DNA of 64,000 nt from NCBI RefSeq assembly GCF_900110455.1, contig NZ_FOIS01000002.1, positions 806,001 to 870,000 of the forward strand, read 5' to 3'. The translations under genes and the position numbers were made by a program. The stretch comes from Natrinema salifodinae (GTDB lineage: Archaea; Halobacteriota; Halobacteria; Halobacteriales; Natrialbaceae). Under the pieces are notes generated by a model. That model was given only the letters and a program-made list of their open reading frames with translations, made no database searches and was not told where the DNA came from. The first letter of the stretch is position 1. Every line of letters begins with the position of its first letter. Positions 1-64,000 of this stretch are shown here, one piece after another.

Positions 1-8
1 TCCCGCCC

Positions 9-416
9 ATGCAGGAAAACGAGTTCTACGGACTGGTACAGGAAGCGGGCCACCTCGACACGACGGATCGCGCGCAGGCCGCGACCGAGGCCGTCCTCGC
101 CACGCTCGGCGAGACCCTGACCGGCGGCGAGGCCGAGAACGTCGCCGCCCAGCTTCCGGACGGCCTGGCGTCGATCGTCGAGGACGCCGATCACGACGGC
201 GCCGGCTACGACCGCGAGGACTTCGTCGAGCGCGTCGGCGAGCAGCTCCGCGGGACAGACGTCGAGCCCGACGATGCCGAACAGTTCGCCGACGCGGTCA
301 CCGACGCGCTCGCGGTCGCGCTGACCGACGGCGAGCTTCAGGATCTGAAGTCCCAGCTCGACGACGACCTCGATCCGCTGTTCGAGGGCGTCACGATCGA
401 TCAGGAGAACGTCTGA
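9..416 (+). CDS. DUF2267-family protein
   Basis: This 135-aa acidic, all-helical-looking protein opens with the pattern of DUF2267 (N-E-F-Y-G-L-V-Q-E-A) and has two repeated helical halves of about 60 residues, each with a conserved A-V-L-A-T-L-G or A-V-A-L-T-D-G segment. Length and helix spacing fit the family; its biochemical role is unknown. No signal peptide or membrane segment is seen, so it is probably cytosolic. The ATG at 9 gives the canonical N-terminus, so the gene looks complete even though it abuts the window edge. Confidence 0.75.
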   Translation: MQENEFYGLVQEAGHLDTTDRAQAATEAVLATLGETLTGGEAENVAAQLPDGLASIVEDADHDGAGYDREDFVERVGEQLRGTDVEPDDAEQFADAVTDALAVALTDGELQDLKSQLDDDLDPLFEGVTIDQENV

Positions 417-608
417 CCGGCCGCGGTTCGCCCCGACGCGGCGACGGACCGCCGTGGGTCTCGAACCGGCAGCGGACGGCGACTCGAGCCGCTCGGTCAG
501 CGGCCCGTTTTTCGCCGCGTGTCGTATCGAGCCACCGAATTCGGCCGGCCGTGGCTGATACCGCCGCAATAGATTCGTTCAAGTGCGTCTCGTCCCACCT
601 GTGGACCG

Positions 609-773
609 ATGACCGATTCGACGGCCGAGGACGCACCCGAGTGTCGACAGTGTGGTAGCTCCGTAGGATCGACCGCCGACCGACGCGTCGTGCCGACGGT
701 CGAGGACGGCGAAGCCGTCTACCGCCACTTCTGTAGCGACGACTGCCTCGAGATCTGGGAGGCGGCGAACTAG
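609..773 (+). CDS. 54-aa zinc-finger microprotein (DUF7576-like)
   Basis: A short ATG-to-TAG frame encodes 54 residues with two metal-ligand pairs: C-R-Q-C-G near residue 12 and H-F-C-S-D-D-C near residue 41. This CxxC...HxCxxxC layout resembles the small TRASH/MYM-like zinc fingers common in haloarchaea, annotated as DUF7576. The rest is acidic and ends E-I-W-E-A-A-N. A role as a zinc-binding adaptor or regulator is plausible but not shown. It stands alone between the DUF2267 gene and a hydrolase. Confidence 0.7.
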   Translation: MTDSTAEDAPECRQCGSSVGSTADRRVVPTVEDGEAVYRHFCSDDCLEIWEAAN

Positions 774-866
774 GTCGCGACCGACGCGGCGGCTCGCGTC
801 GGCCCGCCCGCGCTCATGCGCACAGCCACCCCAACAGTCAATCCCGTGCGCGGTGGACCGACCGAC

Positions 867-1541
867 ATGCCGTCCGACGGGTCACACACCGACGCTGACA
901 CTGACACTGGCATCGGCACCGTTACCGACATCCCGGTCGACGACGTGACACTCGAGGGCGAACTCGCCGTGCCGCCGGACGCGACCGGCCTGGTCGTCTT
1001 CGCCCACGGGAGCGGGAGCAGTCGGCACAGCCCGCGAAACAACTTCGTCGCCGAGCGGCTGCGCGAGCGCGGCCTTGGCACGCTGCTGTTCGACCTGCTC
1101 ACCGAGGCCGAGGATCGGAACCGAGAGAACCGGTTCGACATCCCGCTGCTGACCGATCGCCTGGTCGCGGTCACCGAGTGGGCCCGCGAGCGACCGGCCG
1201 CGAGCGCCCGGTCCGTCGGCTACTTCGGCGCCAGCACGGGCGCCGCGGCGGCCCTCCGCGGGGCGGCCAGGCCGACGACGGAGATCGACGCGGTGGTCTC
1301 GCGCGGCGGGCGGGTCGACATGGCGGCCGAGGTTGTCGACGACGTGACCGCGCCGACGCTGCTCGTCGTCGGCGGCGAGGACGACTCGGTCCGCGAACTG
1401 AACCGCGAGGTCTACGACGCCCTGACCTGCGAGCGGGAGCTCAGGATCGTCGCGGGCGCGGGCCACCTCTTCGAGGGGCCAGGCGAACTGGAGGCAGTCG
1501 CCGACCACGCCGCGGACTGGTTCGCGACACACCTCGAGTGA
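867..1541 (+). CDS. alpha/beta hydrolase (dienelactone hydrolase-like)
   Basis: A 224-aa cytosolic hydrolase. The oxyanion/first-strand motif F-A-H-G-S-G-S-S lies near residue 45. The nucleophile elbow G-A-S-T-G puts the catalytic Ser at about 123, an acidic residue follows strand V-V-G-G-E-D-D near 172, and the catalytic His is in G-A-G-H-L-F near 200, so the triad appears complete. Such proteins hydrolyse esters or lactones; the substrate here is unknown. The frame is open from 816, but I chose the ATG at 867 because upstream residues are non-conserved and compositionally intergenic. Confidence 0.8.
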   Translation: MPSDGSHTDADTDTGIGTVTDIPVDDVTLEGELAVPPDATGLVVFAHGSGSSRHSPRNNFVAERLRERGLGTLLFDLLTEAEDRNRENRFDIPLLTDRLVAVTEWARERPAASARSVGYFGASTGAAAALRGAARPTTEIDAVVSRGGRVDMAAEVVDDVTAPTLLVVGGEDDSVRELNREVYDALTCERELRIVAGAGHLFEGPGELEAVADHAADWFATHLE

Positions 1542-1624
1542 CGTCTCTCACGGTCTCGAACGACTTACGGCCACGAAACGAGAACCGAAAACGAAAGCGG
1601 AAGAGAACGGTCCGATCGCGACGC

Positions 1625-2623
1625 CTACGAATCGTCGGCGATCGCACTGCCGATCCCGTCGACCGGCCGGTCCGGCGTGACCTCGTCGACCTTGTCGGGC
1701 AGGCCCAGCTGATACTGCGTGCCGTTCTCGCGGACCGACGTCCGGCCGCGGTGGACCGAGACGTCGCCGTTGAGGTGGAGTTTGACCGCTTCGAGCAGGG
1801 CGTCGGCCTCCAGGGGCTGGCCGCGGCGTTTCATCTCGTCCAGGTCGGCGTCGTCGGGAACGTCGAACGCGCGCTGGGTGATGATCGGCCCCTGATCCAG
1901 ATCGGTCGTAACGTAGTGGGCCGTAACGCCGGCGACGCGGACGCCTTCCTCGAGCGCCTGGCGGTAGGCCTCGGCGCCGGGGAACGCGGGCAGCAAGGAG
2001 GGGTGGACGTTGATGATGCGGTCCTCGTAGCGGAAGACGACGTTCGGGCTGAGGATGCGCATGTACCGCGCGAGGACGATCAGGTCGACGTCGTACTCGG
2101 CGAGGCGGTCGAGGAGTTCGTCCTCGTTTTGCTGGCCCTTCTCGTCGCCGATATCGTGGAAGGGGACGTCGTAGTGTTCGGCTAGCGGCTGAAGGTCGTC
2201 GTGATTCCCGATGACGACGCCGATGTCCGCGCCGAGTTCGTCGTTGGCCCAGGCCTCGAACAGCGCCTCGAGGCAGTGGCTCTCCTTGGTGCCGAGGACG
2301 GCGATTTTCTGGGTCTCGCGGTCAGCGGGGAACCGCACCTGGACGTCGAGTCCGAGGTCGTTCCCGAGTTCGTGGAGGTCCTCGCGAAGCGTCCCCTCCG
2401 TACAGACCATCTCGGAGGTGTCGACGGCGAGATACATCCGGAAGACGTCGTCGCGGACCGCCTGGTCCATGTCCTCGATGTTGACCCCGCGCTCGAACAG
2501 GAGGCTGGTCACCCGGGCGACCAACCCGGTATCGTCGTCTCCAATCACCGTAATTTCGGTCACGTCGGTCGTCAACGGTGCCACCTCCGCTCGAGCGAAT
2601 GTCGATTCATCACGACGGATCAC
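1625..2623 (-). CDS. purU: formyltetrahydrofolate deformylase
   Basis: PurU hydrolyses 10-formyl-THF to formate and THF, balancing one-carbon units for purine synthesis. An N-terminal ACT domain (about residues 22-100, starting E-I-T-V-I-G-D-D-D-T-G) is fused to a formyltransferase-fold domain (about 105-310). The latter has I-G-N-H-D-D-L near 138, I-N-V-H-P-S-L-L-P near 204 with the catalytic Asn/His pair, and V-T-T-D-L-D-Q-G-P near 238. The first 15 or so residues are not conserved, so a TTG start near 2575 is possible. In some archaea formate released by PurU feeds PurT; the purS/purQ genes lie 0.8 kb away on the other strand. Confidence 0.85.
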   Translation of the reverse strand: MIRRDESTFARAEVAPLTTDVTEITVIGDDDTGLVARVTSLLFERGVNIEDMDQAVRDDVFRMYLAVDTSEMVCTEGTLREDLHELGNDLGLDVQVRFPADRETQKIAVLGTKESHCLEALFEAWANDELGADIGVVIGNHDDLQPLAEHYDVPFHDIGDEKGQQNEDELLDRLAEYDVDLIVLARYMRILSPNVVFRYEDRIINVHPSLLPAFPGAEAYRQALEEGVRVAGVTAHYVTTDLDQGPIITQRAFDVPDDADLDEMKRRGQPLEADALLEAVKLHLNGDVSVHRGRTSVRENGTQYQLGLPDKVDEVTPDRPVDGIGSAIADDS

Positions 2624-2939
2624 AGTCTACGAACGGCTAAAAGTCCTGCTTTCCGTGGATGCCCGTGAGAATCGACCGCATCGTTACGCGATTGCCGGAA
2701 TTCGCGCCGCGATCGGATCGTCGGGTCACGTCACCGGAACGGATCGCGGTTGACCACCTCTCGCCAACCGGTCGCCGGATCCCCGATCGATCGTCCGACG
2801 CCCGGTCGGTGCGGATTCGCCACCTATTTATTTCGCCACACATCCGAATGAATCGCGTCTGACAGGGTTTTATACATCCGATTGTGGAACGTCAGATCAG
2901 TCACAATCAGTGACAGTCCCCAGGCGATAGGTGAATACA
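2624..2939. other. gene-free divergent spacer between purU and HalOD1 gene
   Basis: No convincing reading frame is seen. The stretch carries promoter material for the two divergent neighbours. AT-rich segments at about 2822-2838 (ctatttatttcgcc) and 2866-2876 (ggttttatac) are TATA-like for the rightward HalOD1 gene. The purU side has only a weak AT patch near 2630. Confidence 0.4.
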
Positions 2940-3254
2940 ATGACCGCGACACCACACGACCACGGCCGCCCACGGATCGACCCCGACCGGAAGACCGCGT
3001 TCGTCTCGCACGACTGGACGGGCGCCGACTCGCTGACGAACACGATCGTTTCGACGGTCGCCGAACTCTCGGGGACCGACCCGATCGAGCTGGACCGGCT
3101 CTACGACCGAATCGATCCCGAAAGCCTCGAGACGCTCTTCGCGCCCGCGAACGGGGCTGCCGGCCGGAACACCGGCCAGGTGTCGTTCCGGCTGGACGGC
3201 TACACCATCACCGTTCACGCGACGGGCGACATTGTCGTCGAGCGCGCGTCGTAA
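2940..3254 (+). CDS. stand-alone HalOD1 output-domain protein (copy 1)
   Basis: A 104-aa protein whose central segment fits the haloarchaeal HalOD1 output domain: an I-V-S-T-V-A-E-L-S-G helix, then D-P-I-E-L-D-R-L-Y-D-R-I-D-P-E-S-L-E-T-L-F, and a C-terminal hairpin V-S-F-R-L-D-G-Y-T-I-T-V-H. HalOD1 is often the output module of haloarchaeal response regulators; here it stands alone without a receiver domain. The ATG at 2940 is preferred over the in-frame GTG at 2931. A second, diverged copy lies at 9648-9968. Confidence 0.8.
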   Translation: MTATPHDHGRPRIDPDRKTAFVSHDWTGADSLTNTIVSTVAELSGTDPIELDRLYDRIDPESLETLFAPANGAAGRNTGQVSFRLDGYTITVHATGDIVVERAS

Positions 3255-3429
3255 GCGTCCGGTATCGGACGAGCTGCGGAGCGATCGGGACGAAGCCGAA
3301 ACCGGACGCCGTTCCGGGGGAGACGCGAGCGGACGACGAGCGCGGCACCGTATCCGACCAGTACCCACGAACGTGCATTACGGGGCCGAGCCGAAAGCGT
3401 TTTTGAGCACGGTTACGGGGTATCAGGTG

Positions 3430-3681
3430 ATGACCGCCTACACCGCGACGGTGACGGTTCGACTCAAACGCGGCGTACTCGATCCCGAGGCCGAGACCAC
3501 GAAGGGCGCCCTCGAGCGCCTGGGCTTCGAACTCGAGGACCTGCGCTCGGCCGACCGCTTCGAGATCGACCTCGAGGCCGACTCCGCGGACGGCGCCCGC
3601 GAGCGCGCGAGCGAGATGGCCGAACGGCTCCTGGCGAATCCGACCATCCACGACTACGACGTGGAGGTCGCCGAACGGTAG
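3430..3681 (+). CDS. purS: phosphoribosylformylglycinamidine synthase subunit PurS
   Basis: PurS is the small (83-aa) structural subunit of the three-part FGAM synthase (PurLQS) of de novo purine synthesis. The protein has the family's beta-alpha-beta pattern: A-T-V-T-V-R-L-K-R-G-V-L-D-P-E at the N-terminus, L-G-F-E-L-E-D-L-R in the middle, and the closing L-L-A-N-P-T-I-H-D-Y-D-V-E motif. The ATG at 3430 yields the expected length; the longer frame from 3232 is upstream read-through. purQ follows in the same orientation after about 50-60 bp, consistent with an operon. Confidence 0.93.
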   Translation: MTAYTATVTVRLKRGVLDPEAETTKGALERLGFELEDLRSADRFEIDLEADSADGARERASEMAERLLANPTIHDYDVEVAER

Positions 3682-3740
3682 ATGACGGTCTCTCACACAC
3701 TGATCGAAACCGTCTGTCGCAACACCAGGGGGTGGCGACT

Positions 3741-4433
3741 GTGACGGTTTCGATCATCAGATTCGGCGGTTCGAACTGCGACCGCGACGCCGAGCGCGCC
3801 CTGGAACACCTCGACGTCGACGCCGAGATCGTCTGGCACGAGGACGGCCTTCCGGACGACGCGACCGGCGTCGTCCTCCCCGGCGGGTTCTCCTACGGCG
3901 ACTACCTGCGTGCGGGCGCGATGGCCGCCCGCTCGCCGATCATGGAGGACGTCCGCGCGGCCGCGGCCGACGGCGTCCCCGTCCTCGGCGTCTGCAACGG
4001 CGCCCAGATCGGCTGCGAGTCCGGCCTCACCGAGGGGGCGTTCACGACCAACGAGAGTGCCCGCTTCCAGTGCGAACACGTCTACCTTCGCGTCGAGCGC
4101 GCGGACACTCCCTGGACCGCCGCCTACGAGGAGGGCGAGGTAATCGAGATTCCCATCGCCCACGGCGAGGGTCGCTACGAGATCGGCGACGACCGCCTGG
4201 CCGCCCTCGAAGACGAGGACCGGGTTCTCTTCCGGTACTGCGACGAGGACGGTGAGACGGACCCGGATGTGAACCCGAACGGCTCGAAACACAACATTGC
4301 GGGCGTTCTCGGGGAGCGCGAGACCGTCGCGGTGTTGATGCCCCACCCCGAACGGGCGACCCTACCCGACGTCGGCCCGACGGACGGCCAGGGGATTCTT
4401 CGCGGGTTCGAAGCGGCAGCGAACGACGCATAG
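3741..4433 (+). CDS. purQ: phosphoribosylformylglycinamidine synthase subunit PurQ (glutaminase)
   Basis: PurQ is the class I glutamine amidotransferase subunit that releases ammonia from glutamine for the PurL reaction. The protein starts T-V-S-I-I-R-F-G-G-S-N-C-D-R-D. It has the nucleophile Cys at about 85 in G-V-C-N-G-A-Q-I and the His-Glu part of the triad in the C-terminal P-H-P-E-R-A motif. A GTG at 3741 gives the canonical start; an in-frame GTG at 3732 is the alternative. It follows purS closely. No purL is in the window. Confidence 0.92.
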   Translation: MTVSIIRFGGSNCDRDAERALEHLDVDAEIVWHEDGLPDDATGVVLPGGFSYGDYLRAGAMAARSPIMEDVRAAAADGVPVLGVCNGAQIGCESGLTEGAFTTNESARFQCEHVYLRVERADTPWTAAYEEGEVIEIPIAHGEGRYEIGDDRLAALEDEDRVLFRYCDEDGETDPDVNPNGSKHNIAGVLGERETVAVLMPHPERATLPDVGPTDGQGILRGFEAAANDA

Positions 4434-4461
4434 ACAGAACACGGCTGTTTCGACGGACTCG

Positions 4462-4466
4462 TTTTT
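4462..4466 (+). terminator. T-run terminator candidate after purQ
   Basis: A TTTTT run lies about 30 bp past the purQ stop in otherwise GC-rich DNA. Archaeal transcription commonly ends at such T tracts. No stem is required or obvious. Confidence 0.35.
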
Positions 4467-4540
4467 CACCACCGAGGACGCTCAGTCGCTGCGTCGAAAG
4501 GAGGGAGTGTCCCGCGGTGCCCCGGGCCAACGCGGAATCG

Positions 4541-4585
4541 GCCGAGGTGGCTTCGGCCGAGATGGCTCCGGCCGAGGCGGCCGCC
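4541..4585. repeat. three imperfect 15-bp tandem units
   Basis: Units of the form gccgagRtggcttcg repeat three times with a few substitutions. They lie between purQ and the small membrane-protein gene and belong to no reading frame I accept. Low-complexity slippage is the simplest explanation. Confidence 0.5.
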
Positions 4586-4613
4586 GGGCAGACGGTCTCG
4601 AATCCGCCGCCCG

Positions 4614-4784
4614 CTATCGACCCCATTCGTAGAACCACCAGCTGATTCCGAACAGCATGAGTCCCGCGCCGAGCGCGGAGGTCGCGGGCTCGGGGAAGAC
4701 GAACAGGACGAAGCCCACGAGGATCACGATCGTGGGTTCGATCTCGTTCCAGTAATTCGAGAGCGTCGGAGTCGGAAGCGCCAT
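4614..4784 (-). CDS. small two-helix membrane protein
   Basis: A 56-aa protein with two hydrophobic helices: T-I-V-I-L-V-G-F-V-L-F-V-F-P near residues 19-32 and A-L-G-A-G-L-M-L-F-G-I-S-W-W-F near 37-51. It ends Y-E-W-G-R. The ATG at 4784 gives a start with no upstream charged extension; the open frame reaches 4859 but those residues look intergenic. No family recognised; many haloarchaea carry such tiny membrane proteins. Confidence 0.6.
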   Translation of the reverse strand: MALPTPTLSNYWNEIEPTIVILVGFVLFVFPEPATSALGAGLMLFGISWWFYEWGR

Positions 4785-4890
4785 ACGATCCGTTCCCGGA
4801 CCGAGAAGAAAGGCGTTGGTCCTGAATACGCCGTTTCGGCGGCTCCGTCTCCGGAGCAACCGAAGTGAAGCGCGGAGTCGCTGCTATCTG

Positions 4891-5988
4891 CTATCGCGTC
4901 AGCGGCTGATTGAACCCGCGCTCGCGCTCCATAACGGTCTCCCAGGTTAGTTCGCACTCGCAGGAAACCTGCTTGAAGACGGTGGGGTCCTGCCGAAGGT
5001 CGAAGTCCTTGATGGCCTTCTGGACGAGGTCGTCGCACTCGCCGCAGTTGTGCGGCCCCCGATCCGAGCCGTGTCCGACCGGGTCCGAGACGACGATGGC
5101 GTCGACGTCGGCGGTCTCCTCGAGCACGCGAGCGACCGACCACAGCCACGGCGGTCGGTAGCCGTCGTCGAAGTAGAGTTCGTCGACCATCGTGTAACGC
5201 TGGACGTTACACGGGTTCATCGAGACGGTGTGACAGCCCTCGACATCGGCGCAGCGCTCGATCGAGGAGATCATGTCGTCGGCGGCCTCGGACTCCGTGA
5301 GGAAGGGCGGCTTCATCAGGAGGTAGGCCTTGATCCCCGCGGCGGCGTCGCCGGCGTCCTCGTCGGCTGCTGCGGCCTCCGCGCAGGCGTCCTCGAAGTC
5401 GGCGAAGTCGAAGTACTTGTTCACGCAGTCGTGGCGCACGCGGTCAGTAGCCGTCTCGAGGCCGATCGCGACGTCGGTGTCAAGTCCGCGGTCGGTGAAG
5501 TCGGCGATCTTCTCGCGGTCGACGAAGTCGGGCAGCGACTCGACGACGATCCGGTCGCGGTCGGCGAAGGTCTCGGCGATCGCGTCGCGCGTCTCGGCGC
5601 CGACCTCGCGCTCGTCTAAGAACGAGCCCGACGTGTAGATCTTGATTAGTTCCGCGGGCTCGTCGGCGTTCTCGCGTTCGTGATCGAGACAGACCTCGAT
5701 CTGGTCCATCAGGGCCTCGTGAGAGACCGAGCCACCGTCGACGCTCTCGGCGACGTAGCCGCACATCGTACAGCCGCCGGCGCGGGCCCACCGACAGCCG
5801 CCCGTGTTTAGGATGATCGTCAGGCTCTGTTTGACGCCGTCGGGCGTGTTGTCCTCGTCGAGCCAGACGCGGGTGGGTTCGTGGGGATCGTAACTGGCCT
5901 CCTTGCGCGACCGGATCTCACGCATCGCCTGGTTGTGGGCGTCCATGCCCTTGCCCTGCTCGTAGACCTCGGGCGTGGGTTTACTCAT
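4891..5988 (-). CDS. raSEA: archaeosine biosynthesis radical SAM protein RaSEA
   Basis: RaSEA works with ArcS to convert preQ0-lysine adduct at tRNA position 15 into archaeosine, cleaving the lysine C-N bond by radical SAM chemistry. This 365-aa protein has the cluster motif G-G-C-R-W-A-R-A-G-G-C-T-M-C-G-Y, with Cys at about 65, 73 and 76. The spacing C-x7-C-x2-C differs from the usual CxxxCxxC. I-K-I-Y-T-S-G-S-F near 124 and I-G-L-E-T-A-T near 187 fit Elp3/MiaB-like radical SAM cores. A Cys-rich C-terminus (H-N-C-G-E-C and S-C-E-C-E-L) may hold another metal. Start chosen at the second Met (M-S-K-P-T-P-E). tgtA and arcS are 2 and 7 kb downstream on the plus strand. Confidence 0.85.
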   Translation of the reverse strand: MSKPTPEVYEQGKGMDAHNQAMREIRSRKEASYDPHEPTRVWLDEDNTPDGVKQSLTIILNTGGCRWARAGGCTMCGYVAESVDGGSVSHEALMDQIEVCLDHERENADEPAELIKIYTSGSFLDEREVGAETRDAIAETFADRDRIVVESLPDFVDREKIADFTDRGLDTDVAIGLETATDRVRHDCVNKYFDFADFEDACAEAAAADEDAGDAAAGIKAYLLMKPPFLTESEAADDMISSIERCADVEGCHTVSMNPCNVQRYTMVDELYFDDGYRPPWLWSVARVLEETADVDAIVVSDPVGHGSDRGPHNCGECDDLVQKAIKDFDLRQDPTVFKQVSCECELTWETVMERERGFNQPLTR

Positions 5989-6170
5989 TAGGAGACGCAA
6001 GCGGGCCAGCGCGTAAAGCGCCTTCGTCTGTCATCGGGACTCGCGTTCGATCCGCTCGTCTCGCATCACGACGGTTCAACGTCGGTGCTGTCGCTGCGCT
6101 GGGACGCGAGCTGAGAAAATGAGAGTCGGTCAGCGACAGTGCAACTGGCGCTGTCGGACCGCAGGTCGCG

Positions 6171-7808
6171 TTAGATGTCGGACTCGTTGTCCTCGTCTTC
6201 ACCGAGCTCGGAGTCGGTCTCGTTGTCCTCCTCGTCCGTCTCGTTCATCTCGTCGTCCGACTCGGTGTCCGTGGTCTCGCCGCTGCTGACGTCGTCGAGT
6301 TCGCTCGCGTCGCCGAGCGTGAGCGTGTCGGCGGACGCGTTCTCGATGGTAATCGACGACGCGGAGAGACTGGAGATCGTCTCGCCGGAGCTCTCGGTCT
6401 CCATCTCGTCGGATTCCGTCTCGATCTCAGTCTCGGACTCGTTGTCCTCGGTCTCCGTCTCGTTGTCCTCGGTTTCGGTCTCGTTGTCCTCGGTTTCGGT
6501 CTCAGTTTCGGTGACGTTGTCCTCGGTTTCGGTCTCGTTGTCCTCGGTTTCGGTCTCAGTTTCGGTGACGTTGTCCTCCTCGTCCGTCTCGTTCATCTCG
6601 CTGTCCTCGGTCTCCATGGCGTCGTCGCCTTCCTCGACCGAGTCGACGGACATCGACTCGATGGTTATCTCCTCGACGTCGAACTGCTCGATCGTGAGTT
6701 CCTCGATCTCCTGGGACTCGTTGTCCTCAGTTTCGGTTTCAGTCTCAGTCTCCGTCTCGTTGTCCTCAGTCTCCGTCTCGTTGTCCTCGTCCGTGGCGAG
6801 TTCGTCCTCGCTGTCGTTCGATTCGTTGTCCTCGTCCTCACTGATGTTGAAGCCCTCGTCTTCACTATCGGACTCGTTGTCCTCGTCGTCCATCGCGAGA
6901 CCGTCGCTCTCCTCGGTCTCGTTGTCGTCCGTCTCGGTTTCGTCGGCGTCCTCACCGGCCGTCAGCTCTTCGATGGTCAGCGTCTCGACGTCCATCGTCT
7001 CGATGGTGAGGTTCTGAATCGTGACCTCGCTGGCGTTCTCGTCGATCAGCTGCTCGCTCTCGGTTTCGGACGTGGCGTTGTCCTCTTCGGTCGCGTTATC
7101 TTCGGCGGTGTCAGTCTCGAGACTGTCTTCGGTCTCGTTGTCCTCTTCGGTCTCAAGACTGTCTTCAGTCTCGTTGTCCGCTTCAGTCTCAAGACTGTCT
7201 TCAGTCTCGTTGTCCTCTTCGGTCTCAAGACTGTCTTCAGTCTCGTTGTCCGCTTCAGTCTCGTTAGTCGACTCGTTCATCCCTGCGTCCGAGACGTTAC
7301 CGCCGTCTTGCTCGAGGTCCTCGAGCGATACGCCCTCGAGCTCGAGCTGCTCGAGCTGGATGTCAGAGAGGGTGACTTCCTCACTGGCAGTCTCGTTGTC
7401 CTCTTCGGACTCAAGACCGTCTTCGGTCTCGGATTCGTTATCTTCGGTATCGAGGCCGGTCTCAGTCTCTGATTCGTTATCTTCGGTATCGAGGCCGGTC
7501 TCAGTTTCGTTCTCGCTGTCAGCGGTGTCGCCCTCGTCGAGTTCGTCCTGCAGTTCCTCGACGTCAGCGTCGAACTCCTCGACGTTCAGTTCCTCGATCG
7601 TCGCGTTCTCAACGGTGACGTTATCGAGTTCGAGTGTCTCGACCTGAACGTTCTCCAGTGTCGCACTCGATTCCGTTTCCGCTTCGTCGCCCATGTCTCC
7701 GGCATCGTCGCCCGCACCCGCTGTGGCACCCGCGAGGGCAGGACCCCCCGAGAGTGCGACCAGCAGTGCGACCAGTACGACGCCGAGTTTCTGCGGTCGT
7801 GAAACCAT
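6171..7808 (-). CDS. secreted sequon-rich pentad-repeat protein (copy 1)
   Basis: A 545-aa protein of unknown function. A Sec-type signal peptide occupies residues 1-26 (L-G-V-V-L-V-A-L-L-V-A-L then A-L-A-G-A). Five short blocks have a strict five-residue period (N-V-Q-V-E / T-L-E-L-D / N-V-T-V-E / N-A-T-I-E), as expected of a beta-solenoid. They are separated by Asp/Glu/Thr/Asn linkers. By my count there are more than 30 N-x-S/T sequons, mostly N-E-T and N-E-S, so heavy N-glycosylation is likely if exported. No C-terminal anchor or sorting signal is seen. A paralogue at 51237-52628 shares the signal peptide, the five blocks in order, and the promoter. The serine-rich frames on the opposite strand are shadows. 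Confidence 0.85.
   Translation of the reverse strand: MVSRPQKLGVVLVALLVALSGGPALAGATAGAGDDAGDMGDEAETESSATLENVQVETLELDNVTVENATIEELNVEEFDADVEELQDELDEGDTADSENETETGLDTEDNESETETGLDTEDNESETEDGLESEEDNETASEEVTLSDIQLEQLELEGVSLEDLEQDGGNVSDAGMNESTNETEADNETEDSLETEEDNETEDSLETEADNETEDSLETEEDNETEDSLETDTAEDNATEEDNATSETESEQLIDENASEVTIQNLTIETMDVETLTIEELTAGEDADETETDDNETEESDGLAMDDEDNESDSEDEGFNISEDEDNESNDSEDELATDEDNETETEDNETETETETETEDNESQEIEELTIEQFDVEEITIESMSVDSVEEGDDAMETEDSEMNETDEEDNVTETETETEDNETETEDNVTETETETEDNETETEDNETETEDNESETEIETESDEMETESSGETISSLSASSITIENASADTLTLGDASELDDVSSGETTDTESDDEMNETDEEDNETDSELGEDEDNESDI
7121..7264. repeat. four 36-bp tandem repeats inside the copy-1 linker
   Basis: Four head-to-tail 36-bp units start at 7121, 7157, 7193 and 7229. 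Each encodes twelve residues E-D-S-L-E-T-E-(E/A)-D-N-E-T on the minus strand and each carries one sequon. Units alternate between Glu and Ala at one codon. The repeats are coding and contiguous. Confidence 0.9.
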
Positions 7809-7831
7809 GCGCTCTCGGATACCGGCGGATC

Positions 7832-7864
7832 GGGGCTAAAACGAGGCGACTGTTACGGGATTAC
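7832..7864 (-). promoter_or_regulatory. promoter element shared with the 51-kb paralogue
   Basis: Read on the minus strand, this holds TAATCCCGTAACAGTC followed six bases later by GTTTTAGCCC, ending 24 bases before the ATG at 7808. Upstream of the paralogue at 51237 the same words occur at the same distance with few changes. The TTTTAG part sits where a TATA box for a leaderless transcript would lie; the conserved upstream half could bind a regulator. Confidence 0.65.
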
Positions 7865-8081
7865 CTCGCCGAAAACCAGTGTTGGAATCGTGCAACGGTC
7901 CTCAATCTCCGGTTCATCTGTCGAGCTTGCTGACGGTACCGATCATCGGAGGCGAACGATCGACGGATTATTACGCGACTACGAGCGCTCGAAACGAGCG
8001 TTGTGCTTGCGATTGCCTGTCACATAGCGGCGGACGGCCCGGAACGGAACGTTTACCGGCACGCTCGTCAACACACGGTCG

Positions 8082-9563
8082 ATGCGCGAGTGCTTCGAAG
8101 TCCAGGACACCGACGCCGGCGGCCGCATCGGCGACCTCACCGTCCCGCGTGCTGACGTCACCGTCGAAACCCCGGCGTTGTTGCCGGTGATCAATCCGAA
8201 CCTGGACACGATCAGTCCCCGCCGGCTCGCCGACGAGTTCGGCGCCGAAATTCTCATTACGAACTCCTATATTATCCACGGCGACGACAATCTCCGCGAG
8301 CGGGCCCGGGAGCAGGGCCTGCACGAACTCCTGGATTTCCCCGGCGCGATCATGACCGACTCCGGCTCCTTCCAGCTCTCCGAGTACGGCGAAATCGACG
8401 TCACGACCGAGGAAATCCTCGCCTTCCAGCGCGAGATCGGCTCTGACATCGCCACGCCCGTCGATATCCCGACCCCGCCGGATGTTCCCCGTGATCGTGC
8501 CGCGGCCGACCTTGAGACCACCCAGGAACGCCTGGCCGTCGCCGAGGACGCCGACACCGGCGAGATGCTCGTCAGCGCACCCGTCCAGGGCTCGACCTAC
8601 CCGGAGCTCCGCGAACGGGCCGGCCGCCACGCCGACGAAACCGATCTCGACGTCTTCCCGGTCGGCGCGGTCGTCCCCCTGATGAACGACTACCGCTACG
8701 ACGACATGGTCGACGTCGTCGCCGCCGCCAAGCGCGGTCTGGGTGGCGACGCGCCCGTCCACCTCTTCGGCGCCGGCCACCCCATGATGTTCGCGCTGGC
8801 GGTCGCGATGGGCTGTGATCTGTTCGACTCGGCGGCCTACGCGCTGTACGCCCGCGACGACCGCTACCTGACGGTCCGGGGCACCCGGGCGCTCGAGGAC
8901 CTCGAGTACTTCCCCTGCTCGTGTGCCGTCTGTACCGCCCACTCGCCCGATGAACTCCGCGCGCTCCCCGACGACGAGCGCGAGTCGGAACTGGCCGCCC
9001 ACAACCTCCACGTCACCTTCGCCGAGATCCGCCGGATCAAGCAGGCTATCCGCGCCGGCAACCTGCTGGAACTCGTCGAACAGCGCGCCCGCGCCCACCC
9101 GACGATGCTTGACGGCTACCGCACGCTGCTCGACCACGCCGCCCAGCTCGAACGCTCGGACCCGGTCTCGAAGGGCGCGTTCTTCTACACCTCCCACGAG
9201 AGCGCCCGCCGGCCAGAAGTCGTCCGCCACCACCAGCGCCTCGAACGGCTCGACGTTCCCGATACGCTCTTGCTCACCGTCGACCGATCCGCGCCCGACG
9301 CCGAGTTCGACGCCGCCTGGCGCGTCGAGCCGCCGTTCGGCCCCTTCCCCCGGGCGCTCTCGAAGAGCTATCCGCTGACCGCGGAAGTGCCCGACCGGAC
9401 CGACCGGGCCGCCCTCGAAGCCGCCGCCGACGGCGTCGCTCGCCTGGTCGCGGCGAACCCAGAGGCCGACGTCACACTCGCCCATCGCGAGTGGCCGGCG
9501 GACGCCCTCGAACGCGTCCCCGACGACGTCGAACTCGTCGATCTCACCGCGGAACGGGCGTGA
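8082..9563 (+). CDS. tgtA: tRNA-guanine(15) transglycosylase
   Basis: ArcTGT exchanges guanine-15 in the D-loop of archaeal tRNAs for preQ0, the first tRNA-level step of archaeosine formation. The 493-aa protein has the nucleophile region M-T-D-S-G-S-F-Q (Asp about 93), a second Asp in L-F-D-S-A-A-Y (about 249), and the zinc site P-C-S-C-A-V-C (Cys about 279, 281, 284). Length matches haloarchaeal TgtA. The start M-R-E-C-F-E-V matches the conserved N-terminus, which is homologous to the start of ArcS at 13371. tRNA-Pro at 61.4 kb carries a G15 that could be a substrate. Confidence 0.95.
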
Positions 9564-9647
9564 GCCGCGGCTCTCCGAGGCCTGTACGAACAGTGAAAAG
9601 GTGCCCTCTGCGGGACAGCGGGTCGGACGAACCGGTCGAACCGTCTC

Positions 9648-9968
9648 TCAGGCGTCCGTCACGGGACCACGGGGACTGGCGGCGATGGCGTCGGCCATCT
9701 GCGTGCCGTCGACCGTGATCGTCACCTCGTCAGTGTAGTCGACGACGACGGTGTGGCCGTCGTACGGAAATTCGAGGCGGCCGCGTCGGGGCCCGCCGGT
9801 CCGCGTCGGCTCGAAGAGCGAGTCCAGCGCGTCCGGGTCGATCCACTCGTAGAGCGTTGGGAGTTCGACCGGATCGACGTCTCGATGTGCCGCGACCGCG
9901 TTGACGACGGCGAGGCTCACCGACTGCTGGGCACCGTCGCCGGACGACCCGCTGAATGTGTTCTTCAC
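9648..9968 (-). CDS. stand-alone HalOD1 output-domain protein (copy 2)
   Basis: A 106-aa protein with the same domain as the one at 2940-3254: S-L-A-V-V-N-A-V-A-A-H, then D-P-V-E-L-P-T-L-Y-E-W-I-D-P-D-A-L-D-S-L-F, then L-E-F-P-Y-D-G-H-T-V-V-V. No receiver or sensor domain is attached. It is convergent with tgtA. The promoter would lie in the AT-richer stretch 9985-10020. Confidence 0.8.
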   Translation of the reverse strand: MKNTFSGSSGDGAQQSVSLAVVNAVAAHRDVDPVELPTLYEWIDPDALDSLFEPTRTGGPRRGRLEFPYDGHTVVVDYTDEVTITVDGTQMADAIAASPRGPVTDA

Positions 9969-10141
9969 GACCGGTCCAAACGGTCGAGTACATAAAAGAG
10001 TGACGGGCGTAATTCGGATTTCGAAATGAAAGCCGCATAGATCTCGCTTTCCTAAATCCCCTCCCCTCGCGGACCGGCCGCCGGATCACTATCGCGCTGT
10101 GGCGGCTCGACGGAGCTCGCCGGGCTGGACGATGAATTCGC

Positions 10142-10612
10142 TCAGGAGCCGGATTCGGACGCGAAGTGGTCGAACGGCTGCAGGTGTTCCGCTTTGAGCA
10201 GTTCCTGTTCCTCGACGTCCATTCCCTGTTTCTGGAGGCGGCTCACCGCCGCCGTGATCTCGTCGGTATCCTCAGCGACGAGGTCGATCCGAAGGTTTCG
10301 GTGCCCGGTCATCACCTCGCGGACGCCGACGACGCCGCGGATTTCGAGAGCCGTCTTCGCGTAGTCCCCCCGTTCGTCGATCGGGACCGTACACTGGACG
10401 ACCATGTGCATCGCCTTGGCTGTCTGTTCGTAGTCGATGATCGGCAGATAGCCCGCGATGACGCCTTCCTCCTCGAGCCGCCGAATCCGATTCCGGACGG
10501 TGTTCGCCGTCACGTCGACGTCTTCGGCGATGTCGGTCGCCGTGTTGTGCCGAGCGTCCTGTTGCAGCGAGTGTACGATCGCCTTATCGACCTCGTCGAG
10601 CTCGATCCCCAT
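10142..10612 (-). CDS. Lrp/AsnC-family transcriptional regulator
   Basis: A 156-aa protein with an N-terminal helix-turn-helix (D-K-A-I-V-H-S-L-Q-Q-D-A-R then T-A-T-D-I-A-E-D-V-D-V-T-A-N-T-V-R-N-R-I-R-R-L-E) and a C-terminal RAM/Lrp ligand-binding ferredoxin-like domain (V-V-Q-C-T-V-P-I ... M-T-G-H-R-N-L-R-I-D-L). Such proteins sense amino acids or other small ligands and act as dimers to octamers. The ATG at 10612 (M-G-I-E-L-D-E-V-D) is preceded by a GGAGTG ribosome-binding site; the longer open frame upstream is spurious and overlaps the divergent TRAM gene's region. Confidence 0.9.
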   Translation of the reverse strand: MGIELDEVDKAIVHSLQQDARHNTATDIAEDVDVTANTVRNRIRRLEEEGVIAGYLPIIDYEQTAKAMHMVVQCTVPIDERGDYAKTALEIRGVVGVREVMTGHRNLRIDLVAEDTDEITAAVSRLQKQGMDVEEQELLKAEHLQPFDHFASESGS

Positions 10613-10715
10613 GGCACTCCCTTGCGCCGTCGGCGGAAAGCGCTTCCGACCCGCAGCTCGCAGCGACGCGCCGTCGATCGGAACACGGAAGCCCGCGGCG
10701 GCGTCGGATTCCGAT

Positions 10716-11078
10716 ATGCTCGGTCCAGTCGTGCTCGGTTTCGTCCTGCTCGTCGCCGTCGGCCTTGGCTCGTGGCTGTTCAGACGCCGTCGCGGTCGAT
10801 CCCGTTCCGACGCGGAACGTCGTTCCCGAGAGCGCCACGAAGCGGCGCAGAACCGCGAGCCGCCGGTCGATATCGGCGACGTCGTCGACGTCGGAATCCA
10901 CGAGTTCACCGACCACCACTCCGGCGAGCGGCGCGCGGTCGGAAAGGTCGAGGGATTCGTCGTCTTCGTCGAGGACATCCCCGACGACTGCGAGCCGACG
11001 GACGTGATCCGGATCAAGATCCTCTCGTTCAACCGCGGGCACACGTCGGCGACGGCGACGTACCTCGAGACTGTGTAG
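10716..11078 (+). CDS. membrane-anchored TRAM-domain protein
   Basis: A 120-aa protein with one N-terminal membrane helix (V-V-L-G-F-V-L-L-V-A-V-G-L-G-S-W-L-F), a short Arg-rich linker, and a C-terminal TRAM domain (P-V-D-I-G-D-V-V-D-V ... A-V-G-K-V-E-G-F-V-V-F-V ... V-I-R-I-K-I-L-S). TRAM domains bind RNA. Small TRAM proteins in archaea act as RNA chaperones, but a membrane-anchored version is less usual. The start at 10716 leaves a 103-bp divergent spacer to the Lrp gene. Function inferred from the domain only. Confidence 0.75.
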   Translation: MLGPVVLGFVLLVAVGLGSWLFRRRRGRSRSDAERRSRERHEAAQNREPPVDIGDVVDVGIHEFTDHHSGERRAVGKVEGFVVFVEDIPDDCEPTDVIRIKILSFNRGHTSATATYLETV

Positions 11079-11175
11079 ACCGAGCGATACCGCTCGACGG
11101 TCGGCGTGTGGCACGCCGGCGAAAAAGACGATTCGAGTTGCAGCGATCGTAGGCTGCGACGGTATTCTGTACGCG

Positions 11176-13191
11176 CTATTCCTGCGCCTGGCGACGGAGC
11201 ACGAGCGTCGTCAGCAGTCCCGCGATGACTGTGAGGCTGACACCGACACCGAAGCCGGGGATGCTGTCGCCATCGTCGGCTTCGTCTTCCTCCGCGGCTT
11301 CTTCGCTCTGGCTGCTGACGTCGAGGTAGTCGCTCATGCCGGCGGTGTCGGGCTCGGAGAATTCCTCGTCCCAGTCACCGGCCGCGTGAACGGTCGTCTC
11401 GGAATCGACGACGCCGAGGTGTTCGACGTCCGACTTGGTTGCCGTCTCGGTATCGACGCCGGCCACGTCGTCGACGTAGACGTAGATCGACGACGTCTCG
11501 TCGGCGTGTTCGCTCGCGATTCCGCTGATAGCCAGGCTGTCGCTGAACGTGTCCGTCACCGCGCTCATGTTCGCGAACTCCGCCCCGCCCTCGACGCGCA
11601 CCGTGCCGTCACCGATGTCGGCGTCGACGCGGGCGACCTCGAGTTCGGACTCGGAGAGCGCCGTCACGAACTGCTCGGTGTCCGAGGACATCGTCGTCGT
11701 GGTCGGATCGTTCTGGATCGACTCGGCCCACGCGTTGATCGCGTCGCCGGCCAGGTCCTCGGCCTCGATATCGAACTGGCCGTTGACCGTGAGTTCCTCG
11801 CCGTCGGTCTCGGCGGTCAGGCTGAAGCTGACGTCGTTTTGCGTGTCGACGCTCCGTGCCTCCAGTTCGTCGATGTAGGCGGCCCAGTTGTCAGTCTCGC
11901 TCGTGATCTCGGCGTCGAGTTCCATCTCACCGGTCGACGTCCCCTCGACGGCGACGTCCCACTCGAGTTCGGTGGTGAGATCGGCGGCCTGCTGCGCTTC
12001 GATGCCCGCGCGGGCATCCTCGAAGTCCGCCTGGTCGAACTGCTCGCTCATGGAGCTCGCTTCGGCCAGGTCGATCAGCGCGACGGTGACCTCGTCGTAG
12101 TTCGTGAGCGCGATATCCCACTCGGCCTCCATCGCTGCCCCCTGCTCGGTCATCGTGAACTCGAACGTCTCGATCCCGATGTCGGTGACGCTCTCGGCGA
12201 TCGTCTCGGCGTCCGACCGAGTCAGGTCGCTGGACGGATCGTTCGCCAGCTCGTCCGTGAGCTGTCGTTCGATCCCGTCGTCGATTCCGGTGTACTCGAC
12301 CGAGAACTCGAGTTCGAGCCGGTACTGTCCGTGGTCGCGTTCCTCGAAGTCGTAGTGGTCGATCTGAATGTCGCTCGTTCCGCCCAGGTTCGACGCGAGG
12401 GTTCCGTACTCTTCCTGAAGCGTCTGTTCGGCCTGATCGCGCGTCTCCCACCGGTCGGCCGACCAGTCGTAGACCGTTTCCTCGCGGGTCACGTCGACCG
12501 CGTAGCCGTCGGTCGTGTCATCCAGGGAGACGTCGAGGGTCGTCCCTTCGTCGTCGGCCCCCATGCCCATCGCGTAGTCGACCGTGGCGGTGCCGCTCGT
12601 CTCGAGCCGATCGGCAGTGGCGGTGACGTGTCCGTCCGTGCTGATCTCACCCGGAGCTGCGGTTCCGGAGCTCTGGAACGTGCCGGTAGCGGTCGCGTCG
12701 AACTCGTTGGTCTCGTCGGTCACCTCGCCGGTGACATCGACGGAGAGGTCCTCGACGTCCGCCGGCTGCTGCATGACGAGCGAGCCGTCGCCGGTGAATC
12801 CGTTCTGGTCGAGGACCGCCGAGAAGTTCGCTTCCTCGAAGTCGTCGTCCTGATCGTACTCGTCGACGACGAGCATATGGACCAGGCCTTCGCTGACGTC
12901 CATCCCCAGATCGAACTGGTCGACATCGGCGTCGTCGTCATCGTACTGGAGAACGGCGCTGCCGTCCTCACGGAGATAGACGTGATCGGCCGGATCGAGT
13001 TCCGATTCGGCCTGCGAGATGGTTTCGTACGATTCGACGTCGGCGTCCGCCGCTTCGGCGGTCGCCGTCGGGCCCCCGTAGGCGACTGGGAGTCCGATGG
13101 TCGCAACCCCGACGGCCGCGACCATGAGGACGGCCATAAACGCTCTGACGCCGGCCTCCGATCGCAATCTGGATCCTCTCTCTGATGCCAT
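11176..13191 (-). CDS. large secreted PGF-CTERM surface protein
   Basis: A 671-aa exported protein of unknown role. After a charged N-region, a signal helix spans about residues 17-38. The mature part is Asp/Glu/Thr-rich with several beta-rich domains of about 120 residues. The C-terminus is an acidic stretch, then P-G-F-G-V-G-V-S-L-T-V-I-A-G-L-L, then L-R-R-Q-A-Q-E. This is the PGF-CTERM layout recognised by archaeosortase A, implying removal of the helix and lipid attachment at the cell surface. The region upstream (13205-13250) is AT-rich and holds the likely promoter. It separates tgtA and arcS but need not be related to them. Confidence 0.85.
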   Translation of the reverse strand: MASERGSRLRSEAGVRAFMAVLMVAAVGVATIGLPVAYGGPTATAEAADADVESYETISQAESELDPADHVYLREDGSAVLQYDDDDADVDQFDLGMDVSEGLVHMLVVDEYDQDDDFEEANFSAVLDQNGFTGDGSLVMQQPADVEDLSVDVTGEVTDETNEFDATATGTFQSSGTAAPGEISTDGHVTATADRLETSGTATVDYAMGMGADDEGTTLDVSLDDTTDGYAVDVTREETVYDWSADRWETRDQAEQTLQEEYGTLASNLGGTSDIQIDHYDFEERDHGQYRLELEFSVEYTGIDDGIERQLTDELANDPSSDLTRSDAETIAESVTDIGIETFEFTMTEQGAAMEAEWDIALTNYDEVTVALIDLAEASSMSEQFDQADFEDARAGIEAQQAADLTTELEWDVAVEGTSTGEMELDAEITSETDNWAAYIDELEARSVDTQNDVSFSLTAETDGEELTVNGQFDIEAEDLAGDAINAWAESIQNDPTTTTMSSDTEQFVTALSESELEVARVDADIGDGTVRVEGGAEFANMSAVTDTFSDSLAISGIASEHADETSSIYVYVDDVAGVDTETATKSDVEHLGVVDSETTVHAAGDWDEEFSEPDTAGMSDYLDVSSQSEEAAEEDEADDGDSIPGFGVGVSLTVIAGLLTTLVLRRQAQE

Positions 13192-13370
13192 GGTTCGACC
13201 TCCAACTCAAACAACATAAGTATTAACTTTCTCTAATTTTTCGTGATGTATTCAATCCATAGTAGTACGCAGACAGTAATTACCAGCAACAGTGAACGAC
13301 GGGAAACGGCAGTTGCGACCCGGTCGTCGGCGACCGACAGCCTCTTTCACCAGCCCCGGCCATATCGAGT

Positions 13371-15122
13371 ATGACCGACTACTTCGAAGTGCACGAGCGC
13401 GACGGGGCCGCGCGCGTGGGCGAACTCCGCCTCTCCTCGCCCCAAACGACGCCGGCGCTGGTCGACGACGTCCTCGAGGACGCGGGGTCGCTCTGGAGCG
13501 CCGACCGCGAGATTCCCGAGGGCGACGAGTCGACGCTTACGGTGCTCCCCCACCGAGCGTTCCCCGGTGGTACCGCCGACGAAGTCCAGGAATCGTTCGC
13601 CGTCGAATACCCCGACGTCGACTATCCGAGCGTCGCCGTCGTCTCGAGCGACCACGTCGAGGATCACGGCACCGACGCGTACGCCCTCTCCGACGTCCAG
13701 TCGGTGATCGGCCACGGCGCAGCGCTGGTCGAGGCCGTCGTGTCCGTCCGCCAGGCGATCCCGACGGACACCGCCCTCCTGTTTTCCGGCGTCGCCACGC
13801 CGCGCAACGTCGCCCTGTTGGCCTACGCCGGCGTCGACCTGTTCGACGAGACCGCGGCCGTCGTGAAGGGGACCGAAGGTCGATACCTCACGACCGACCA
13901 GGCGTACTTCCTCGAGGACCTCGAGGAACTGCCCTGCTCGTGTCCGGCCTGCCAGCAGCCCCGCGAGGAGTTCACCCGCGAGGACTGCGCCGAACACAAC
14001 CGAAACGCCCTCCGGTCCGAACTGGCGATCGTCCGCCGGCGGATCCGGGACGGCCGCCTCCGGGACTACCTCGAAGGCCAGGCCCGCCACGATCAGTGGC
14101 TCACCGCGGCCATGCGCGAACTCGACTCCGAGTGGGGATACCTCGAGGAGCGCACGCCGATCCTGCGGGACGCCCAGATCAACGCCGCGACGGCGGACAC
14201 CCTCCGCCGCGTCGAGATTCAGCGCTTCGCCGACCGGGTGACGACGCGGTACCGAAACCGGTTCCAGAACCCGCTCGTGCTCGTCCCCTGTTCGGCGGCG
14301 AAACCCTACAGCGAGTCCCAGAGCCACCGGCAGTTCCACGACGCCGTCCAGTGGCGCGCCCACCTGGTCTCGATGACCAGCCCGATCGGCGTCGTGCCCC
14401 AGGAACTCGAGACGACCTATCCGGCCCAGCACTACGACACCGTGGTGACGGGTCGCTGGTCCGAGGACGAAAAGCAGTTCGTCAGCGAGGTCCTGCGACG
14501 GTATCTCGAGCGCAACGAGTACCCCGAGATCATCGCCCACGTCCCCGACGAGGGCTACCGCGACATCGTCGAACGGGTCGAGAAGTCGCTCGACCTCGAT
14601 ATTACGTACACCGTCGCGGAGCACCCGACCGACGACGAGTCGCTCGCGAACCTCTCGGAGGCGCTGTCGGGCGAACTCAAGTACTCCAAGCGCGAACGGG
14701 AGCACAACACCGTCCGCGCGATCGCGGACTACCTGCTCGGCGACGGGGCCGGCGACGAGCTATTCGAGACCATCCAGACCACGAGTCGCTATCCCAAGAT
14801 TCAGGTCCGCGACGACGAGGGCACCCAACTCGCGACGATGGTCCCCCAGTACGGCACCCTGTCGTTCACGCTCGCGGGCGCTCGTCGCTGGATCGAGAGC
14901 GATGCACCGGTCAAGCGCGTCGAGATCGACGGCTTCGTTCCCCACGGCAGCGTGCTCGCGCCCGGTGTCGTCAACGCCGACGAGGACATCCGCGTCGGCG
15001 ACGAGGTGATCGTCGAGGGGCCGCGGGCGTTCGCGGTCGGTCGCGCCGAGATGTTCGGTCGCGAGATGGCCGAGAGCACCCGCGGGGTCGCGTGCGAGAT
15101 TCGCCACGTCGAGGAGACGTAG
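13371..15122 (+). CDS. arcS: archaeosine synthase subunit alpha
   Basis: ArcS attaches lysine to the preQ0 base at tRNA position 15, and RaSEA then releases archaeosine. The 583-aa protein starts T-D-Y-F-E-V-H-E-R, like TgtA. It keeps a TGT-like fold with the zinc motif P-C-S-C-P-A-C (Cys about 189, 191, 194). It then has the ArcS-specific motif L-V-P-C-S-A-A-K-P-Y-S near 304-314 and a C-terminal PUA domain (about 508-583, with V-E-I-D-G-F-V-P-H-G-S-V-L-A-P-G-V). The start matches the conserved N-terminus. With tgtA and raSEA the tRNA-level pathway appears complete in 10 kb. Confidence 0.92.
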   Translation: MTDYFEVHERDGAARVGELRLSSPQTTPALVDDVLEDAGSLWSADREIPEGDESTLTVLPHRAFPGGTADEVQESFAVEYPDVDYPSVAVVSSDHVEDHGTDAYALSDVQSVIGHGAALVEAVVSVRQAIPTDTALLFSGVATPRNVALLAYAGVDLFDETAAVVKGTEGRYLTTDQAYFLEDLEELPCSCPACQQPREEFTREDCAEHNRNALRSELAIVRRRIRDGRLRDYLEGQARHDQWLTAAMRELDSEWGYLEERTPILRDAQINAATADTLRRVEIQRFADRVTTRYRNRFQNPLVLVPCSAAKPYSESQSHRQFHDAVQWRAHLVSMTSPIGVVPQELETTYPAQHYDTVVTGRWSEDEKQFVSEVLRRYLERNEYPEIIAHVPDEGYRDIVERVEKSLDLDITYTVAEHPTDDESLANLSEALSGELKYSKREREHNTVRAIADYLLGDGAGDELFETIQTTSRYPKIQVRDDEGTQLATMVPQYGTLSFTLAGARRWIESDAPVKRVEIDGFVPHGSVLAPGVVNADEDIRVGDEVIVEGPRAFAVGRAEMFGREMAESTRGVACEIRHVEET

Positions 15123-15168
15123 ACACGAGCGGCGGATCAAGCGCCACCTCACGCCCGAGTCCGTCCGC

Positions 15169-15297
15169 CTACACGCAGTCACAGGCGTCCGGCATCTCTT
15201 TGCGACAGGACGGACACCGACAGCCGTTCACGAATCCGTTCACGGACCGACCACACTCCGGACACTGCCAGAGAGTCGAATTTCGGATCTCCGCCAT
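15169..15297 (-). CDS. 42-aa double-knuckle zinc microprotein
   Basis: A minus-strand frame from the ATG at 15297 encodes 42 residues with C-P-E-C-G at 12-16 and C-R-C-P-S-C at 26-31, ending D-A-C-D-C-V. Two CxxC pairs plus extra Cys are typical of a treble-clef or zinc-ribbon microprotein. It is convergent with arcS. No name can be assigned; coding support is the codon pattern and the ligand spacing. Confidence 0.65.
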   Translation of the reverse strand: MAEIRNSTLWQCPECGRSVNGFVNGCRCPSCRKEMPDACDCV

Positions 15298-15401
15298 TGT
15301 CGCGAACCATTACTAACGGAGTAAATAGGTGTTTTCCCTCTTTTCGAACGGCGAAACGGATCGAAAGTGAAAGGTCGCCCGTACCCCGTCGAGACGGGGA
15401 C

Positions 15402-15509
15402 TCAGTCGCCCGGACACTCCTTGAGCAGGTGCTCGTGATAGACCGCCGCGGGGACCAGTTCGCCGCAGAGTTCACACTCGTGTCGGTCCCCATCGCTATC
15501 GTCGGTCAC
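15402..15509 (-). CDS. 35-aa C2HC zinc-finger microprotein (GTG start)
   Basis: From a GTG at 15509 a 35-residue protein is read with C-E-L-C-G at 12-16 and H-E-H-L-L-K-E-C at 25-32, the spacing of a single CxxC...HxHxxxxC zinc finger. The N-terminus is acidic (T-D-D-S-D-G-D). It lies about 100 bp upstream of the 42-aa zinc protein in the same orientation, so they may be co-transcribed. Its small size and GTG start leave some doubt. Confidence 0.6.
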   Translation of the reverse strand: MTDDSDGDRHECELCGELVPAAVYHEHLLKECPGD

Positions 15510-15670
15510 GATTCGTGCTGGTACTCGAGGAGAAATAATAGTCGCGTTTCACCGGTCGACTGGTCCCGTTCCTCCCTCGGGCGATCCGGCCCGTGACCGC
15601 TCGAAGATCGCGTTCATCCCGTTTCCGGACCGGTCCATTCGCCTGAGCTACTGTCAAATCGTATATTTGT

Positions 15671-15679
15671 ATTATATAC
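15671..15679 (+). promoter_or_regulatory. TATA box of the DUF308 gene
   Basis: The word attatatac lies 32-40 bases before the ATG at 15711, inside a sharply AT-rich patch (15655-15700) in GC-rich surroundings. Position fits an archaeal TATA box for a transcript with a very short leader. Confidence 0.5.
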
Positions 15680-15710
15680 GTACACGACGTACTGTATACC
15701 TGTGGTTCCG

Positions 15711-16310
15711 ATGACCCGAAACCAAACAACTACTGAACACGCCGAGGGATACTCCCTCGAGAACGGATGGCGAATGCTCGCGCTCGCGGGCGCAGCGGTA
15801 GGCGTACTCGGACTGCTCGCGATAGCCCTCCCGGTCGCGACGGGACTCTCGATATCGATCGCGCTCGGTATCCTCCTCGTCGTCGGCGGGATCGTCCACG
15901 GCGTCCACGCGTTCGCCGCCCGCGGCTGGCGCGGGTCGGCCTGGCAACTCGCACTCGCGATCGTCTCGGTGGTCGCGGGCCTGGCCGTACTCGCGGCCCC
16001 CGTCGTCGCACTCGTCACGCTAACGCTGGCGCTGGTGGCGTACCTGATCGTCGACGGCGTCGCCGAACTGTGGACGGCGATGCGCCTAGCTGGGACGCCG
16101 GGCCGGACCTCGATCGCCGTCAGCGGCGTGGCCTCGATCGTCCTCGCCGCCCTCCTCTGGGCGGGGTTCCCGGCCGACGCGATCTGGGCGATCGGCCTGC
16201 TCGTGGGCGTGAACCTCCTCGTGACCGGGCTCTCTATGGTGGCCGTCGCCATCGCTGCCCGACCGATGGACGATGTGGCCCCGCCCGCGACCGAACCGCG
16301 CAGCACGTAA
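15711..16310 (+). CDS. DUF308 (HdeD-like) membrane protein
   Basis: A 199-aa integral membrane protein with six hydrophobic segments in three hairpin pairs, the pattern of the DUF308/HdeD family. Helix one is L-A-L-A-G-A-A-V-G-V-L-G-L-L-A-I-A-L, and later pairs include I-V-S-V-V-A-G-L-A-V-L and A-I-G-L-L-V-G-V-N-L-L-V. HdeD of E. coli is linked to acid stress; the archaeal role is unknown. The ATG at 15711 is preferred over one nine bases earlier because of the TATA spacing. Confidence 0.8.
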   Translation: MTRNQTTTEHAEGYSLENGWRMLALAGAAVGVLGLLAIALPVATGLSISIALGILLVVGGIVHGVHAFAARGWRGSAWQLALAIVSVVAGLAVLAAPVVALVTLTLALVAYLIVDGVAELWTAMRLAGTPGRTSIAVSGVASIVLAALLWAGFPADAIWAIGLLVGVNLLVTGLSMVAVAIAARPMDDVAPPATEPRST

Positions 16311-16404
16311 TCCTTTTTGACCGACCCGCGGCCGTTTCGTCCACCGCGCCCGAGACGGACGGAACGAACGGTTATTCAGCACTACGTCCCAACCGAGCAT
16401 TGAT

Positions 16405-17424
16405 ATGGATCTCTCCATCGTCGACCTCGCGCCCGTCCGGGACGGCGAGAGCGCGACCGAGGCGTACGACAACACGGTCGAACTCGCCCAGCGGGCCGAA
16501 GCGTTGGGATACTCTCGGTTCTGGGTAGCCGAACACCACGGGATGGCCGACTCGATCGCGAGCACAACCCCCGAAGTGCTGATCAGCCACCTGGCGGCCG
16601 AAACCGAGACGATCCGGATCGGGTCGGGGACCGTTCTGCTCAACCACTATCAGCCGTTCAAAGTCGCGGAGACGTTCGCGTCCTTGGACGCGCTGGCACC
16701 GGGCCGCGTCGATCTCGGCCTCGGACGGGCGACCGGGATTCCGGCCGCCGACCGCGCGCTGGGGACCGATCGACAGAAGCGCGATCCGGACGAGGACCAC
16801 GCCGAAAAGATCGAGGCGACGATCAATCACCTCTACGACGGATACCCGGACGGTCACTCCTACGACGAGTTGCAGTTACCGCGGTCCGACGACGACGTTC
16901 CCGAGCCCTGGATCCTCGGGTCCAGTCCGTCAAGCGCAGAAATCGCCGGCGAACTCGGCCTGCGTTACTGTTTTGCCGCGTTCATCCGGCCACATCTTGC
17001 CGAGGCCGCCTTCGAGACCTACCGGGAGCACTTCGAACCCTCGCCGCTGGGTGCCGGCCCGGACGAACCCGCAGGGATGCTCGCAGTCAACGCCGCCTGC
17101 GCCGAGACCGACCGCGAGGCGGCAAGGCTACGGGCGACCGCCGAGGCGTCCTACCAGCGGATGCGACGTGGCGTCGTCGGCTCCCTGCCGCCGGTCGAGG
17201 AGGCGATCGACGAGCTCGGCGGGGTTCCGGAGCCGACGCCGAACCCGCTTCCGGACGGCGAGTGGCCGCGGTCGATCTCTGGAAGCCCGGAGACGGTGGC
17301 CGACCTGCTCGACCAGCTCACCGATCGGGTCGGCGTCGACGACGTGATCGTCCAGAACCTGATCGCGGACCACGACGACGTCCTGCGCTCGCACGAACGC
17401 CTGGCGGAGGGCGTTGGTCTCTAA
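16405..17424 (+). CDS. luciferase-like (LLM class) flavin-dependent oxidoreductase
   Basis: A 339-aa TIM-barrel flavoprotein of the bacterial-luciferase superfamily, MsnO8-like subgroup. The family signature runs from L-S-I-V-D-L-A-P-V-R-D-G at the N-terminus through R-F-W-V-A-E-H-H-G-M near 42 and I-R-I-G-S-G-T-V-L-L near 71 to R-V-D-L-G-L-G-R-A near 105. Such enzymes use FMN or F420 to oxidise or reduce small organics; the substrate is unknown. The gene is preceded by a 90-bp spacer with no clear TATA and followed convergently by the Bat-type regulator. Confidence 0.85.
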   Translation: MDLSIVDLAPVRDGESATEAYDNTVELAQRAEALGYSRFWVAEHHGMADSIASTTPEVLISHLAAETETIRIGSGTVLLNHYQPFKVAETFASLDALAPGRVDLGLGRATGIPAADRALGTDRQKRDPDEDHAEKIEATINHLYDGYPDGHSYDELQLPRSDDDVPEPWILGSSPSSAEIAGELGLRYCFAAFIRPHLAEAAFETYREHFEPSPLGAGPDEPAGMLAVNAACAETDREAARLRATAEASYQRMRRGVVGSLPPVEEAIDELGGVPEPTPNPLPDGEWPRSISGSPETVADLLDQLTDRVGVDDVIVQNLIADHDDVLRSHERLAEGVGL

Positions 17425-17460
17425 GAACAGCGCCGGAATCGGCCGCCGAAGGCGGAGTAG

Positions 17461-19164
17461 CTACTCGCCGAAGACCGATTCGAAGAACTTCCGCTCGGCC
17501 GTTCGGAGGTGCTGGTTGAAGGTCGCCGGCGCGATGCCGAGGCGATCGGCGATCTCCTCGCCGGTGCTCTCGCGGGGCCAGTCGAAGTAGCCCGCGAAGT
17601 AGGCCGTCTCGAGGGCCGCCCGCTGTTTATCAGTCAGCTCGTCCTGGAGTACCGACGACGAACCCGAGTCGCTGCGATCGCTTCGCTCGGTGGTCCGCTG
17701 GGCGAGGTAGGTGGCGTCGTCGCGCTGGGACTTGATGAGCTCGATCATCCGGCGAGTGTCGCGACCCCGCGGGAGTTCGACGACGAAGCGGAACTCGTTG
17801 TCGGCGATCGTCGCCGACGCGACGTGGCCGCCGTGGGTCGCGATCGTCTCGAACAGGGAGACGGCCGCGGGAGCCACGAGTTCGAACTCGAACTCGTCGC
17901 GCCTGGCCGCGAGGAAGCGGACGTCACCGATCCCCTCGGTCTCATCGATGGTCTCGCTGAACGTCTCCTGTGAGACGCCGCGTGCCGATCCGTACGCCAG
18001 CAGTGTCTCGTCGCCGCTGACCAGTTGCTCGAACTCGATCGTACACGACTCGTCGGCCGAGAGTTCGACCAGCGGTTCGGCCAGTTCCTCGACGCGGAAC
18101 TCGAGTTCGACGACGGCGTCGCTGACGAGGGCGTCCCGGCGCTCGATCGCGGTAATTGCGTGGGCGATGACGTCGCCGATTCGGGCGAGGACGGCGGTTT
18201 CCGGGCCCGTAAACGTCCGCGACGACGACGAGTAGACGTTCAACACGCCGTAGACGAGGTCCTCGTGGATGATCGGGATCGCCGCCGACGATCGGTAGCC
18301 GCGGGCGCGCGCCGCTTCCTTCCACGGGCCGAACTGGGGGGCGGTCTGAACGTCGTTCGTGACCTGGACCTGGCCGGTCCGGATCGCCGTCCCGGCCGGC
18401 CCCTGGCCGGTCGCCTCGTCCTCGTCGGCGGAGATCTCGATCTCGTCGAGGTAGCCGTCTTCGACGCCGGCCGCGGCCTGCGGAACGACGCGATCGCTCC
18501 CGGGGTTGACCGCGCCGATCCAGGCGAATCGATAGGCGTCGGAGGCGGCGAGCCGATCGCAGACCTCCTGTTCGAGTTCCGCGCGCGTCTCGGTCGTGAT
18601 CACCGCGTGGGTGATGTCGTGGCCGATCCGGTTGAGCCGATTGAGCGCCTCGAGTTGCTCGCGTTGCTGGCGGCGCTCGCGCTGCTGGCGAGCGCGTTCG
18701 ATCGCGTGGTGGATCGTCCGCACCAGCAGTTCGCTGGTCACCTCGTCCTTGACGAGGAAGTCCTGGGCGCCCCGCTGGATCGCCTGGACGCCGACCTGCT
18801 GATCGCGGACGCCGGTCAGGACGACGATAGGCGTCTCCGAGGTTTCCTCGTGGACCGACTCGAGGGTCTCGAGCCCCTCGCTGTCGGGGAGGTTCAGGTC
18901 GAGCAGGACGATGTCAGTCGACTCGGACGAGATCGCATCGAGCCCCGCTTCGAGGCGGCTCTCTCGGGTGATCTCGGGCGTCTGTCCCGTCGCCTCCGAC
19001 GGACTCACCCGCTGGGCGAGTTCCTCGGTCCCCTTGAGCATCTCCTGGATCAGCCTGGCGTCGCCGGGATTGTCCTCGATCAGGAGAATGCGGAGCGCGT
19101 CGTCCGCTTCGGTCTCGGGCCCGTGTTCGCGCTCGGTCTCGGTTCGGGCGTCGGTGCCGCTCAT
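17461..19164 (-). CDS. receiver-GAF-Bat-HTH_10 regulator (bacterio-opsin-activator type)
   Basis: A 567-aa signalling protein. Residues 24-145 form a receiver domain (I-L-L-I-E-D-N-P-G-D-A-R, phospho-acceptor Asp about 89 in V-L-L-D-L-N-L-P). A short coiled linker follows, then a GAF domain (about 190-335), a Bat-type domain (about 345-500) and a C-terminal HTH_10 DNA-binding domain (about 510-562: Q-R-A-A-L-E-T-A-Y-F-A-G-Y ... T-F-N-Q-H-L-R-T-A-E). Phosphorylation would be relayed to transcription. Its ATG overlaps the stop of the preceding response regulator (ATGA), showing translational coupling. The cognate kinase may be the relic at 19674-19930. Confidence 0.9.
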   Translation of the reverse strand: MSGTDARTETEREHGPETEADDALRILLIEDNPGDARLIQEMLKGTEELAQRVSPSEATGQTPEITRESRLEAGLDAISSESTDIVLLDLNLPDSEGLETLESVHEETSETPIVVLTGVRDQQVGVQAIQRGAQDFLVKDEVTSELLVRTIHHAIERARQQRERRQQREQLEALNRLNRIGHDITHAVITTETRAELEQEVCDRLAASDAYRFAWIGAVNPGSDRVVPQAAAGVEDGYLDEIEISADEDEATGQGPAGTAIRTGQVQVTNDVQTAPQFGPWKEAARARGYRSSAAIPIIHEDLVYGVLNVYSSSSRTFTGPETAVLARIGDVIAHAITAIERRDALVSDAVVELEFRVEELAEPLVELSADESCTIEFEQLVSGDETLLAYGSARGVSQETFSETIDETEGIGDVRFLAARRDEFEFELVAPAAVSLFETIATHGGHVASATIADNEFRFVVELPRGRDTRRMIELIKSQRDDATYLAQRTTERSDRSDSGSSSVLQDELTDKQRAALETAYFAGYFDWPRESTGEEIADRLGIAPATFNQHLRTAERKFFESVFGE

Positions 19165-19625
19165 CAGTTATCGACCTCCGGTGGCAGCCGGACGACCGAG
19201 AACCAGAACTTCTCGAAGGCTCGGACCGTCTCGATGAACTCGTCGGGATCGACCGGCTTCGTGAGGTAGGCGTTGGCGTGGAGCTCGTAGGACTTGACGA
19301 CGTCCTCCTCCGCGCGCGAGCTCGTTAGCACGATCACCGGGATCGATCGGAGCGTCGGGTCGTCCTTCAGTTCCTCTAAGACCTCCTCGCCGTCCTTGCC
19401 CGGCAGGTTGAGATCGAGCAGGATGAGGTCCGGTCGCGGCGCGTCCTCGTAGTCGCCGCGCTGAGAGAGGAAGTCCAGCGCCTCGACGCCGTCGGAGACG
19501 ACGTACAGATCGTTCTCGATTCGCCCCTGTTTGAACGCCTCCTTGGTCAGGCGGACGTCCCCCGGGTTGTCTTCGACTAAGAGGATCTGTGCCGACTCGG
19601 GTTGTGAGGTACCAGACTTACTCAT
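19164..19625 (-). CDS. single-domain response regulator (Rcp1-like)
   Basis: A 153-aa stand-alone receiver domain: [14 protein letters not shown], phospho-acceptor Asp about 71 in [13 protein letters not shown], Thr/Ser switch V-L-T-S-S-R-A-E, and the conserved Lys in L-T-K-P-V-D. The C-terminal [12 protein letters not shown] is typical of Rcp1/phytochrome-type regulators. It overlaps the Bat-type gene downstream by four bases. The start M-S-K-S-G-T is preferred over one eight codons upstream. Confidence 0.9.
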
Positions 19626-19673
19626 TGGTCGGTGGTTCTGTAGCGCCATCGCGTCCCGCCGCCGCGGCCGAGA

Positions 19674-19930
19674 TCAGTGTCGCTGCGCCGGTCGCGTCTG
19701 CGGTCGTCTCCGCAGCCGATCGAAGACCTGAAAGATCCGGTCTCCGTCGGCCGGGTCGATTCCAATTCCCCCGATCGTACACTGAGATAATCCACGTTGG
19801 TTCCGTATTGGCTGTGAACACGGATATACGTGGGGTTCCGTCGCCGGAATAGGGACTCGCGTCGTCGATCACGTTGTGGACCAGCTGGCGGCGCTGACTC
19901 GGATCGCCGTCGACGCGGGACGGCGACTCG
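19674..19930 (-). pseudogene. frameshifted remnant of a histidine-kinase ATPase domain
   Basis: On the minus strand, D-P-S-Q-R-R-Q-L-V-H-N-V-I-D-D-A-S and Y-S-G-D-G-T-P-R-I match the N-box region of a HATPase domain. The frame then reads W-I-I-S-V-Y-D-R-G and breaks at a run of five G (CCCCC on the plus strand, 19768-19772). Dropping one base restores G-I-G-I-D-P-A-D-G-D-R-I-F-Q-V-F-D-R-L, the G1 box of haloarchaeal kinases, which then stops at 19674. No dimerisation domain or sensor is recognisable upstream, so this is the decayed 3' end of a kinase directly upstream of the receiver/Bat pair. A sequencing error could explain the shift but not the missing N-terminus. Confidence 0.75.
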
Positions 19931-20125
19931 ACGTCGCGCGAGGACCAGGCGGCCGAGCGCTGCGGCGGTCGCTCGAGACCTGTGCCGCGCGCAGCGCTCG
20001 CCCGGCGAATCGGGGCAGCCATATTGTACTCCACAACATCAGCGACCGGTGTAAACTTAGCGTTGAACGGTCCCTCGAATCGATCCCTCTCGTCGGGCCG
20101 ACGGGCGTGCTCGAGCGGCGACTCG

Positions 20126-21016
20126 TCACCCCATCGGCCGGATTCGAATCTCGATCCCGTCCGGATCCGTCACCTCGATGCCGCCGCCGTCGGTGCGCTC
20201 GTCGACCGTTGCGCCGCCGTCCCGGTCGGCCAGGCGCTCCCGGATCCCATCGATCGCCCGGGCGTCTGGCACGAGCAGTTCGAACCAGGCCAGGCCCCGG
20301 GCCCGGTCGTCGGCCGGCTCCGAGCGCCGGTTCCAGACGTTCGTTCCGACATGGTGGTGGTAGTCGCCGGCCGCGAAGAAGCGCGCACCGGGCGCGTACG
20401 ACATCGTGACGTCGAACCCGAGCGCGTCCGCGTAGCACTCGCGGGCCGTCTCGAGCGAGGTCACCTCGAGGTGGACGTGTCCGACGGTCGTTCCCGCGGG
20501 TACCGTTCCATCCTCGCTCGCCGCGGAATCTCCGTCGGCGGCCGCGGTTGCGGTCGTGAGATCGTCGAGATCTAGCGGCCCGCCGGTCGCCCGGATCGAG
20601 CCGTCGTCGGCCCGCGGCCAGACGTCCCGCGGCTTGTCGCGATAGATCTCGACGCCGTTGCCCTCGGGGTCGGTACAGTACAGCGCCTCGCTGATCCCGT
20701 GGTCGGAGGCCCCGTCGAGCGTCCATCGGTCGCGAATCCGGCCGAGCGCGGCCCCTAACGCCTCGCGCGAGGGAACTCGAAACGCGGCGTGGTAGAGCCC
20801 CGCCGCCCGTTCGTCCCGGGGCTCGGCGGTCGGCTCGTCGAGCAGAACGAGCAGCGGCGTTTCGTCGACGCCGAGCACAACCTCGGTCTCGTCGCGCGAG
20901 ACCACGCGAAGCCCGACGACGTCGCGGTAGAACTCGGTCAGCCGTGCGCGGTCGGCGACGCGAAGCGCTGTCCGACCGATGCGAGTGTCGTCCGGAAGGT
21001 CCGGAGCGCGGTCCAT
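20126..21016 (-). CDS. VOC-family protein (two-domain glyoxalase/extradiol dioxygenase fold)
   Basis: A 296-aa protein with two tandem VOC modules, each a pair of beta-alpha-beta-beta-beta units. Module one starts I-G-R-T-A-L-R-V-A-D-R and has A-G-L-Y-H-A-A-F-R-V near 92 and E-I-Y-R-D-K-P near 152. Module two has V-G-H-V-H-L-E-V near 196, D-Y-H-H-H-V-G-T-N near 237 and I-E-I-R-I near 290. The His/Glu residues are those that bind the divalent metal in CatE-like catechol dioxygenases. Substrate unknown. It lies head-to-tail with the downstream kinase relic. Confidence 0.8.
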   Translation of the reverse strand: MDRAPDLPDDTRIGRTALRVADRARLTEFYRDVVGLRVVSRDETEVVLGVDETPLLVLLDEPTAEPRDERAAGLYHAAFRVPSREALGAALGRIRDRWTLDGASDHGISEALYCTDPEGNGVEIYRDKPRDVWPRADDGSIRATGGPLDLDDLTTATAAADGDSAASEDGTVPAGTTVGHVHLEVTSLETARECYADALGFDVTMSYAPGARFFAAGDYHHHVGTNVWNRRSEPADDRARGLAWFELLVPDARAIDGIRERLADRDGGATVDERTDGGGIEVTDPDGIEIRIRPMG

Positions 21017-21095
21017 ACGACTTGTACGAGCGCAACCCTCGTAAGTGGCCCCTTCGACCGGTACGCTCCGCCGCGACGGGTTCGGACGGCCCGGC

Positions 21096-22130
21096 TCAGT
21101 GACTGCCGTCCGCGTCGTCGGCGTCGTCCGCGTCGACCAGGCGGTAGGTCCGGCCCCGGCGCTCGCCGACGGCCTCGATCAGGTCGTAGTGGACCATCTT
21201 CGTCAGGTAGTTGCGCAGCGTGCGGTTCGTCTTCGGCTCCTCGACCCGCCGTTCGTATTCTTCGTAGAGTTCGCCGGGTTCGATCTCGCCTTCCTCAGCG
21301 ATCACGTCGTACAGCACCCGCTGGTGCTCGATCAGCCCCTCGACGGTCTTCCGGCGGATCGCCGTTCGCGCGTCCGGGATCGCCGCCTCGAGCGCCGCGT
21401 CGGTGATTGACGCCAGGCCCTCGCGCTCCGCCCGGCGAGCGGCCGACCGGAGGATGCCGATCCCCACGCGGGCGTCCCCCGACGCCGCGTCGGCGATCGT
21501 CCGCAACTGCGCGTCGCTCACCGCGCCCGGTTCGAGCGCCTGGTCGGCCCGCTCGGCGAGGATGGCCGCAAGTTCGTCGGTGCCGTAGCGGTCGAACCGA
21601 ACGCGGGTGCCGGCGTGGAGCCGCGAGCGCACGCGGTCGTCGAAGCTCGCGAACAGTTCCTCCTCACGGTTGGCGATCAGGACGGGCGAGACGTGGGGCA
21701 GCCGATGGAGGTCGTACAGCGCGCCCGTCTCCTCCAGTTGGTCGACCTCGTCCAGAATGGCGACGATCGGTCCCTCGTCCGCGCGGGCGAGCCGCTCGAA
21801 CAGTTCGTCCTTCGGCGTCGAGCGGTGGACGTCGACCGCCCGATCGATCGCGTCGAGGACGCTATAGAGGACCCGAAAGCGCGTGTACTCCTGCCAGCAG
21901 TTGACGTACGCGACCCGAACCGCCGGCGCCTGGTCGCGCAGTTGGGCCAGCGCGTAGCGGGCGATACAGGTCTTGCCGACGCCGGTCGGGCCGAACAGGA
22001 AGGCGGGATCCGGCCGCCCGTCGTACAGCAGCGGCTCGAGAGCCTCCGAGAGGAGGTTCACCTCGTCGTGGCGGTGGACCACCTCGCCGGGGACGAAATC
22101 CTCGCGCAGGACGCGGGCGTCGACGATCAC
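21096..22130 (-). CDS. orc: Orc1/Cdc6-family replication initiation protein
   Basis: A 344-aa AAA+ ATPase of the archaeal Orc1/Cdc6 family, which binds origins and loads MCM. Walker A is F-G-P-T-G-V-G-K-T, Walker B I-L-D-E-V-D, and sensor-1 follows in V-L-I-A-N. The C-terminal part is a winged helix (V-L-Y-D-V-I-A-E-E-G-E ... T-N-R-T-L-R-N-Y-L). The GTG at 22130 gives the conserved start V-I-V-D-A-R-V-L-R-E-D-F-V-P; a longer ATG frame to 22229 adds unlike residues. Haloarchaea carry many orc paralogues and only some mark active origins. A 1.3-kb gene-free stretch lies upstream. Confidence 0.9.
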   Translation of the reverse strand: MIVDARVLREDFVPGEVVHRHDEVNLLSEALEPLLYDGRPDPAFLFGPTGVGKTCIARYALAQLRDQAPAVRVAYVNCWQEYTRFRVLYSVLDAIDRAVDVHRSTPKDELFERLARADEGPIVAILDEVDQLEETGALYDLHRLPHVSPVLIANREEELFASFDDRVRSRLHAGTRVRFDRYGTDELAAILAERADQALEPGAVSDAQLRTIADAASGDARVGIGILRSAARRAEREGLASITDAALEAAIPDARTAIRRKTVEGLIEHQRVLYDVIAEEGEIEPGELYEEYERRVEEPKTNRTLRNYLTKMVHYDLIEAVGERRGRTYRLVDADDADDADGSH

Positions 22131-23434
22131 ACCGGACCGATTCGTCCGCGATCGCCTTAAACGACGGCGGGTGGGTTCCGAAACTTCCGAAACGATCCGA
22201 CGAATTCGGTATAGCGCTTTTTGGTTCATTATCGCTGCTGTCGGGAGAGACGATTCCTGCCCGAAACACGAGCAGCGCCGCGCACGAACTCGAGACTCGA
22301 CTGGCCAGGCGAGCGCGGAAACCCGGGAAGCGGAACGTGGTTGCTGGCGATGCGGTGCGTCCCGTGTACCGACCCCGGCGATCGATCACCGTCGATCTCG
22401 TCCCGAAATCGGAGATTCGGAGACCGGACACGGTGTTCCCTGGACTCGCTGCTGATACGGCCGTCGCTCTCGGAACCGTGCTGTCGTACTCGGCCACCAG
22501 TGGAAACGGCAGGCGGTCGTCGGTTTGCGCGGTGAATGAATGCCACTGCCGCGAACTCAAACGTACCTCGAACGAATCGCGACGAGACCATCGACGGCCG
22601 GACCGCAACTGCCACGAACTGGACCGCGAGCGGGTCGATCGACTCGTCGTTCGCGGCCGGACCAGCGATGGATTCACGCGCTCGATCGACGGCCGATGCG
22701 AGAGGATCGTGGCTCCGACGGCGCCCCTTAGGACGGGATTCAGTGTGAACGGGAGCGAATTTCGGTCGACCACTCGAACTCCCGCTCCCGAACGGCACGT
22801 CTCGGAATCCTCACCATGGGTGTACAATGCCGACACCGGCTTGCACCTCGGCAGTCGAATGCGCGGGTCGTCCGTCGACGGCGACTTTTCGACTCGCGTG
22901 CGCGACGCGCGACTTGGTCGACGCGGCGGAGTACAGCGGCACGGCGGAATACGACGGCCCTCGAGTCGGTTCGGAAACACATTCCGCTGCTCATCGTTGG
23001 CCGGATCATTCTCAGTTCTGCCGCAGTAGCGGATAGCGCGATTTCGCAAGTCCGATCGACTTGGGACGAACACCCGATAGCCGCGCCAGCGGTGGCTCCC
23101 GACCAACTTCCGAGTGGGCGCCTGGCTGTGCGTGATAGATCCGGACGGTGCCGTGCGGTTACGGCGTCGTTCCCAAAGCGGCCCGAGAGACGGTGCCGAT
23201 CAGTTCTGTCCCCGCCATAAATCAGATGGTGCGATATGAATTTCTGCGAGTCGACCTCCCCGTTCTTCGATCGGAGCGACGATCGCTAACAGGGAATTGG
23301 CCGGACGTCGCGACGCCGAGCGGGGTTCGAAACGGTTCGCCGTCGCCCCTAATCGGTCGCTTCGCCACGGTAAGTTCCCGGCGGCGCTCGATACGGGTCG
23401 CATACTAATGGCGGCGGTCGGTGGGTGCGTCCGT
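22131..23434. other. 1.3-kb gene-free region upstream of orc, candidate origin
   Basis: No frame here has recognisable domains or convincing codon use on either strand. A perfect tandem TTCCGAAAC pair sits at 22176-22193, just upstream of the orc start. An AT-rich patch (22205-22235, atagcgctttttggttcattatc) follows. Archaeal origins usually lie beside orc genes in long intergenic regions with repeated ORB boxes. I do not recognise the classical haloarchaeal ORB consensus, so origin function is a guess. Decayed genes are the alternative. Confidence 0.35.
22176..22193. repeat. tandem TTCCGAAAC pair upstream of orc
   Basis: Two perfect 9-bp copies abut each other 46-63 bases before the GTG of orc. 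The position suggests binding by Orc itself or by a regulator, but two copies are too few to be sure. Confidence 0.45.
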
Positions 23435-24307
23435 ATGAGCATGTATCCGTCCGGCTCGTTCGAGGACGACGTCCAGCGGCGCGTCTACGAGTACGTGGAG
23501 CGTAACGGCGCCGCGACGCCGGCCGAGCTGGCGCGGTCGATCGAACTCGACGGCGGCCGTCCCCACTCCAAACCCGCTAGGTCGGGCACCTACACCGAGA
23601 CCGTCGCGCCCGAACCGGACGAACTCCGCTCGTGTATCGAGGCGCTGCAGGCGGAGGGGTATCTGACCGAAGTCGACGGCAAGCTGCGAGTCGCGCTCGA
23701 AGCGACGACGACCGATCTCGAGTGCGAGGGCTGCACGGTCACGATCCGGCCAGCCCGTGAGGAGGATCGGGACGGCGTCGTCGAGACGATGCGGACGGTC
23801 GCCGAGGAGGAAACGTACGTCGTCGCCGAAAACGTCGCGACGGAACTCGAGCGCGAACCGGCGCTCGTCCGGGCCAACGAGGAGCGTTCGCGGATCTTCT
23901 TCGTCGCTGTCCGCCGAGAAGAACCCACCCACGAGGAAACCGGCGAGAGCAACGCGTCCGAGACGACCGAGGCGAACGACGAACCGACGACGGGGAACGG
24001 CGAGGTCGTCGGCTGGCTCCACGTCGACGCGCCGACGCTCCCATCGCTGCGCCACACCGCGGAGATCACCGTCGGCGTCGATCCCGCCAGCCGTCGCCAG
24101 GGGATCGGCTCGTCGTTGCTCGAGTACGGCCTCGAGTGGGCGAGCGACGCGGGCTACCAGAAACTCTACCAGAACGTCCCCGCGACCAATCAGCCCGCGA
24201 TCGAGTTCCTCGAAGAGAACGGCTGGCAGCGCGAGGGCGAACACGAGGGCCACTACTGCCTCGACGGCGAGTTCGTCGACGAAATCATGCTGGCGATCTG
24301 GCCGTGA
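23435..24307 (+). CDS. GNAT acetyltransferase with N-terminal winged-helix segment
   Basis: A 290-aa protein. Residues 1-85 look like a winged helix (Y-E-Y-V-E-R-N-G-A-A-T-P-A-E-L-A-R-S-I ... C-I-E-A-L-Q-A-E-G-Y-L). Residues 105-290 form a GNAT domain: V-T-I-R-P-A-R-E-E-D near 107, the acetyl-CoA loop R-R-Q-G-I-G-S-S-L-L near 225, and N-Q-P-A-I-E-F-L-E-E-N-G-W near 251. A Glu/Thr-rich insert interrupts the middle of the GNAT domain. Target unknown; the fusion suggests regulation or protein acetylation. Start at 23435 chosen; an ATG at 23408 is also possible. Confidence 0.8.
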   Translation: MSMYPSGSFEDDVQRRVYEYVERNGAATPAELARSIELDGGRPHSKPARSGTYTETVAPEPDELRSCIEALQAEGYLTEVDGKLRVALEATTTDLECEGCTVTIRPAREEDRDGVVETMRTVAEEETYVVAENVATELEREPALVRANEERSRIFFVAVRREEPTHEETGESNASETTEANDEPTTGNGEVVGWLHVDAPTLPSLRHTAEITVGVDPASRRQGIGSSLLEYGLEWASDAGYQKLYQNVPATNQPAIEFLEENGWQREGEHEGHYCLDGEFVDEIMLAIWP

Positions 24308-24542
24308 GGCCGGCGGCCGGTCGAACGATCACCGTCCGCCGCGAACCGACCGACGCCGCGACGGCGCTGGGCGGTGGTACGCGGGAGGTGGCGGCTCCTC
24401 GCCAGATGGAGCCAATTCCTGAGAGGATCGACCCGCAGTCTCCAGTTCACGGACCGCATTCTCGATCGGTCCCGAAAGTGGAATCACTGCACGAAATTCG
24501 CCGAACCGTACTTTCTTGAGAGTGACTGGCATATCTCGAATC

Positions 24543-24929
24543 ATGACGACCGTCTCACTCGGCGTTCCGGAACCGATCCTCGATCGACTGCCCGCCGACG
24601 ACGAGACCGCTGCGGCGGACATGCAGCAAACCGTCGCCGACTGGGAACAGCGGCTCAATCGCGCGATAGAGGACGCCGACGACGACCGCGAGGCGGCCGG
24701 TCGCGTCCTGGAGGCGATCGATCGCTTCGAGGAACGCTACGAAACCTACGACGAACTGGTGCCCGAACTGCGTGCGTGGGGGCAGTCCCCGATCTACGCG
24801 ATCGCCTGGCGGACCCTGTACGCCGACGTCATCGCGCAGTTGTACGACCACGACGATCTCACAGACCACCTCGAACGGGAGCGAAACGCGCGGTTAGTAC
24901 AGGACGGGATTCGACTGCAGGACCTGTAG
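24543..24929 (+). CDS. conserved-looking hypothetical helical protein
   Basis: A 128-aa acidic, helix-rich protein with no family I recognise. Features include W-E-Q-R-L-N-R-A-I-E near residue 36, R-V-L-E-A-I-D-R-F-E-E-R-Y-E-T-Y-D-E-L-V-P near 55, and W-R-T-L-Y-A-D-V-I-A-Q-L near 88. No signal peptide or membrane helix, so probably cytosolic. The ATG at 24543 lies a few bases after an AT-richer patch; a few codons upstream are also open. Confidence 0.6.
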   Translation: MTTVSLGVPEPILDRLPADDETAAADMQQTVADWEQRLNRAIEDADDDREAAGRVLEAIDRFEERYETYDELVPELRAWGQSPIYAIAWRTLYADVIAQLYDHDDLTDHLERERNARLVQDGIRLQDL

Positions 24930-24985
24930 AGGCCGGGACCGACACCAGTCGGCAACTAGCAAACGTATCATATTGGAACATAATG

Positions 24986-25010
24986 CTAAATAGCACTATA
25001 TTCTATTTAG
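24986..25010. promoter_or_regulatory. inverted repeat CTAAATAG / CTATTTAG in AT-rich promoter
   Basis: Two perfect 8-bp arms separated by nine bases (25 bp in all) lie in a strongly AT-rich patch (24960-25080), about 90 bp upstream of the gene at 25102. It could be an operator or the hairpin of a terminator for the preceding gene, whose stop is 57 bp away. Confidence 0.5.
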
Positions 25011-25101
25011 GAGCAATTATACATCGATTTCCCATCCAATCCACATAATTGAAATAAATATAACAGTAATGATTTTGTAGTCGTGCCGGAGAGGATTACC
25101 T

Positions 25102-25581
25102 GTGGCGACCAATGGGACGACGACGGACGGCACCGACGCGATCGACCTGACGACCCACGTTCGCCGCCGCATCCTTCCGGCGCTTCACCGAATCAAGGAA
25201 CCGCTCGGCGGCTACGCCATCTGCAGGCAACACCCCAAGGAATACGTCGGGACCGTCAAGCGCGATCTGGGCGCGGTCCGAGACGCGCTCGCGGACCTGG
25301 CGTTCGAACCGGAGCCGATCGCATCCCTGAAAGTCCACGACGACGGTCGGCTCTCGGCCGGGAGTTGGGTTCGCCGACCGTCGGCATTGGCGACCTGGCA
25401 GCTGCACGTCACCCTCTTTCGGAGGGGTGAGGGAACCGTCGAGCTGTTCGCTCACCGCGAGTACTCCTGGCTCCGCCATCCCTACAAACACTATACGCGC
25501 GAAGGGTGGGACACTGAGAGCGGCGTCGAACGAATGCGATCCTTGCTGTCAGCACACGGGATACCCTTCTGGGTCGAGTGA
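25102..25581 (+). CDS. hypothetical protein
   Basis: A 159-aa protein from a GTG start, of no family I recognise. It reads L-T-T-H-V-R-R-R-I-L-P-A-L-H-R near residue 16, then W-Q-L-H-V-T-L-F-R near 98, E-L-F-A-H-R-E-Y-S-W-L-R-H-P near 113, and ends I-P-F-W-V-E. The mid-part looks like a small alpha/beta domain rich in aromatic residues. No signal peptide. An AT-rich promoter region with an inverted repeat precedes it. Codon use is GC-rich, unlike the genes that follow. Confidence 0.6.
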   Translation: MATNGTTTDGTDAIDLTTHVRRRILPALHRIKEPLGGYAICRQHPKEYVGTVKRDLGAVRDALADLAFEPEPIASLKVHDDGRLSAGSWVRRPSALATWQLHVTLFRRGEGTVELFAHREYSWLRHPYKHYTREGWDTESGVERMRSLLSAHGIPFWVE

Positions 25582-25749
25582 GGACAAGCAGTAGTAAAGT
25601 GACAGGAGAAGCGAGTCGATCGTTCACGGCCCGAGATCACGGTCGTAATTAGTTCGTAACGGTGTGCCGAACGGCGACGGTTTCGGATTCCGATTTTGCG
25701 GTTAGTGGCCTCACGCGGTTAACGCAGCGTAGGAGCGGGGGGACCGTCA

Positions 25750-25910
25750 TTTTCCGAGGAGAAATACGGCGTCAGCGACGTCGTGTTTCTCGGCTGGTTC
25801 CAGGAAAGATTCTGTAAGGCCGGTCGCTACCGATGATCGGTGATCCGAATCGCGGTTTCATCGTTCAGGACGTGATCCGAAGATTCCCGTTCGCGGACCA
25901 GAGATCTGCT
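25750..25910 (+). pseudogene. possible transposase relic (IS6-like) in a 377-bp gene-free gap
   Basis: The gap between 25581 and 25959 has no intact gene. One frame reads F-S-E-E-K-Y-G-V-S-D-V-V-F-L-G-W-F-Q-E before a stop. A second frame continues I-V-Q-D-V-I-R-R-F-P-F-A-D. Both resemble pieces near the C-terminus of IS6-type transposases of haloarchaea (E-E-K-x-x-V-x-D-A-V-F-L and V-E-R-V-F-x-x-x-K-R-R). The match is weak and from memory. Confidence 0.3.
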
Positions 25911-25958
25911 TCTAGATCAAGCCGTGAACTGCGTTTCGTGATCGGTGTCACCGAACTC

Positions 25959-28256
25959 CTACTCACCGAACTCGTGGGAAAATTGAAACTCGTGCGCCTG
26001 GTCTGCGTCTGATTGTGACGAGGTCTTGAATTGATCGAGGGTGGTATGAAGCGACTGCGCCTCGCCAGCGAGTTGATTTGCGCTTACCGTAACTTCTTGG
26101 AGCGACCCGGTCTGTTCCTGTATGGCCCCTGAAACTGTTTCAGTTTCTGCAGTAACTCGGTCGCTTAGCTCCGTTGCATTGGTGATCAACCGGCTCACGT
26201 CCTGGGTTGACTCGGATTGCTGTTGAGTGAGTGACGCGATCTGCTGGACACCGTTCGATGTAGATTCAGTGTAGTCGGCAATATTTTCGAGCGCAGACAC
26301 GGTGTCCCCGATAACTTTTTTACTCTCGTCGATTTCTTCCTGCGTCATTTGAACCTCCGCCGTCGTGCGGTTGAGTTGCTTTTGGAGAGAGGTGACGGTG
26401 GTGTCGATCTCTTCTGCGGTCGCTTTTGTTGCCCTGGCCAGTTCTTTTACTTCGTCGGCAACAGTGCCGAATTCGGTCGTTTCGTCTTCCTGTCGCGATG
26501 CTTCGATATTCGCATTGAGTGCAAGGAGATCCGTCTGTTCTGCGTGCTCTGTAATAACGTCCGCCATTTTCTCGATTTGCTCCATTTGGTGTTGGAGCTT
26601 TTCGATTTCCTGAAGCGTGTTCCGAGACTCGGAATCGATCCGTGACATCGCCTCCTTTGCATCCTGGGCAGTGGACCGGCCGGCATCACCGGCCTGAGCG
26701 GTTCGTGACGCCGACTGGCTGACCGTTTCAGAAAGTGAGGCAATATCGTCGATCATGCGTGCGATCTCTTCCATCTCGGAGGCCGCCGATTGGAACATGA
26801 CGTGCTGTCGTTCGATATGAGACGAAATATCCTCCATAGACGCTGTCACCTGCTCGCTCGCGGCTTGCACCTCTTCAACATTCGCGGTGACTTGCTCACT
26901 GTGAGCCGCCACATCAGCGGCGAAGCGTTTCGGCTCTTCTATCGTCGTCTCGATATCTTCGATCATCGTGTTGTACTCCTGCTCGACCCGTTTTATCGCC
27001 TCGTTCCCCTCATCGACGTCCATCCGCTGTGTAAGGTCGCCGTCAGCGGCCTGCTCCATCACCTCGCTTGCTTCCTGTTCGAGTTGTTGGACCAGCGTTT
27101 CGAGTGTTTGCTGTCGCTCCTCGGCTTGCCGTTTCGCGGTTTCGGCCTCCGTGATCGTCTCTTGAAGCGAATCCCGCATATTACTGAAGGCAGTGTAGAG
27201 ATCTCCGATCTCGTCGTCTCGGTTCGAAGCGAGCGTCGTCTCTAAATTACCTCTCTCTACCTCGCGGGCCTTCTCCGAAAGTTGAGTTAATGCCCGAGAC
27301 GTGTTTCGACCGACAACAACTCCGATCGTCCCTAACCCGAACAGCGAGACAAGAATTAGCGCGATCACCGATCGAGTAACGTCTCGGTGAAGCGCGTAGG
27401 CGGCTTCCTTGGGGGTATGGGCCATGATCACCCAATCAGTGCCCTCGACCGGCGCATACCCCAGTGCCATCTCCGTTCCATCCACAGTCGTTTCGAGATA
27501 CCCTGTCTCACCCGCGAGACCGCGCTCCACGGCCGTCGATCGGTCATCGTCCGGCGCACTCATCGTGAACTGTTCGTCGGACGCCTTGGTATCGTAGCGT
27601 AGCACGACGTCTCCATCGGCGTTGACGACCTGCGTGAACACCGCATCCTCCAGAGAAGGAGTTGCCAGTTCGGCCGCGTGGTCATCTAGGTCGATAACGA
27701 AGATAACGCCGCGATCCGGATCCTCGGGAACGGCGCTTATAATGGCGAGAGATGACTCGTCGGTCACCGGATCGTGATACGGATCTGTTAGATGGATATT
27801 AGATTGGTTGTCACGAAGGATATCATCCTCGGCCCAATCGACACTGTGATCGCGAAAGCTAACTCCCGTTGCATTTTCGTCGCTACTGCTGAGAATTTCG
27901 TAGTCGTCCGTCTCGACGTAGTGTGCTGCAACGACGCTATCCGGGGCCGAGGAAACTTCGTTTAACAGCGTTACCTGGATCTCGTCGTCCGTCCCGCTGT
28001 TGATCACGTTCGACGCCGCCAGCGTCCGAACGTGGTGTTTGTAGCGGTCGATTCGCTCGGCCAACGTGTTCGATTGCAACTGCGTCGATTGCTCGAGTTC
28101 GTTCTCCGTTTCCGTCTCGAGAGCACTGCCAGTCTGGAAGTAAATCACGCCGCCGATAGTAGTAATAAATAGTAGTATCACTGCAAAAAGGACGAGCATT
28201 TTTCGCGAGTACGACCGTCGAATTCGGTCGGGGAGACGGTCGGATAGAGCAGTCAT
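25959..28256 (-). CDS. methyl-accepting chemotaxis transducer (Htr type)
   Basis: A 765-aa membrane receptor. TM1 is at about 20-40 (M-L-V-L-F-A-V-I-L-L-F-I-T). An extracellular dCache-like sensor follows (about 45-280), then TM2 (S-V-I-A-L-I-L-V-S-L-F-G-L-G-T), HAMP (A-L-T-Q-L-S-E-K-A-R-E-V-E-R-G-N-L), a long coiled coil, and the MCP signalling tip with E-I-D-T-T-V-T and V-A-D-E-V-K-E-L-A-R. It would signal to CheA/CheW, none of which are in the window. Start set at M-T-A-L-S-D-R; an ATG 24 codons upstream is open but adds an odd hydrophobic leader. Codons are less GC-rich than most neighbours, hinting at acquisition. Confidence 0.9.
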   Translation of the reverse strand: MTALSDRLPDRIRRSYSRKMLVLFAVILLFITTIGGVIYFQTGSALETETENELEQSTQLQSNTLAERIDRYKHHVRTLAASNVINSGTDDEIQVTLLNEVSSAPDSVVAAHYVETDDYEILSSSDENATGVSFRDHSVDWAEDDILRDNQSNIHLTDPYHDPVTDESSLAIISAVPEDPDRGVIFVIDLDDHAAELATPSLEDAVFTQVVNADGDVVLRYDTKASDEQFTMSAPDDDRSTAVERGLAGETGYLETTVDGTEMALGYAPVEGTDWVIMAHTPKEAAYALHRDVTRSVIALILVSLFGLGTIGVVVGRNTSRALTQLSEKAREVERGNLETTLASNRDDEIGDLYTAFSNMRDSLQETITEAETAKRQAEERQQTLETLVQQLEQEASEVMEQAADGDLTQRMDVDEGNEAIKRVEQEYNTMIEDIETTIEEPKRFAADVAAHSEQVTANVEEVQAASEQVTASMEDISSHIERQHVMFQSAASEMEEIARMIDDIASLSETVSQSASRTAQAGDAGRSTAQDAKEAMSRIDSESRNTLQEIEKLQHQMEQIEKMADVITEHAEQTDLLALNANIEASRQEDETTEFGTVADEVKELARATKATAEEIDTTVTSLQKQLNRTTAEVQMTQEEIDESKKVIGDTVSALENIADYTESTSNGVQQIASLTQQQSESTQDVSRLITNATELSDRVTAETETVSGAIQEQTGSLQEVTVSANQLAGEAQSLHTTLDQFKTSSQSDADQAHEFQFSHEFGE

Positions 28257-28360
28257 AGTGACAGGGAGGAAGATTGACATCGGTAAAAAGATACCGAGAA
28301 GATTTGTCTCTTTCAATGATGATATCATATATCACAATATTCAGAGAAGCCGGACTAGCA

Positions 28361-28390
28361 TACAGATTGCGTACTGCCGTACAGATTGCG
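28361..28390. repeat. 11-bp direct repeats upstream of the transducer
   Basis: TACAGATTGCG occurs at 28361-28371 and 28380-28390, start-to-start 19 bp, in the AT-rich spacer about 105 bp upstream of the transducer start. It may be a regulator site for either divergent gene. Confidence 0.4.
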
Positions 28391-28520
28391 GTGTACCGGT
28401 ATATCAGACGAATCTCGGCAAATCACACGGCTAATTCCGGCAGTGGACGATATGAGGTCTCACCGACAGAAGATGTGTCAGTGGTTGTGTATTATACCGG
28501 AAACGAAGAGGTGAAACAGG

Positions 28521-28943
28521 ATGATTTATCTTGCCGGAGTTAACTGGTCTCGTGTAATGAACGGATATTTGATGCGTGTCTCGGGGCTGTTGGGCTTCGG
28601 GGCGTGGTTTGCGCTAGAACTGTATCGACAACTGATTCAGGATCCCATCTTCTTCGGCGGGCAGGGTATTCCCCCGGAATTTGTCGTGACGGCCCAACAA
28701 TCGTTACTCGTCGGGTCGATCGTCGTAATCGTTTACGGCCAGATCCTCGCGCAGGGATCGGCGGCTAAATCGCCAGGATCGCTGCGTTCGCTCGCAATCG
28801 GAGTCCAGTGGGGTGTGCCAGTGTTGTTCGCACTCGATGCGATCGTTGATGGAATCACGTCCCTCGGGTTCTTCGCACTGGTTGCACTCTTCGCAGGGGT
28901 TATTGTCCCGATCGGGATCGTTTCTATCGATCGACCAAAGTAG
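28521..28943 (+). CDS. small integral membrane protein
   Basis: A 140-aa protein with four hydrophobic helices: L-L-G-F-G-A-W-F-A-L near 23, S-L-L-V-G-S-I-V-V-I-V-Y-G near 65, V-P-V-L-F-A-L-D-A-I near 99, and F-F-A-L-V-A-L-F-A-G-V-I-V-P-I-G near 116. No family recognised. It lies divergent from the chemotaxis transducer across an AT-rich spacer. ATG at 28521 or 28557 could be the start. Confidence 0.6.
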   Translation: MIYLAGVNWSRVMNGYLMRVSGLLGFGAWFALELYRQLIQDPIFFGGQGIPPEFVVTAQQSLLVGSIVVIVYGQILAQGSAAKSPGSLRSLAIGVQWGVPVLFALDAIVDGITSLGFFALVALFAGVIVPIGIVSIDRPK

Positions 28944-29198
28944 AGTATTGTTCGCGGCGGAAGCGAAAGTCGAGTTGGGGCGGCCCTGAACTAACGGGTC
29001 TGTTGCCAGGGAGGGAACGAATTTAGTACCGTTCAATATTACCTGTTCCATTTAGAAACATTCTTCAATAAAGAAAACTCCAACCAACATATTAAAACAA
29101 TAATACATTAGTGAATACGATATTCTTGAACGAAAGGCTTATCATACCTGATACAAATTACTGGGTATCAACCCTACCAAGTGGTTGAAATACAACAC

Positions 29199-29891
29199 AT
29201 GACAGAGAACAACAAATTTCTGACACGTCGGACAGTACTCAGATCAGGTGCCGTCACCGCAACGGTCGGTGCAGTCGGTGCCGGTGCGGTAGTCTACGGC
29301 TCACAGCCCGCGTTAGCGGCTGATACCACGTTAGGTGATAGTGGTCAAGAAGTCAGCATTCAAGCTGACGAAAATGGAGATATTAGTGCTGTTGACATCG
29401 AGCCAACGTTTGATATCTCGTGGGAAAATTTTGACAGCACTATCAGCACGGCAAACGTCGAAGTCAGCGTTACCGTTACTTCTCCAGAGCGATCTGACTC
29501 GACTGGGGAAACGATCACCTCAACATTAACGAGCGGTAATACAGTAGATCTAGACGGTTCATCTGGCGAGATCCTCGGAGCCGAAACCAACGCTAATATT
29601 GGCGTCCTAAATATTATCGGTGCAACGGATGACGAGGACGGGACAGAAATTACGAGCGCGCATTTCCCAGAGACGGAAGAGGAGAACGGCTTCACTGACC
29701 CAACTACAGTAGACGTGTCTATCGTTGTGAGCGTCGATGGGTCTGAAGACAACTATATTAGCAATAGTCTTAGCAGTATTACTGATGGTACGATCAGTGT
29801 GCTTGTAGAGCCGGGTTCTGAGATCACGGTTAGTGGTGATTCGAACCTAAGTGCTGACTCTGATGTTGACAACAATAGCACGAGCACATAA
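29199..29891 (+). CDS. Tat-exported beta-rich surface or secreted protein
   Basis: A 230-aa protein. The N-terminus T-R-R-T-V-L-R-S-G-A-V-T-A-T-V-G-A is a twin-arginine signal, with cleavage likely after A-L-A-A. The mature part is acidic, Ser/Thr-rich and beta-rich (V-E-V-S-V-T-V-T-S; V-D-V-S-I-V-V-S-V-D-G) and ends in a low-complexity tail (D-V-D-N-N-S-T-S-T). Base composition is clearly AT-richer than the window average, and an AT-rich promoter (29085-29160) precedes it. Function unknown; a secreted partner gene follows at 30086. Confidence 0.75.
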   Translation: MTENNKFLTRRTVLRSGAVTATVGAVGAGAVVYGSQPALAADTTLGDSGQEVSIQADENGDISAVDIEPTFDISWENFDSTISTANVEVSVTVTSPERSDSTGETITSTLTSGNTVDLDGSSGEILGAETNANIGVLNIIGATDDEDGTEITSAHFPETEEENGFTDPTTVDVSIVVSVDGSEDNYISNSLSSITDGTISVLVEPGSEITVSGDSNLSADSDVDNNSTST

Positions 29892-30085
29892 CGTAATCGC
29901 AGTGCTGCGATTACTATCGTAGATGCGGTTACGAGCGCGAATCGGAATTTAACCGTTTTATCCGGTAGAATACCGATGCGGGAGGGGGACGAACAGCCAA
30001 TTTCAACATGTTGGGATAGACAGCATCACTAACCACTCCAGTAAGACTGTCACGACATACTGAAACCTGTTTGCATACCCTCACA

Positions 30086-31183
30086 ATGGGATCAAAGACA
30101 CGTCACCTCGCCGTATTTGCGCTATTCGGAGTGGTGGTTGTGTCAGGGCTCATCGTTGGAACGAGTACAGCGATCACATCCCTCAGTAGTGATGAGCCGA
30201 CGATTGAGTTCAATAACAGAAGCATCAATTTTTCTGTCGGTTCACCCATCGATGAAGTGAATGGGTCGCTCGAATCCGATTCCAGTTCGAATGACTCAGG
30301 TCCCGGCGGCGGGCTACAACTCCCACCACTGGGCCCGGGTTCGAGCACGGATTCGAGTTCATCCACCAACACGGTCGGCTCCGCGCCGAGCGACGTCACC
30401 GTCCTCGAGTCTGAGTCGGGAATCGTCACGACGACCGAACCAGTCGCCTTCAGGCAGACGGCCGTCAAGTCGCTCGAGTTCGACGACCCCGATCCCACGT
30501 GGTCCGTCACGGTTCGCGACTTCGACACGGAACCGTCCGCGAACGGACCCGCACCAGGCGAGACGCTCAGCGTCAGCCAGGTAAGCATCTCCGACGAAGC
30601 GACGGACGAGTCCGCGACGATCCGGATCGCGGTCGATCCCGCGCAACGTACGGACAAGCGTCCCGACAATCTCCGGATCATGGTTGCGACCGACGACGGC
30701 TGGACGCAACTCGAGACAGCGGTCGTCAAAGACGGCACCGAGGACGGCGCTGCAGTCCTTCTCGAGGCTGACACGCCGAAAGTCGGCCGTTTCGTCGTGA
30801 GCGACGTCGGCCAGCCGACGGCAGCCGTTGAACTCGAGTCCGGGACGATTACCGCCGGAGACGAGATCGAACTCTCCGGCAGTCGATCGATCGATAGCAA
30901 CCTGGCCCTCGAATCCTTCGAGTGGATGGTCGGTAACACGACGTTCGAAGGAGAAACGATCACAGCAACGATCGACGAACCGGGAGAGTACACGGTCTGG
31001 CTCACAGTCACGAACGACGCTGGTGAAACCGACACGACAACGGCGACGCTCACCGTCACAGACGACACCAGACAAGCGAGCGACGACGATCTCGTCGATG
31101 GCAGCCTGGTCTGGGCTGGACTCGCCGCAGTCGTCGCCGCGGTGGTCGGCGGCGGAGCGTACTGGTTCCGCCGGGAGCAGTAG
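30086..31183 (+). CDS. membrane-anchored surface protein with PKD and PGF-pre-PGF-like domains
   Basis: A 365-aa exported protein: N-terminal signal helix (A-V-F-A-L-F-G-V-V-V-V-S-G), Ser-rich linker, a domain at about 85-250 resembling PGF-pre-PGF (I-R-I-A-V-D-P ... L-R-I-M-V-A-T-D-D-G-W-T-Q-L-E), a PKD-like domain (about 255-335, with S-R-S-I-D-S-N and G-E-Y-T-V-W-L-T-V-T-N-D-A-G), then a C-terminal helix (L-V-W-A-G-L-A-A-V-V-A-A-V-V-G) and R-R-E-Q. The first 50 codons are AT-rich and the rest GC-rich, suggesting a recombination joint. It follows the Tat-exported gene by 194 bp in the same direction. Confidence 0.75.
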   Translation: MGSKTRHLAVFALFGVVVVSGLIVGTSTAITSLSSDEPTIEFNNRSINFSVGSPIDEVNGSLESDSSSNDSGPGGGLQLPPLGPGSSTDSSSSTNTVGSAPSDVTVLESESGIVTTTEPVAFRQTAVKSLEFDDPDPTWSVTVRDFDTEPSANGPAPGETLSVSQVSISDEATDESATIRIAVDPAQRTDKRPDNLRIMVATDDGWTQLETAVVKDGTEDGAAVLLEADTPKVGRFVVSDVGQPTAAVELESGTITAGDEIELSGSRSIDSNLALESFEWMVGNTTFEGETITATIDEPGEYTVWLTVTNDAGETDTTTATLTVTDDTRQASDDDLVDGSLVWAGLAAVVAAVVGGGAYWFRREQ

Positions 31184-31482
31184 AACGACGACGGCAGCGA
31201 CCCGCGGTCGCGGTTCTCGTCAATTCGACACCGCGGCTCATCGCTGCACTCCATCGGCACGAGGTCCGATTGTGACGAAATTCTGGAACTCGAAACGCCG
31301 TCGAGTGCCGCTGCCAAGGGAGAAACTGACGGCCTTCTCCGGTTTGGAGACTGCGGTAGAGCTGCCAATCCAGCGACCGCCGAAACAGGGCACCGGAGCG
31401 ACGCGTACTAGTGGCAGCAATTGTGCTGACCGATACCGACCGTACCCCAAGCGTTCAACTAGTGGGACTGAGTAACACAAAT

Positions 31483-31833
31483 ATGGAGTTCGCTGTGTCC
31501 CGCGACGGGACGACACTCGTAACCCTCCACGGGGGGTCCGATACGACCGCCTGCGAGGAAGCGACGTCGGACCTCGCCGACAGCCTCGAAACCCTCGCGG
31601 CGGCGGAAACGGTTACGGCCTGGGAAATCACTGACGCGGACGTGTACGAACACCCGACTGCGCCGTTTGATCCGTACACGATCGCCGTTTCGTTTACGGT
31701 AACGGTCACCGTCGACGCCGCCGACGCCGACCAGGCGACCGAGATCGGCGCGGACGCGATCGACGACGCGCTCGCGAACGCCGGCGTCGAGTCCGTCACG
31801 TATACGTCGTCGCCGGCGGCGTCGGCGGCCTGA
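31483..31833 (+). CDS. hypothetical acidic alpha/beta protein
   Basis: A 116-aa protein of no recognised family, with M-E-F-A-V-S-R-D-G-T-T-L-V-T-L-H-G at the start, a helical D-L-A-D-S-L-E-T-L-A-A-A, and a strand-helix repeat (T-I-A-V-S-F-T-V-T-V-T-V-D-A-A-D-A-D-Q-A). The pattern resembles dodecin or ACT-size ferredoxin-like folds. The ATG at 31483 is preferred over upstream open codons, which look intergenic; no clear TATA is seen. Confidence 0.55.
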   Translation: MEFAVSRDGTTLVTLHGGSDTTACEEATSDLADSLETLAAAETVTAWEITDADVYEHPTAPFDPYTIAVSFTVTVTVDAADADQATEIGADAIDDALANAGVESVTYTSSPAASAA

Positions 31834-31936
31834 GTCGACTCGTTTCGGACGCGCCTCGACGTTGACGGCCCGACACGGCGGACGCGCTGCCGAATCGACC
31901 GCCCGGACTTATGTCATCCGCTCACGAGGCTAGCGT

Positions 31937-32215
31937 ATGGAGATCGATCTCCGATTCTTCGCCACCTATCGGGACGCCGTCGGCCAGAAGGAGCGCACGC
32001 GGACGGTCGCGGACAGGGCCACCGTCGGCGACGTCCTCGCCGATCTCGAGAACGACTACGACGGACTCGACGAGCGATTGCTCGCGGACGGAACGATCCG
32101 GCCGCAACTGAGCGTGCTGAAAAACGGCCGCAACGTGATGCATATGGACGGCGCCGAGACGACGCTGGACGACGGCGACGTGGTATCGGTGTTCCCGCCG
32201 GTCGCCGGCGGCTGA
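31937..32215 (+). CDS. MoaD-like ubiquitin-like small archaeal modifier protein
   Basis: A 92-aa beta-grasp protein ending V-F-P-P-V-A-G-G, the di-glycine tail used by MoaD and SAMP proteins for thiocarboxylate formation and, in haloarchaea, for protein conjugation. The N-terminal strand M-E-I-D-L-R-F-F-A-T-Y-R-D-A-V-G and A-T-V-G-D-V-L-A-D-L-E are typical. It could supply sulfur for molybdopterin, needed by the formate dehydrogenase and aldehyde oxidoreductase in this window, or modify proteins. Which SAMP it corresponds to cannot be told by eye. Confidence 0.85.
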   Translation: MEIDLRFFATYRDAVGQKERTRTVADRATVGDVLADLENDYDGLDERLLADGTIRPQLSVLKNGRNVMHMDGAETTLDDGDVVSVFPPVAGG

Positions 32216-32412
32216 GTCGGACCCGGTGACGGACTCACAGGACAGGGGGGAGGGGGTGATACCGTCCGATAAAAGCGAGAGACGGCCGTCGACGGTATCG
32301 CGGGCGCGACTCCTGTTGGTCGGTAATCGGACCGCCGCCGTGATCGACCGACGACCGCGACGGCCGCGGACGATTCGAGAGCGATTTACGCGTCGTTCGA
32401 TTGGGAACGAAC

Positions 32413-33198
32413 GTGGCAGGTACTGACGGCAATCCACCCGACCCCGACCGGACCGATCGGCCGACGGACGCGATATCAGGCGACGAGCCGACGCCGACGG
32501 ACGCGGAGCCCGAGACGGTGACGTTCGAGCGGGAGGGCATCCGGGCCGGCTTCCTGACCTGTCTCCCGGTCGCGCTGGGCGTCGGGGGGTACGGGATCGC
32601 CTTCGGGATGCTCGCCCGTCGAGCCGGGCTGAGCGTCGCGGAGGCGGCGCTGATGAGCGCGACCGTCATCGCCGGCGCGGCCCAGATCGTCGCCGTCGAG
32701 CTCTGGACGGAGCCGCTCCCGGTCGCGACGATCGTCCTCACGACGCTGGCGATCAACCTGCGCTACTCGCTGATGGGCGCCGCGCTGGGGCCGTGGCTCG
32801 CGCGGCTCTCGCCGCTGCGGAGCTACGGGAGTCTCCTGCTGATGGCCGACGAGAACTGGGCGTTGACGATGCGGGAACTCAAATCCGGCAGCGGTCGGGG
32901 CGCGTTCCTTCTGGGCACCGGGATCGCGATCTGGCTCTTCTGGGTCGGCTCGACGGTGCTCGGAGCGGCCGCCGGCGGCGTGATCGGCGATCCGGAGCAG
33001 TACGGCTTCGACTTCGTCCTCGCGGCGGTGTTCGTCGCGCTCGCGGCCGAACTCTGGGAGGGAAAGCCGACGCTCGTTCCCTGGCTCGTCGCGCTCGCGA
33101 CGGCGCTCGTGACGGCGGCGTATCTCCCCGGCCGGTGGTACATCCTGCTCGGCGGGGTCGCGGCCGCCGTCGTCGAGGTGATCCGCCATGGTCGGTGA
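32413..33198 (+). CDS. azlC: AzlC-family branched-chain amino acid exporter, large subunit
   Basis: AzlC with AzlD forms a two-subunit exporter for branched-chain amino acids or analogues. The acidic N-terminus of about 40 residues is followed by six or so membrane helices with the AzlC signature L-P-V-A-L-G-V-G-G-Y-G-I-A-F-G-M-L and I-N-L-R-Y-S-L-M-G-A-A. The frame starts at TTG 32401; a GTG at 32413 is used here. azlD overlaps its end by 11 bases, showing coupled translation. The 437-aa frame on the other strand is a shadow. Confidence 0.88.
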   Translation: MAGTDGNPPDPDRTDRPTDAISGDEPTPTDAEPETVTFEREGIRAGFLTCLPVALGVGGYGIAFGMLARRAGLSVAEAALMSATVIAGAAQIVAVELWTEPLPVATIVLTTLAINLRYSLMGAALGPWLARLSPLRSYGSLLLMADENWALTMRELKSGSGRGAFLLGTGIAIWLFWVGSTVLGAAAGGVIGDPEQYGFDFVLAAVFVALAAELWEGKPTLVPWLVALATALVTAAYLPGRWYILLGGVAAAVVEVIRHGR

Positions 33199-33508
33199 GG
33201 GGGTCCTCGCGCTCGATCCACTCGTGGTCGGCGTCATTGTCGCGATGACGGTCGTGACGGCGCTCACGAAGGTCGGCGGCCTCTGGCTTCTGCGCCGGAT
33301 CGACGTCAGCGAGCGCCTCGAGGCCGGGCTCTCGGTCCTTCCGGGCGCGATCGTGATCGCGATCCTCGGGCCGGAGCTCGCGGAGGGCGGCCCGGCGGAG
33401 TGGGCCGCGGCCGGCGTCGTGCTGGTCGTCATGTGGCGCACGGAGAGCATCCTGGCGTCGCTGTGTGCCGGGGTCGGGGCCGTGGTCCTGTTCCGGACGG
33501 TCGTCTGA
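33188..33508 (+). CDS. azlD: AzlD-family exporter, small subunit
   Basis: A 106-aa membrane protein with three to four helices: V-V-G-V-I-V-A-M-T-V-V-T near 12, the AzlD signature R-R-I-D-V-S-E-R-L-E-A-G-L-S-V-L-P, I-V-I-A-I-L-G-P near 55, and L-C-A-G-V-G-A-V-V-L-F near 92. It is the partner of AzlC and starts inside that gene. Confidence 0.88.
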   Translation: MVGEGVLALDPLVVGVIVAMTVVTALTKVGGLWLLRRIDVSERLEAGLSVLPGAIVIAILGPELAEGGPAEWAAAGVVLVVMWRTESILASLCAGVGAVVLFRTVV

Positions 33509-33583
33509 GGGCCGACTCGCGCCGCCGCTCTCACCGTTACCGACGAACGCGAATTTATCCGTCCGGCGGTCGAACGCGAAGGT

Positions 33584-33844
33584 ATGACGACTCGTCTAGA
33601 GCGTTCCTTTCGCGGCATTTCCGAGCGACTTGCGATCCGGTATCTGACGAAGCTCGGCGGCGATCGCGTCGGCGAGAACACCGTCGAGGGCGACGGCTGG
33701 ACCGCGACGCTCTCCTCCGAAAAGGTCGACATCGGCCCCACGATGCAACTGACCGAGGTAACGGTCGTTTTCGAGGGCGAGGAAGACACCCTCGAGCCGC
33801 TCGTCGAGCAGTTCGCCCAGAAGGCGATGCGTGCAGGTGGCTGA
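33584..33844 (+). CDS. small conserved haloarchaeal protein (possible MoaD-related C-terminal domain)
   Basis: An 86-aa protein with R-L-E-R-S-F-R-G-I-S-E-R-L at the start, G-W-T-A-T-L-S-S-E-K-V-D-I-G-P near 43 and V-T-V-V-F-E-G-E-E-D-T-L near 60. The pattern resembles the MoaD-related C-terminal domain (DUF1952), often linked to molybdopterin genes; I am not certain of that assignment. The next gene begins one base after its stop codon, so the two are surely co-translated. Confidence 0.65.
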   Translation: MTTRLERSFRGISERLAIRYLTKLGGDRVGENTVEGDGWTATLSSEKVDIGPTMQLTEVTVVFEGEEDTLEPLVEQFAQKAMRAGG

Positions 33845-33845
33845 G

Positions 33846-34289
33846 ATGGCAGGCGAGCCGATCGATGGCCAGGTGCTCGTGCTGACGGCCGCCAAGGCGA
33901 GCGTGTCGCCGACCAGGCTGCCCGACCTGGTCGAGCGTGCCCAGCTGGTACTGGAATCGGAGTGCGAGCGCTATCGCCGGGAGTACGAGCGGCTGTACGC
34001 GGACGACGACCTCAAGATCTTCCTCGTCGAGTGGGGCCACTGGGACGAGATCGGTGCGGAGTTAGGCGTATCCGACCGCGAGCTGTCGGCGATCCGCCGC
34101 GCCCACGAGGAACAGTTACTGCGGATCGGCCGGCGGACGGACCGCGAGGACGAGTTCGAGACGGCGCTGGAGATTCGGGAACCGGTGGTCGTCGGAACCG
34201 GGGACGAGTCCGAATCCACCGAGACCGGATCCGGAATCAGGGTCGCGGGCGAGGACGTGAACGAAAACGAAGACGAAATCGGCGGCTGA
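33846..34289 (+). CDS. conserved haloarchaeal protein of unknown function
   Basis: A 147-aa cytosolic protein starting one base after the previous gene's stop (tgagATG). Features are V-L-V-L-T-A-A-K-A-S-V-S-P-T-R-L, a long helix with L-E-S-E-C-E-R-Y-R-R-E-Y-E-R-L-Y, V-E-W-G-H-W-D-E-I-G-A-E-L-G, and S-A-I-R-R-A-H-E-E-Q-L-L-R-I-G. The last 40 residues are acidic low complexity. No family recognised; co-translation with the DUF1952-like protein suggests a joint role. Confidence 0.65.
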   Translation: MAGEPIDGQVLVLTAAKASVSPTRLPDLVERAQLVLESECERYRREYERLYADDDLKIFLVEWGHWDEIGAELGVSDRELSAIRRAHEEQLLRIGRRTDREDEFETALEIREPVVVGTGDESESTETGSGIRVAGEDVNENEDEIGG

Positions 34290-34405
34290 GGGACACATTC
34301 CGCCAGTGTCCGGAGTATTTTGAGCAACGATAGCTAGCAACGTGATTGGAAGGGGACGGCGCGGCGGCGGGTCGCTGCCGTCAGCCGCCGTATCGGGGCC
34401 GGCGA

Positions 34406-36589
34406 TCAGTCGTCGCCCGCGGGATCGGCCGGCTCGCCGAGCGGTTCGACGTCGACGTCGATCTCCGCGGCGGCGGCCTTGTACTCGGGAATCTTCGCCC
34501 GCTCGTCGAGTACGTGGTTCGTGAGCTTGTTCGCCGAGGCGGCGGCGAAGTGCGGCGTCGTCCAGACTACGCCCTCCTTGGTGTCCTCGGTGACGTGGGC
34601 CTCGAGCGTGATCTCGCCGCGGCGGGAACTGAGCCGGACGTACTCGCCGTCCTCGATGCCGTACCGGTCGGCGTCTGCGGGGTGGACGTCGACGAAGTTC
34701 TCCGGGGTCTGGCGGTTGAGCGTCGACGACCTGGTGCTCATCGTCCCGGTGTTGTAGTGTTCCTCGAGTCGCGCCGTCGTGAGGATCAGCGGGTACTCCT
34801 CGTCCGGCGTCTCCGCCGGGGGCTGGTGCTCGACGCCCTCGATGTGCCCGAGCCCGCTCTCGGTGTCGAACTCCTCGGCGTAGAGGTACGGATCGCCCTC
34901 GTCGCCGGGCTCGTAGCAGGGCCAGTGTAGGCCCCCCTTGCCGAGGCGGTCGTAGGTCATCCCGTGGTAGATAGGACAGACCTGGCGAAGTTCCTCGAAG
35001 ACCGCTTCGGGATCGTCGAAGTCGAACCCACCGCCGGACCCCGTCCGGCTCTCCGAGGAACCTCGGTCCTCGCTCTCGTCAAAGAGACGCGTCCCGACCT
35101 CGCTCAGAATTTCGAGGTCGTGCTTGGTGTTCTCGTGGACTTTCCCGACGCCGCGCATCCGCTGGACGCGGCGGTCGGTGTTGGTGACGGTGCCGCCGCG
35201 CTCGGCCCAGGTCGTCGCCGGCAGGATCACGTCGGCGTACTCCGCGGTCTCGGTGGGGAAGATGTCCTGGACGACCACGAACTCGAGATCCTTGAGCCGC
35301 TCGGCGACGCTGTTGGCGTCGGGCTCGCTCATCACGGGATTCTCGCCCATGACGTACAGCCCCTTGATCGAGTCGCCGGCCTCGTAGGAGATCTCGACGT
35401 TCGTGAGCCCCGGCTCGTCGGGGACCTCGAAGCCCCAGACCTCCTCGACGGACTCGCGAGCCTCGTCGTCGTCGACGAGCTGGTAGCCGGGGAGTACGTT
35501 CGGCATCGCGCCGACGTCGCTGGTCCCCTGGACGTTGTTCTGGCCGCGCAGCGGGTTGACGCCGGTGCCGGGCCGGCCGAGGTTGCCCGTGATCAGCGCC
35601 AGGTTGATCTCGTTTTGCACGTTGTCGACGCCGCAGGCGTGCTGGCTCATCCCCATTCCGGTGAAGATGGCCGCGTTGTCGGCCGTGGCGTACTTCTCCG
35701 CGGCCAGTTCGATGTCCTCGAGCGGGACGCCGCACTCCTCGGCCGCGGCCTCCTTGTCGAAGCCCTCGAGGGTCTCTACGAGGTCCGCGAACCCCTCAGT
35801 GCGCTCTTCGATGAACGCCTCGTCGATCCAGCCCTCGTCGGGGTTTTCCTCGTGTTTCTCGAGGATCGTCTTGAGGACGATGTTCAGCAGCGGGATGTCC
35901 GTCCCCGGATTCAGCTGGAGGTGCATGTGGCGGTCGCTGTCGTCGATCCCGAACGACCGCGTCGTCTTGTTCGCGTGCGGGTCGACCTGGATGACCGTCG
36001 CGCCGTCCAGCACCGCCTGGCGGAAGTACTGGCTGTTGGCGATCGGGTGTTGCTCGCCCGGGTTCGCCCCCTGAATCCAGAAGACGTCGGCCTCCTCGCG
36101 GAGGTCGCGCATGCTGTTGGTCATCGCGCCCGCGCCGAGGCTGGTCCGCAGCGCCCAGACCGTCGAGGCGTGGCACATCCGCGTGCAGTTGTCGACGTTG
36201 TTGGTGCCGTAGCGCCTGGCGAGCTTCTGGAGGAGGTAGTTCTCCTCGTTCATCGTCTTCGAGGAGCCGAAAAAGCCCATCGCGTCCGGGCCGTACTCCT
36301 CGCGGATGCGCTCGAGTTCGTCGACGACGTACTCGAAGCACTCCTCCCAGGTGGCCTCGCGGAACTCGCCGTCCTCCTTTAGCAGCGGGTCGGTGAGCCG
36401 ATCCTCGTGGTCGATCACCTCCGTCGCCGCGCCGCCCTTGATACAGACGCGCCCCTCGTTGACCGGCGCGTCGCCCCACGGCATAAATCGGACGTCGCTC
36501 GGTTCCTCGCCCTGTTGGATCTGGATGCCGCACCCGACCCCGCAGTACGGACAGATCGTCTTGACTGGATCTTGCTGATCACTCGACAT
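34406..36589 (-). CDS. fdhA: molybdopterin formate dehydrogenase alpha subunit
   Basis: A 727-aa DMSO-reductase-family enzyme that oxidises formate to CO2 using bis-MGD. The N-terminal [4Fe-4S] site is C-P-Y-C-G-V-G-C (Cys 13, 16, 20) plus Cys about 49. The catalytic ligand is probably Cys about 139 in T-R-M-C-H-A-S-T. W-I-Q-G-A-N-P-G and R-G-Q-N-N-V-Q-G-T-S-D-V-G fit FdhF-type enzymes, and the C-terminal cofactor-binding beta-barrel follows. There is no Tat signal, so it is cytosolic. No beta or gamma subunit lies nearby, so the acceptor is unknown. Codons near residue 510 include a paired-hairpin insert (35033-35066). mobA is 0.8 kb away on the other strand. Confidence 0.88.
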   Translation of the reverse strand: MSSDQQDPVKTICPYCGVGCGIQIQQGEEPSDVRFMPWGDAPVNEGRVCIKGGAATEVIDHEDRLTDPLLKEDGEFREATWEECFEYVVDELERIREEYGPDAMGFFGSSKTMNEENYLLQKLARRYGTNNVDNCTRMCHASTVWALRTSLGAGAMTNSMRDLREEADVFWIQGANPGEQHPIANSQYFRQAVLDGATVIQVDPHANKTTRSFGIDDSDRHMHLQLNPGTDIPLLNIVLKTILEKHEENPDEGWIDEAFIEERTEGFADLVETLEGFDKEAAAEECGVPLEDIELAAEKYATADNAAIFTGMGMSQHACGVDNVQNEINLALITGNLGRPGTGVNPLRGQNNVQGTSDVGAMPNVLPGYQLVDDDEARESVEEVWGFEVPDEPGLTNVEISYEAGDSIKGLYVMGENPVMSEPDANSVAERLKDLEFVVVQDIFPTETAEYADVILPATTWAERGGTVTNTDRRVQRMRGVGKVHENTKHDLEILSEVGTRLFDESEDRGSSESRTGSGGGFDFDDPEAVFEELRQVCPIYHGMTYDRLGKGGLHWPCYEPGDEGDPYLYAEEFDTESGLGHIEGVEHQPPAETPDEEYPLILTTARLEEHYNTGTMSTRSSTLNRQTPENFVDVHPADADRYGIEDGEYVRLSSRRGEITLEAHVTEDTKEGVVWTTPHFAAASANKLTNHVLDERAKIPEYKAAAAEIDVDVEPLGEPADPAGDD
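35033..35066. repeat. paired perfect hairpins inside the formate dehydrogenase gene
   Basis: The first hairpin has arms GCCGGAC and GTCCGGC with a CCC loop (35033-35049). Three bases later the second has arms CCGAGG and CCTCGG with an AA loop (35053-35066). On the coding strand the region reads R-G-S-S-E-S-R-T-G-S-G-G, a small-residue linker. The same two-hairpin architecture is found in the aldehyde oxidoreductase gene at 48348-48386. Confidence 0.75.
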
Positions 36590-36766
36590 TGGCTATTGAT
36601 CCCCGTTAGCACAACCCACTACGTTATCGTGTATGAGGTTTTCTACCGTACTCGCGGTATGTAGCGGCGAGCGATGGATCGCTCCGGCGGAGTGCGACGA
36701 GAATCGCCGCTCGCGGGAGGAGAATCGGGGAAACGCTGACGACGGTCCGTGCGAGATAGTCGCACG

Positions 36767-37327
36767 ATGGAGCTGAGTCGTTCGCTCGTCGCAGCGAAAG
36801 CCCGTGAATACCGAGAGAATGAGCCGCTGGACACGGTCGAACGGGAACAGATCGAGACGCTCCCAGCGGCGTTCGCGTCGGGCGAGTACGGCCGGCGGGA
36901 CGCGGCCTGGGTCGTCAGGTGGTACTACCGGCGGTTCCTGGGCGACTACCCCGACCGGGAGCGCCGGGCGGCGGAGGAGGCGTTTCGGGAGAACGACTTC
37001 GAGGCCGTCCGGGCAGCGATCGCGGACGCCGTCGCCGCAACTGACGCCGCGACGGGACTCGATCGGCTGACCGACCTCGACGCGGTCGATGTCCCCGTCG
37101 CGTCCGCGTTCCTCGCGTTCATCGAGCCGGACGAATACGTCGTCGTCGGCCCCCGCGTGTGGGCGACGCTCCGTGAGGCCGGCGAACTCGACCGGTCCTA
37201 CCCGGATCCGCCGTCGGTTCCGGCGTACGAGGACTACCTCGAGCGGTGTCGAGCGCTCGCCGATCGCTTCGACTGCGACCTCCCGTCGCTGTATCGTGCG
37301 CTGTGGCGCCTGGCGTCGTCGGAGTGA
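36767..37327 (+). CDS. hypothetical helical protein, possibly helix-hairpin-helix glycosylase-like
   Basis: A 186-aa helix-rich cytosolic protein. W-V-V-R-W-Y-Y-R-R-F-L-G near residue 48, D-V-P-V-A-S-A-F-L-A-F-I-E-P-D-E-Y near 108 and V-V-V-G-P-R-V-W-A-T-L-R near 125 recall the OGG-like HhH fold, in which a buried helix contacts a small ligand or DNA. The similarity is faint and from memory. Start at the ATG 36767. It lies between fdhA and mobA without obvious coupling. Confidence 0.55.
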   Translation: MELSRSLVAAKAREYRENEPLDTVEREQIETLPAAFASGEYGRRDAAWVVRWYYRRFLGDYPDRERRAAEEAFRENDFEAVRAAIADAVAATDAATGLDRLTDLDAVDVPVASAFLAFIEPDEYVVVGPRVWATLREAGELDRSYPDPPSVPAYEDYLERCRALADRFDCDLPSLYRALWRLASSE

Positions 37328-37402
37328 CGAGTCCGAACGAGGCGAAGCGATTCGTGACGACGCGACCGGAGGCTTTTGCCCCCGCTGGACGAACCGTCGA
37401 GT

Positions 37403-38044
37403 ATGACCCCCAAAACCGGGCGCGACGAGCGGACGGGCCTGATCGTCGCCGGCGGCCACTCGACCCGCTTTGGCGACGAGGACAAGGCCGTCGCCGAACT
37501 CGCTGGCACGCCGATGATCCGCCGGGTCGTCGATCGGATCGAGCCGGCGGTCGACGAGTTCGTGATCAACTGCCGGGAGGATCAGGTGCCGGCGATCCGG
37601 GACGCGCTCGACGGCGGGCCGGCGGCGTCGTTCGCGGTCGATCCGATCCCCGACCGCGGACCGATGGCGGGCATCATGACCGGGCTGCGCGAGACCGCGA
37701 CCGAGTACGCCGTCATCGTCGCCTGTGACATGCCCTTCGTCGAACCGGATCTCGTCGACCACCTCTTCGAGCGCGCGGCGGGCCGCGACGCCGCGGTCCC
37801 GCGGCTCGACGACCAGTGGTTCCAGACCACCCAGGCCGTCTACCGGGCCGAGCCGATGGCTGCGGCCTGCGAGCGCGCGCTCGAGCGCGACGAGCGCCGG
37901 ATCGTCGAACCGCTGTTCGACCTCGATTACGTCGTCGTCGACGAGGACGAGGTCCGCGAGTACGCCGCGCTCGAAACGTTCGAGAACGTCAATACCCGCG
38001 AGGAGTTCGACGACGCGACCGCGCGACTCGGCGGTGAGGTGTGA
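37403..38044 (+). CDS. mobA: molybdenum cofactor guanylyltransferase
   Basis: MobA adds GMP to molybdopterin, forming the MGD cofactor that DMSO-reductase-type enzymes such as the adjacent formate dehydrogenase require. The 213-aa protein has the nucleotidyltransferase signature G-L-I-V-A-G-G-H-S-T-R-F-G-D-E-D-K-A near residue 12, G-P-M-A-G-I-M-T-G-L near 86, and V-A-C-D-M-P-F-V near 106, with the metal-binding Asp. The ATG at 37403 gives the usual start. Confidence 0.9.
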   Translation: MTPKTGRDERTGLIVAGGHSTRFGDEDKAVAELAGTPMIRRVVDRIEPAVDEFVINCREDQVPAIRDALDGGPAASFAVDPIPDRGPMAGIMTGLRETATEYAVIVACDMPFVEPDLVDHLFERAAGRDAAVPRLDDQWFQTTQAVYRAEPMAAACERALERDERRIVEPLFDLDYVVVDEDEVREYAALETFENVNTREEFDDATARLGGEV

Positions 38045-38112
38045 GTCGGCGGTCGCAGTTCGATGGGCGACGAGTCGACACCGGGGACGATCGGTCCGTC
38101 TCGCGAGCCGAG

Positions 38113-38131
38113 AATGGATGTGACATTCATT
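38113..38131. promoter_or_regulatory. 19-bp palindromic operator over the DUF4242 promoter
   Basis: The sequence fits AATGnATGTnACATnCATT, symmetric at all 16 paired positions apart from the marked spacers. It ends 31 bases before the ATG at 38163 and abuts the likely TATA (cattatcat). A dimeric repressor bound here would block transcription. Because the gene product is a DUF4242 (metal-binding-type) protein, a metal-responsive regulator is plausible. Confidence 0.6.
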
Positions 38132-38162
38132 ATCATGGGCGGCAAACGGCCGGTCGGACCAC

Positions 38163-38477
38163 ATGACCGACCAGGCGACCACCGACGAGGACCTGACCGA
38201 CTTCCTGATCCTGCGATCGCTCGACGAACCGATCACCGCGGACGAACTCGAGGCCGCCGGCGAGCAGTCCGGCCAGGCGCTCTCGGAACTGCGCGACGAG
38301 GACGTCGCCATCCGCTGGGTCGAATCGGAAGTGATGACCGACGAGGACGGCCGGGTTACGGGCACGTTCTGTCACTACCGGGCCGAGGGCGAAGACGCGA
38401 TCCGCGAGCACGCCGATCGGGCCGGACTGCCCGCGACCCGAATCGATCGACGCGGAGCACCCCTCGAGGGGGAGTGA
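38163..38477 (+). CDS. DUF4242-family protein (putative metal-binding)
   Basis: A 104-aa ferredoxin-like protein. D-F-L-I-L-R-S-L-D-E-P-I-T-A-D-E-L at the start, I-R-W-V-E-S-E-V-M-T-D near 47, G-T-F-C-H-Y-R-A-E-G-E-D-A-I-R-E-H-A near 66 and A-G-L-P-A-T-R-I near 86 fit DUF4242. One studied member (Streptomyces SCO4226) binds nickel. The Cys-His pair in F-C-H-Y may be a ligand. It is preceded by a palindromic operator and followed 257 bp later by a CobW metallochaperone. Confidence 0.75.
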   Translation: MTDQATTDEDLTDFLILRSLDEPITADELEAAGEQSGQALSELRDEDVAIRWVESEVMTDEDGRVTGTFCHYRAEGEDAIREHADRAGLPATRIDRRGAPLEGE

Positions 38478-38734
38478 GCGGCGGCGAAAACGGAGCGGAC
38501 GGGTGAACTACTTGCCGCTGAGCGCGCCGACCGCGTCGAGCCGTGACTGTCGAGGGAGCGGCCCTGCTCCTCCGCGGAATCGACGACGTACTCGACGGGC
38601 TGGCGCTCACCGCCTCGGACGAGGAACCGTCTCGGGGCCGTTCCTGAATCCGTGCAGAACCGTCTCCGCCCGATACAGTCGGTGCGGTTCGCCCGGTCAC
38701 TTAGTACCGTCCCCGTCGTGGTATCTGACACCGT

Positions 38735-39835
38735 ATGGCTCACAACAACAGAATTCCCGTAACCGTCGTCAGCGGCTACCTCGGCGCGGGGAAGACGACG
38801 CTGATCAACCACGTACTGTCGAATCCGGGGGATCGGCGGGTAGCGGTGATCGTCAACGATATGGGGGAAGTGAATATCGACGCGGAACTGATCGCGCGAA
38901 CCAACGACGACGAGGGCATCGTGGACCTCTCGAACGGCTGCATCTGCTGTCGGTTACAGGGGGATCTCCTCGCGGAAGCGGCCCAGTTGGCCGAAAGCCG
39001 AACGTTCGACTACCTGCTGGTCGAATCCTCGGGGATTAGCGAACCGATTCCCGTCGCGCAAGTATTCACCGAGGGAACGGACGAGAGCGACGTGGACCCG
39101 ACGAGCCTGTTCCGGTTGGACACGATGGTGACCGTCCTCGACACCTACGGGTTCTGGAAGGAGTTCGACGCCGGGGAGCAGTTGCCGGAGGGCGCTCAAC
39201 CCGACGAAGATAGGCCATTGAGCGAGGTCCTCGTCGAGGGGATCGAGTTCTGCGACGTCTTGCTCCTCAACAAGTCCGACATGGTTCCGGACGACGTCCT
39301 CGAGGAGATCGAAGCGGTCGTCGAGACCCTCCAGCCGCGGGCGAAGCGACTCCGAACGACCTACTCCGAGGTGGATCCGGACGTCATCCTCGACACCGGC
39401 CAGTTCGACTTCGCGACGGCGAAACGCTCCCAGGGGTGGAAACGCCACCTGCGCGGAGAAGGACACGACCACGACGCGGGACCGAGCACGGCCGAACGGC
39501 ACGGCGTTTCGTCGTTCGTCTTCCGATCCGACCGACCGTTCCACCCGGAGCAACTCGCCGCCTGGCTCGAGGACTGGGACGGCGCGATTATTCGAGCGAA
39601 AGGCGTCTGCCACGTCGCGAACCGCGACGAGGTGATCGGCGTCAGCCAGGCTGGGCCGTCCGTCAGGGCGGGCCCGATCGGCGAGTGGCGGCCGGACGAC
39701 GACCGGCGCACGCGGCTGGTGTTCATCGGCCGGGAGATGAACGAAGATCGAATTCGGACGGAACTCGAGGCATGTTTGGTCGAGGGTCCCGACCCGGAGA
39801 CGGTGGACGCGGCGGCCGATCCGTTCCCGCTGTAG
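38735..39835 (+). CDS. CobW/COG0523-family GTP-dependent metallochaperone
   Basis: A 366-aa P-loop GTPase that delivers zinc or another metal to client proteins. Walker A is G-Y-L-G-A-G-K-T-T-L. The family metal motif C-x-C-C is present as S-N-G-C-I-C-C-R. The GTP-specificity motif is L-L-N-K-S-D. A His-rich stretch G-H-D-H-D-A-G lies before the CobW C-terminal domain (about 260-350). Neighbouring zinc microproteins at 39853 and 40271 and the DUF4242 gene suggest a small metal-homeostasis group. Confidence 0.9.
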   Translation: MAHNNRIPVTVVSGYLGAGKTTLINHVLSNPGDRRVAVIVNDMGEVNIDAELIARTNDDEGIVDLSNGCICCRLQGDLLAEAAQLAESRTFDYLLVESSGISEPIPVAQVFTEGTDESDVDPTSLFRLDTMVTVLDTYGFWKEFDAGEQLPEGAQPDEDRPLSEVLVEGIEFCDVLLLNKSDMVPDDVLEEIEAVVETLQPRAKRLRTTYSEVDPDVILDTGQFDFATAKRSQGWKRHLRGEGHDHDAGPSTAERHGVSSFVFRSDRPFHPEQLAAWLEDWDGAIIRAKGVCHVANRDEVIGVSQAGPSVRAGPIGEWRPDDDRRTRLVFIGREMNEDRIRTELEACLVEGPDPETVDAAADPFPL

Positions 39836-39852
39836 CCGCTATCCGCACGGCC

Positions 39853-40011
39853 CTACAGCTCCAGCTCGTCGCTGAGTTCCTCCCAGGACTCGTGAAAGCC
39901 GTGGGTCGACCGATCTGTCGTCCGGTCGGGGAGGGCGTTCTGATAGATGTCGTCGTACTCGAGCAACCGCGTCCAACCGTCGTGAAAGGAGTAGTTGCAG
40001 TACTGGCACAT
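39853..40011 (-). CDS. 52-aa CxxC microprotein
   Basis: A minus-strand frame from the ATG at 40011 encodes 52 residues: C-Q-Y-C-N at 2-6, H10, then acidic and aromatic residues, with H-G-F-H-E-S-W at 37-43 and an acidic tail. CxxC plus several His suggests a zinc site. It is convergent with the CobW gene, only 17 bp from its stop. No family recognised. Confidence 0.6.
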   Translation of the reverse strand: MCQYCNYSFHDGWTRLLEYDDIYQNALPDRTTDRSTHGFHESWEELSDELEL

Positions 40012-40270
40012 GCATCCGGCTACGTCGGTCGACGGTATACCCGTTTCTCCGATCGAGCGGCCGGCGAGATCGCGGGCACCTCACTCATTCCGGAGCGCGA
40101 CGGGGCATCCTCGACGGTACCGAATCGTGATCGAAACCCGCTATCGGAACGGACGGCGATCGGACTCGCTCGGATCGCAAGCAACAGGGCGAAGTTGTGG
40201 CAGCATCGAACGCGAGTGACCACCGGATGCGCCGGACGAGCGACGACCTTCCGAGGGAGTGATGAGGAGC

Positions 40271-40432
40271 ATGAATCGAAGAGGCGAATACGTCAGTAGC
40301 GCGGACGACACGATCGAGCGTGAGTGCGATCACTGCGAGTGGCACGCGGTTGCGGGGTCCTACCCGGAACTGATCAAACGGTATCAGGATCACCTTCGCG
40401 ACGAACACCCGACAACGTGGCTACGGAGCTGA
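40271..40432 (+). CDS. 53-aa C2H2 zinc-finger microprotein
   Basis: A 53-residue protein with E-C-D-H-C-E at 18-23 and H-L-R-D-E-H at 41-46, a classical C-x2-C ... H-x4-H zinc finger with an aromatic helix (Y-P-E-L-I-K-R-Y-Q-D) before the His pair. Two ATGs (40262, 40271) are in frame. It is divergent from the 39853 gene across 259 bp in which nothing else is seen. Confidence 0.65.
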   Translation: MNRRGEYVSSADDTIERECDHCEWHAVAGSYPELIKRYQDHLRDEHPTTWLRS

Positions 40433-40516
40433 AGCCGCGCTCGCTCGCGTACCGAGCAGGGTCTCGGTCCGTTCGGTCCCGAAACGCGGCTCCGATCGGA
40501 GCCGCCGTCGAACCGG

Positions 40517-41683
40517 TTACGGTTCGAGCAAGACTTTGATGACGCCTTCTTCGCGCTCGTCGAACTTCTCGTACATCTCCGGCGCCTGCTCGAGGTCGAC
40601 GCGGTGGGAGACGACCCAGCTGGGGTCGGCGCGCCCCTCGATGATCATGTCTCGCAGCTCCCGATTGTACTGCTTGACGTTCGTCTGGCCGGTACCCAGC
40701 TTCAGTCCCTTCTCGAAGGCCTTGCCGAAGTCGATCCCGAGTCGGCCCTGGGCCGCCATCTCGTCGGGAGCGCCGGGGTCCGACGGGACGTACAGTCCCG
40801 GAATGCCGAGATTGCCGGTCGGACGGATGGTCTGGATGAGCTGGTTGAGTACGATCGCGGGGTTTTCTCGGGCCGGATCGTAGGCGTCGTCGGTCGGATC
40901 GGTCTCGGGGTCGATCGCTTGATACCCGACGGCGTCGACGCCCGCGTCCACGCCGCCGCCGTGGGCGTCTTTGATCTGTTCGACGGGATCGCTCTCCTCG
41001 AAGTTGATCGGGCGGGCGTCGCAGTGGTCTTCGGCCAACTCGAGGCGACTCTCGACGCGGTCGACGACGTAGATCTCCGATGCGCCCTGGATCTTGGCGC
41101 TGTAGGCGGCCATCAGGCCGACGGGGCCGGCCCCGAAGATCGCGATCGATTCGCCCGGATCCAGGTTCGCGAGTCGGGTACCGTGCCATCCCGTCGGGAA
41201 GATGTCCGCGAGGAGCGCGAAGGCGTCCTCGTGTTCGTCGCCCTCCGGCAGTTTCAGCGCGTTGAAGTCGGCGTACGGCACCCGAAGTTTCTCGGCCTGG
41301 CCACCTTTGTACGGCCCCATCGCGACGTACCCGTACGCGCCGCCGGCGAAGCCGGGATTGACGTTGGTGCAGAAACCGGTGTAGCCGTTCTCACAGTTCC
41401 GACAGAACCCGCAGGCCACGTTGAACGGCATTACGACGCGGTCGCCCTCTTCGAGCGTCGTGACGGCGTCGCCGACCTCGCTCACGATTCCCTGGTTTTC
41501 GTGACCGAAGACGATCCCCGGATCGGCCGAGGTTCGCCCCTCGTACATGTGGAGATCCGAGCCACAGATGCACGTCGTCGTGATGTCGACGATAACGTCG
41601 TTCTCGTGTTCGATCTCAGGTTCATCGACCTCTTCGACGGCGACATCGTGCGGTCCCTGATATACGACGGCGTTCATTGACAT
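40517..41683 (-). CDS. zinc-dependent alcohol dehydrogenase, formaldehyde-dehydrogenase (FdhA) type
   Basis: A 388-aa medium-chain dehydrogenase. The catalytic zinc site is formed by C-I-C-G-S-D-L-H and F-G-H-E, and the structural zinc site by C-G-F-C-R-N-C ... G-F-C. The NAD fold is I-F-G-A-G-P-V-G-L-M-A. The longer insert near residues 225-300 and T-G-W-H-G-T-R-L are typical of the glutathione-independent formaldehyde dehydrogenase group, which oxidises aldehydes with tightly bound NAD. Start placed at M-S-M-N-A-V-V-Y. It is divergent from a GlcG/HbpS gene and 0.7 kb from the quinoprotein operon, so it could handle the aldehyde formed there. Confidence 0.85.
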   Translation of the reverse strand: MSMNAVVYQGPHDVAVEEVDEPEIEHENDVIVDITTTCICGSDLHMYEGRTSADPGIVFGHENQGIVSEVGDAVTTLEEGDRVVMPFNVACGFCRNCENGYTGFCTNVNPGFAGGAYGYVAMGPYKGGQAEKLRVPYADFNALKLPEGDEHEDAFALLADIFPTGWHGTRLANLDPGESIAIFGAGPVGLMAAYSAKIQGASEIYVVDRVESRLELAEDHCDARPINFEESDPVEQIKDAHGGGVDAGVDAVGYQAIDPETDPTDDAYDPARENPAIVLNQLIQTIRPTGNLGIPGLYVPSDPGAPDEMAAQGRLGIDFGKAFEKGLKLGTGQTNVKQYNRELRDMIIEGRADPSWVVSHRVDLEQAPEMYEKFDEREEGVIKVLLEP

Positions 41684-41842
41684 TTGGTATCGACCCTCAG
41701 TGAACCGTCCACAGACGCCGTTGTAAATGTTCGTGTGACTGCCGCCGTTCATCAACGCTCGTGTGACTGGAGAGTACCGCCGCTTGATGACTCCAAAATA
41801 TACTCACATCAATCGAATATATTATGTTTTTTACAATGGATA

Positions 41843-41850
41843 TTTATATT
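41843..41850 (+). promoter_or_regulatory. TATA box of the GlcG/HbpS gene
   Basis: tttatatt lies 26-33 bases before the ATG at 41876 in a long AT-rich spacer (41795-41860), the right place for a leaderless archaeal transcript. The same spacer must hold the promoter of the divergent dehydrogenase. Confidence 0.55.
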
Positions 41851-41875
41851 GCCTCATACTGTGGTAAGAGACCGC

Positions 41876-42295
41876 ATGGTTGATACAGTGAGTCTCGACA
41901 CGGCGAAGGAAATCATCGACGCGGCAGAGCAACGGGCGGCGGAGATCGACAATCCCATGGTGATCACGGTCGCGAATTCCGAGGGGAACCTTATCGCCCA
42001 ACACCGGATGGACGGCGCGTGGCTCGCGTCGGTCGATATTTCGCGAAACAAAGCCTACACGGCGGCCGCCCTGGACATGCCGACGCACGACCTGGCCGAT
42101 CCGACCCGACCGGGCGAATCGCTGTACGGCTTGCAGAACACCAACCAGGGACGGATGGTCATTTTCGGCGGCGGCTACCCGTTGATGCGAGACGGCGACG
42201 TCGTCGGGGCGATCGGCGTCAGCGGGGGCGCGGTCGAGCAGGACATGGACGTCGCGGAGTCGGGCGTCGACAAATTCGACGAACTCTCCGCGTAA
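41876..42295 (+). CDS. GlcG/HbpS-family protein (DUF336)
   Basis: A 139-aa protein of the GlcG/HbpS fold. T-A-K-E-I-I-D-A-A-E-Q-R-A near residue 8, V-I-T-V-A-N-S-E-G-N-L-I-A near 28, S-R-N-K-A-Y-T-A-A-A near 55, and G-G-G-Y-P-L-M-R-D-G-D-V-V-G-A-I-G-V-S-G-G near 98 are the family's hallmarks. Members bind haem or corrinoids, or are found in glycolate, diol and alcohol oxidation operons, including beside quinoprotein dehydrogenases. The ATG at 41876 fits the TATA spacing. Confidence 0.88.
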   Translation: MVDTVSLDTAKEIIDAAEQRAAEIDNPMVITVANSEGNLIAQHRMDGAWLASVDISRNKAYTAAALDMPTHDLADPTRPGESLYGLQNTNQGRMVIFGGGYPLMRDGDVVGAIGVSGGAVEQDMDVAESGVDKFDELSA

Positions 42296-42431
42296 CGGCC
42301 GCCTCGAGTTCGGCGGTCATCGATCTCCGGCACGGACGGCAGATTCGGCCGGTTCTCGACGCGTACCAGGCGCTCTACCGCGTTCGGATCGCACCGAAGA
42401 AAAGCGAGCGCCGCCGGGCGGAGAACCGGTA

Positions 42432-43892
42432 TCAGTCGCCGTTCGTTTCGTTGCCCTCCGCCTCGGCGGTCTCGTTACCGTCCCCGGTCTCGTTTCCGTC
42501 CATGTCTGCGGTCTCGTTACCGCCCATCCCGTCACCGCCCCGTTCGATCTCCTCTTGCTGGATCTCGCCCGTCGCTTCGGTTTCGCCTTGAACGGTGATC
42601 TCGCCGACCGCATCGAGTTGCGACTGATCGAGGTAGACGCCCATATCCTCTTGGGCGACGAATTCGACGGTCTGGGTCTCGCCCTCCTCGCTGGTGAAGT
42701 TCGACCGGACGTACGTGCTCCACTCGTTGGTGTCGCCGCCGCTGGCGATCACGAAGTTGTGGCCGGGCAGCGGTTCGAAGGTCATGTTTTCCGCTTCGGG
42801 CTGGTGACGACCGAGCGCGTTCTCCCACTCGACCGCGTACGTCTCGCCCGCCTCGAGTTCGAGCGGCGGGTTCTCCTCGTCGGCGATATCATCGGGTTCG
42901 ACGCCGACCCACTGGCCCTCCTCGAGCGCGAACGAGTAGGTCTCGGTCGGGTCACCCGTTTCGATCGCCGGGACCGTGACCGTGACCTCCTGACCGTCGC
43001 CGTCGACCGACACCGTGTCGGTGACCCGTTCGTGGCCGTAGGTCCAGACTTCGAGGTTGTACTCGCCGTCCTGGAGCATATCGAACCGGGCGACCGCCGG
43101 CGCGTCCTCCTCGGCCGGCGTCTCTTCCTCTTGGGCGCCGCCCATGTCCGATTCGTTTCCGGCCGTTTCGTTTCCGGCCGTTTCGTTTCCGGCCGTTTCG
43201 TTTCCGGCCGTTTCGTTCCCTCCCGTCTCGTTCCCGCCCGTCTCGTTTCCGCCTTCGTCGTCGCCTGGCTCCCGTTGGGACTGTTCCTCCTCCGGCGGGG
43301 CGGGTCGCGCGGCGATATCGGAGAACGCGTGGTACTCCTCGGAGGGGGTCCTGAGGAACACCTCGGCCTCGAGGGGGTTCCCCTCCTCGTCTTCGACCTG
43401 AACCCGGAGTTCCCGGACCTCGTCCGGACTGACCAGTTCGACCGGGCCGCGCATCTGGACCGGGTGCGGCATGCAGTAGTACTCCGCCACTCCCTCTTCG
43501 GGAGTGAACGTGAGCGAGGTGGATTCGCCTTGCTCCTCGACGAAGTCCGTCGCTTCGACCACCTCGCCGTTCTCGTCCTCGAGGACGAAGTTGTGCCGCG
43601 AACCGTCGCCGTTCGTCCAGACGACTTCGTTTTCTTCGCCTTCGATCAGTCGCAGCGTCGGGTTGGAGGCGCCGTCGATTTCCGCCGGCGCGACGCCTTG
43701 CCAGCCACCGACGAGACCCACTAACGAGAGCGTCCGTCCCTCTCCGTCGTTCTGCGTAGCCGGAAGCCGGAAATCGATCTCGTCGCGGTAGGCGCCAGCG
43801 GTGCCGGCCATCGCAGCCGTGCCGGCGATCGCCGCCCCCTTCAGTACCCCGCGACGGGAAACGTCTTCGCGTGATTGCTTTTCGTTTGACAT
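42432..43892 (-). CDS. Tat-exported two-domain cupredoxin
   Basis: A 486-aa exported electron-transfer candidate. The Tat signal is S-R-R-G-V-L-K-G-A-A-I-A. Cupredoxin domain one (about 50-155) has a full type-1 copper site: His 100 (S-R-H-N-F), Cys 140, His 143 and Met 147 (Y-Y-C-M-P-H-P-V-Q-M). A linker of seven G-G/A-G-N-E-T pentads (about 213-248) follows. Domain two (about 315-435) repeats the fold and keeps a G-H-N-F motif but lacks the Cys/His/Met ligands. The C-terminal tail again is N-E-T-rich. It is the last gene of the quinoprotein operon, 25 bp after the dehydrogenase, and is its likely electron acceptor. Confidence 0.88.
   Translation of the reverse strand: MSNEKQSREDVSRRGVLKGAAIAGTAAMAGTAGAYRDEIDFRLPATQNDGEGRTLSLVGLVGGWQGVAPAEIDGASNPTLRLIEGEENEVVWTNGDGSRHNFVLEDENGEVVEATDFVEEQGESTSLTFTPEEGVAEYYCMPHPVQMRGPVELVSPDEVRELRVQVEDEEGNPLEAEVFLRTPSEEYHAFSDIAARPAPPEEEQSQREPGDDEGGNETGGNETGGNETAGNETAGNETAGNETAGNESDMGGAQEEETPAEEDAPAVARFDMLQDGEYNLEVWTYGHERVTDTVSVDGDGQEVTVTVPAIETGDPTETYSFALEEGQWVGVEPDDIADEENPPLELEAGETYAVEWENALGRHQPEAENMTFEPLPGHNFVIASGGDTNEWSTYVRSNFTSEEGETQTVEFVAQEDMGVYLDQSQLDAVGEITVQGETEATGEIQQEEIERGGDGMGGNETADMDGNETGDGNETAEAEGNETNGD
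43152..43253. repeat. seven 15-bp tandem units encoding the cupredoxin linker
   Basis: Units of ttcgtttccggccgt repeat at 43152, 43167, 43182 and 43197 without change, then three diverged units follow. Each gives one N-E-T or N-E-S sequon on the minus strand, so the linker is likely glycosylated. Recent expansion is implied by the identical copies. Confidence 0.9.
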
Positions 43893-43917
43893 AGTTGTGT
43901 GAGTGCTATCGTGGTGT

Positions 43918-45627
43918 TCAGGCGTCCATCGAGAACACGGCGAGCGTGTCGCCGCGATCTCCCTGACGGAGCCAACCGCTGCCGCCGACCTGGACGGCGA
44001 CGTACTGTTTCTCCTCGCCGGGGTCGTACCAGCTCATCGGCGAGGCGCTGATCGGCACGTCGAACTCGTACTCCCAGAGGCGGTCGCCGCTCTCGCCGTC
44101 GTAGGCGACGAGGACACCGTTCTGGGTCCCGTTGAACACGAGTCCCGTCGCGGTCGACATCGAGCCGCCCCACATGTAGTACTCGTCTTCGCTCTCGATC
44201 CAGTCGCGCCAGACGCGCTCGCCCGTCGCCGGATCGACCGCCGCGAAGGCGGTGATCGAGTCGTTCCACTCGTCGGGGAACTCCTCGGCCGGATCGGCCA
44301 GGCCGCCGCCCCAGTAGGGATTACCCTCGCTGTACTCCTCGTACCGCCAGTAGAGGTCCTGCGGGTAGTTCTGGTGGACGACGTACACGTACCCGGTCTC
44401 GGGGTTGTACGACGGTGGCTGCCAGTCGTTGCCGCCAGGCGCGCCGGGGACGAACGGGACGCGTTCGTCCTCGCTGATGTGGGGAATCATCTCCCACATA
44501 TTGATGTGTTGGCAGATCTCCTCGCTGCGTTCGTGGAGTTGGCCGGACTCGGCGTCCATCATGTACACCCAGCCGGTCTTGTCGGACCCGACGACCATCT
44601 CCGACGGCCCGTCGTCGACGTCTACGTCGCGCAACAGCACTCGCGGCGCGACCGCGTCGTAGTCCCAGACGTCGTGCGGACTGCTCTGGAAGCCCCACTG
44701 GAACTCGCCGCTCTCCAAGTCCAGCGAGATGGTCCCACAGGTGGGGAAGTTCGGTCCCGGCCGGACCGTCCCGTCGAAGTCCGGTCCGGGATTCGCGACC
44801 GCCGTGTAAAGGACGTCCCGCTCCTCGTCGATCGTCGGCGTCATCCAGGTCGTGCCGCAGCCGTGCTCGCGGCTCTGGCCGATCCACTCGTCTTCCGGGA
44901 GCGTATCGTTCTGCCAGAGCATGTCGCCGCTCTCCGCGTCGAGCGCGGCGACGAATCCGAGGACGCCGTACTCGCCGCCGGCGCTGCCCGTGTAGATCGT
45001 CCCGTCGTAGATCACTGGGGCCCACGTCGCGGAGTACCCGACTTCGTGTTCGCCGGTACTCGTGTACCACTCCTCTTCGCCGGTGTAACGGTCCAAGGCG
45101 ACGACGCCCGAGTCGAGCGTCGTCATGTAGACCTTGTCGCCGTAGACGGCGGCGCCGCGGTTGTTGTCGTCGCAGCACAGCTCGACGCCCATCGGAACCG
45201 CGTAGGTGTAGCTCCAGAGGACCTCCCCCTCGCGGGGGTCGATCGCCTTCATGTGGTTCGGGCCGTTCGTCTGGTACATGACCGGGGGATCGCCCGGAAC
45301 GACGATCGGCGTCCCCTCCATGCTCGAACCCGTCCCGACCGACAGCTCGTACTCGAGTTCGAGATCGTCGACGTTGTCGGGCGTGATAGCGTCGGCGGTC
45401 GTGACTCGATGTTGCTCGTAGTTCCCGCCGTACATCAACCACGACCGGGGATTCTCCCCGGTATTACTCAGCATCTCCTGGTCGACGTCCTGCTCAGGAA
45501 TGCGCTCGGGATCGTGCTGCTCGGTGATCGATTCCTCGGGGCCCCCGACCAGCGTATAGCCGTCCTCGATCTCTCTCAGTTCGATGTCTCGGGCGGCTTG
45601 TACCGCCTTATCGTTGCGAAGTGCCAT
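43918..45627 (-). CDS. PQQ-dependent quinoprotein alcohol dehydrogenase, DYD (lanthanide-type) motif
   Basis: A 569-aa eight-bladed propeller protein of the methanol/alcohol dehydrogenase family. The vicinal cysteines over PQQ are C151-C152 in E-L-C-C-D-D-N-N-R-G. Active-site counterparts are Glu 219 (G-G-E-Y-G-V), Trp 261, Asn 279 (A-N-P-G-P-D) and catalytic Asp 322 in H-D-V-W-D-Y-D-A. Asp 324, two residues on, is the extra lanthanide ligand known from XoxF-type enzymes; calcium-type MxaF has Ala there. Lys 350 replaces the usual Arg. Repeated W-motifs (G-E-V-L-W-S, G-E-E-E-W-Y, G-D-M-L-W-Q, G-E-F-Q-W-G, G-D-R-L-W-E) mark the blades. Unusually no signal peptide is visible. It starts 6 bp after the unknown 309-aa gene. 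Confidence 0.88.
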   Translation of the reverse strand: MALRNDKAVQAARDIELREIEDGYTLVGGPEESITEQHDPERIPEQDVDQEMLSNTGENPRSWLMYGGNYEQHRVTTADAITPDNVDDLELEYELSVGTGSSMEGTPIVVPGDPPVMYQTNGPNHMKAIDPREGEVLWSYTYAVPMGVELCCDDNNRGAAVYGDKVYMTTLDSGVVALDRYTGEEEWYTSTGEHEVGYSATWAPVIYDGTIYTGSAGGEYGVLGFVAALDAESGDMLWQNDTLPEDEWIGQSREHGCGTTWMTPTIDEERDVLYTAVANPGPDFDGTVRPGPNFPTCGTISLDLESGEFQWGFQSSPHDVWDYDAVAPRVLLRDVDVDDGPSEMVVGSDKTGWVYMMDAESGQLHERSEEICQHINMWEMIPHISEDERVPFVPGAPGGNDWQPPSYNPETGYVYVVHQNYPQDLYWRYEEYSEGNPYWGGGLADPAEEFPDEWNDSITAFAAVDPATGERVWRDWIESEDEYYMWGGSMSTATGLVFNGTQNGVLVAYDGESGDRLWEYEFDVPISASPMSWYDPGEEKQYVAVQVGGSGWLRQGDRGDTLAVFSMDA

Positions 45628-45633
45628 TTAAAA

Positions 45634-46563
45634 TCACCTCAGTTCGCTCGGCGCGCGTTTCTCGTCCGTGATGTAGAACACGTCGTGCAACAGCTCTTCC
45701 TGGCTGATGATCTGGACGGCCGCGCCAGCGGTGAACGCGGCTGTCAGCTGTTCGTCCGTGAACCGGTCTTCGCCCTCGCCCCCGCCGGCGAGATCGCAGG
45801 CGGCGGTCGCCGAGACGAACAGCCCGCCCAGCATCGCCTTCACGTACCTGGCCGCGTCGTCGAGGATGTCGTCGGTGACGAGCACCTCGTTCTGCCAGAG
45901 GTGCCTGTCCAGCCCGTTGATCCACAGCAGGACGCCGCCCATCGCGCGCTGATGAAGCGGCGGCACGTTTTCGGTGTCGAACTCGACCCCGTCGGGGATC
46001 TGGTTCGAGGGGACCCAGCGCGCGAGTCGCTCGTCGTTGTTCGCGACCGCCGTTAGAATCGCCGTCTTCTCCGATTCGTCGAACCCGACATCGTCGAGCG
46101 CCGCCGACAGCGGCTCGGTCAGGACCAGTTCGCGCGTCGTGTGCTCGATGTGGTCCGCCGTGAACCGCGGCAGGTTCTCGTCTACACTCTCGAAGAAGCC
46201 GACATCGAGCAAGTGGTCGTAGAGGTGCCAGCCCGGTGCCGCTACCTCAGTATACAGTCCCTCAGGTACGTCGGGGACGCCGACATCGCGGACGGCCGAC
46301 AAGCGTTGGATCTCGTCCGCAACGTTCTCGCGCTCCCGTTCGATCAGTTCGCGGTCGAGTTGCGCCCCGAGATCGGCTCGGATTGCTTCCCCGCAGGAGG
46401 CCAGCGCCGAGTCGGTCTGCGATTCGACCTTCCCTGCGAGCGAGTCCCACGTGAGAGGACCGTCCCCCGGTACATCGACTCCGAGTCTCGTCGTCAGGTC
46501 ACGCCGGTCCGCAACCGTCGTTCGTGACGCAGTGCGTATTTGTTTCATGCTACCACTGCACAC
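45634..46563 (-). CDS. unknown helical protein, first gene of the quinoprotein operon
   Basis: A 309-aa (or 304-aa from the ATG at 46548) acidic helix-rich protein of no family I recognise. Features are R-L-G-V-D-V-P-G-D-G-P-L-T-W near residue 27, P-G-W-H-L-Y-D-H-L near 110, H-I-E-H-T-T-R-E-L near 138, L-L-W-I-N-G-L-D-R-H-L-W-Q-N-E near 219, a hydrophobic helix A-M-L-G-G-L-F-V-S-A-T-A-A-C near 253, and Q-E-E-L-L-H-D-V-F near 290. No signal peptide or clear membrane span. Its stop is part of the ribosome-binding site of the dehydrogenase, so the two are coupled. A chaperone, export partner or accessory subunit is possible; nothing proves it. Confidence 0.7.
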   Translation of the reverse strand: MCSGSMKQIRTASRTTVADRRDLTTRLGVDVPGDGPLTWDSLAGKVESQTDSALASCGEAIRADLGAQLDRELIERERENVADEIQRLSAVRDVGVPDVPEGLYTEVAAPGWHLYDHLLDVGFFESVDENLPRFTADHIEHTTRELVLTEPLSAALDDVGFDESEKTAILTAVANNDERLARWVPSNQIPDGVEFDTENVPPLHQRAMGGVLLWINGLDRHLWQNEVLVTDDILDDAARYVKAMLGGLFVSATAACDLAGGGEGEDRFTDEQLTAAFTAGAAVQIISQEELLHDVFYITDEKRAPSELR

Positions 46564-46583
46564 CTACTGCCATCTCCTGATTT

Positions 46584-46596
46584 GATAATGCTTATC
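46584..46596. promoter_or_regulatory. inverted repeat GATAA-TGC-TTATC before the quinoprotein operon
   Basis: Perfect 5-bp arms around three bases lie 21-33 bases upstream of the ATG at 46563 (36-48 upstream of 46548), in an AT-rich patch running to 46635. It overlaps the expected TATA region and may be an operator controlling the dehydrogenase operon. Confidence 0.45.
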
Positions 46597-46772
46597 GAAG
46601 AATTCCAGACCTATAAGGAATATCTAAATCCAGTCATCGGTTCGACAAATAAACCTCCCGCTCGCGTTCCAACTCTCGAATTGTAACTCGTCGAAAGCGA
46701 CGCCGCGACGGCAGCGGTAGGCGGTCGATACGAGCGCAGATGGCTCTCCCTGGTAGTAGCAGGTCCCGCGTA

Positions 46773-47543
46773 TCACCGGTCGGCAGCCGACGCCGGCGTC
46801 GCGACGAGCACGAGATACGGCTCGTCGGACCGGCCGCGCTCGATCCGATCGACCGTCTCGATCCGAAAGCCCGCCGCCGACACGCGCTCCCGCCAGTACC
46901 CCTCCGGCTCGCGATCGACGCCGTCGGGAACCAGCGGGAGTTCGAGCACGCCGAGCGTCCCGTCGGGCTCGCAGACGCGCCGGCTCTCACGCAGCGTCCG
47001 ATCGACGTCCCGCGCGTCGAGGTCGTGGAGAACCCGACAGGCGGTGACGACGTCGACCGAATCGGTCGCCAGCGGCAGCGCCGCCGCGTCACCGGCGATC
47101 GGTTCGACCGCCAGGCCGGCCCGCGTTCCGTTCCGGCGCGCGAGCGCCGGCCCGTTGCCGAAGATGACCCGATCGTCGAAGACGTCGAGGCCGATCACGG
47201 TCCGGCCAGGCGGGACGTGAGGTGCGAGTCCGACGAGCGAGCGCCCGGTCCCGCAGCCCACGTCGAGGATCCGATCGGCGCGATCGAGCGGGAGTCGCGC
47301 CGCGAGGGCGTCGTACTTGCCGCGTTCGATCGCCCACGGCGGCGGGGAGAGCAACGATTCGAGTATCGTGCCCGCGTGGACGGCCGCCCCCGTCGCGACG
47401 AGACCCGCAGCGAGCCGCCCGCGGGAATCGTCAGTCCGCCGCCTGGCGACGAGCGCGAGGACGGCGACGGCGATCGCGGCGCCGACCGCCCGGCATCGCC
47501 GCCGCCAGTGGTACAGACCGAAGTTGTATCGAACGGGGAGCAT
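46773..47543 (-). CDS. class I SAM-dependent methyltransferase with N-terminal membrane segment
   Basis: A 256-aa protein. The first 65 residues hold two hydrophobic stretches (A-V-G-A-A-I-A-V-A-V-L-A-L-V and A-A-G-L-V-A-T-G-A-A-V-H). The methyltransferase core follows: motif I I-L-D-V-G-C-G-T-G-R-S near 92, motif II G-L-D-V-F near 118, and the post-I acidic region D-A-A-A-L-P-L near 150. Substrate unknown. A similar membrane-anchored methyltransferase group is common in haloarchaea. It lies between the quinoprotein operon and the aldehyde oxidoreductase, in the same direction. Confidence 0.82.
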   Translation of the reverse strand: MLPVRYNFGLYHWRRRCRAVGAAIAVAVLALVARRRTDDSRGRLAAGLVATGAAVHAGTILESLLSPPPWAIERGKYDALAARLPLDRADRILDVGCGTGRSLVGLAPHVPPGRTVIGLDVFDDRVIFGNGPALARRNGTRAGLAVEPIAGDAAALPLATDSVDVVTACRVLHDLDARDVDRTLRESRRVCEPDGTLGVLELPLVPDGVDREPEGYWRERVSAAGFRIETVDRIERGRSDEPYLVLVATPASAADR

Positions 47544-47594
47544 CGTCACTCTCGAGGGGTGAGAAATGAGAAACCGTGACGCGATCGGCGGCGA

Positions 47595-49577
47595 TCAGTC
47601 GTCGCTCGGTGCCGCGGCACCGCCCTCGCCCGTGCTGACGCCGGTACCGGGGCCGATCTCGATTCCAAGGTCGTCGAGTTTCTCGTCGGGGACGACGCCG
47701 TCGACCCAGCCGCGGTAGTCGTAGTACTCCTCTTTCATCCGCTCGAGCTCGCAGTACTCGCCCTCGGAGGCGCCCTGGCCGGGGATACCGTCCGCGAGGA
47801 AGCGGTCCGGCAGCGAGTCGTCGGTCCCGTCGAACCCGGCGAGGTTGTTGTAGTAGCGCTCCAAGTTGTAGACCCGTTCGCCGGCCTCGAGGAGGTCGTC
47901 CTCGGTGACGTCGCGGCCGGTCATCCCGTTGTACTGGGTGACGTACTCCTCGATGCCCTCAGCGAAGGCGTTGAACTTGCAGATGTCGAAGCTGTCGGAG
48001 ATGGCGTGCAGATCCTGGAACTGGGCGGTGAGCTCGCCCTTGCCCTCCCACTCGTAGGGGTCGACCTTCTCGGGAATGCCCAGAATCTCGGCGGCGGGCG
48101 TGTACCCGCGCAGGTGGCAGGCCCCGCGGTTTGAGGTGGCGTAGCCGATCCCCATGCCCTTCATGCAGCGGGGGTCGTAGGCCGGAATCGTCTGGCCCTT
48201 GACCGCCAGGGAGTTCTCGCGGGCGTCTCGCATCTCCGCGATCCGGTCGGCGCCCTCGGCCAGGAGGTCCGCCAGGTCGTCCTCGCGGTGAGCGATCCGC
48301 TCGATCATGTCGACCATCTCCTCGGAGTCGCCCCAGTCGAGGCCAGCGTGGGACTCTGTCCCACGAGCAGACGGGCTTTGCCCGTCGACATCGTTGAGGT
48401 CGTCGAGTTTGCCCTCCTCGGTCATCTCCATGGCCATCGCCATCATGTTGCCCACTTCGATGGTGTCGACGCCCATGTCGTTACAGCGGTCGATCATCAG
48501 GGCGATGTCGTCGCGGTCGGTGTGGCCGGAGTTCGGGCCGAGCGCGAACGCCGACTCGTACTCGTAGGACTCCGTCCGGACGTTCATCTCCTCGCCCTTG
48601 TGCATCGCCTGAACTTCGACCTCCTTCTTACAGGCGACCGGACAGGAGTGACACGTGGGTTCGTCGACGAGGATGTTCTCGCGGACGTTCTCGCCGGAGA
48701 CCTGCTCGGAGTCGAACTCGTCGCCGGCCCAGCCGTCGTCGCGGGCGTCCCCGGTCGAGGTGTACTTCCCGTTGCGCGTCGGGAGCCCGGACATCTCCTC
48801 GGTGAGGTTCATCAGGACGTTCGTCCCGAACTTCGAGAGCCCGCCCTCGTTGGGCGCGGTGACCTCCGACTCTTGGATGGCCTGCATCGCCTGCTGGTGA
48901 CCCTCCCGGAACGTCTCCGAATCGGCCGGTTTGGGCATCCGCGTGTTCGACTTGACGACGACCGCCTTGAGGTTCTTCGAGCCGGCGACGCAGCCGGTGC
49001 CGCCCCGACCCGAGGCGCGGTCGTCCTCGTTCATGATCGTGGCGTAGCGAACCTGATTCTCGCCACCGGGACCGATCCCCATGATGCTCAGGTTCTTGCC
49101 GTAGGAGCCCTCGACCTCCTCTTCGATCGCGTCGCGGGTTTCGTGGAAGCCCATCCCCCAGAGGTGCGAGGCGTCCCGAAGTTCGACCTCGCCGTCCTCG
49201 ACGACGGCGTAGACCGGTTCGTCCGCCTGGCCCTCGAAGAGTAGGCCGTCGAAGCCGGCCCACTTGAGTCGGGCGCCCGACCAGCCGCCCTGGTGGCTGT
49301 CGGTGACGGTGCCGGTCAGCGGCGATCTCGTACAGACGGCGATCCGGCCGCTCATGGTCACTTGGGTGCCCGACAGCGGGCCGTTCATGAACGCGAGCAG
49401 GTTGTCGGGTCCGAGCGGATCAACGTCCGGTCCCTGTTCGAAGACGTACTTTACCCCCAAGCCGCGCGCACCGATATACTTCTTCGCGTCCTCGTCGTCG
49501 ATCGACTCGTACGCGACCTCCCCGTCCGAGAGATCGATGCGAGCGACCCTATCTTGGAATCCACCGAGTTCGGTCAT
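47595..49577 (-). CDS. aor: aldehyde:ferredoxin oxidoreductase (tungsten AOR family)
   Basis: A 660-aa AOR-family enzyme that oxidises aldehydes to acids with ferredoxin, using tungsten bis-pterin. N-terminal G-A-R-G-L-G-V-K-Y and N-G-P-L-S-G-T bind cofactor. The [4Fe-4S] ligands are Cys 309, 312 and 316 in P-T-C-H-S-C-P-V-A-C and probably Cys 533. G-R-G-G-T-G-C-V-A-G-S-K-N-L-K-A near 190 and M-K-G-M-G-I-G-Y-A-T-S-N-R-G near 472 are family signatures. An odd linker (G-Q-S-P-S-A-R-G-T-E-S-H) near 400-410 is encoded by a paired-hairpin insert. Upstream lies a perfect inverted repeat. It could remove aldehydes made by the neighbouring dehydrogenases. Confidence 0.92.
   Translation of the reverse strand: MTELGGFQDRVARIDLSDGEVAYESIDDEDAKKYIGARGLGVKYVFEQGPDVDPLGPDNLLAFMNGPLSGTQVTMSGRIAVCTRSPLTGTVTDSHQGGWSGARLKWAGFDGLLFEGQADEPVYAVVEDGEVELRDASHLWGMGFHETRDAIEEEVEGSYGKNLSIMGIGPGGENQVRYATIMNEDDRASGRGGTGCVAGSKNLKAVVVKSNTRMPKPADSETFREGHQQAMQAIQESEVTAPNEGGLSKFGTNVLMNLTEEMSGLPTRNGKYTSTGDARDDGWAGDEFDSEQVSGENVRENILVDEPTCHSCPVACKKEVEVQAMHKGEEMNVRTESYEYESAFALGPNSGHTDRDDIALMIDRCNDMGVDTIEVGNMMAMAMEMTEEGKLDDLNDVDGQSPSARGTESHAGLDWGDSEEMVDMIERIAHREDDLADLLAEGADRIAEMRDARENSLAVKGQTIPAYDPRCMKGMGIGYATSNRGACHLRGYTPAAEILGIPEKVDPYEWEGKGELTAQFQDLHAISDSFDICKFNAFAEGIEEYVTQYNGMTGRDVTEDDLLEAGERVYNLERYYNNLAGFDGTDDSLPDRFLADGIPGQGASEGEYCELERMKEEYYDYRGWVDGVVPDEKLDDLGIEIGPGTGVSTGEGGAAAPSDD
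48348..48386. repeat. paired perfect hairpins inside the aor gene
   Basis: Hairpin one has arms GTGGGAC and GTCCCAC with a TCT loop (48348-48364). Hairpin two has arms GACGGGC and GCCCGTC with a TTT loop (48370-48386). Five bases separate them. The insert keeps the aor frame open and encodes a Ser/Gly/Ala-rich loop between two conserved helices. This looks like a small palindromic mobile element that has been tolerated in a coding region. Confidence 0.8.
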
Positions 49578-49600
49578 GGTAAACGCTCGCTCTTATCTAC

Positions 49601-49622
49601 AACGCCTATCGTGTTAGGCGTT
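49601..49622. promoter_or_regulatory. perfect inverted repeat before aor
   Basis: Arms AACGCCTA and TAGGCGTT surround six bases (TCGTGT), 24-45 bases upstream of the aor ATG. The position overlaps the core promoter, so a bound dimer would repress, or the repeat could be recognised by an activator. Confidence 0.6.
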
Positions 49623-49844
49623 CCCTCCCACCGGTAACCGGATTCGATTACGGCGCTGGCGGAACCGACGTGCGGATTCTCGCGGGAACGCCCGCGACGG
49701 ATCCGTTGCTGACTCTCCCGCGAACTGGCACGTCCTGCAGTCGCGTAACCGACGGTACTCACGTCGCGGCTGCAGTCGACATGGATGCCGCGACGTGCGA
49801 GCGGTCGAACCGCACGACAGCGGTCGCCGCAGACGGTTCGGGAC

Positions 49845-50033
49845 CTACAACAGTAACGCGACCACCGCGAGGATGATGAAGATCAGTACGAAGATGCGCG
49901 CGATCTCCATCGAAACGCCGGCGACGCCGCGGGCGCCGACGGCGGCGGCGACGATCGCGAGGACGAAGAAAATGATCGCCCAGTACAGGAACCCACCGCC
50001 GCCCATCTGGAGTGGAGTTGCGAACGTGAGCAT
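49845..50033 (-). CDS. DUF1328-family small membrane protein
   Basis: A 62-aa protein with two helices: F-L-Y-W-A-I-I-F-F-V-L-A-I-V-A-A-A-V-G and I-F-V-L-I-F-I-I-L-A-V-V-A-L-L. Between them is the family's G-A-R-G-V-A-G-V-S-M-E-I-A-R segment. DUF1328 (YtjA-like) is widespread and of unknown role. Start at the ATG 50033; nine earlier codons are open but unlike the family. Confidence 0.82.
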   Translation of the reverse strand: MLTFATPLQMGGGGFLYWAIIFFVLAIVAAAVGARGVAGVSMEIARIFVLIFIILAVVALLL

Positions 50034-50094
50034 ACGACCCGCTCCCACGGCGGCCCACATAAACGCCGGCGACTGTCCGCGGGATAACTGGCAT

Positions 50095-50570
50095 CTACAG
50101 GTCTCTCGCGGTGATTTTCATCCGATTTGTGACGGGAGCGGTACGCTTCTCCGCGCCGAAGACGGGCCGACACCGCTTCGCCTCGGTCGTCCGTAGGCAC
50201 TCGCAGAACGTCGGCCGCGAGACGGCCATCGACTGACCAGTTCCTCGCCGATCGACGGCCGCGGCCACTCGACGTAGCCGCCGAGGGCCGCCCGCTAACG
50301 CGCGGCAACCTGCCGGTCGATCAGCGCCGCCGCCAGGCTGGCGGCGAACGCCTGGCGAGTCTCGCTGTCGGACTCGCTGTCGCGTCGTGCTCGTGACGAT
50401 CACCAGGGACATGGGCGAATCAGTCGCAAGCGTCTCGGCGGAGAGGTGCCCGTACTCGATCCCGTGCGGTCCGCGCCCGCGCTCGACCGCACGTCTGATC
50501 GTCCTCGGCGCAAAATCGCTCCGATTACGAGATTTCGATCGCCGATACAGGCGTCTAAGACCCGTCACGT
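50095..50570 (-). pseudogene. degraded Bat-family (HTH_10) regulator
   Basis: Three reading-frame pieces on the minus strand line up with the end of a Bat regulator. Piece one has G-I-E-Y-G-H-L-S-A-E-T-L. Piece two has L-I-D-R-Q-V-A-A-R and a stop at 50295. Piece three has R-A-A-L-G-G-Y-V-E-W-P-R-P-S-I-G-E-E-L and then, after another shift, R-P-T-F-C-E-C-L-R-T-T-E-A-K. The intact regulator at 17461-19164 has the same order (L-T-D-K-Q-R-A-A-L ... Y-F-D-W-P-R ... A-T-F-N-Q-H-L-R-T-A-E). Multiple shifts argue for decay rather than a single sequencing error. Confidence 0.7.
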
Positions 50571-50636
50571 TCGGACCCTGGCCGTTTCGGACACGAAGGC
50601 TAGAGTGTTATACGTTACCACGTGTTAACCGTCCAT

Positions 50637-50828
50637 ATGTCGACCTACCGTTCACCCTTCGAACGACTCCGCGAGAAGTTCGACGAGTCCGAAATGCGCT
50701 GTCCGGCGTGTGGCTACGTCGACACCGACGGCAGCTGGCGCGTCACCACCACCGGGGATCGCGTCCGCTACCAGTTCATCTGCCCGACCTGCGACGCCGT
50801 CGAGACCAGGGAACTCCGGCTCGGGTAA
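50637..50828 (+). CDS. HVO_0649-family zinc-finger protein
   Basis: A 63-aa protein with two zinc knuckles, R-C-P-A-C-G-Y near residue 21 and F-I-C-P-T-C-D near 47. The start is S-T-Y-R-S-P-F-E-R-L-R and the end T-R-E-L-R-L-G, as in the haloarchaeal HVO_0649 family I recall. Role unknown; likely nucleic-acid or protein binding. A TATA-like gttata near 50608 is 29 bp upstream of the ATG at 50637. Confidence 0.78.
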   Translation: MSTYRSPFERLREKFDESEMRCPACGYVDTDGSWRVTTTGDRVRYQFICPTCDAVETRELRLG

Positions 50829-51180
50829 CGTGTCCGCGCCAACGATCGACGGACGGTGGACCGACCGCCGCCGACGTGCGGTTAGCGCCGGCGGTGGCCC
50901 GAGACCGGCCGCGACGGCCCGTTTCGTCACGACAACGGATGCTTTTCGAGCCTGAAGTGCGGTAACAACTCGCTTAGACGAACGACGGACTCGGCGCAAC
51001 GCCGGGTCCGACACCGACGGCGGATTCGACGGGACGCGAATCCAACGGCTCGGTTCCGCCTGGTGCCGACTCGATTCGGGACGACTGGCGGTCCGAAACG
51101 ACGGCGATGCGCGGCTCACAGCCGCTCAAAACCGGTTACGTCCGGTTCACGCCGAATTCTCAACGGCGATTTTCTCGACG
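50829..51180. other. gene-free spacer
   Basis: About 350 bp without an acceptable frame, RNA gene or repeat. It may hold the terminator of the zinc-finger gene. The end of the spacer becomes the promoter of the next gene. Confidence 0.3.
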
Positions 51181-51213
51181 ATAATCTCGTAACAGTCTGC
51201 CCGTTTTAGCCCG
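51181..51213 (+). promoter_or_regulatory. promoter element shared with the 7.8-kb paralogue
   Basis: ATAATCTCGTAACAGTC is followed six bases later by GTTTTAGCCC. The block ends 24-25 bases before the ATG at 51237, the same spacing as in the paralogue at 7808. The TTTTAG part would serve as the TATA region. Conservation outside the coding region suggests common regulation of the two secreted proteins. Confidence 0.65.
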
Positions 51214-51236
51214 AGAACGGCTGTACGTCGGGGCGT

Positions 51237-52628
51237 ATGGTTTCACGACCGCGAACACTCGGTGTCGCGTTCGTTGCCGTGCTCGTCGTGCTCGCGGGGG
51301 GTCCCGCCCTCGCCGGTAGCACGACCACGAGCGCGGCCGCGGACGACGATGCCGGAGACATGAGCGCACCGAGCGCGACGCTCGAAAACGTACAGGTCGA
51401 GACGCTGGAACTCGAGAACGTCACCGTCGAGAACGCGACGATCGAGGAACTCAGCGTTCAAGAGCTGGGCATCGAGGACAGCGAGGAACTCGAACAAGAA
51501 CTGAACGATACCGAAGACGGGGGCGAAGACAACCAGTCCGAGGGCGACGAGAACCAAAGCGATGGCGCTGAGAACCAGAGCGCCGAGGGAGATAACCAGT
51601 CCCAACAGGAAGTGACGATCTCAGACGTCTCCTTCGAGACGCTGGCCCTCGAGAACGTTTCTGTCGACGATCTCCAGACCGACGGAGGCGGCATGGACGG
51701 TAACCAGACCGATGCCGGCAACGAGTCGGAGGACGGTAACCAGACCGACGCCGAAGATGGCAACGAGTCAGCCGAAGACGGTAACCAGACCGAAGCTGAT
51801 GGCGGCAACGAGTCGGAGGACGGCAACCAGTCCGCCGAAGACGGCAACGAATCGGCCGAAGACGGCAACGAGTCGACCGGGATCGACCAGGTGATCGGCG
51901 AGGACGCCGACAACGTGACGATCCAGGACCTGACGATCGAGGAGATGAACGCCGAACAGCTGACGATCGAGAACCTCAACGTCGAGGAAGACGAGGGCGG
52001 CATCCTCTCGGGTATCTCCGACTTCGTCGGCGGTCTGTTCGGCGGTGACGGCGGCGACGGTGGCGATGGTGGCGACGGCGGCGACGGCGGCGCGAACGAG
52101 TCCGACGCCGGCGGCGAAGAGATCGAGGCGCTGACCATTGAGCAGTTCGACGTCGACGAGATCACCGTCGAGACGATGGACGTCAACACCCTCGAGAGCC
52201 AGGACGGCGGGAACCAGACGGCCGAAGACGGCAACGAGACGGAAAACGAGACGAACGAAACCGACGACGAGGCGGCCGCAGGCGAAAACGAAACTGACGA
52301 GGGCGAAGACGGTAACGAGACCGAAGCCGATGGCGGCAACGAATCGGCCGAAGATGGCAACGAGTCAGCCGAAGACGGCAACGAAACCGCCGCGGACGGA
52401 GCTGAGGGCGAGACGATCTCGTCACTCTCCGCGGGGACGATGACGATCGAAAACGTCACCGCTGATACCGTTTCCCTCGGCGAAACAGAGGGGCTACAGG
52501 ACGCACTCGAACAGCAACAGTCCGACGGCGGCAATCAGACCGACGACGGGAACGAATCTGACAACGAGTCAGACGGGGGCGGCGGCAACGAGTCTAACGG
52601 CGGCGACGAGGGCATGGCACTCGGCTGA
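51237..52628 (+). CDS. secreted sequon-rich pentad-repeat protein (copy 2)
   Basis: A 463-aa paralogue of the 6171-7808 protein. The signal peptide (M-V-S-R-P-R-T-L-G-V-A-F-V) and five pentad blocks match in order: V-E-T-L-E-L-E-N-V-T-V-E-N-A-T-I near 55; D-V-S-F-E-T-L-A-L-E-N-V near 130; V-T-I-Q-D-L-T-I-E-E-M near 228; L-T-I-E-Q-F-D-V-D-E-I-T-V near 300; I-S-S-L-S-A-G-T-M-T-I near 395. The linkers differ: here Gly/Asn/Gln-rich with N-Q-S, N-Q-T, N-E-S and a G-D-G run, but still over 30 sequons by my count. There is no C-terminal anchor. Function unknown; secretion and glycosylation inferred. Confidence 0.85.
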   Translation: MVSRPRTLGVAFVAVLVVLAGGPALAGSTTTSAAADDDAGDMSAPSATLENVQVETLELENVTVENATIEELSVQELGIEDSEELEQELNDTEDGGEDNQSEGDENQSDGAENQSAEGDNQSQQEVTISDVSFETLALENVSVDDLQTDGGGMDGNQTDAGNESEDGNQTDAEDGNESAEDGNQTEADGGNESEDGNQSAEDGNESAEDGNESTGIDQVIGEDADNVTIQDLTIEEMNAEQLTIENLNVEEDEGGILSGISDFVGGLFGGDGGDGGDGGDGGDGGANESDAGGEEIEALTIEQFDVDEITVETMDVNTLESQDGGNQTAEDGNETENETNETDDEAAAGENETDEGEDGNETEADGGNESAEDGNESAEDGNETAADGAEGETISSLSAGTMTIENVTADTVSLGETEGLQDALEQQQSDGGNQTDDGNESDNESDGGGGNESNGGDEGMALG

Positions 52629-52737
52629 CCAGCCGAACCGATCGGTTGCACCGCCGTAGCGTCGAATCGGTACCGGAGTGATTCGACGTGCCGTCGGCAC
52701 CGTTCCGACGGCCGACTACCCGCGCCGGACCGGCGCG

Positions 52738-53304
52738 CTATTTTCGGTCCGGTCCGCGCTCCTCGAACAGGCGATAGTACGAGAGAGCGAGTACCGTCCG
52801 CCCGTCGCGGATTTCGTTGTCCGCAACTGCATCCGTCAGCTCGTCGAACGACCGCGTCCGAACGCGAATGCTCTCGTTGTGATCGAGTCGCTGTTCAGCG
52901 GTCGGCCGACAGCCCCGGGCGACGAAAAAGTGTAAGACGGCGTCCGCGATCCCGTTGGCTGGCTCGACGGTCACGAGCGGCTCGAGCGACTCGGCCTCGT
53001 AGCCCGTCTCCTCGGCAAGTTCCCGCCTGGCCGCGGCCTCGAGATCGTCGTCTTCGGGTTCGGTGCCGCCGACGGGGAGGCCGCGGCTGATCCGGGAGAC
53101 CGCCTGGCGCCACTCCTCAATGCAGACGACGTCGCCGTCGGGGGTAAACGGCAGGACGCAGACGCTCGGCGGTTCCGAGAGGTAATCGAACTCGGTTTCA
53201 GTGCCGTCCGGCAGTTGAACGGATTCGTTAACAACATCAAAACCGGGACAAGAGTAGGCTACTCGGCGCTCGGTGGTCTCCCAGGCGAGTCGATCGTCCG
53301 ACAT
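52738..53304 (-). CDS. NUDIX hydrolase (ADP-ribose pyrophosphatase-like)
   Basis: A 188-aa Mg-dependent pyrophosphohydrolase. The NUDIX box is G-G-T-E-P-E-D-D-D-L-E-A-A-A-R-R-E-L-A-E-E-T-G-Y near residue 84, with the R-E-L-x-E-E core intact and one extra residue in the loop. V-C-V-L-P-F-T and E-W-R-Q-A-V precede it, as in ADP-ribose or nucleoside-diphosphate-sugar hydrolases. Start at M-S-D-D-R-L-A-W; upstream open codons look intergenic. Confidence 0.85.
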   Translation of the reverse strand: MSDDRLAWETTERRVAYSCPGFDVVNESVQLPDGTETEFDYLSEPPSVCVLPFTPDGDVVCIEEWRQAVSRISRGLPVGGTEPEDDDLEAAARRELAEETGYEAESLEPLVTVEPANGIADAVLHFFVARGCRPTAEQRLDHNESIRVRTRSFDELTDAVADNEIRDGRTVLALSYYRLFEERGPDRK

Positions 53305-53599
53305 AGCGGCTGCTACGGCAGTGGCCGTCAAAAACGCCGCGTCACGCATGCGTCGTCGCCGACGCGCGTCGCTACGGCTGGCGGAATCACCGGCACGGAA
53401 GCGGTTCTACGTGGTGCCTTCCGCCCGCTCGGCGGTTCGCGTTCGGGTCGGTTCTGACGCGGACTGCACGCGCGACGGCCAGGCGGACGACGACCACCGT
53501 TGTCCCGGTTTCATCTCCCGTTAAAGGCCGTCCCGGACGCCTTGGCCGCTTCATAACAAAACCACAGGACGGTGAACGTCGTCACTCAGAGGGTGATCC

Positions 53600-53875
53600 A
53601 TGGACCAGCTCACTGGCTTCCAACGTGACCTATTGTACGTGATCGCAGGGAAAGACCGGCCGTCAGGGCAGGAGATTCTCGACGATATCAATGACTATAT
53701 CGAGCAGCCGGTCACCCACGGCCGGCTATATCCGAACCTCGATACGCTCGTCGAGAAGGACCTCGTCGAGAAGGGACAACTCGACCGACGGACGAACTAC
53801 TACGCGCTGACGCCGAAGGGCCGACGCGCGCTGCAGCGCCGTCAGGAGTGGGTCGACCAGTACGTCGACGTCTGA
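53600..53875 (+). CDS. PadR-family transcriptional regulator
   Basis: A 91-aa winged-helix protein: F-Q-R-D-L-L-Y-V-I-A-G near residue 7, S-G-Q-E-I-L-D-D-I near 22, recognition helix V-T-H-G-R-L-Y-P-N-L-D-T-L near 38, and the wing N-Y-Y-A-L-T-P-K-G near 66. Stand-alone PadR proteins act as dimers, often responding to stress. The preceding 295 bp (53305-53599) hold no gene. Confidence 0.88.
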   Translation: MDQLTGFQRDLLYVIAGKDRPSGQEILDDINDYIEQPVTHGRLYPNLDTLVEKDLVEKGQLDRRTNYYALTPKGRRALQRRQEWVDQYVDV

Positions 53876-54070
53876 CTTCTGACGCCGCAGTGCTCTCTCG
53901 CGTTGCCACAGTGACCGAATAGCGGCTGGGTTCGCGTTCGCCGTCGTCTTCACGCGTCGCGTCCGTCTCGGAACGGCTCGCGCGGTCCAGTCGAGTGAAC
54001 GGCGGGCCGCGGACCGAACGGTCGATCGGCGGCTATCGGCGACCGTTCGGCGGCTATCGGTCGACGGCCG

Positions 54071-54310
54071 TCACCGAGCGTCGTCGAGATCGACGACCGT
54101 CTCCAGATCCGCGGTCAGCCACGCGTTCAGTTTCTCCGTCGTCGAGCCGTCGTGGGGCACGAGCGTGCAGCGATCGTTGCCGGACTCGTAGCGGACGACA
54201 ATGGCGTCGAACAGCACCGCGTCGGGGTCGCTCCCATCGGTCTCGGTCGCGGATTCGGATTCGTATTCGTGGGCAGTTCCCTCGTCGGTCCCGTCGGCAG
54301 AGCCATCCAT
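54071..54310 (-). CDS. DUF7511-like small protein (copy 1)
   Basis: A 79-aa acidic protein. After an acidic N-terminal tail comes the domain A-I-V-V-R-Y-E-S-G-N-D-R-C-T-L-V-P-H-D, then L-N-A-W-L-T-A-D-L-E-T-V-V-D-L-D-D-A-R. The gene at 63436 has the same layout, so both belong to one haloarchaeal family, which I recall as DUF7511. Role unknown. The 325-bp stretch 54311-54635 upstream has nothing recognisable. Confidence 0.65.
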   Translation of the reverse strand: MDGSADGTDEGTAHEYESESATETDGSDPDAVLFDAIVVRYESGNDRCTLVPHDGSTTEKLNAWLTADLETVVDLDDAR

Positions 54311-54635
54311 GATAGTCCAGGCGAGCACCGTCGCCACCGTCCGCTAGGCGCAGACGGTACAAAACCACTGCTAGTTCCGGTATAGAGCGTTCGGGTGCGC
54401 TCGGTACCGGTCGGGAACCGTCTCGATCCGGTTCGACGTCGACCCGGATCGCCGACCACCGACCGCCGATCCGAGAGCGCCGTGACGGCGATAACCGCGA
54501 GTACGGGACTCGAAACAGTTCGTACGGACCCGTGAACGAGAGAAACGGCTCCGTACAGCACCGGCCGACCACGCGAACCGCCGCCGATGTCGAGGTCCGA
54601 GCCGGAGTTCGGATCGGTGCCCGGACTCCCGGTGA

Positions 54636-55355
54636 CTAGAACTCGACCGAGTCGAGGTCCGCCTCTAACTCCGCGACGTGCTCGTTGAACGCCTCGACGA
54701 ACGCGGGCACGTCGTCGACCAGGCGACGGACTTCGGGAGCGGCGGGCGGGCCGTACTGCGAGAGGAGGTAGACGCCGTCGGAGCCGCCGACGCGCAGGTA
54801 GGAGGCGACGTCGCCGTCCCACTTCAGCTCCCAGCGGGTTCCCGAGATCGTCGTCGCGTAGGTGCCGTAGTCGCCGTTGTAGCGGTGAAGTTGGCTGGCC
54901 ATCGCGTTTCCGACCTCGCGGACGCGATTGACGATGCGGTCGCGCTCGGCGACGAGTTCCGCCGTCGACTCGACTTCGGGGAAGTCGTCCGGCGCGTCCG
55001 CGAACAGCCCATCGAAGGAACGGACGTACTCGTTGTACGCCCGGACGAACGAGCCGTAGTCAGCCATCGCCGTCTCGAGGGCCTCGGGCTCGGGCGGCTG
55101 TTTGCTCGAGACGACGTAGGTCTCCGCGCCCGAATTCGGGTCGAACCGGAGGTAGTCGACGTCACCGGCCTCGTACTTGAGCGTCCACTCTCCGCCGTCG
55201 GTTTCGAAGGTCTCCTGCCCGTAGTCGCCGCCCTGGAGGACGGCGAGTTCCCGCGCGATCTCGCCGGCGTGGGCGCGCACGCGGGCCGCCAGGTCGTTGC
55301 GTCGCTCGGCGATCTCGTCCATCCCCTCGACGTCGGTCTCGAGTCCGTCGGTCAT
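54636..55355 (-). CDS. haloarchaeal protein with internally duplicated domain
   Basis: A 239-aa cytosolic protein of unknown function. Two halves are alike: G-D-Y-G-Q-E-T-F-E-T ... W-T-L-K-Y-E-A-G-D-V-D-Y-L-R-F ... F-V-R-A-Y-N-E-Y-V in residues about 43-115, and G-D-Y-G-T-Y-A-T-T-I ... W-E-L-K-W-D-G-D-V-A-S-Y-L-R-V ... F-V-E-A-F-N-E-H-V in about 158-230. Each has a helix, a three-stranded sheet and a helix. Duplication of an ancestral domain is clear. The ATG at 55355 gives a plausible short N-terminus. Confidence 0.75.
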   Translation of the reverse strand: MTDGLETDVEGMDEIAERRNDLAARVRAHAGEIARELAVLQGGDYGQETFETDGGEWTLKYEAGDVDYLRFDPNSGAETYVVSSKQPPEPEALETAMADYGSFVRAYNEYVRSFDGLFADAPDDFPEVESTAELVAERDRIVNRVREVGNAMASQLHRYNGDYGTYATTISGTRWELKWDGDVASYLRVGGSDGVYLLSQYGPPAAPEVRRLVDDVPAFVEAFNEHVAELEADLDSVEF

Positions 55356-55518
55356 CAGTCGAGGGAGGGCCCGACGGACAGTAACGGTTGTGCCTCGGGG
55401 CGACGAGCGGCAAGGCGGCCACGGTAACCGTCGAAGCGACGGTCGGGAGGCGGTCGAGGCGCGACGCGAGGGCGGCGATCGGACCGCTCCGATCGAGCGA
55501 GCGATGCGGCCGACAGAC

Positions 55519-55875
55519 TCACCCGCTGTCGTTCCCTCCGCCTCCGTTTCCACCACCGCTCTCGTTGCCGCCCTCGTTTTCGTTCTCCGCTTCAGTTTCG
55601 CCGCCTTCCGCGCTCTCGCCCTCGGGGGCGCCGCCCGAGTCGTTCTCGCTCTCGTTGGATTCCTCGCCAGTCTCGTTCGCGTTGTCGCCGGTCGGCGAGT
55701 CTTCGACGTCCTGGCCGTCGCCGGTTCCCTCTTCGCTCTCGGTTTCGCCCTCTTCCTCTTCTTCCCCGGTCCCGCCCCCGCCCGGGCCGCCACAGCCGGC
55801 GAGCAGGGCCGTCGACGCAGCGGCGCCGGTCAGTTGCAGTACTCGCCGACGGCCGAGTGCCTCCCGATCGGTCAT
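55519..55875 (-). CDS. Tat-exported lipoprotein with acidic sequon-rich tail
   Basis: A 118-aa protein. The N-terminus G-R-R-R-V-L-Q-L-T-G is a twin-arginine signal, followed by a lipobox L-L-A-G-C, implying a lipid anchor at the outer face. The rest is low complexity: Gly, Glu, Ser, Asn, with N-E-T, N-E-S and N-D-S sequons. There is no folded domain, so it may be a glycosylated spacer or truncated binding protein. The ATG at 55875 is chosen because it places the Arg pair at residues 9-10. Confidence 0.7.
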   Translation of the reverse strand: MTDREALGRRRVLQLTGAAASTALLAGCGGPGGGGTGEEEEEGETESEEGTGDGQDVEDSPTGDNANETGEESNESENDSGGAPEGESAEGGETEAENENEGGNESGGGNGGGGNDSG

Positions 55876-56082
55876 ACGGGAGCCCTCGCCGTCGTCCGTG
55901 ATAAGCCGCCAGCCGACACTTGCGTGGTCGTTGCGTGGCGGCGGGTGGGTGGGGCGCGGACGAACGGAATCGCGCCGGGACCCGTCTCTCCGTCTTACCG
56001 TCAACCCGTCCACGACGGAGCGGGTTTGCCGTCGGGATGAGTAGGCACTACAGCCAAGTCACAGGCCGACGAACGCCGGTCC

Positions 56083-56472
56083 ATGGGTTCGATTCCCGAC
56101 GAGTTCCACGAGCTGTTCGAGAAGGAAACGTTCGCGCACGTCGCCACCCTCACCGAGGAAGGGCTCCCGCACGTAACGCCGGTCTGGATCGACTACGACG
56201 CGGACGACGACCGCCTGTTGGTCAACACCGAACGCGGCCGCCAGAAGGAGCGAAACGTCCGGAACAATCCCGGCGTCGGCGTCAGCATGACCGATCCCGA
56301 CGACCCCTACACCCACCTCTCGGTGATCGGCGAGGTCGACGAGATCACGACCGAAGGGGCGCGCGAACACATCGACGTGCTGGCCCAGCGGTACATGGAC
56401 GTCGACGAGTATCCGAATCCGATCGAAACCGAACGCGTGCTCCTGCGGATTCGGCCGGATCGCGTCCTGTGA
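56083..56472 (+). CDS. PPOX-class (F420/FMN) split-barrel oxidoreductase
   Basis: A 129-aa protein of the pyridoxamine-phosphate-oxidase-like fold. F-A-H-V-A-T-L-T-E-E-G-L-P-H-V-T-P-V-W-I-D at about 17-37, L-L-V-N-T-E-R-G-R-Q-K-E-R-N-V-R near 45, and V-G-V-S-M-T-D-P near 64 are characteristic. Many archaeal members are F420-dependent reductases. Start M-G-S-I-P-D-E-F-H matches the family. Confidence 0.85.
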   Translation: MGSIPDEFHELFEKETFAHVATLTEEGLPHVTPVWIDYDADDDRLLVNTERGRQKERNVRNNPGVGVSMTDPDDPYTHLSVIGEVDEITTEGAREHIDVLAQRYMDVDEYPNPIETERVLLRIRPDRVL

Positions 56473-56569
56473 ACCCTCGGCGTCCGAAGCGGTTCGACGA
56501 CCGGTCCCGGCTTTTCTGCGGGAGCTGCAGGGTGGGCGATTAATGGACAGCGGTGTGGACGGGTCGACC

Positions 56570-58150
56570 ATGCAGTCCACAGCCGACCTGCTCGTCGACT
56601 GTCTCGAAGCCGAGGGCGTCGAGCGCGTCTTCGGGGTCCCGGGCGAGGAAATCGAGGATCTGCTGTTCTCCCTTCGAGACTCCTCGATCCGATTCGTCCC
56701 GACGCGCCACGAACAGGGCGCGGCGTTCATGGCCGACGTCCACGGGCGGCTGACCGGCGACGCGGGCGTCTGTCTGTCGACGCTAGGCCCCGGCGCGACG
56801 AACCTCATGACCGGCGTCGCCGACGCCCACCTCGACAAGAGTCCCGTCGTCGCCATCACCGGTCAGGGCGGCCGCGAGCGCCTCCACAAGGAGAGTCACC
56901 AGGCGCTCGACGTGGTCGACATCTTCGAGCCGATCGTCGAGTGGAACACCCAGATCGGCGAGCCCGAGATCACACCCGAATCGGTGCGCAAGGCGTTCAA
57001 GCTCGCCGAGTACGAGAAGCCCGGCGCGACCCATCTGGAGTTCCCCGAGGACGTCGCCGCCGAGGCGGTCGACGCCGAGCCGATCGCGATCCGCGATCCC
57101 GTGCGCCGGCCGGACCCCGACGACGAGTCGGCCGAGAGCGCGGCGCGGCTGCTCGAGGCGGCCGAGCGGCCGATCGTCCTCGCGGGCAACGGCGCGGTGC
57201 GGACCCCCGCGTCGGAGAGCATCCGCGCGCTCGTCGACCGCGTGGGCGTGCCCGTCGTCGAGACGTACATGGGCAAGGGCGCGATCTCCGACCGCGAGCC
57301 GGCCTCGCTGATGACCCTCGATTCGGGCCCCGACGACGAGGCCGCGCGGGCGATCGAGCGGGCCGACTGCGTCGTCGCGGTCGGCTACGACATCGCCGAG
57401 CACGACCCGGAGGGGTGGAACCCCGACCTCGACAAGACGATCGTTCACGTCGACTACGAGCCCGCGGAGGTCTACCGCCACTACAACCCCGACGTGGAGA
57501 TCGTCGCGGACGTCGGCGCCGCGCTCGAAGCGATCGACGAGCGCCTGCCCGACGGGGCGTGTTCGCTGTGGTGTAACGACCTCCACGATCGGCTGCTCGA
57601 CTCGGTGCTGGAGCCGCCCGCCGAAAGCGATCCGATCACCGTTCGGAACGCCCTCCCGCTGGTGCGCGGCGTGATGGACGACGCGGACGTGCTCGTCTCG
57701 GACGTCGGCAGCCACAAGATGGCGATCGCTCAGTCGTTCCCGACCTACGAGCCAAACACCTGCGTGATCTCGAACGGCCTGGCCAGCATGGGCATCGCCG
57801 TCCCGGGCGCGCTCGCAGCGGACCTGGCGACCGAGGCGAACGTGGTCGCCGCGACCGGCGACGGCGGGTTCATGATGAACGCGGCGGAGCTCGAGACCGC
57901 GACGCGGCTGGACTGTAGCTTCACGACCGTCGTCTTCAACGACGAGGACTACGGGCTGATCTCCGAGAAGCAGGAATCGCACCGGGGCGAGCACACCGGA
58001 ACGGAGCTGACGAACCCCGATCTCGTGACGTTCGCCGAGAGCTTCGGCATCGAGGCCTACCGGCCCGAGTCGTGGGACGAGATCCACCAGGCGTTCGCGG
58101 ACGCGGTGCCGTCCGACGACCCGGCACTGATCGAGGTCCGACTCGACTGA
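56570..58150 (+). CDS. acetolactate synthase-like ThDP enzyme, large subunit
   Basis: A 526-aa thiamine-diphosphate enzyme. The catalytic Glu is in R-H-E-Q-G-A-A-F-M, about residue 50. The ThDP motif is G-D-G-G-F-M-M-N followed by V-F-N-D-E-D-Y-G-L-I. L-S-T-L-G-P-G-A-T-N and G-Q-G-G-R-E-R are family loops. Because no ilvN-like small subunit is nearby, a catabolic (AlsS-type) role or a related carboligase is as likely as branched-chain synthesis. The next gene, 155 bp on, is an aldehyde dehydrogenase. An ATG at 56543 is also open. Confidence 0.85.
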   Translation: MQSTADLLVDCLEAEGVERVFGVPGEEIEDLLFSLRDSSIRFVPTRHEQGAAFMADVHGRLTGDAGVCLSTLGPGATNLMTGVADAHLDKSPVVAITGQGGRERLHKESHQALDVVDIFEPIVEWNTQIGEPEITPESVRKAFKLAEYEKPGATHLEFPEDVAAEAVDAEPIAIRDPVRRPDPDDESAESAARLLEAAERPIVLAGNGAVRTPASESIRALVDRVGVPVVETYMGKGAISDREPASLMTLDSGPDDEAARAIERADCVVAVGYDIAEHDPEGWNPDLDKTIVHVDYEPAEVYRHYNPDVEIVADVGAALEAIDERLPDGACSLWCNDLHDRLLDSVLEPPAESDPITVRNALPLVRGVMDDADVLVSDVGSHKMAIAQSFPTYEPNTCVISNGLASMGIAVPGALAADLATEANVVAATGDGGFMMNAAELETATRLDCSFTTVVFNDEDYGLISEKQESHRGEHTGTELTNPDLVTFAESFGIEAYRPESWDEIHQAFADAVPSDDPALIEVRLD

Positions 58151-58304
58151 GGCGGCCGCTGGGAATCGGCGGTCGATTCCGATCGTACTCGGCGGCGAGA
58201 GTCGGGCCGGCCGGACACTCGCTGCGAGACGCCCTTCACGCCGTCCGGACTCTCACGCCGATCGCCCTCGGCGACTTTTCCGTGACGGCCGCGTAGGGCG
58301 GTCC

Positions 58305-59795
58305 ATGTCACCTAACCTCTCGATCGAAGCCGACTGGAACGAACTCTACATCGGCGGCGACTGGGTCCCCTCCGAGAGCGGCGAGGAGATCGCGGTCACG
58401 GACCCCTCGACACGCGAGGAGATCGCGCGCGTCCCGGCCGGCGTCGAATCGGACGTCGATGCCGCCTACGAGGCCGCCGCCGAGGCCCAGAAGGAGTGGC
58501 AGGAGACGCCGCCGATCGAACGCGAGCAGATCGCCCAGAGCTACGCGCAGCTACTCCAGGAGCGCAAAGACGAGATCATCGAGCTGCTGTCCCGCGAGGC
58601 CGGCGGCACGCGGATCATGGGCGAGACGTCCGTCCAGATCTCGTCGGACCAGGCGGCCGAGGCGGCCACGTTCCCGCGGCGGATGAAGGGCGAGCAGGCC
58701 GACTCGAACGTTCCGGGAAAGGAGAACCTCGTTCGCCGCGTTCCGCAGGGCGTCGTCACGGTGATCTCGCCGTGGAACTTCCCGCTGAATCTCTCGGGAC
58801 GGGCCATCGGGCCGGCGCTCGCCACCGGGAACGCGGTCGTGCTCAAGCCCGCGACGAACACGCCCATCACGGGCGGGTTGCTCATCGCGAAGCTGTACGA
58901 GGAGGCGGGGCTGCCGGACGGGCTGATCAACGTCGTGACCGGCCACGGCTCCGACATCGGGGATCGGGTGGTGAGCCACCCCGAGAGCGACGTCGTCGCC
59001 TTCACCGGCTCGACGCCGGTCGGTCGCGGGGTCGCCGCCGCGGCCGGCGAGAACCTCTCCGTGGCGGCGATGGAGCTGGGCGGCAACAACGGCCACATCG
59101 TCACCGCGGACGCCGACGTGGACGCGGCGGTCGATTCGGGCACCTTCGGTTCGTTCGTCCACCAGGGCCAGGTCTGCATCTCGATCAACCGCCATATCGT
59201 CCACGAGGACGTCTACGACGAGTACGTCGAGAAGCTGACCGAGCGCGCCGAGTCGCTGCCGGTCGGCAGCGTCCACGATCCGGACACGGTCGTCGGGCCG
59301 ATCATCGACGAGAGCCAGCGCGACGAGATGCTCGGCTACGTCGAGGAGACGGTCGACGCCGGTGCGACGCTCGAGACCGGCGGCGAGACGGTCGAGGTAG
59401 ACGGCGTCGACGACTCGTTAGTGGTCGCGCCGACGGTGCTCTCGGACGTGACCAACGAGATGTCCGCCGCGTGTTTCGAGCACTTCGGCCCCATCGCGCC
59501 GGTCATCCCGTTCTCCGATATCGAGGAGGCGATCGAGATCCACGACGACACCGAGTACGGTCTCTCGGGGTCGGTCCACGCCGGCGACGTGGGAACGGGC
59601 CTGCAGATCGCCGAGCGACTGGACACCGGGATGGTCCACGTCAACGACCAGCCGGTCAACGACGAGGCTCACGTCCCGTTCGGCGGGACGAAGGCCTCCG
59701 GCGTCGGCGGCTACAACAGCACCGACATCATGGACGAGGTCACCGAGAAGAAGTGGATCTCACTGCAACACGACGAGCGGGAGTATCCGTTCTGA
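58305..59795 (+). CDS. NAD(P)-dependent aldehyde dehydrogenase
   Basis: A 496-aa ALDH-superfamily enzyme oxidising an aldehyde to the acid. The general base Glu is in M-E-L-G-G-N-N-G near 254 and the catalytic Cys in G-Q-V-C-I-S near 288. V-I-S-P-W-N-F-P-L near 155 and F-T-G-S-T-P-V-G near 232 bind cofactor. H-V-P-F-G-G-T-K-A-S-G-V-G near 455 is the C-terminal signature. The substrate is unknown (benzaldehyde/vanillin-like members share these features). It could act with the dehydrogenases at 40-50 kb. Confidence 0.9.
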   Translation: MSPNLSIEADWNELYIGGDWVPSESGEEIAVTDPSTREEIARVPAGVESDVDAAYEAAAEAQKEWQETPPIEREQIAQSYAQLLQERKDEIIELLSREAGGTRIMGETSVQISSDQAAEAATFPRRMKGEQADSNVPGKENLVRRVPQGVVTVISPWNFPLNLSGRAIGPALATGNAVVLKPATNTPITGGLLIAKLYEEAGLPDGLINVVTGHGSDIGDRVVSHPESDVVAFTGSTPVGRGVAAAAGENLSVAAMELGGNNGHIVTADADVDAAVDSGTFGSFVHQGQVCISINRHIVHEDVYDEYVEKLTERAESLPVGSVHDPDTVVGPIIDESQRDEMLGYVEETVDAGATLETGGETVEVDGVDDSLVVAPTVLSDVTNEMSAACFEHFGPIAPVIPFSDIEEAIEIHDDTEYGLSGSVHAGDVGTGLQIAERLDTGMVHVNDQPVNDEAHVPFGGTKASGVGGYNSTDIMDEVTEKKWISLQHDEREYPF

Positions 59796-60162
59796 GGAGG
59801 GGCCTCTCTTCGGCTATTGGTCGCGTTGGTTAATCGGACGATTTCGTGGGCTCAGTTAGATCGACCAGGCGGCTCCTGCGCTACTACTGTGTCGGAGTCG
59901 CCGACGCCTGGCCGTCACTCCTCACTCGTCATCGCCGCCGTCGCCGGCACCGGTCTCGTCGGCGAGCGCTCCGACACGGTGGCTATCTCGACCGCCGTCT
60001 GGCGTCTGCCAGACCGTCGAGACCGTATAACCAGAACAACGTCGTTCCCCGAGTGCCGCCAGGCGTCGAGCATCTCCTGAGCGACTCGGCGCGCGTTCTC
60101 GACGTAATCGGCCGTCCCTCTCGAGTCTCCGCGAAGGCGCTTAATATACTACGCGGTGGCAA
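59796..60162. other. gene-free spacer before the toxin-antitoxin pair
   Basis: No convincing frame or RNA is seen in about 370 bp. The last part becomes AT-rich (ttaatatact at 60141), which is promoter material for the next gene. Confidence 0.3.
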
Positions 60163-60170
60163 ACTATATC
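60163..60170 (+). promoter_or_regulatory. TATA box candidate of the antitoxin gene
   Basis: actatatc lies 25-32 bases before the ATG at 60195. A second AT patch at 60141-60150 is also possible. Confidence 0.4.
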
Positions 60171-60194
60171 CTGTCGCAGCCCGGTGTTCTAGCT

Positions 60195-60722
60195 ATGGGT
60201 TCGGGTGAGCCTCCAGAGCAGCCGCCTGGATTGGCCGACGAATGGGGTGCCCAGAAAGACCAGCAGTCGACCAGAGAGCGCATCTACGGCGTGGCACTCC
60301 AACTGTACGAGCCAACGCGTGTCGCGGCCGTCGCAGACCAGGCTAACGTCTCGAAGGAGACCGCTCGCGAGTATCTCAAATGGTTCGCGGAGATCGGGAT
60401 GGTGACCCAAGACGCTGAATCGCCCGCTCTGTTCAGCCGAAACGAAGCGTACTTCGAATGGCGACGCATCCAGCGTCTCCAGACGCAATCTCTCGAAGAG
60501 TTAGAACGGGAATTGGAGCACCTCGTCGCGAAAGAACGCGACTATCGCGACCGATACGACGCCGACGGACCTGGGGATGTCGACGCGCTCGAGCACGCCG
60601 ACTACGCCGATCTCGAGTCGGTGTGGATGGACCTCCAGGAGTGGCGGACGGTCCGACGGCGGATTCGCGAACTCGAGCACGCCCGACAGAACCGAAACGG
60701 GAGCGCACACGCTCCGGCGTGA
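60195..60722 (+). CDS. HTH protein, putative antitoxin (DUF7342-like)
   Basis: A 175-aa protein with an N-terminal helix-turn-helix (R-I-Y-G-V-A-L-Q-L ... V-A-A-V-A-D-Q-A-N-V-S-K-E-T-A-R-E-Y-L-K-W), then a coiled-coil region rich in Arg and Glu (L-E-E-L-E-R-E-L-E-H-L-V-A-K-E-R-D). I recall it as a haloarchaeal family (DUF7342) often next to TumE-type toxins. It would bind DNA and autoregulate. The downstream gene begins nine bases after its stop. The ATG at 60195 is preferred over a GTG at 60156. Confidence 0.75.
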   Translation: MGSGEPPEQPPGLADEWGAQKDQQSTRERIYGVALQLYEPTRVAAVADQANVSKETAREYLKWFAEIGMVTQDAESPALFSRNEAYFEWRRIQRLQTQSLEELERELEHLVAKERDYRDRYDADGPGDVDALEHADYADLESVWMDLQEWRTVRRRIRELEHARQNRNGSAHAPA

Positions 60723-60731
60723 GTCTGAGAG

Positions 60732-61163
60732 ATGACGAGTGACGGGAAGCCACTCGACGAAGCGCTGTTGCGCGAGGTCGCTCGCCGACTCGGGTCACTG
60801 ACGTTGATCGACACCGTCCGCGTGTTCCCACAGCAAAAGCCGGCGTCGGTCGTCGCGACGTTCGATTCGGTGTACTATCCTGACGAGATACGGCGCGTCG
60901 AACTCGAACTTCGCGCGTACCAAAACGACGATTTCAACGTGATCTATCGCGAGGTCAGGTCCGGTGAGGACTGGATGGCGAGGTGGGATCGCCACGACAA
61001 TCCGCACAATTCTCGAGATCACTATCATCGGCCACCACGTGCTCGAACGGAGGATGCAGTGGACAACGCGTATCCGACCGACTTATTCGACGTTGTAGAG
61101 GAGATCTTAGCCGAAATCGATTCTCGCCTCGGAGAGGTGTGGGACCACACGGAGGAAGAGTAA
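60732..61163 (+). CDS. tumE: TumE-family toxin (DUF6516-like)
   Basis: A 143-aa protein. T-L-I-D-T-V-R-V-F-P-Q-Q-K-P-A-S-V-V-A-T-F-D-S-V-Y-Y-P-D near 24, V-E-L-E-L-R-A-Y-Q-N-D-D-F near 57, W-M-A-R-W-D-R-H-D-N-P-H-N near 82 and H-Y-H-R-P-P near 97 fit the TumE/DUF6516 pattern, which includes an R-W-D-N-x-P-H motif. TumE proteins are toxins paired with an HTH antitoxin. It is co-transcribed with the upstream gene. The pair sits beside the 3' end of tRNA-Pro, a usual insertion point for mobile DNA. Confidence 0.8.
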   Translation: MTSDGKPLDEALLREVARRLGSLTLIDTVRVFPQQKPASVVATFDSVYYPDEIRRVELELRAYQNDDFNVIYREVRSGEDWMARWDRHDNPHNSRDHYHRPPRARTEDAVDNAYPTDLFDVVEEILAEIDSRLGEVWDHTEEE

Positions 61164-61367
61164 TCGCCACCGTGCCGGTCCATTGACGAGCATACACCTA
61201 CTGCGGAAAGGAAGACCCTGTACTACTTCTGGTTCCGGACTCGAACTTGGCGACTCTCCGAGACGCGCTTACTGCGGTACACGCGTCTCATCTGCTGAAT
61301 CTGTGCGGTTGCCCTTCCCGTAACACAGACTACTCGCTCCGCTCCTCAGATTGCGATGCGGGAGAAG

Positions 61368-61440
61368 TGGGCCGGCGCGAATTCGAATCGCGGTTACGGC
61401 CACCCGAAGGCCGAAGGATACCAAGCTACCCCACCGGCCC
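61368..61440 (-). tRNA. tRNA-Pro (anticodon CGG)
   Basis: A complete cloverleaf folds by hand on the minus strand. The acceptor stem pairs GGGCCGG with CCGGCCC, with discriminator A. The D-arm contains A14, G15, G18-G19 and A21. The anticodon stem pairs CGGCC with GGCCG around the loop TTCGGGT (anticodon CGG), and the T-arm pairs CGCGA with TCGCG around TTCGAAT. No intron and no encoded CCA are seen. G15 makes it a possible archaeosine substrate, and the TTCGAAT T-loop is a possible TrmY target at position 54. Confidence 0.95.
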
Positions 61441-61525
61441 GCATTCGAAGGGAGTGCGTCCGGTCCTTTAACGCTTCCGAATCCGAAGTCGGATCGCCGC
61501 CAGGCGCGCCGACGCCCGACCCGCG

Positions 61526-62128
61526 TTAGAACTGTTCGTAGCCCTCGGTGTCCAGGTAGTGGTGTGCAATCGTGATCGCCTGGTCCGCGTGCAACAACTG
61601 CGGCCCGAGCCGGAGTCGCCGGTCGGCGACGTCCGAGAGCAGCGCCGCTTCGTCGTCGGTGAAGTCCTGGTGGTCCGAGAGCACGAAGATCGGATCCGCG
61701 AGTGCCGTCGGGTCGACGTCGGCCGCCGCGTCGCCGTCCTCGTGGAGCTGGACGACCGTGCCGTCGGCGGCGAGTTCCTCGAGCGTGGCCTCGAATCCGC
61801 GGCGGTAGACCTCGATGCCGGGGCTGGGTTCGGCCGGGAGCGCGCCGATGGCCTCGTCGCGGTGCTCGAGAGCCTTGCGGACCAGCGCGGCGGTGCTGCG
61901 CTCGTCGGGGTTGAGCCGCTGGAGGTCGCTGCCGTCGAAGACGATGGTGAGTTCGTCTTGGGCGATCAGGTGCACTCGAACGTCCTCCCGAATGCCGTGA
62001 GAGGTGACGAAGGAGGCGGTGATCGACCGACAGAGCGCGTCGAGGCGACCGGCCCCGCCCGCGAGGTCGTCCAGCGAGAAATCGGGGTCCGTCGGGACGT
62101 CGTGACCGATGAGCACGAACTGGCGCAT
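61526..62128 (-). CDS. trmY: tRNA (pseudouridine(54)-N(1))-methyltransferase
   Basis: TrmY methylates pseudouridine-54 of archaeal tRNAs to m1-pseudouridine. The 200-aa SPOUT protein starts M-R-Q-F-V-L-I-G-H-D-V-P-T-D. It continues D-L-A-G-G-A-G-R-L-D-A-L-C-R near 21, S-H-G-I-R-E-D-V near 43, and has the cofactor knot P-I-F-V-L-S-D-H-Q-D-F near 145 and L-R-L-G-P-Q-L-L-H-A-D-Q-A-I near 172. It lies 85 bp upstream of tRNA-Pro on the same strand. Confidence 0.93.
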   Translation of the reverse strand: MRQFVLIGHDVPTDPDFSLDDLAGGAGRLDALCRSITASFVTSHGIREDVRVHLIAQDELTIVFDGSDLQRLNPDERSTAALVRKALEHRDEAIGALPAEPSPGIEVYRRGFEATLEELAADGTVVQLHEDGDAAADVDPTALADPIFVLSDHQDFTDDEAALLSDVADRRLRLGPQLLHADQAITIAHHYLDTEGYEQF

Positions 62129-62212
62129 ACCGGGAGAAGGACGGCCGGCGGGATAGCCGCCACGATTCGGCGGTGGCGGGCCGGTCGGGACCGCCCGCGA
62201 TCGGGATCGAGA

Positions 62213-62770
62213 TCAGGAGCCGACGCCCAGTCGCCTGGCGATCGAAGCGCGCACGAGACCGAGCCCCGGCGCGCCGTCGCGGTACCAGGCGATGGCGGCG
62301 ACGGCCAGCAGGCCGAACTGGAGCCACTCGTAGGGCCCCATGGCGTAGTAGTGGAGGAACGCGTCGAGGATGCCGGCGACGGGGTCCTCCGGCGGCTGCT
62401 CGACCGCGGGCCACAGGAGGTAGGCCGCGTAGGCGAACTCGCCGGAGAAGACCGCGGGCGGGATATCGGCGAGGAGGTGCGAGCAGTAGCCGAGGAGGAA
62501 GGCGACGCCGACCGGGCGGCGGTCGAGCCGGTCCGCGAGGACGAGCACGGCCGGGACGAGCAGCGCGACGACGAACAGCGAGTGCGCGAGGGTCCGACCG
62601 CCGGGGAGGATTCCGAAGTTCCACGCGAGCGGCTTATCGATCAGATCGGGCGTCTGCGAGCCGATCGCGACCGCGATCGCCGGAATCGCGCGCGGCGTGC
62701 GGCCGAACCGACGGTGCGTAACGATGGTGTACAGCAGGTACGCGACGGCGAGGTGTCCCCAAGGCCACAT
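62213..62770 (-). CDS. DUF457-type membrane protein (putative metal-dependent hydrolase)
   Basis: A 185-aa membrane protein. W-P-W-G-H-L-A-V-A-Y-L near residue 3, S-Q-T-P-D-L-I-D-K-P near 38, R-T-L-A-H-S-L-F near 60, and Y-C-S-H-L-L-A-D near 95 give the His/Asp set of the DUF457/YdjM family, thought to be metal-dependent membrane hydrolases. About five helices. Start at M-W-P-W-G; longer frames upstream lack conservation. Confidence 0.82.
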   Translation of the reverse strand: MWPWGHLAVAYLLYTIVTHRRFGRTPRAIPAIAVAIGSQTPDLIDKPLAWNFGILPGGRTLAHSLFVVALLVPAVLVLADRLDRRPVGVAFLLGYCSHLLADIPPAVFSGEFAYAAYLLWPAVEQPPEDPVAGILDAFLHYYAMGPYEWLQFGLLAVAAIAWYRDGAPGLGLVRASIARRLGVGS

Positions 62771-62879
62771 CCTCCGGCGATTCACCGGACGCGGGTATAG
62801 GGGCTTCGACTCGGGGCCTACCGGTGCGTTGCATAGGCATGGCCAACCGTTTCCCCCGCTTCCGGTATGCAATGACTAT

Positions 62880-63065
62880 ATGGCGAAATCAGAGTCGTCG
62901 CAGTCAGGCGGTCACCGACAGTTGCTCGCGATCCTTGAGGGACGGTCCTGTCCGAACTGCCCCGACGGCGAACTCGAGCGGGGCACGTACAAGGACAACC
63001 AGGCCGTCCTCTGTAACAGCTGCGGGACGCCGCAGGTTCAGGTCTGGCCGACGTCGCTCGACTGA
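62880..63065 (+). CDS. HVO_A0556-like zinc-finger protein
   Basis: A 61-aa protein with two CxxC pairs, S-C-P-N-C-P near residue 24 and L-C-N-S-C-G near 45, after a helix R-Q-L-L-A-I-L-E-G-R. It ends Q-V-W-P-T-S-L-D. It resembles the HVO_A0556 zinc-finger family I recall. Role unknown. The ATG at 62880 lies after an AT-rich patch (caatgactat). Confidence 0.72.
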   Translation: MAKSESSQSGGHRQLLAILEGRSCPNCPDGELERGTYKDNQAVLCNSCGTPQVQVWPTSLD

Positions 63066-63237
63066 CGATCCCCGGCGAGCGATCGGGATCGAGCGCGACG
63101 CTGGTACCGCGCCGACACGAGACGACACACGGTTTTTCGACGCATTCAGGCCGCTGTGGGTATCCTGAACCCGATCGAAAGTCCGCGGTGTCGCGTCCGC
63201 GCCGACGGCGGGGACCCGAAAAGTGAGGACCCGGCGG

Positions 63238-63426
63238 TCACCGCGACCGCGATGCCTGATAGTCGTGGCCGACGACGAGGGCGAGGACGTTGATCGCGAG
63301 GAGGCCGACGAACAGCGAGAGGCGACTCATCGAGTCGATCCCGGCGGCGATGACGGGTACGTAAACGATCGGCAGCACGGTGGCGATCCAGAAGCCGACG
63401 GCGGTGACGGAGCGGGTCAGGTGCAT
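63238..63426 (-). CDS. small two-helix membrane protein paired with DUF7511-like gene
   Basis: A 62-aa membrane protein with helices G-F-W-I-A-T-V-L-P-I-V-Y-V-P-V-I-A-A-G near residue 10 and L-S-L-F-V-G-L-L-A-I-N-V-L-A-L-V-V-G near 36, ending D-Y-Q-A-S-R-S-R. It starts nine bases after the stop of the DUF7511-like gene, so the two form an operon. Function unknown. Confidence 0.7.
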   Translation of the reverse strand: MHLTRSVTAVGFWIATVLPIVYVPVIAAGIDSMSRLSLFVGLLAINVLALVVGHDYQASRSR

Positions 63427-63435
63427 CGGCACTGG

Positions 63436-63627
63436 CTAGCGCATCGTCTCGAGGTTGACGAACGAGTCGTCGTAGGCCGAAATCCAGGCGGTCTGCATCT
63501 CGTCCTCGCTGGCGTCACGAGGAAACATCGCACACTCGTCGGGAGCGTCAGGGTTTTCGATCGTGACGTGGTCCAGTGCGATTCTTGATTCCTCGCCGTC
63601 GGGCGGGTGGATATCGGCGTCGGTCAT
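63436..63627 (-). CDS. DUF7511-like small protein (copy 2)
   Basis: A 63-aa protein with the core D-H-V-T-I-E-N-P-D-A-P-D-E-C-A-M-F-P-R-D and T-A-W-I-S-A-Y-D-D-S-F-V-N-L-E-T-M-R. The positions of Cys, Pro, Trp and the closing V-x-L-x-x-x-R match the protein at 54071-54310. First gene of a two-gene operon with a small membrane protein, suggesting a membrane-linked pair. Confidence 0.72.
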   Translation of the reverse strand: MTDADIHPPDGEESRIALDHVTIENPDAPDECAMFPRDASEDEMQTAWISAYDDSFVNLETMR

Positions 63628-63921
63628 TGCGGTATCAGGCGCCGGGTACTCGCGCCGAGAACTGCTACAACATTCGATACTATTGTTATCGACATGCTAA
63701 TGCGACGAACTCGGTCGATAGCGTCCGATTCCGAGTTGATTCAGCCGATATAATCGCTCGAAAAAGAACTCGATTGAATTTGACGTGTACGGTTCCGATA
63801 CGGAGCGAATCGGTTGTCGGCCGAGGCGAACAAGACAACGTAATGACTCGTTTCGAACGGTTTTCTCCGGTCGACGGCCGGCCTGGTTCGAGCGCACGGC
63901 GCTCGGAACGAACCGGCAATC

Positions 63922-64000
63922 CTAGGCCGAGAGCGAGGGACGCTTCCCGAGGGTCAGGTCTCTGGTGATCGTCCGATCGCCGCGCCGGAGCCGAAGCGTG
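63922..64000 (-). CDS. 3' end of a gene running off the window
   Basis: The minus strand from the window edge reads T-L-R-L-R-R-G-D-R-T-I-T-R-D-L-T-L-G-K-R and stops with TAG at 63922. Codon use is strongly coding-like. The fragment is too short to name. Confidence 0.55.
   Translation of the reverse strand, partial: TLRLRRGDRTITRDLTLGKRPSLSA

Follow-up and report, generated by a model that had tools for sequence, protein, structure and literature searches.

The window, by which we mean the whole 64,000-nucleotide stretch of Natrinema salifodinae DNA analyzed here, contains on its minus strand a gene for a tungsten aldehyde ferredoxin oxidoreductase (AOR). Inside its coding sequence lies a 45-nt insert built of two small hairpins. 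The features of the locus are:

47595..49577, minus strand: host gene, tungsten aldehyde ferredoxin oxidoreductase (AOR), 660 aa, with the Pfam domains AFOR_N (PF02730) and AFOR_C (PF01314).
48387..48389, minus strand: 5′ flanking trinucleotide GTC.
48342..48386, minus strand: double-hairpin insert, 45 nt, in frame, encoding the 15 residues DGQSPSARGTESHAG; delimited by orthologue alignment, by the match to covariance model R1 and by a gap in the structure 9q1t.
48370..48386, minus strand: hairpin 1 (5′ on the coding strand), GACGGGC-AAA-GCCCGTC, 7-bp stem and 3-nt loop.
48366..48369, minus strand: linker, reading TGCT on the coding strand and conserved across the family.
48347..48365, minus strand: hairpin 2, CGTGGGAC-AGA-GTCCCACG, 8-bp stem and 3-nt loop.
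48342..48346, minus strand: 3′ end CTGGC (coding strand), for which copy comparison gives CTGTC in many other copies.

The coding-strand order is GTC, GACGGGC-AAA-GCCCGTC, TGCT, CGTGGGAC-AGA-GTCCCACG, CT and GGC; the forward strand reads CGTGGGAC-TCT-GTCCCACG at 48347-48365 and GACGGGC-TTT-GCCCGTC at 48370-48386. The original prediction had placed two perfect hairpins with 3-base loops in AOR coding DNA, and they are located as claimed. It gave both stems as 7 bp, which is right for the second on the forward strand (48370-48386), while the first has 8 bp from 48347, its 7-bp version starting at 48348. The predicted spacing of five bases belongs to that shorter version and becomes 4 nt with the 8-bp stem. 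Likewise, the predicted extent of 48348-48386 captures the hairpins of a unit that is slightly wider (45 nt at 48342-48386). Just upstream of the AOR start codon, at window positions 49601-49622, we also noted an inverted repeat, AACGCCTA..TAGGCGTT, which could be an operator or promoter feature.

Single hairpins with a stem of at least 7 bp and a 3-nt loop are common, with 23 in the 64-kb window. Adjacent pairs with 3-nt loops occur once, at the AOR site, versus none in five block shuffles. Adjacent pairs with other loop sizes likewise number 1-2 in the same count, and the hairpin pair on its own is therefore not convincing.

A search with the AOR protein in 100 relatives matched 77 genomes, and the 30 best loci, query included, were aligned. 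Orthologue alignment, as proposed with the original prediction, defines the insertion edges; 28 of the 30 genes lack the full insert, which is carried by the query (L001) and L004 only. A third gene, L003, has a short DGQ remnant, GACGGGCAG followed by GGC. Residues shared by every orthologue, the outcome that had been named as marking native sequence, were not found: 27 of the 30 genes have no trace of the insert. The best solved-structure relative, WOR83 of Haloferax volcanii (9q1t), has a gap of exactly 15 residues at this position. A third filled AOR gene, with the insert at the same position, was found by the R1 model in another family (L088 in genome G226). The three filled genes occupy three separate places in the tree built from 31 AOR proteins, a pattern in which recurrent insertion, repeated loss and gene exchange are indistinguishable.

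Within the genome of N. salifodinae, the pattern of hairpin 1 gave no further match with up to 2 mismatches, and that of hairpin 2 gave, at the same tolerance, one further forward match on contig C1 (control columns 1 and 3). A fixed pattern of the whole unit with up to 3 mismatches was found in 11 of 125 genomes of the family, at one place each (reversed-pattern control 0), and these eleven copies, which share one frame, are spread over several different genes. From them, the AOR site included, we built the covariance model R1, together with a mirrored control model, R2. At E<=0.1, R1 matched 99 of the 125 family genomes and R2 matched 16; at E<=1e-3 the numbers, counted from the listed best E-values, are 86 and 0, no R2 match falling below 0.007 and the best reaching 30 bits. 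Across the order, 206 of 392 genomes have R1 matches at E<=1e-3. Among 246 sampled phylum genomes, an unstated share of them from outside the order, 23 have matches at E<=1e-4, and every one of the 23 belongs to the same order. In the window, R1 scores the AOR site, which is one of its own training copies, at 69.9 bits versus 18.9 bits for the second-best site. Judged from this score and from recurrence at unrelated sites in other genomes, both of them sequence comparisons, the AOR unit is beyond chance.

A scan of the sequence collection with a strict pattern returned seven named records, including Natrinema, Natribaculum, Natronococcus, Halopiger, Halovivax and Natronolimnohabitans. The 98 loci collected (70 from the family, 28 from other families) fall into 32 flank clusters. 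The AOR insert matches those in genes for an S9 peptidase, a helicase and an aspartate aminotransferase at 38 of 45 positions. The hairpin pair had been proposed for a search in both genes and spacers of haloarchaeal genomes, and it is dispersed in both. In N. salifodinae itself, decayed copies lie in a phosphoenolpyruvate (PEP) synthase gene (L223) and in a CBS-domain gene (L238). A further own-genome copy (L149, G000:C4:571200-571248) has longer stems, is apparently intergenic and has GTC on both sides. Plasmid searches with the 66-bp element region gave weak matches only, one of which (H5, Natronococcus AD-5) is a TnpB right-end site of the kind described below; phages searched with the L097 copy gave no match, and Rfam at the gathering score gave nothing for seven loci.

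Among 31 representative copies, 98.5% of stem cells pair and 8 of the 15 base pairs change on both sides. Compensatory stem cells number 65, versus 16.2 (sd 3.9) in shuffles, and versions of the unit slid along the alignment pair at 35-44%. The layout comprises stems of 7 and 8 bp, 3-nt loops and tails of TGCY and CTGTC/CTGGC, with both hairpins in the same direction. The trinucleotide GTC stands on the 5′ side in 25/31 copies and on the 3′ side in 18/31. The two flanking trinucleotides are identical in 17/31 (shuffled mean 14.5; p about 0.045). On this weak excess of direct repeats, GTC is either the site that is targeted or a piece of the unit itself, and a three-base target duplication is weakly supported. 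Positions -4 to -1 are C in 23, G in 29, T in 27 and C in 26 of the 31, forming a CGTC tag, although its first base is weak evidence, because C precedes in-phase GTC in 65% of the coding background.

The reading frame was assessed with a GC3-GC2 frame score for the 70 loci of the family (L042-L071 and 40 more, namely 39 next in rank and one own-genome place). Of these, 48 are read in frame +0, 17 in frame -0 and 1 in another frame, and 4 are unclear. The odd-frame locus (L071) and two unclear ones (L133, L147) are TnpB-element right ends, and L066 groups with the -0 copies. The near-tie +0 call for L148 is probably wrong, since this locus groups with CBS-gene copies read in -0. With one representative for each of 20 coding clusters, 11 are sense and 9 antisense, and all are codon-aligned; L086, L096 and L102-L104, to which no coding frame is assigned, were left out of this set. 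Pfam and NCBIfam identify the hosts as prolyl oligopeptidase, PEP synthase, aspartate aminotransferase, O-acetylhomoserine sulfhydrylase, an ATP-dependent helicase (presumably Lhr-like), cobyrinate a,c-diamide synthase, aldehyde dehydrogenase, beta-CASP nuclease and CBS-domain proteins, the host fragments scoring below the NCBIfam cut-offs for whole proteins. Two clusters (L113, L067) are both aldehyde dehydrogenases, and hence their sites may share an origin.

In coding ORFs of N. salifodinae, 74.6% of GTC and 64.6% of GAC lie in codon phase 0. Insertion in phase 0 is thus partly expected, and a GTC target would put most genic insertions on codon boundaries. Codon alignment at 20/20 sites exceeds what this phase bias predicts (about 8e-4, a hand calculation from the ORF figures). 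The excess suggests selection for frame, but R1 was trained on in-frame copies, which favours the finding of in-frame copies. At 18 of the 20 sites the opposite reading gives a less hydrophilic peptide than the one read; the exceptions are CobB, whose opposite reading contains a stop, and one pyruvate dehydrogenase (PDH)-like copy with an in-frame stop. At 19/20 sites the read frame is open. In genes that we take to be pyruvate dehydrogenase E1-like (L045, L053, also L036 and L037; like other host names outside the list above, named from the sequence), the unit brings an in-frame TAG. The two TAG-bearing PDH-like genes look broken, one of them also being frameshifted downstream.

Filled and empty sites were compared between species. 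For nine host genes, joined into one query and searched against 13 genomes, filled and empty orthologues differ by 15 codons in matched length; the prolyl oligopeptidase family also has 51-nt versions, and PEP synthase differs by 14 codons from one empty orthologue. The empty orthologues are mostly short by exactly 45 nt, one non-coding site included. This site is the clearest empty/filled case. It is the right end of IS1341-type TnpB elements, where the unit occupies the following positions:

1501-1545 in L071, L133 and L147.
601-645 in L106 and L107.

Filled copies have an additional 45 nt between CCGTCGTC (or a near variant) and GACGCC. Empty right ends are present on plasmids of Natrinema pellirubrum, Haloarcula marina, Halorubrum salinarum and Haloprofundus, the junction in Natrinema pellirubrum being CCGTCGTC|GACGCC. 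The units in the right end adjoin sub-threshold Rfam matches (e-value mode) to sot0042 and HgcC. At exactly this point, Salinirubellus and Halomicrobium have a pair of hairpins that differs from the unit, and the architecture may hence matter more than the sequence. In L243 and L244 the double hairpin at this point has 9-bp stems and 3-nt loops.

Y1 (IS200-type) transposases, present in 91/125 family genomes, were considered as a linked mobilizing enzyme and rejected: 29 of 30 Y1 loci lack a convincing R1 match within about 1.5 kb on either side. The sole match of note (L153) scores 29.6 and 23.5 bits, the noise lying at about 20 bits. Several R1-rich genomes, e.g. G115-G117 and G004, have no PF01797 match at E<=1e-10.

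We found no haloarchaeal description of such a unit in open-licence PMC full text, in agreement with the original prediction; the available parts of PMC12306157 and PMC2841640 contain nothing on such elements. The resemblance to Rickettsia palindromic elements (RPEs) noted there stands as an analogy, and we do not claim family membership. RPEs are described in PMC2229807 as palindromic repeats that measure 105-146 bp, form long stem-loops and carry terminal inverted repeats; they are tolerated in frame in many unrelated conserved protein genes and are also present in RNA genes and spacers. The haloarchaeal unit is similarly in frame in unrelated protein genes, with 20 codon-aligned coding sites and empty orthologues, but it is archaeal, GTC-bounded, 45 nt long (51 in some copies) and made of two separate small hairpins.

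The CGTC-tagged REPs of Di Nocera et al. (2013), among which are RPE-4 and RPE-6 of R. conorii, are described in PMC3733652 from five bacterial phyla. CGTC or TGTC marks the 5′ foot of their small hairpins, which have stems of 8-9 bp and loops of 4-5 nt; they have CCA tails, intragenic copies and no linked transposase, and are mostly head-head dimers. The same text covers GTAG and CGTC REPs and has the word "archaea" in its reference list only. Our unit shares with them the CGTC-like 5′ tag and the absence of a linked transposase (for which Y1 transposases only were considered), but has stems of 7 and 8 bp, 3-nt loops, tails of TGCY and CTGTC/CTGGC, and a same-direction rather than a CCA head-head pair. 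REPINs and GTAG REPs are likewise non-autonomous small-hairpin pairs with conserved tetranucleotides; theirs are a GTAG tag and a linked RAYT, whereas the haloarchaeal unit has a CGTC-like tag and no Y1 linkage (30 loci). The unit shares its behaviour with RPEs and its tag with CGTC REPs, but does not match them in length, loops or dimer form.

Palindromic repeats with coding potential reportedly exist in the archaeon Methanocaldococcus jannaschii. Archaeal repeats fused into protein genes (Suyama et al., 2005, as cited in the Delihas review, PMC2229807) are, by that description, comparable to the present unit in being archaeal and inside protein genes. In Haloquadratum walsbyi, according to the available part of PMC3119063, PATEs are small, transposase-free elements with palindromes, IS605-type ends and no target duplication, and SMRs measure about 80-110 bp with terminal inverted repeats. 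Both resemble our unit as small haloarchaeal repeats without a transposase, but in-frame protein insertion is not seen for them in that text, and in comparison with SMRs the unit is shorter and without an outer inverted repeat.

These data establish dispersal, close similarity between copies at unrelated sites, covariation of the stems, orthologues both with and without the unit, and codon alignment in both orientations. Based on them, we consider it very likely that the AOR unit belongs to a family of non-autonomous palindromic mobile elements dispersed among haloarchaea. On the best reading, this family would behave, by analogy, in the manner of Rickettsia palindromic elements and CGTC-tagged REPs, while its architecture of two hairpins bounded by GTC is new. 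The unit consists of hairpin 1 (7 bp, 3-nt loop), TGCY, hairpin 2 (8 bp, 3-nt loop) and CT, a 42-nt core between GTC-like trinucleotides whose insertion usually adds 45 nt. The frame is kept because the length gained is divisible by three and because GTC and GAC usually lie at codon boundaries in haloarchaeal genes. Proteins would tolerate the insert because the peptide is short, hydrophilic and rich in Ser, Gly and Asp, and it would probably be translated as a flexible surface loop. Copies may spread by a transposition-like event at GTC/CGTC. We favour single-stranded DNA hairpins recognized in trans, perhaps by an IS200/IS605-type or other enzyme, as an unproven route, and gene-breaking copies would be removed by selection.

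Several other explanations were weighed against a mobile element family of this kind. It is rather unlikely that the units are terminal-only PATEs, i.e. fused near-terminal palindromes of a core-deleted IS605-type transposon that are still mobilized by IS605, like the 52-bp elements of Haloquadratum. Such 52-bp terminal-only versions are known there besides PATEs, and the combination in PATEs of a short targeting sequence with no terminal inverted repeats (as far as described in PMC3119063) fits the GTC/CGTC 5′ flank. However, core-deleted PATEs retain one copy of a palindrome, and here two different hairpins are present. The Y1 transposase loci without a nearby R1 match also speak against this origin, and in TnpB loci the unit is an insertion within the right end, the element's own terminal hairpin (CTTTAG region, beside TCAA) being different. 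Unlikelier still is that hairpin chains arise by replication slippage, template switching and gene conversion with no dedicated enzyme, single units in genes being by-products. Genome G230, with 23 linked pairs of 3-nt-loop hairpins in 400 kb versus 1-2 in shuffles, and the tandem copies in L105 and L101 fit such a process, but a GTC boundary preference is hard to obtain from it, as are clean single 45-nt insertions where the empty orthologue has no such hairpin.

An action at the RNA level, with the units serving as regulatory hairpins, as an excised intron-like piece or as a stretch bypassed by the ribosome, seems improbable to us. Mitochondrial byps are stretches bypassed by the ribosome, and both the strong, RNA-like covariation and the in-frame TAG in two PDH-like copies would suit a process of this kind. 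DNA hairpins predict covariation equally, though, and the frame-keeping length, the open read frame at all but one coding site and the unrelated host genes argue against it. Bypass of an in-frame stop in particular is disfavoured by the frameshift in one of the two PDH-like genes with TAG, the other being otherwise open. Very improbable is a native AOR protein loop lost in other lineages: filled AOR genes in three parts of the tree, and the L003 remnant as a sign that losses happen, are compatible with it, but similar sequence occurs in unrelated proteins and in non-coding DNA.

Beyond this, we tentatively hypothesize, without regarding it as the probable outcome, a third, archaeal superfamily of tagged protein-coding palindromes, a two-hairpin and frame-keeping element whose GTC target would put most genic insertions on codon boundaries and which would be read in the orientation that yields a hydrophilic linker; if true, the unit has become widespread in the proteomes of haloarchaea and supplies them with new loops. 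The known cases of selfish palindromes that persist inside genes for proteins come chiefly from Rickettsia and a small number of further bacteria. In free-living archaea, which include genetic models such as Haloferax volcanii, a widespread family would open the movement of these elements, and their possible creation of new protein loops, to experiment. The unit also accounts for many insertions of 15 residues that will be encountered in haloarchaeal enzymes during annotation and structure prediction.

Two side observations concern tandem arrangements. In L101, tandem hairpin units lie in a long open frame that reads as a repeat protein. Genome G230 (L200-L219) is full of small-hairpin chains with TGNCA-like linkers and several stem types, and these give the impression of tandem multiplication of units in some lineages.
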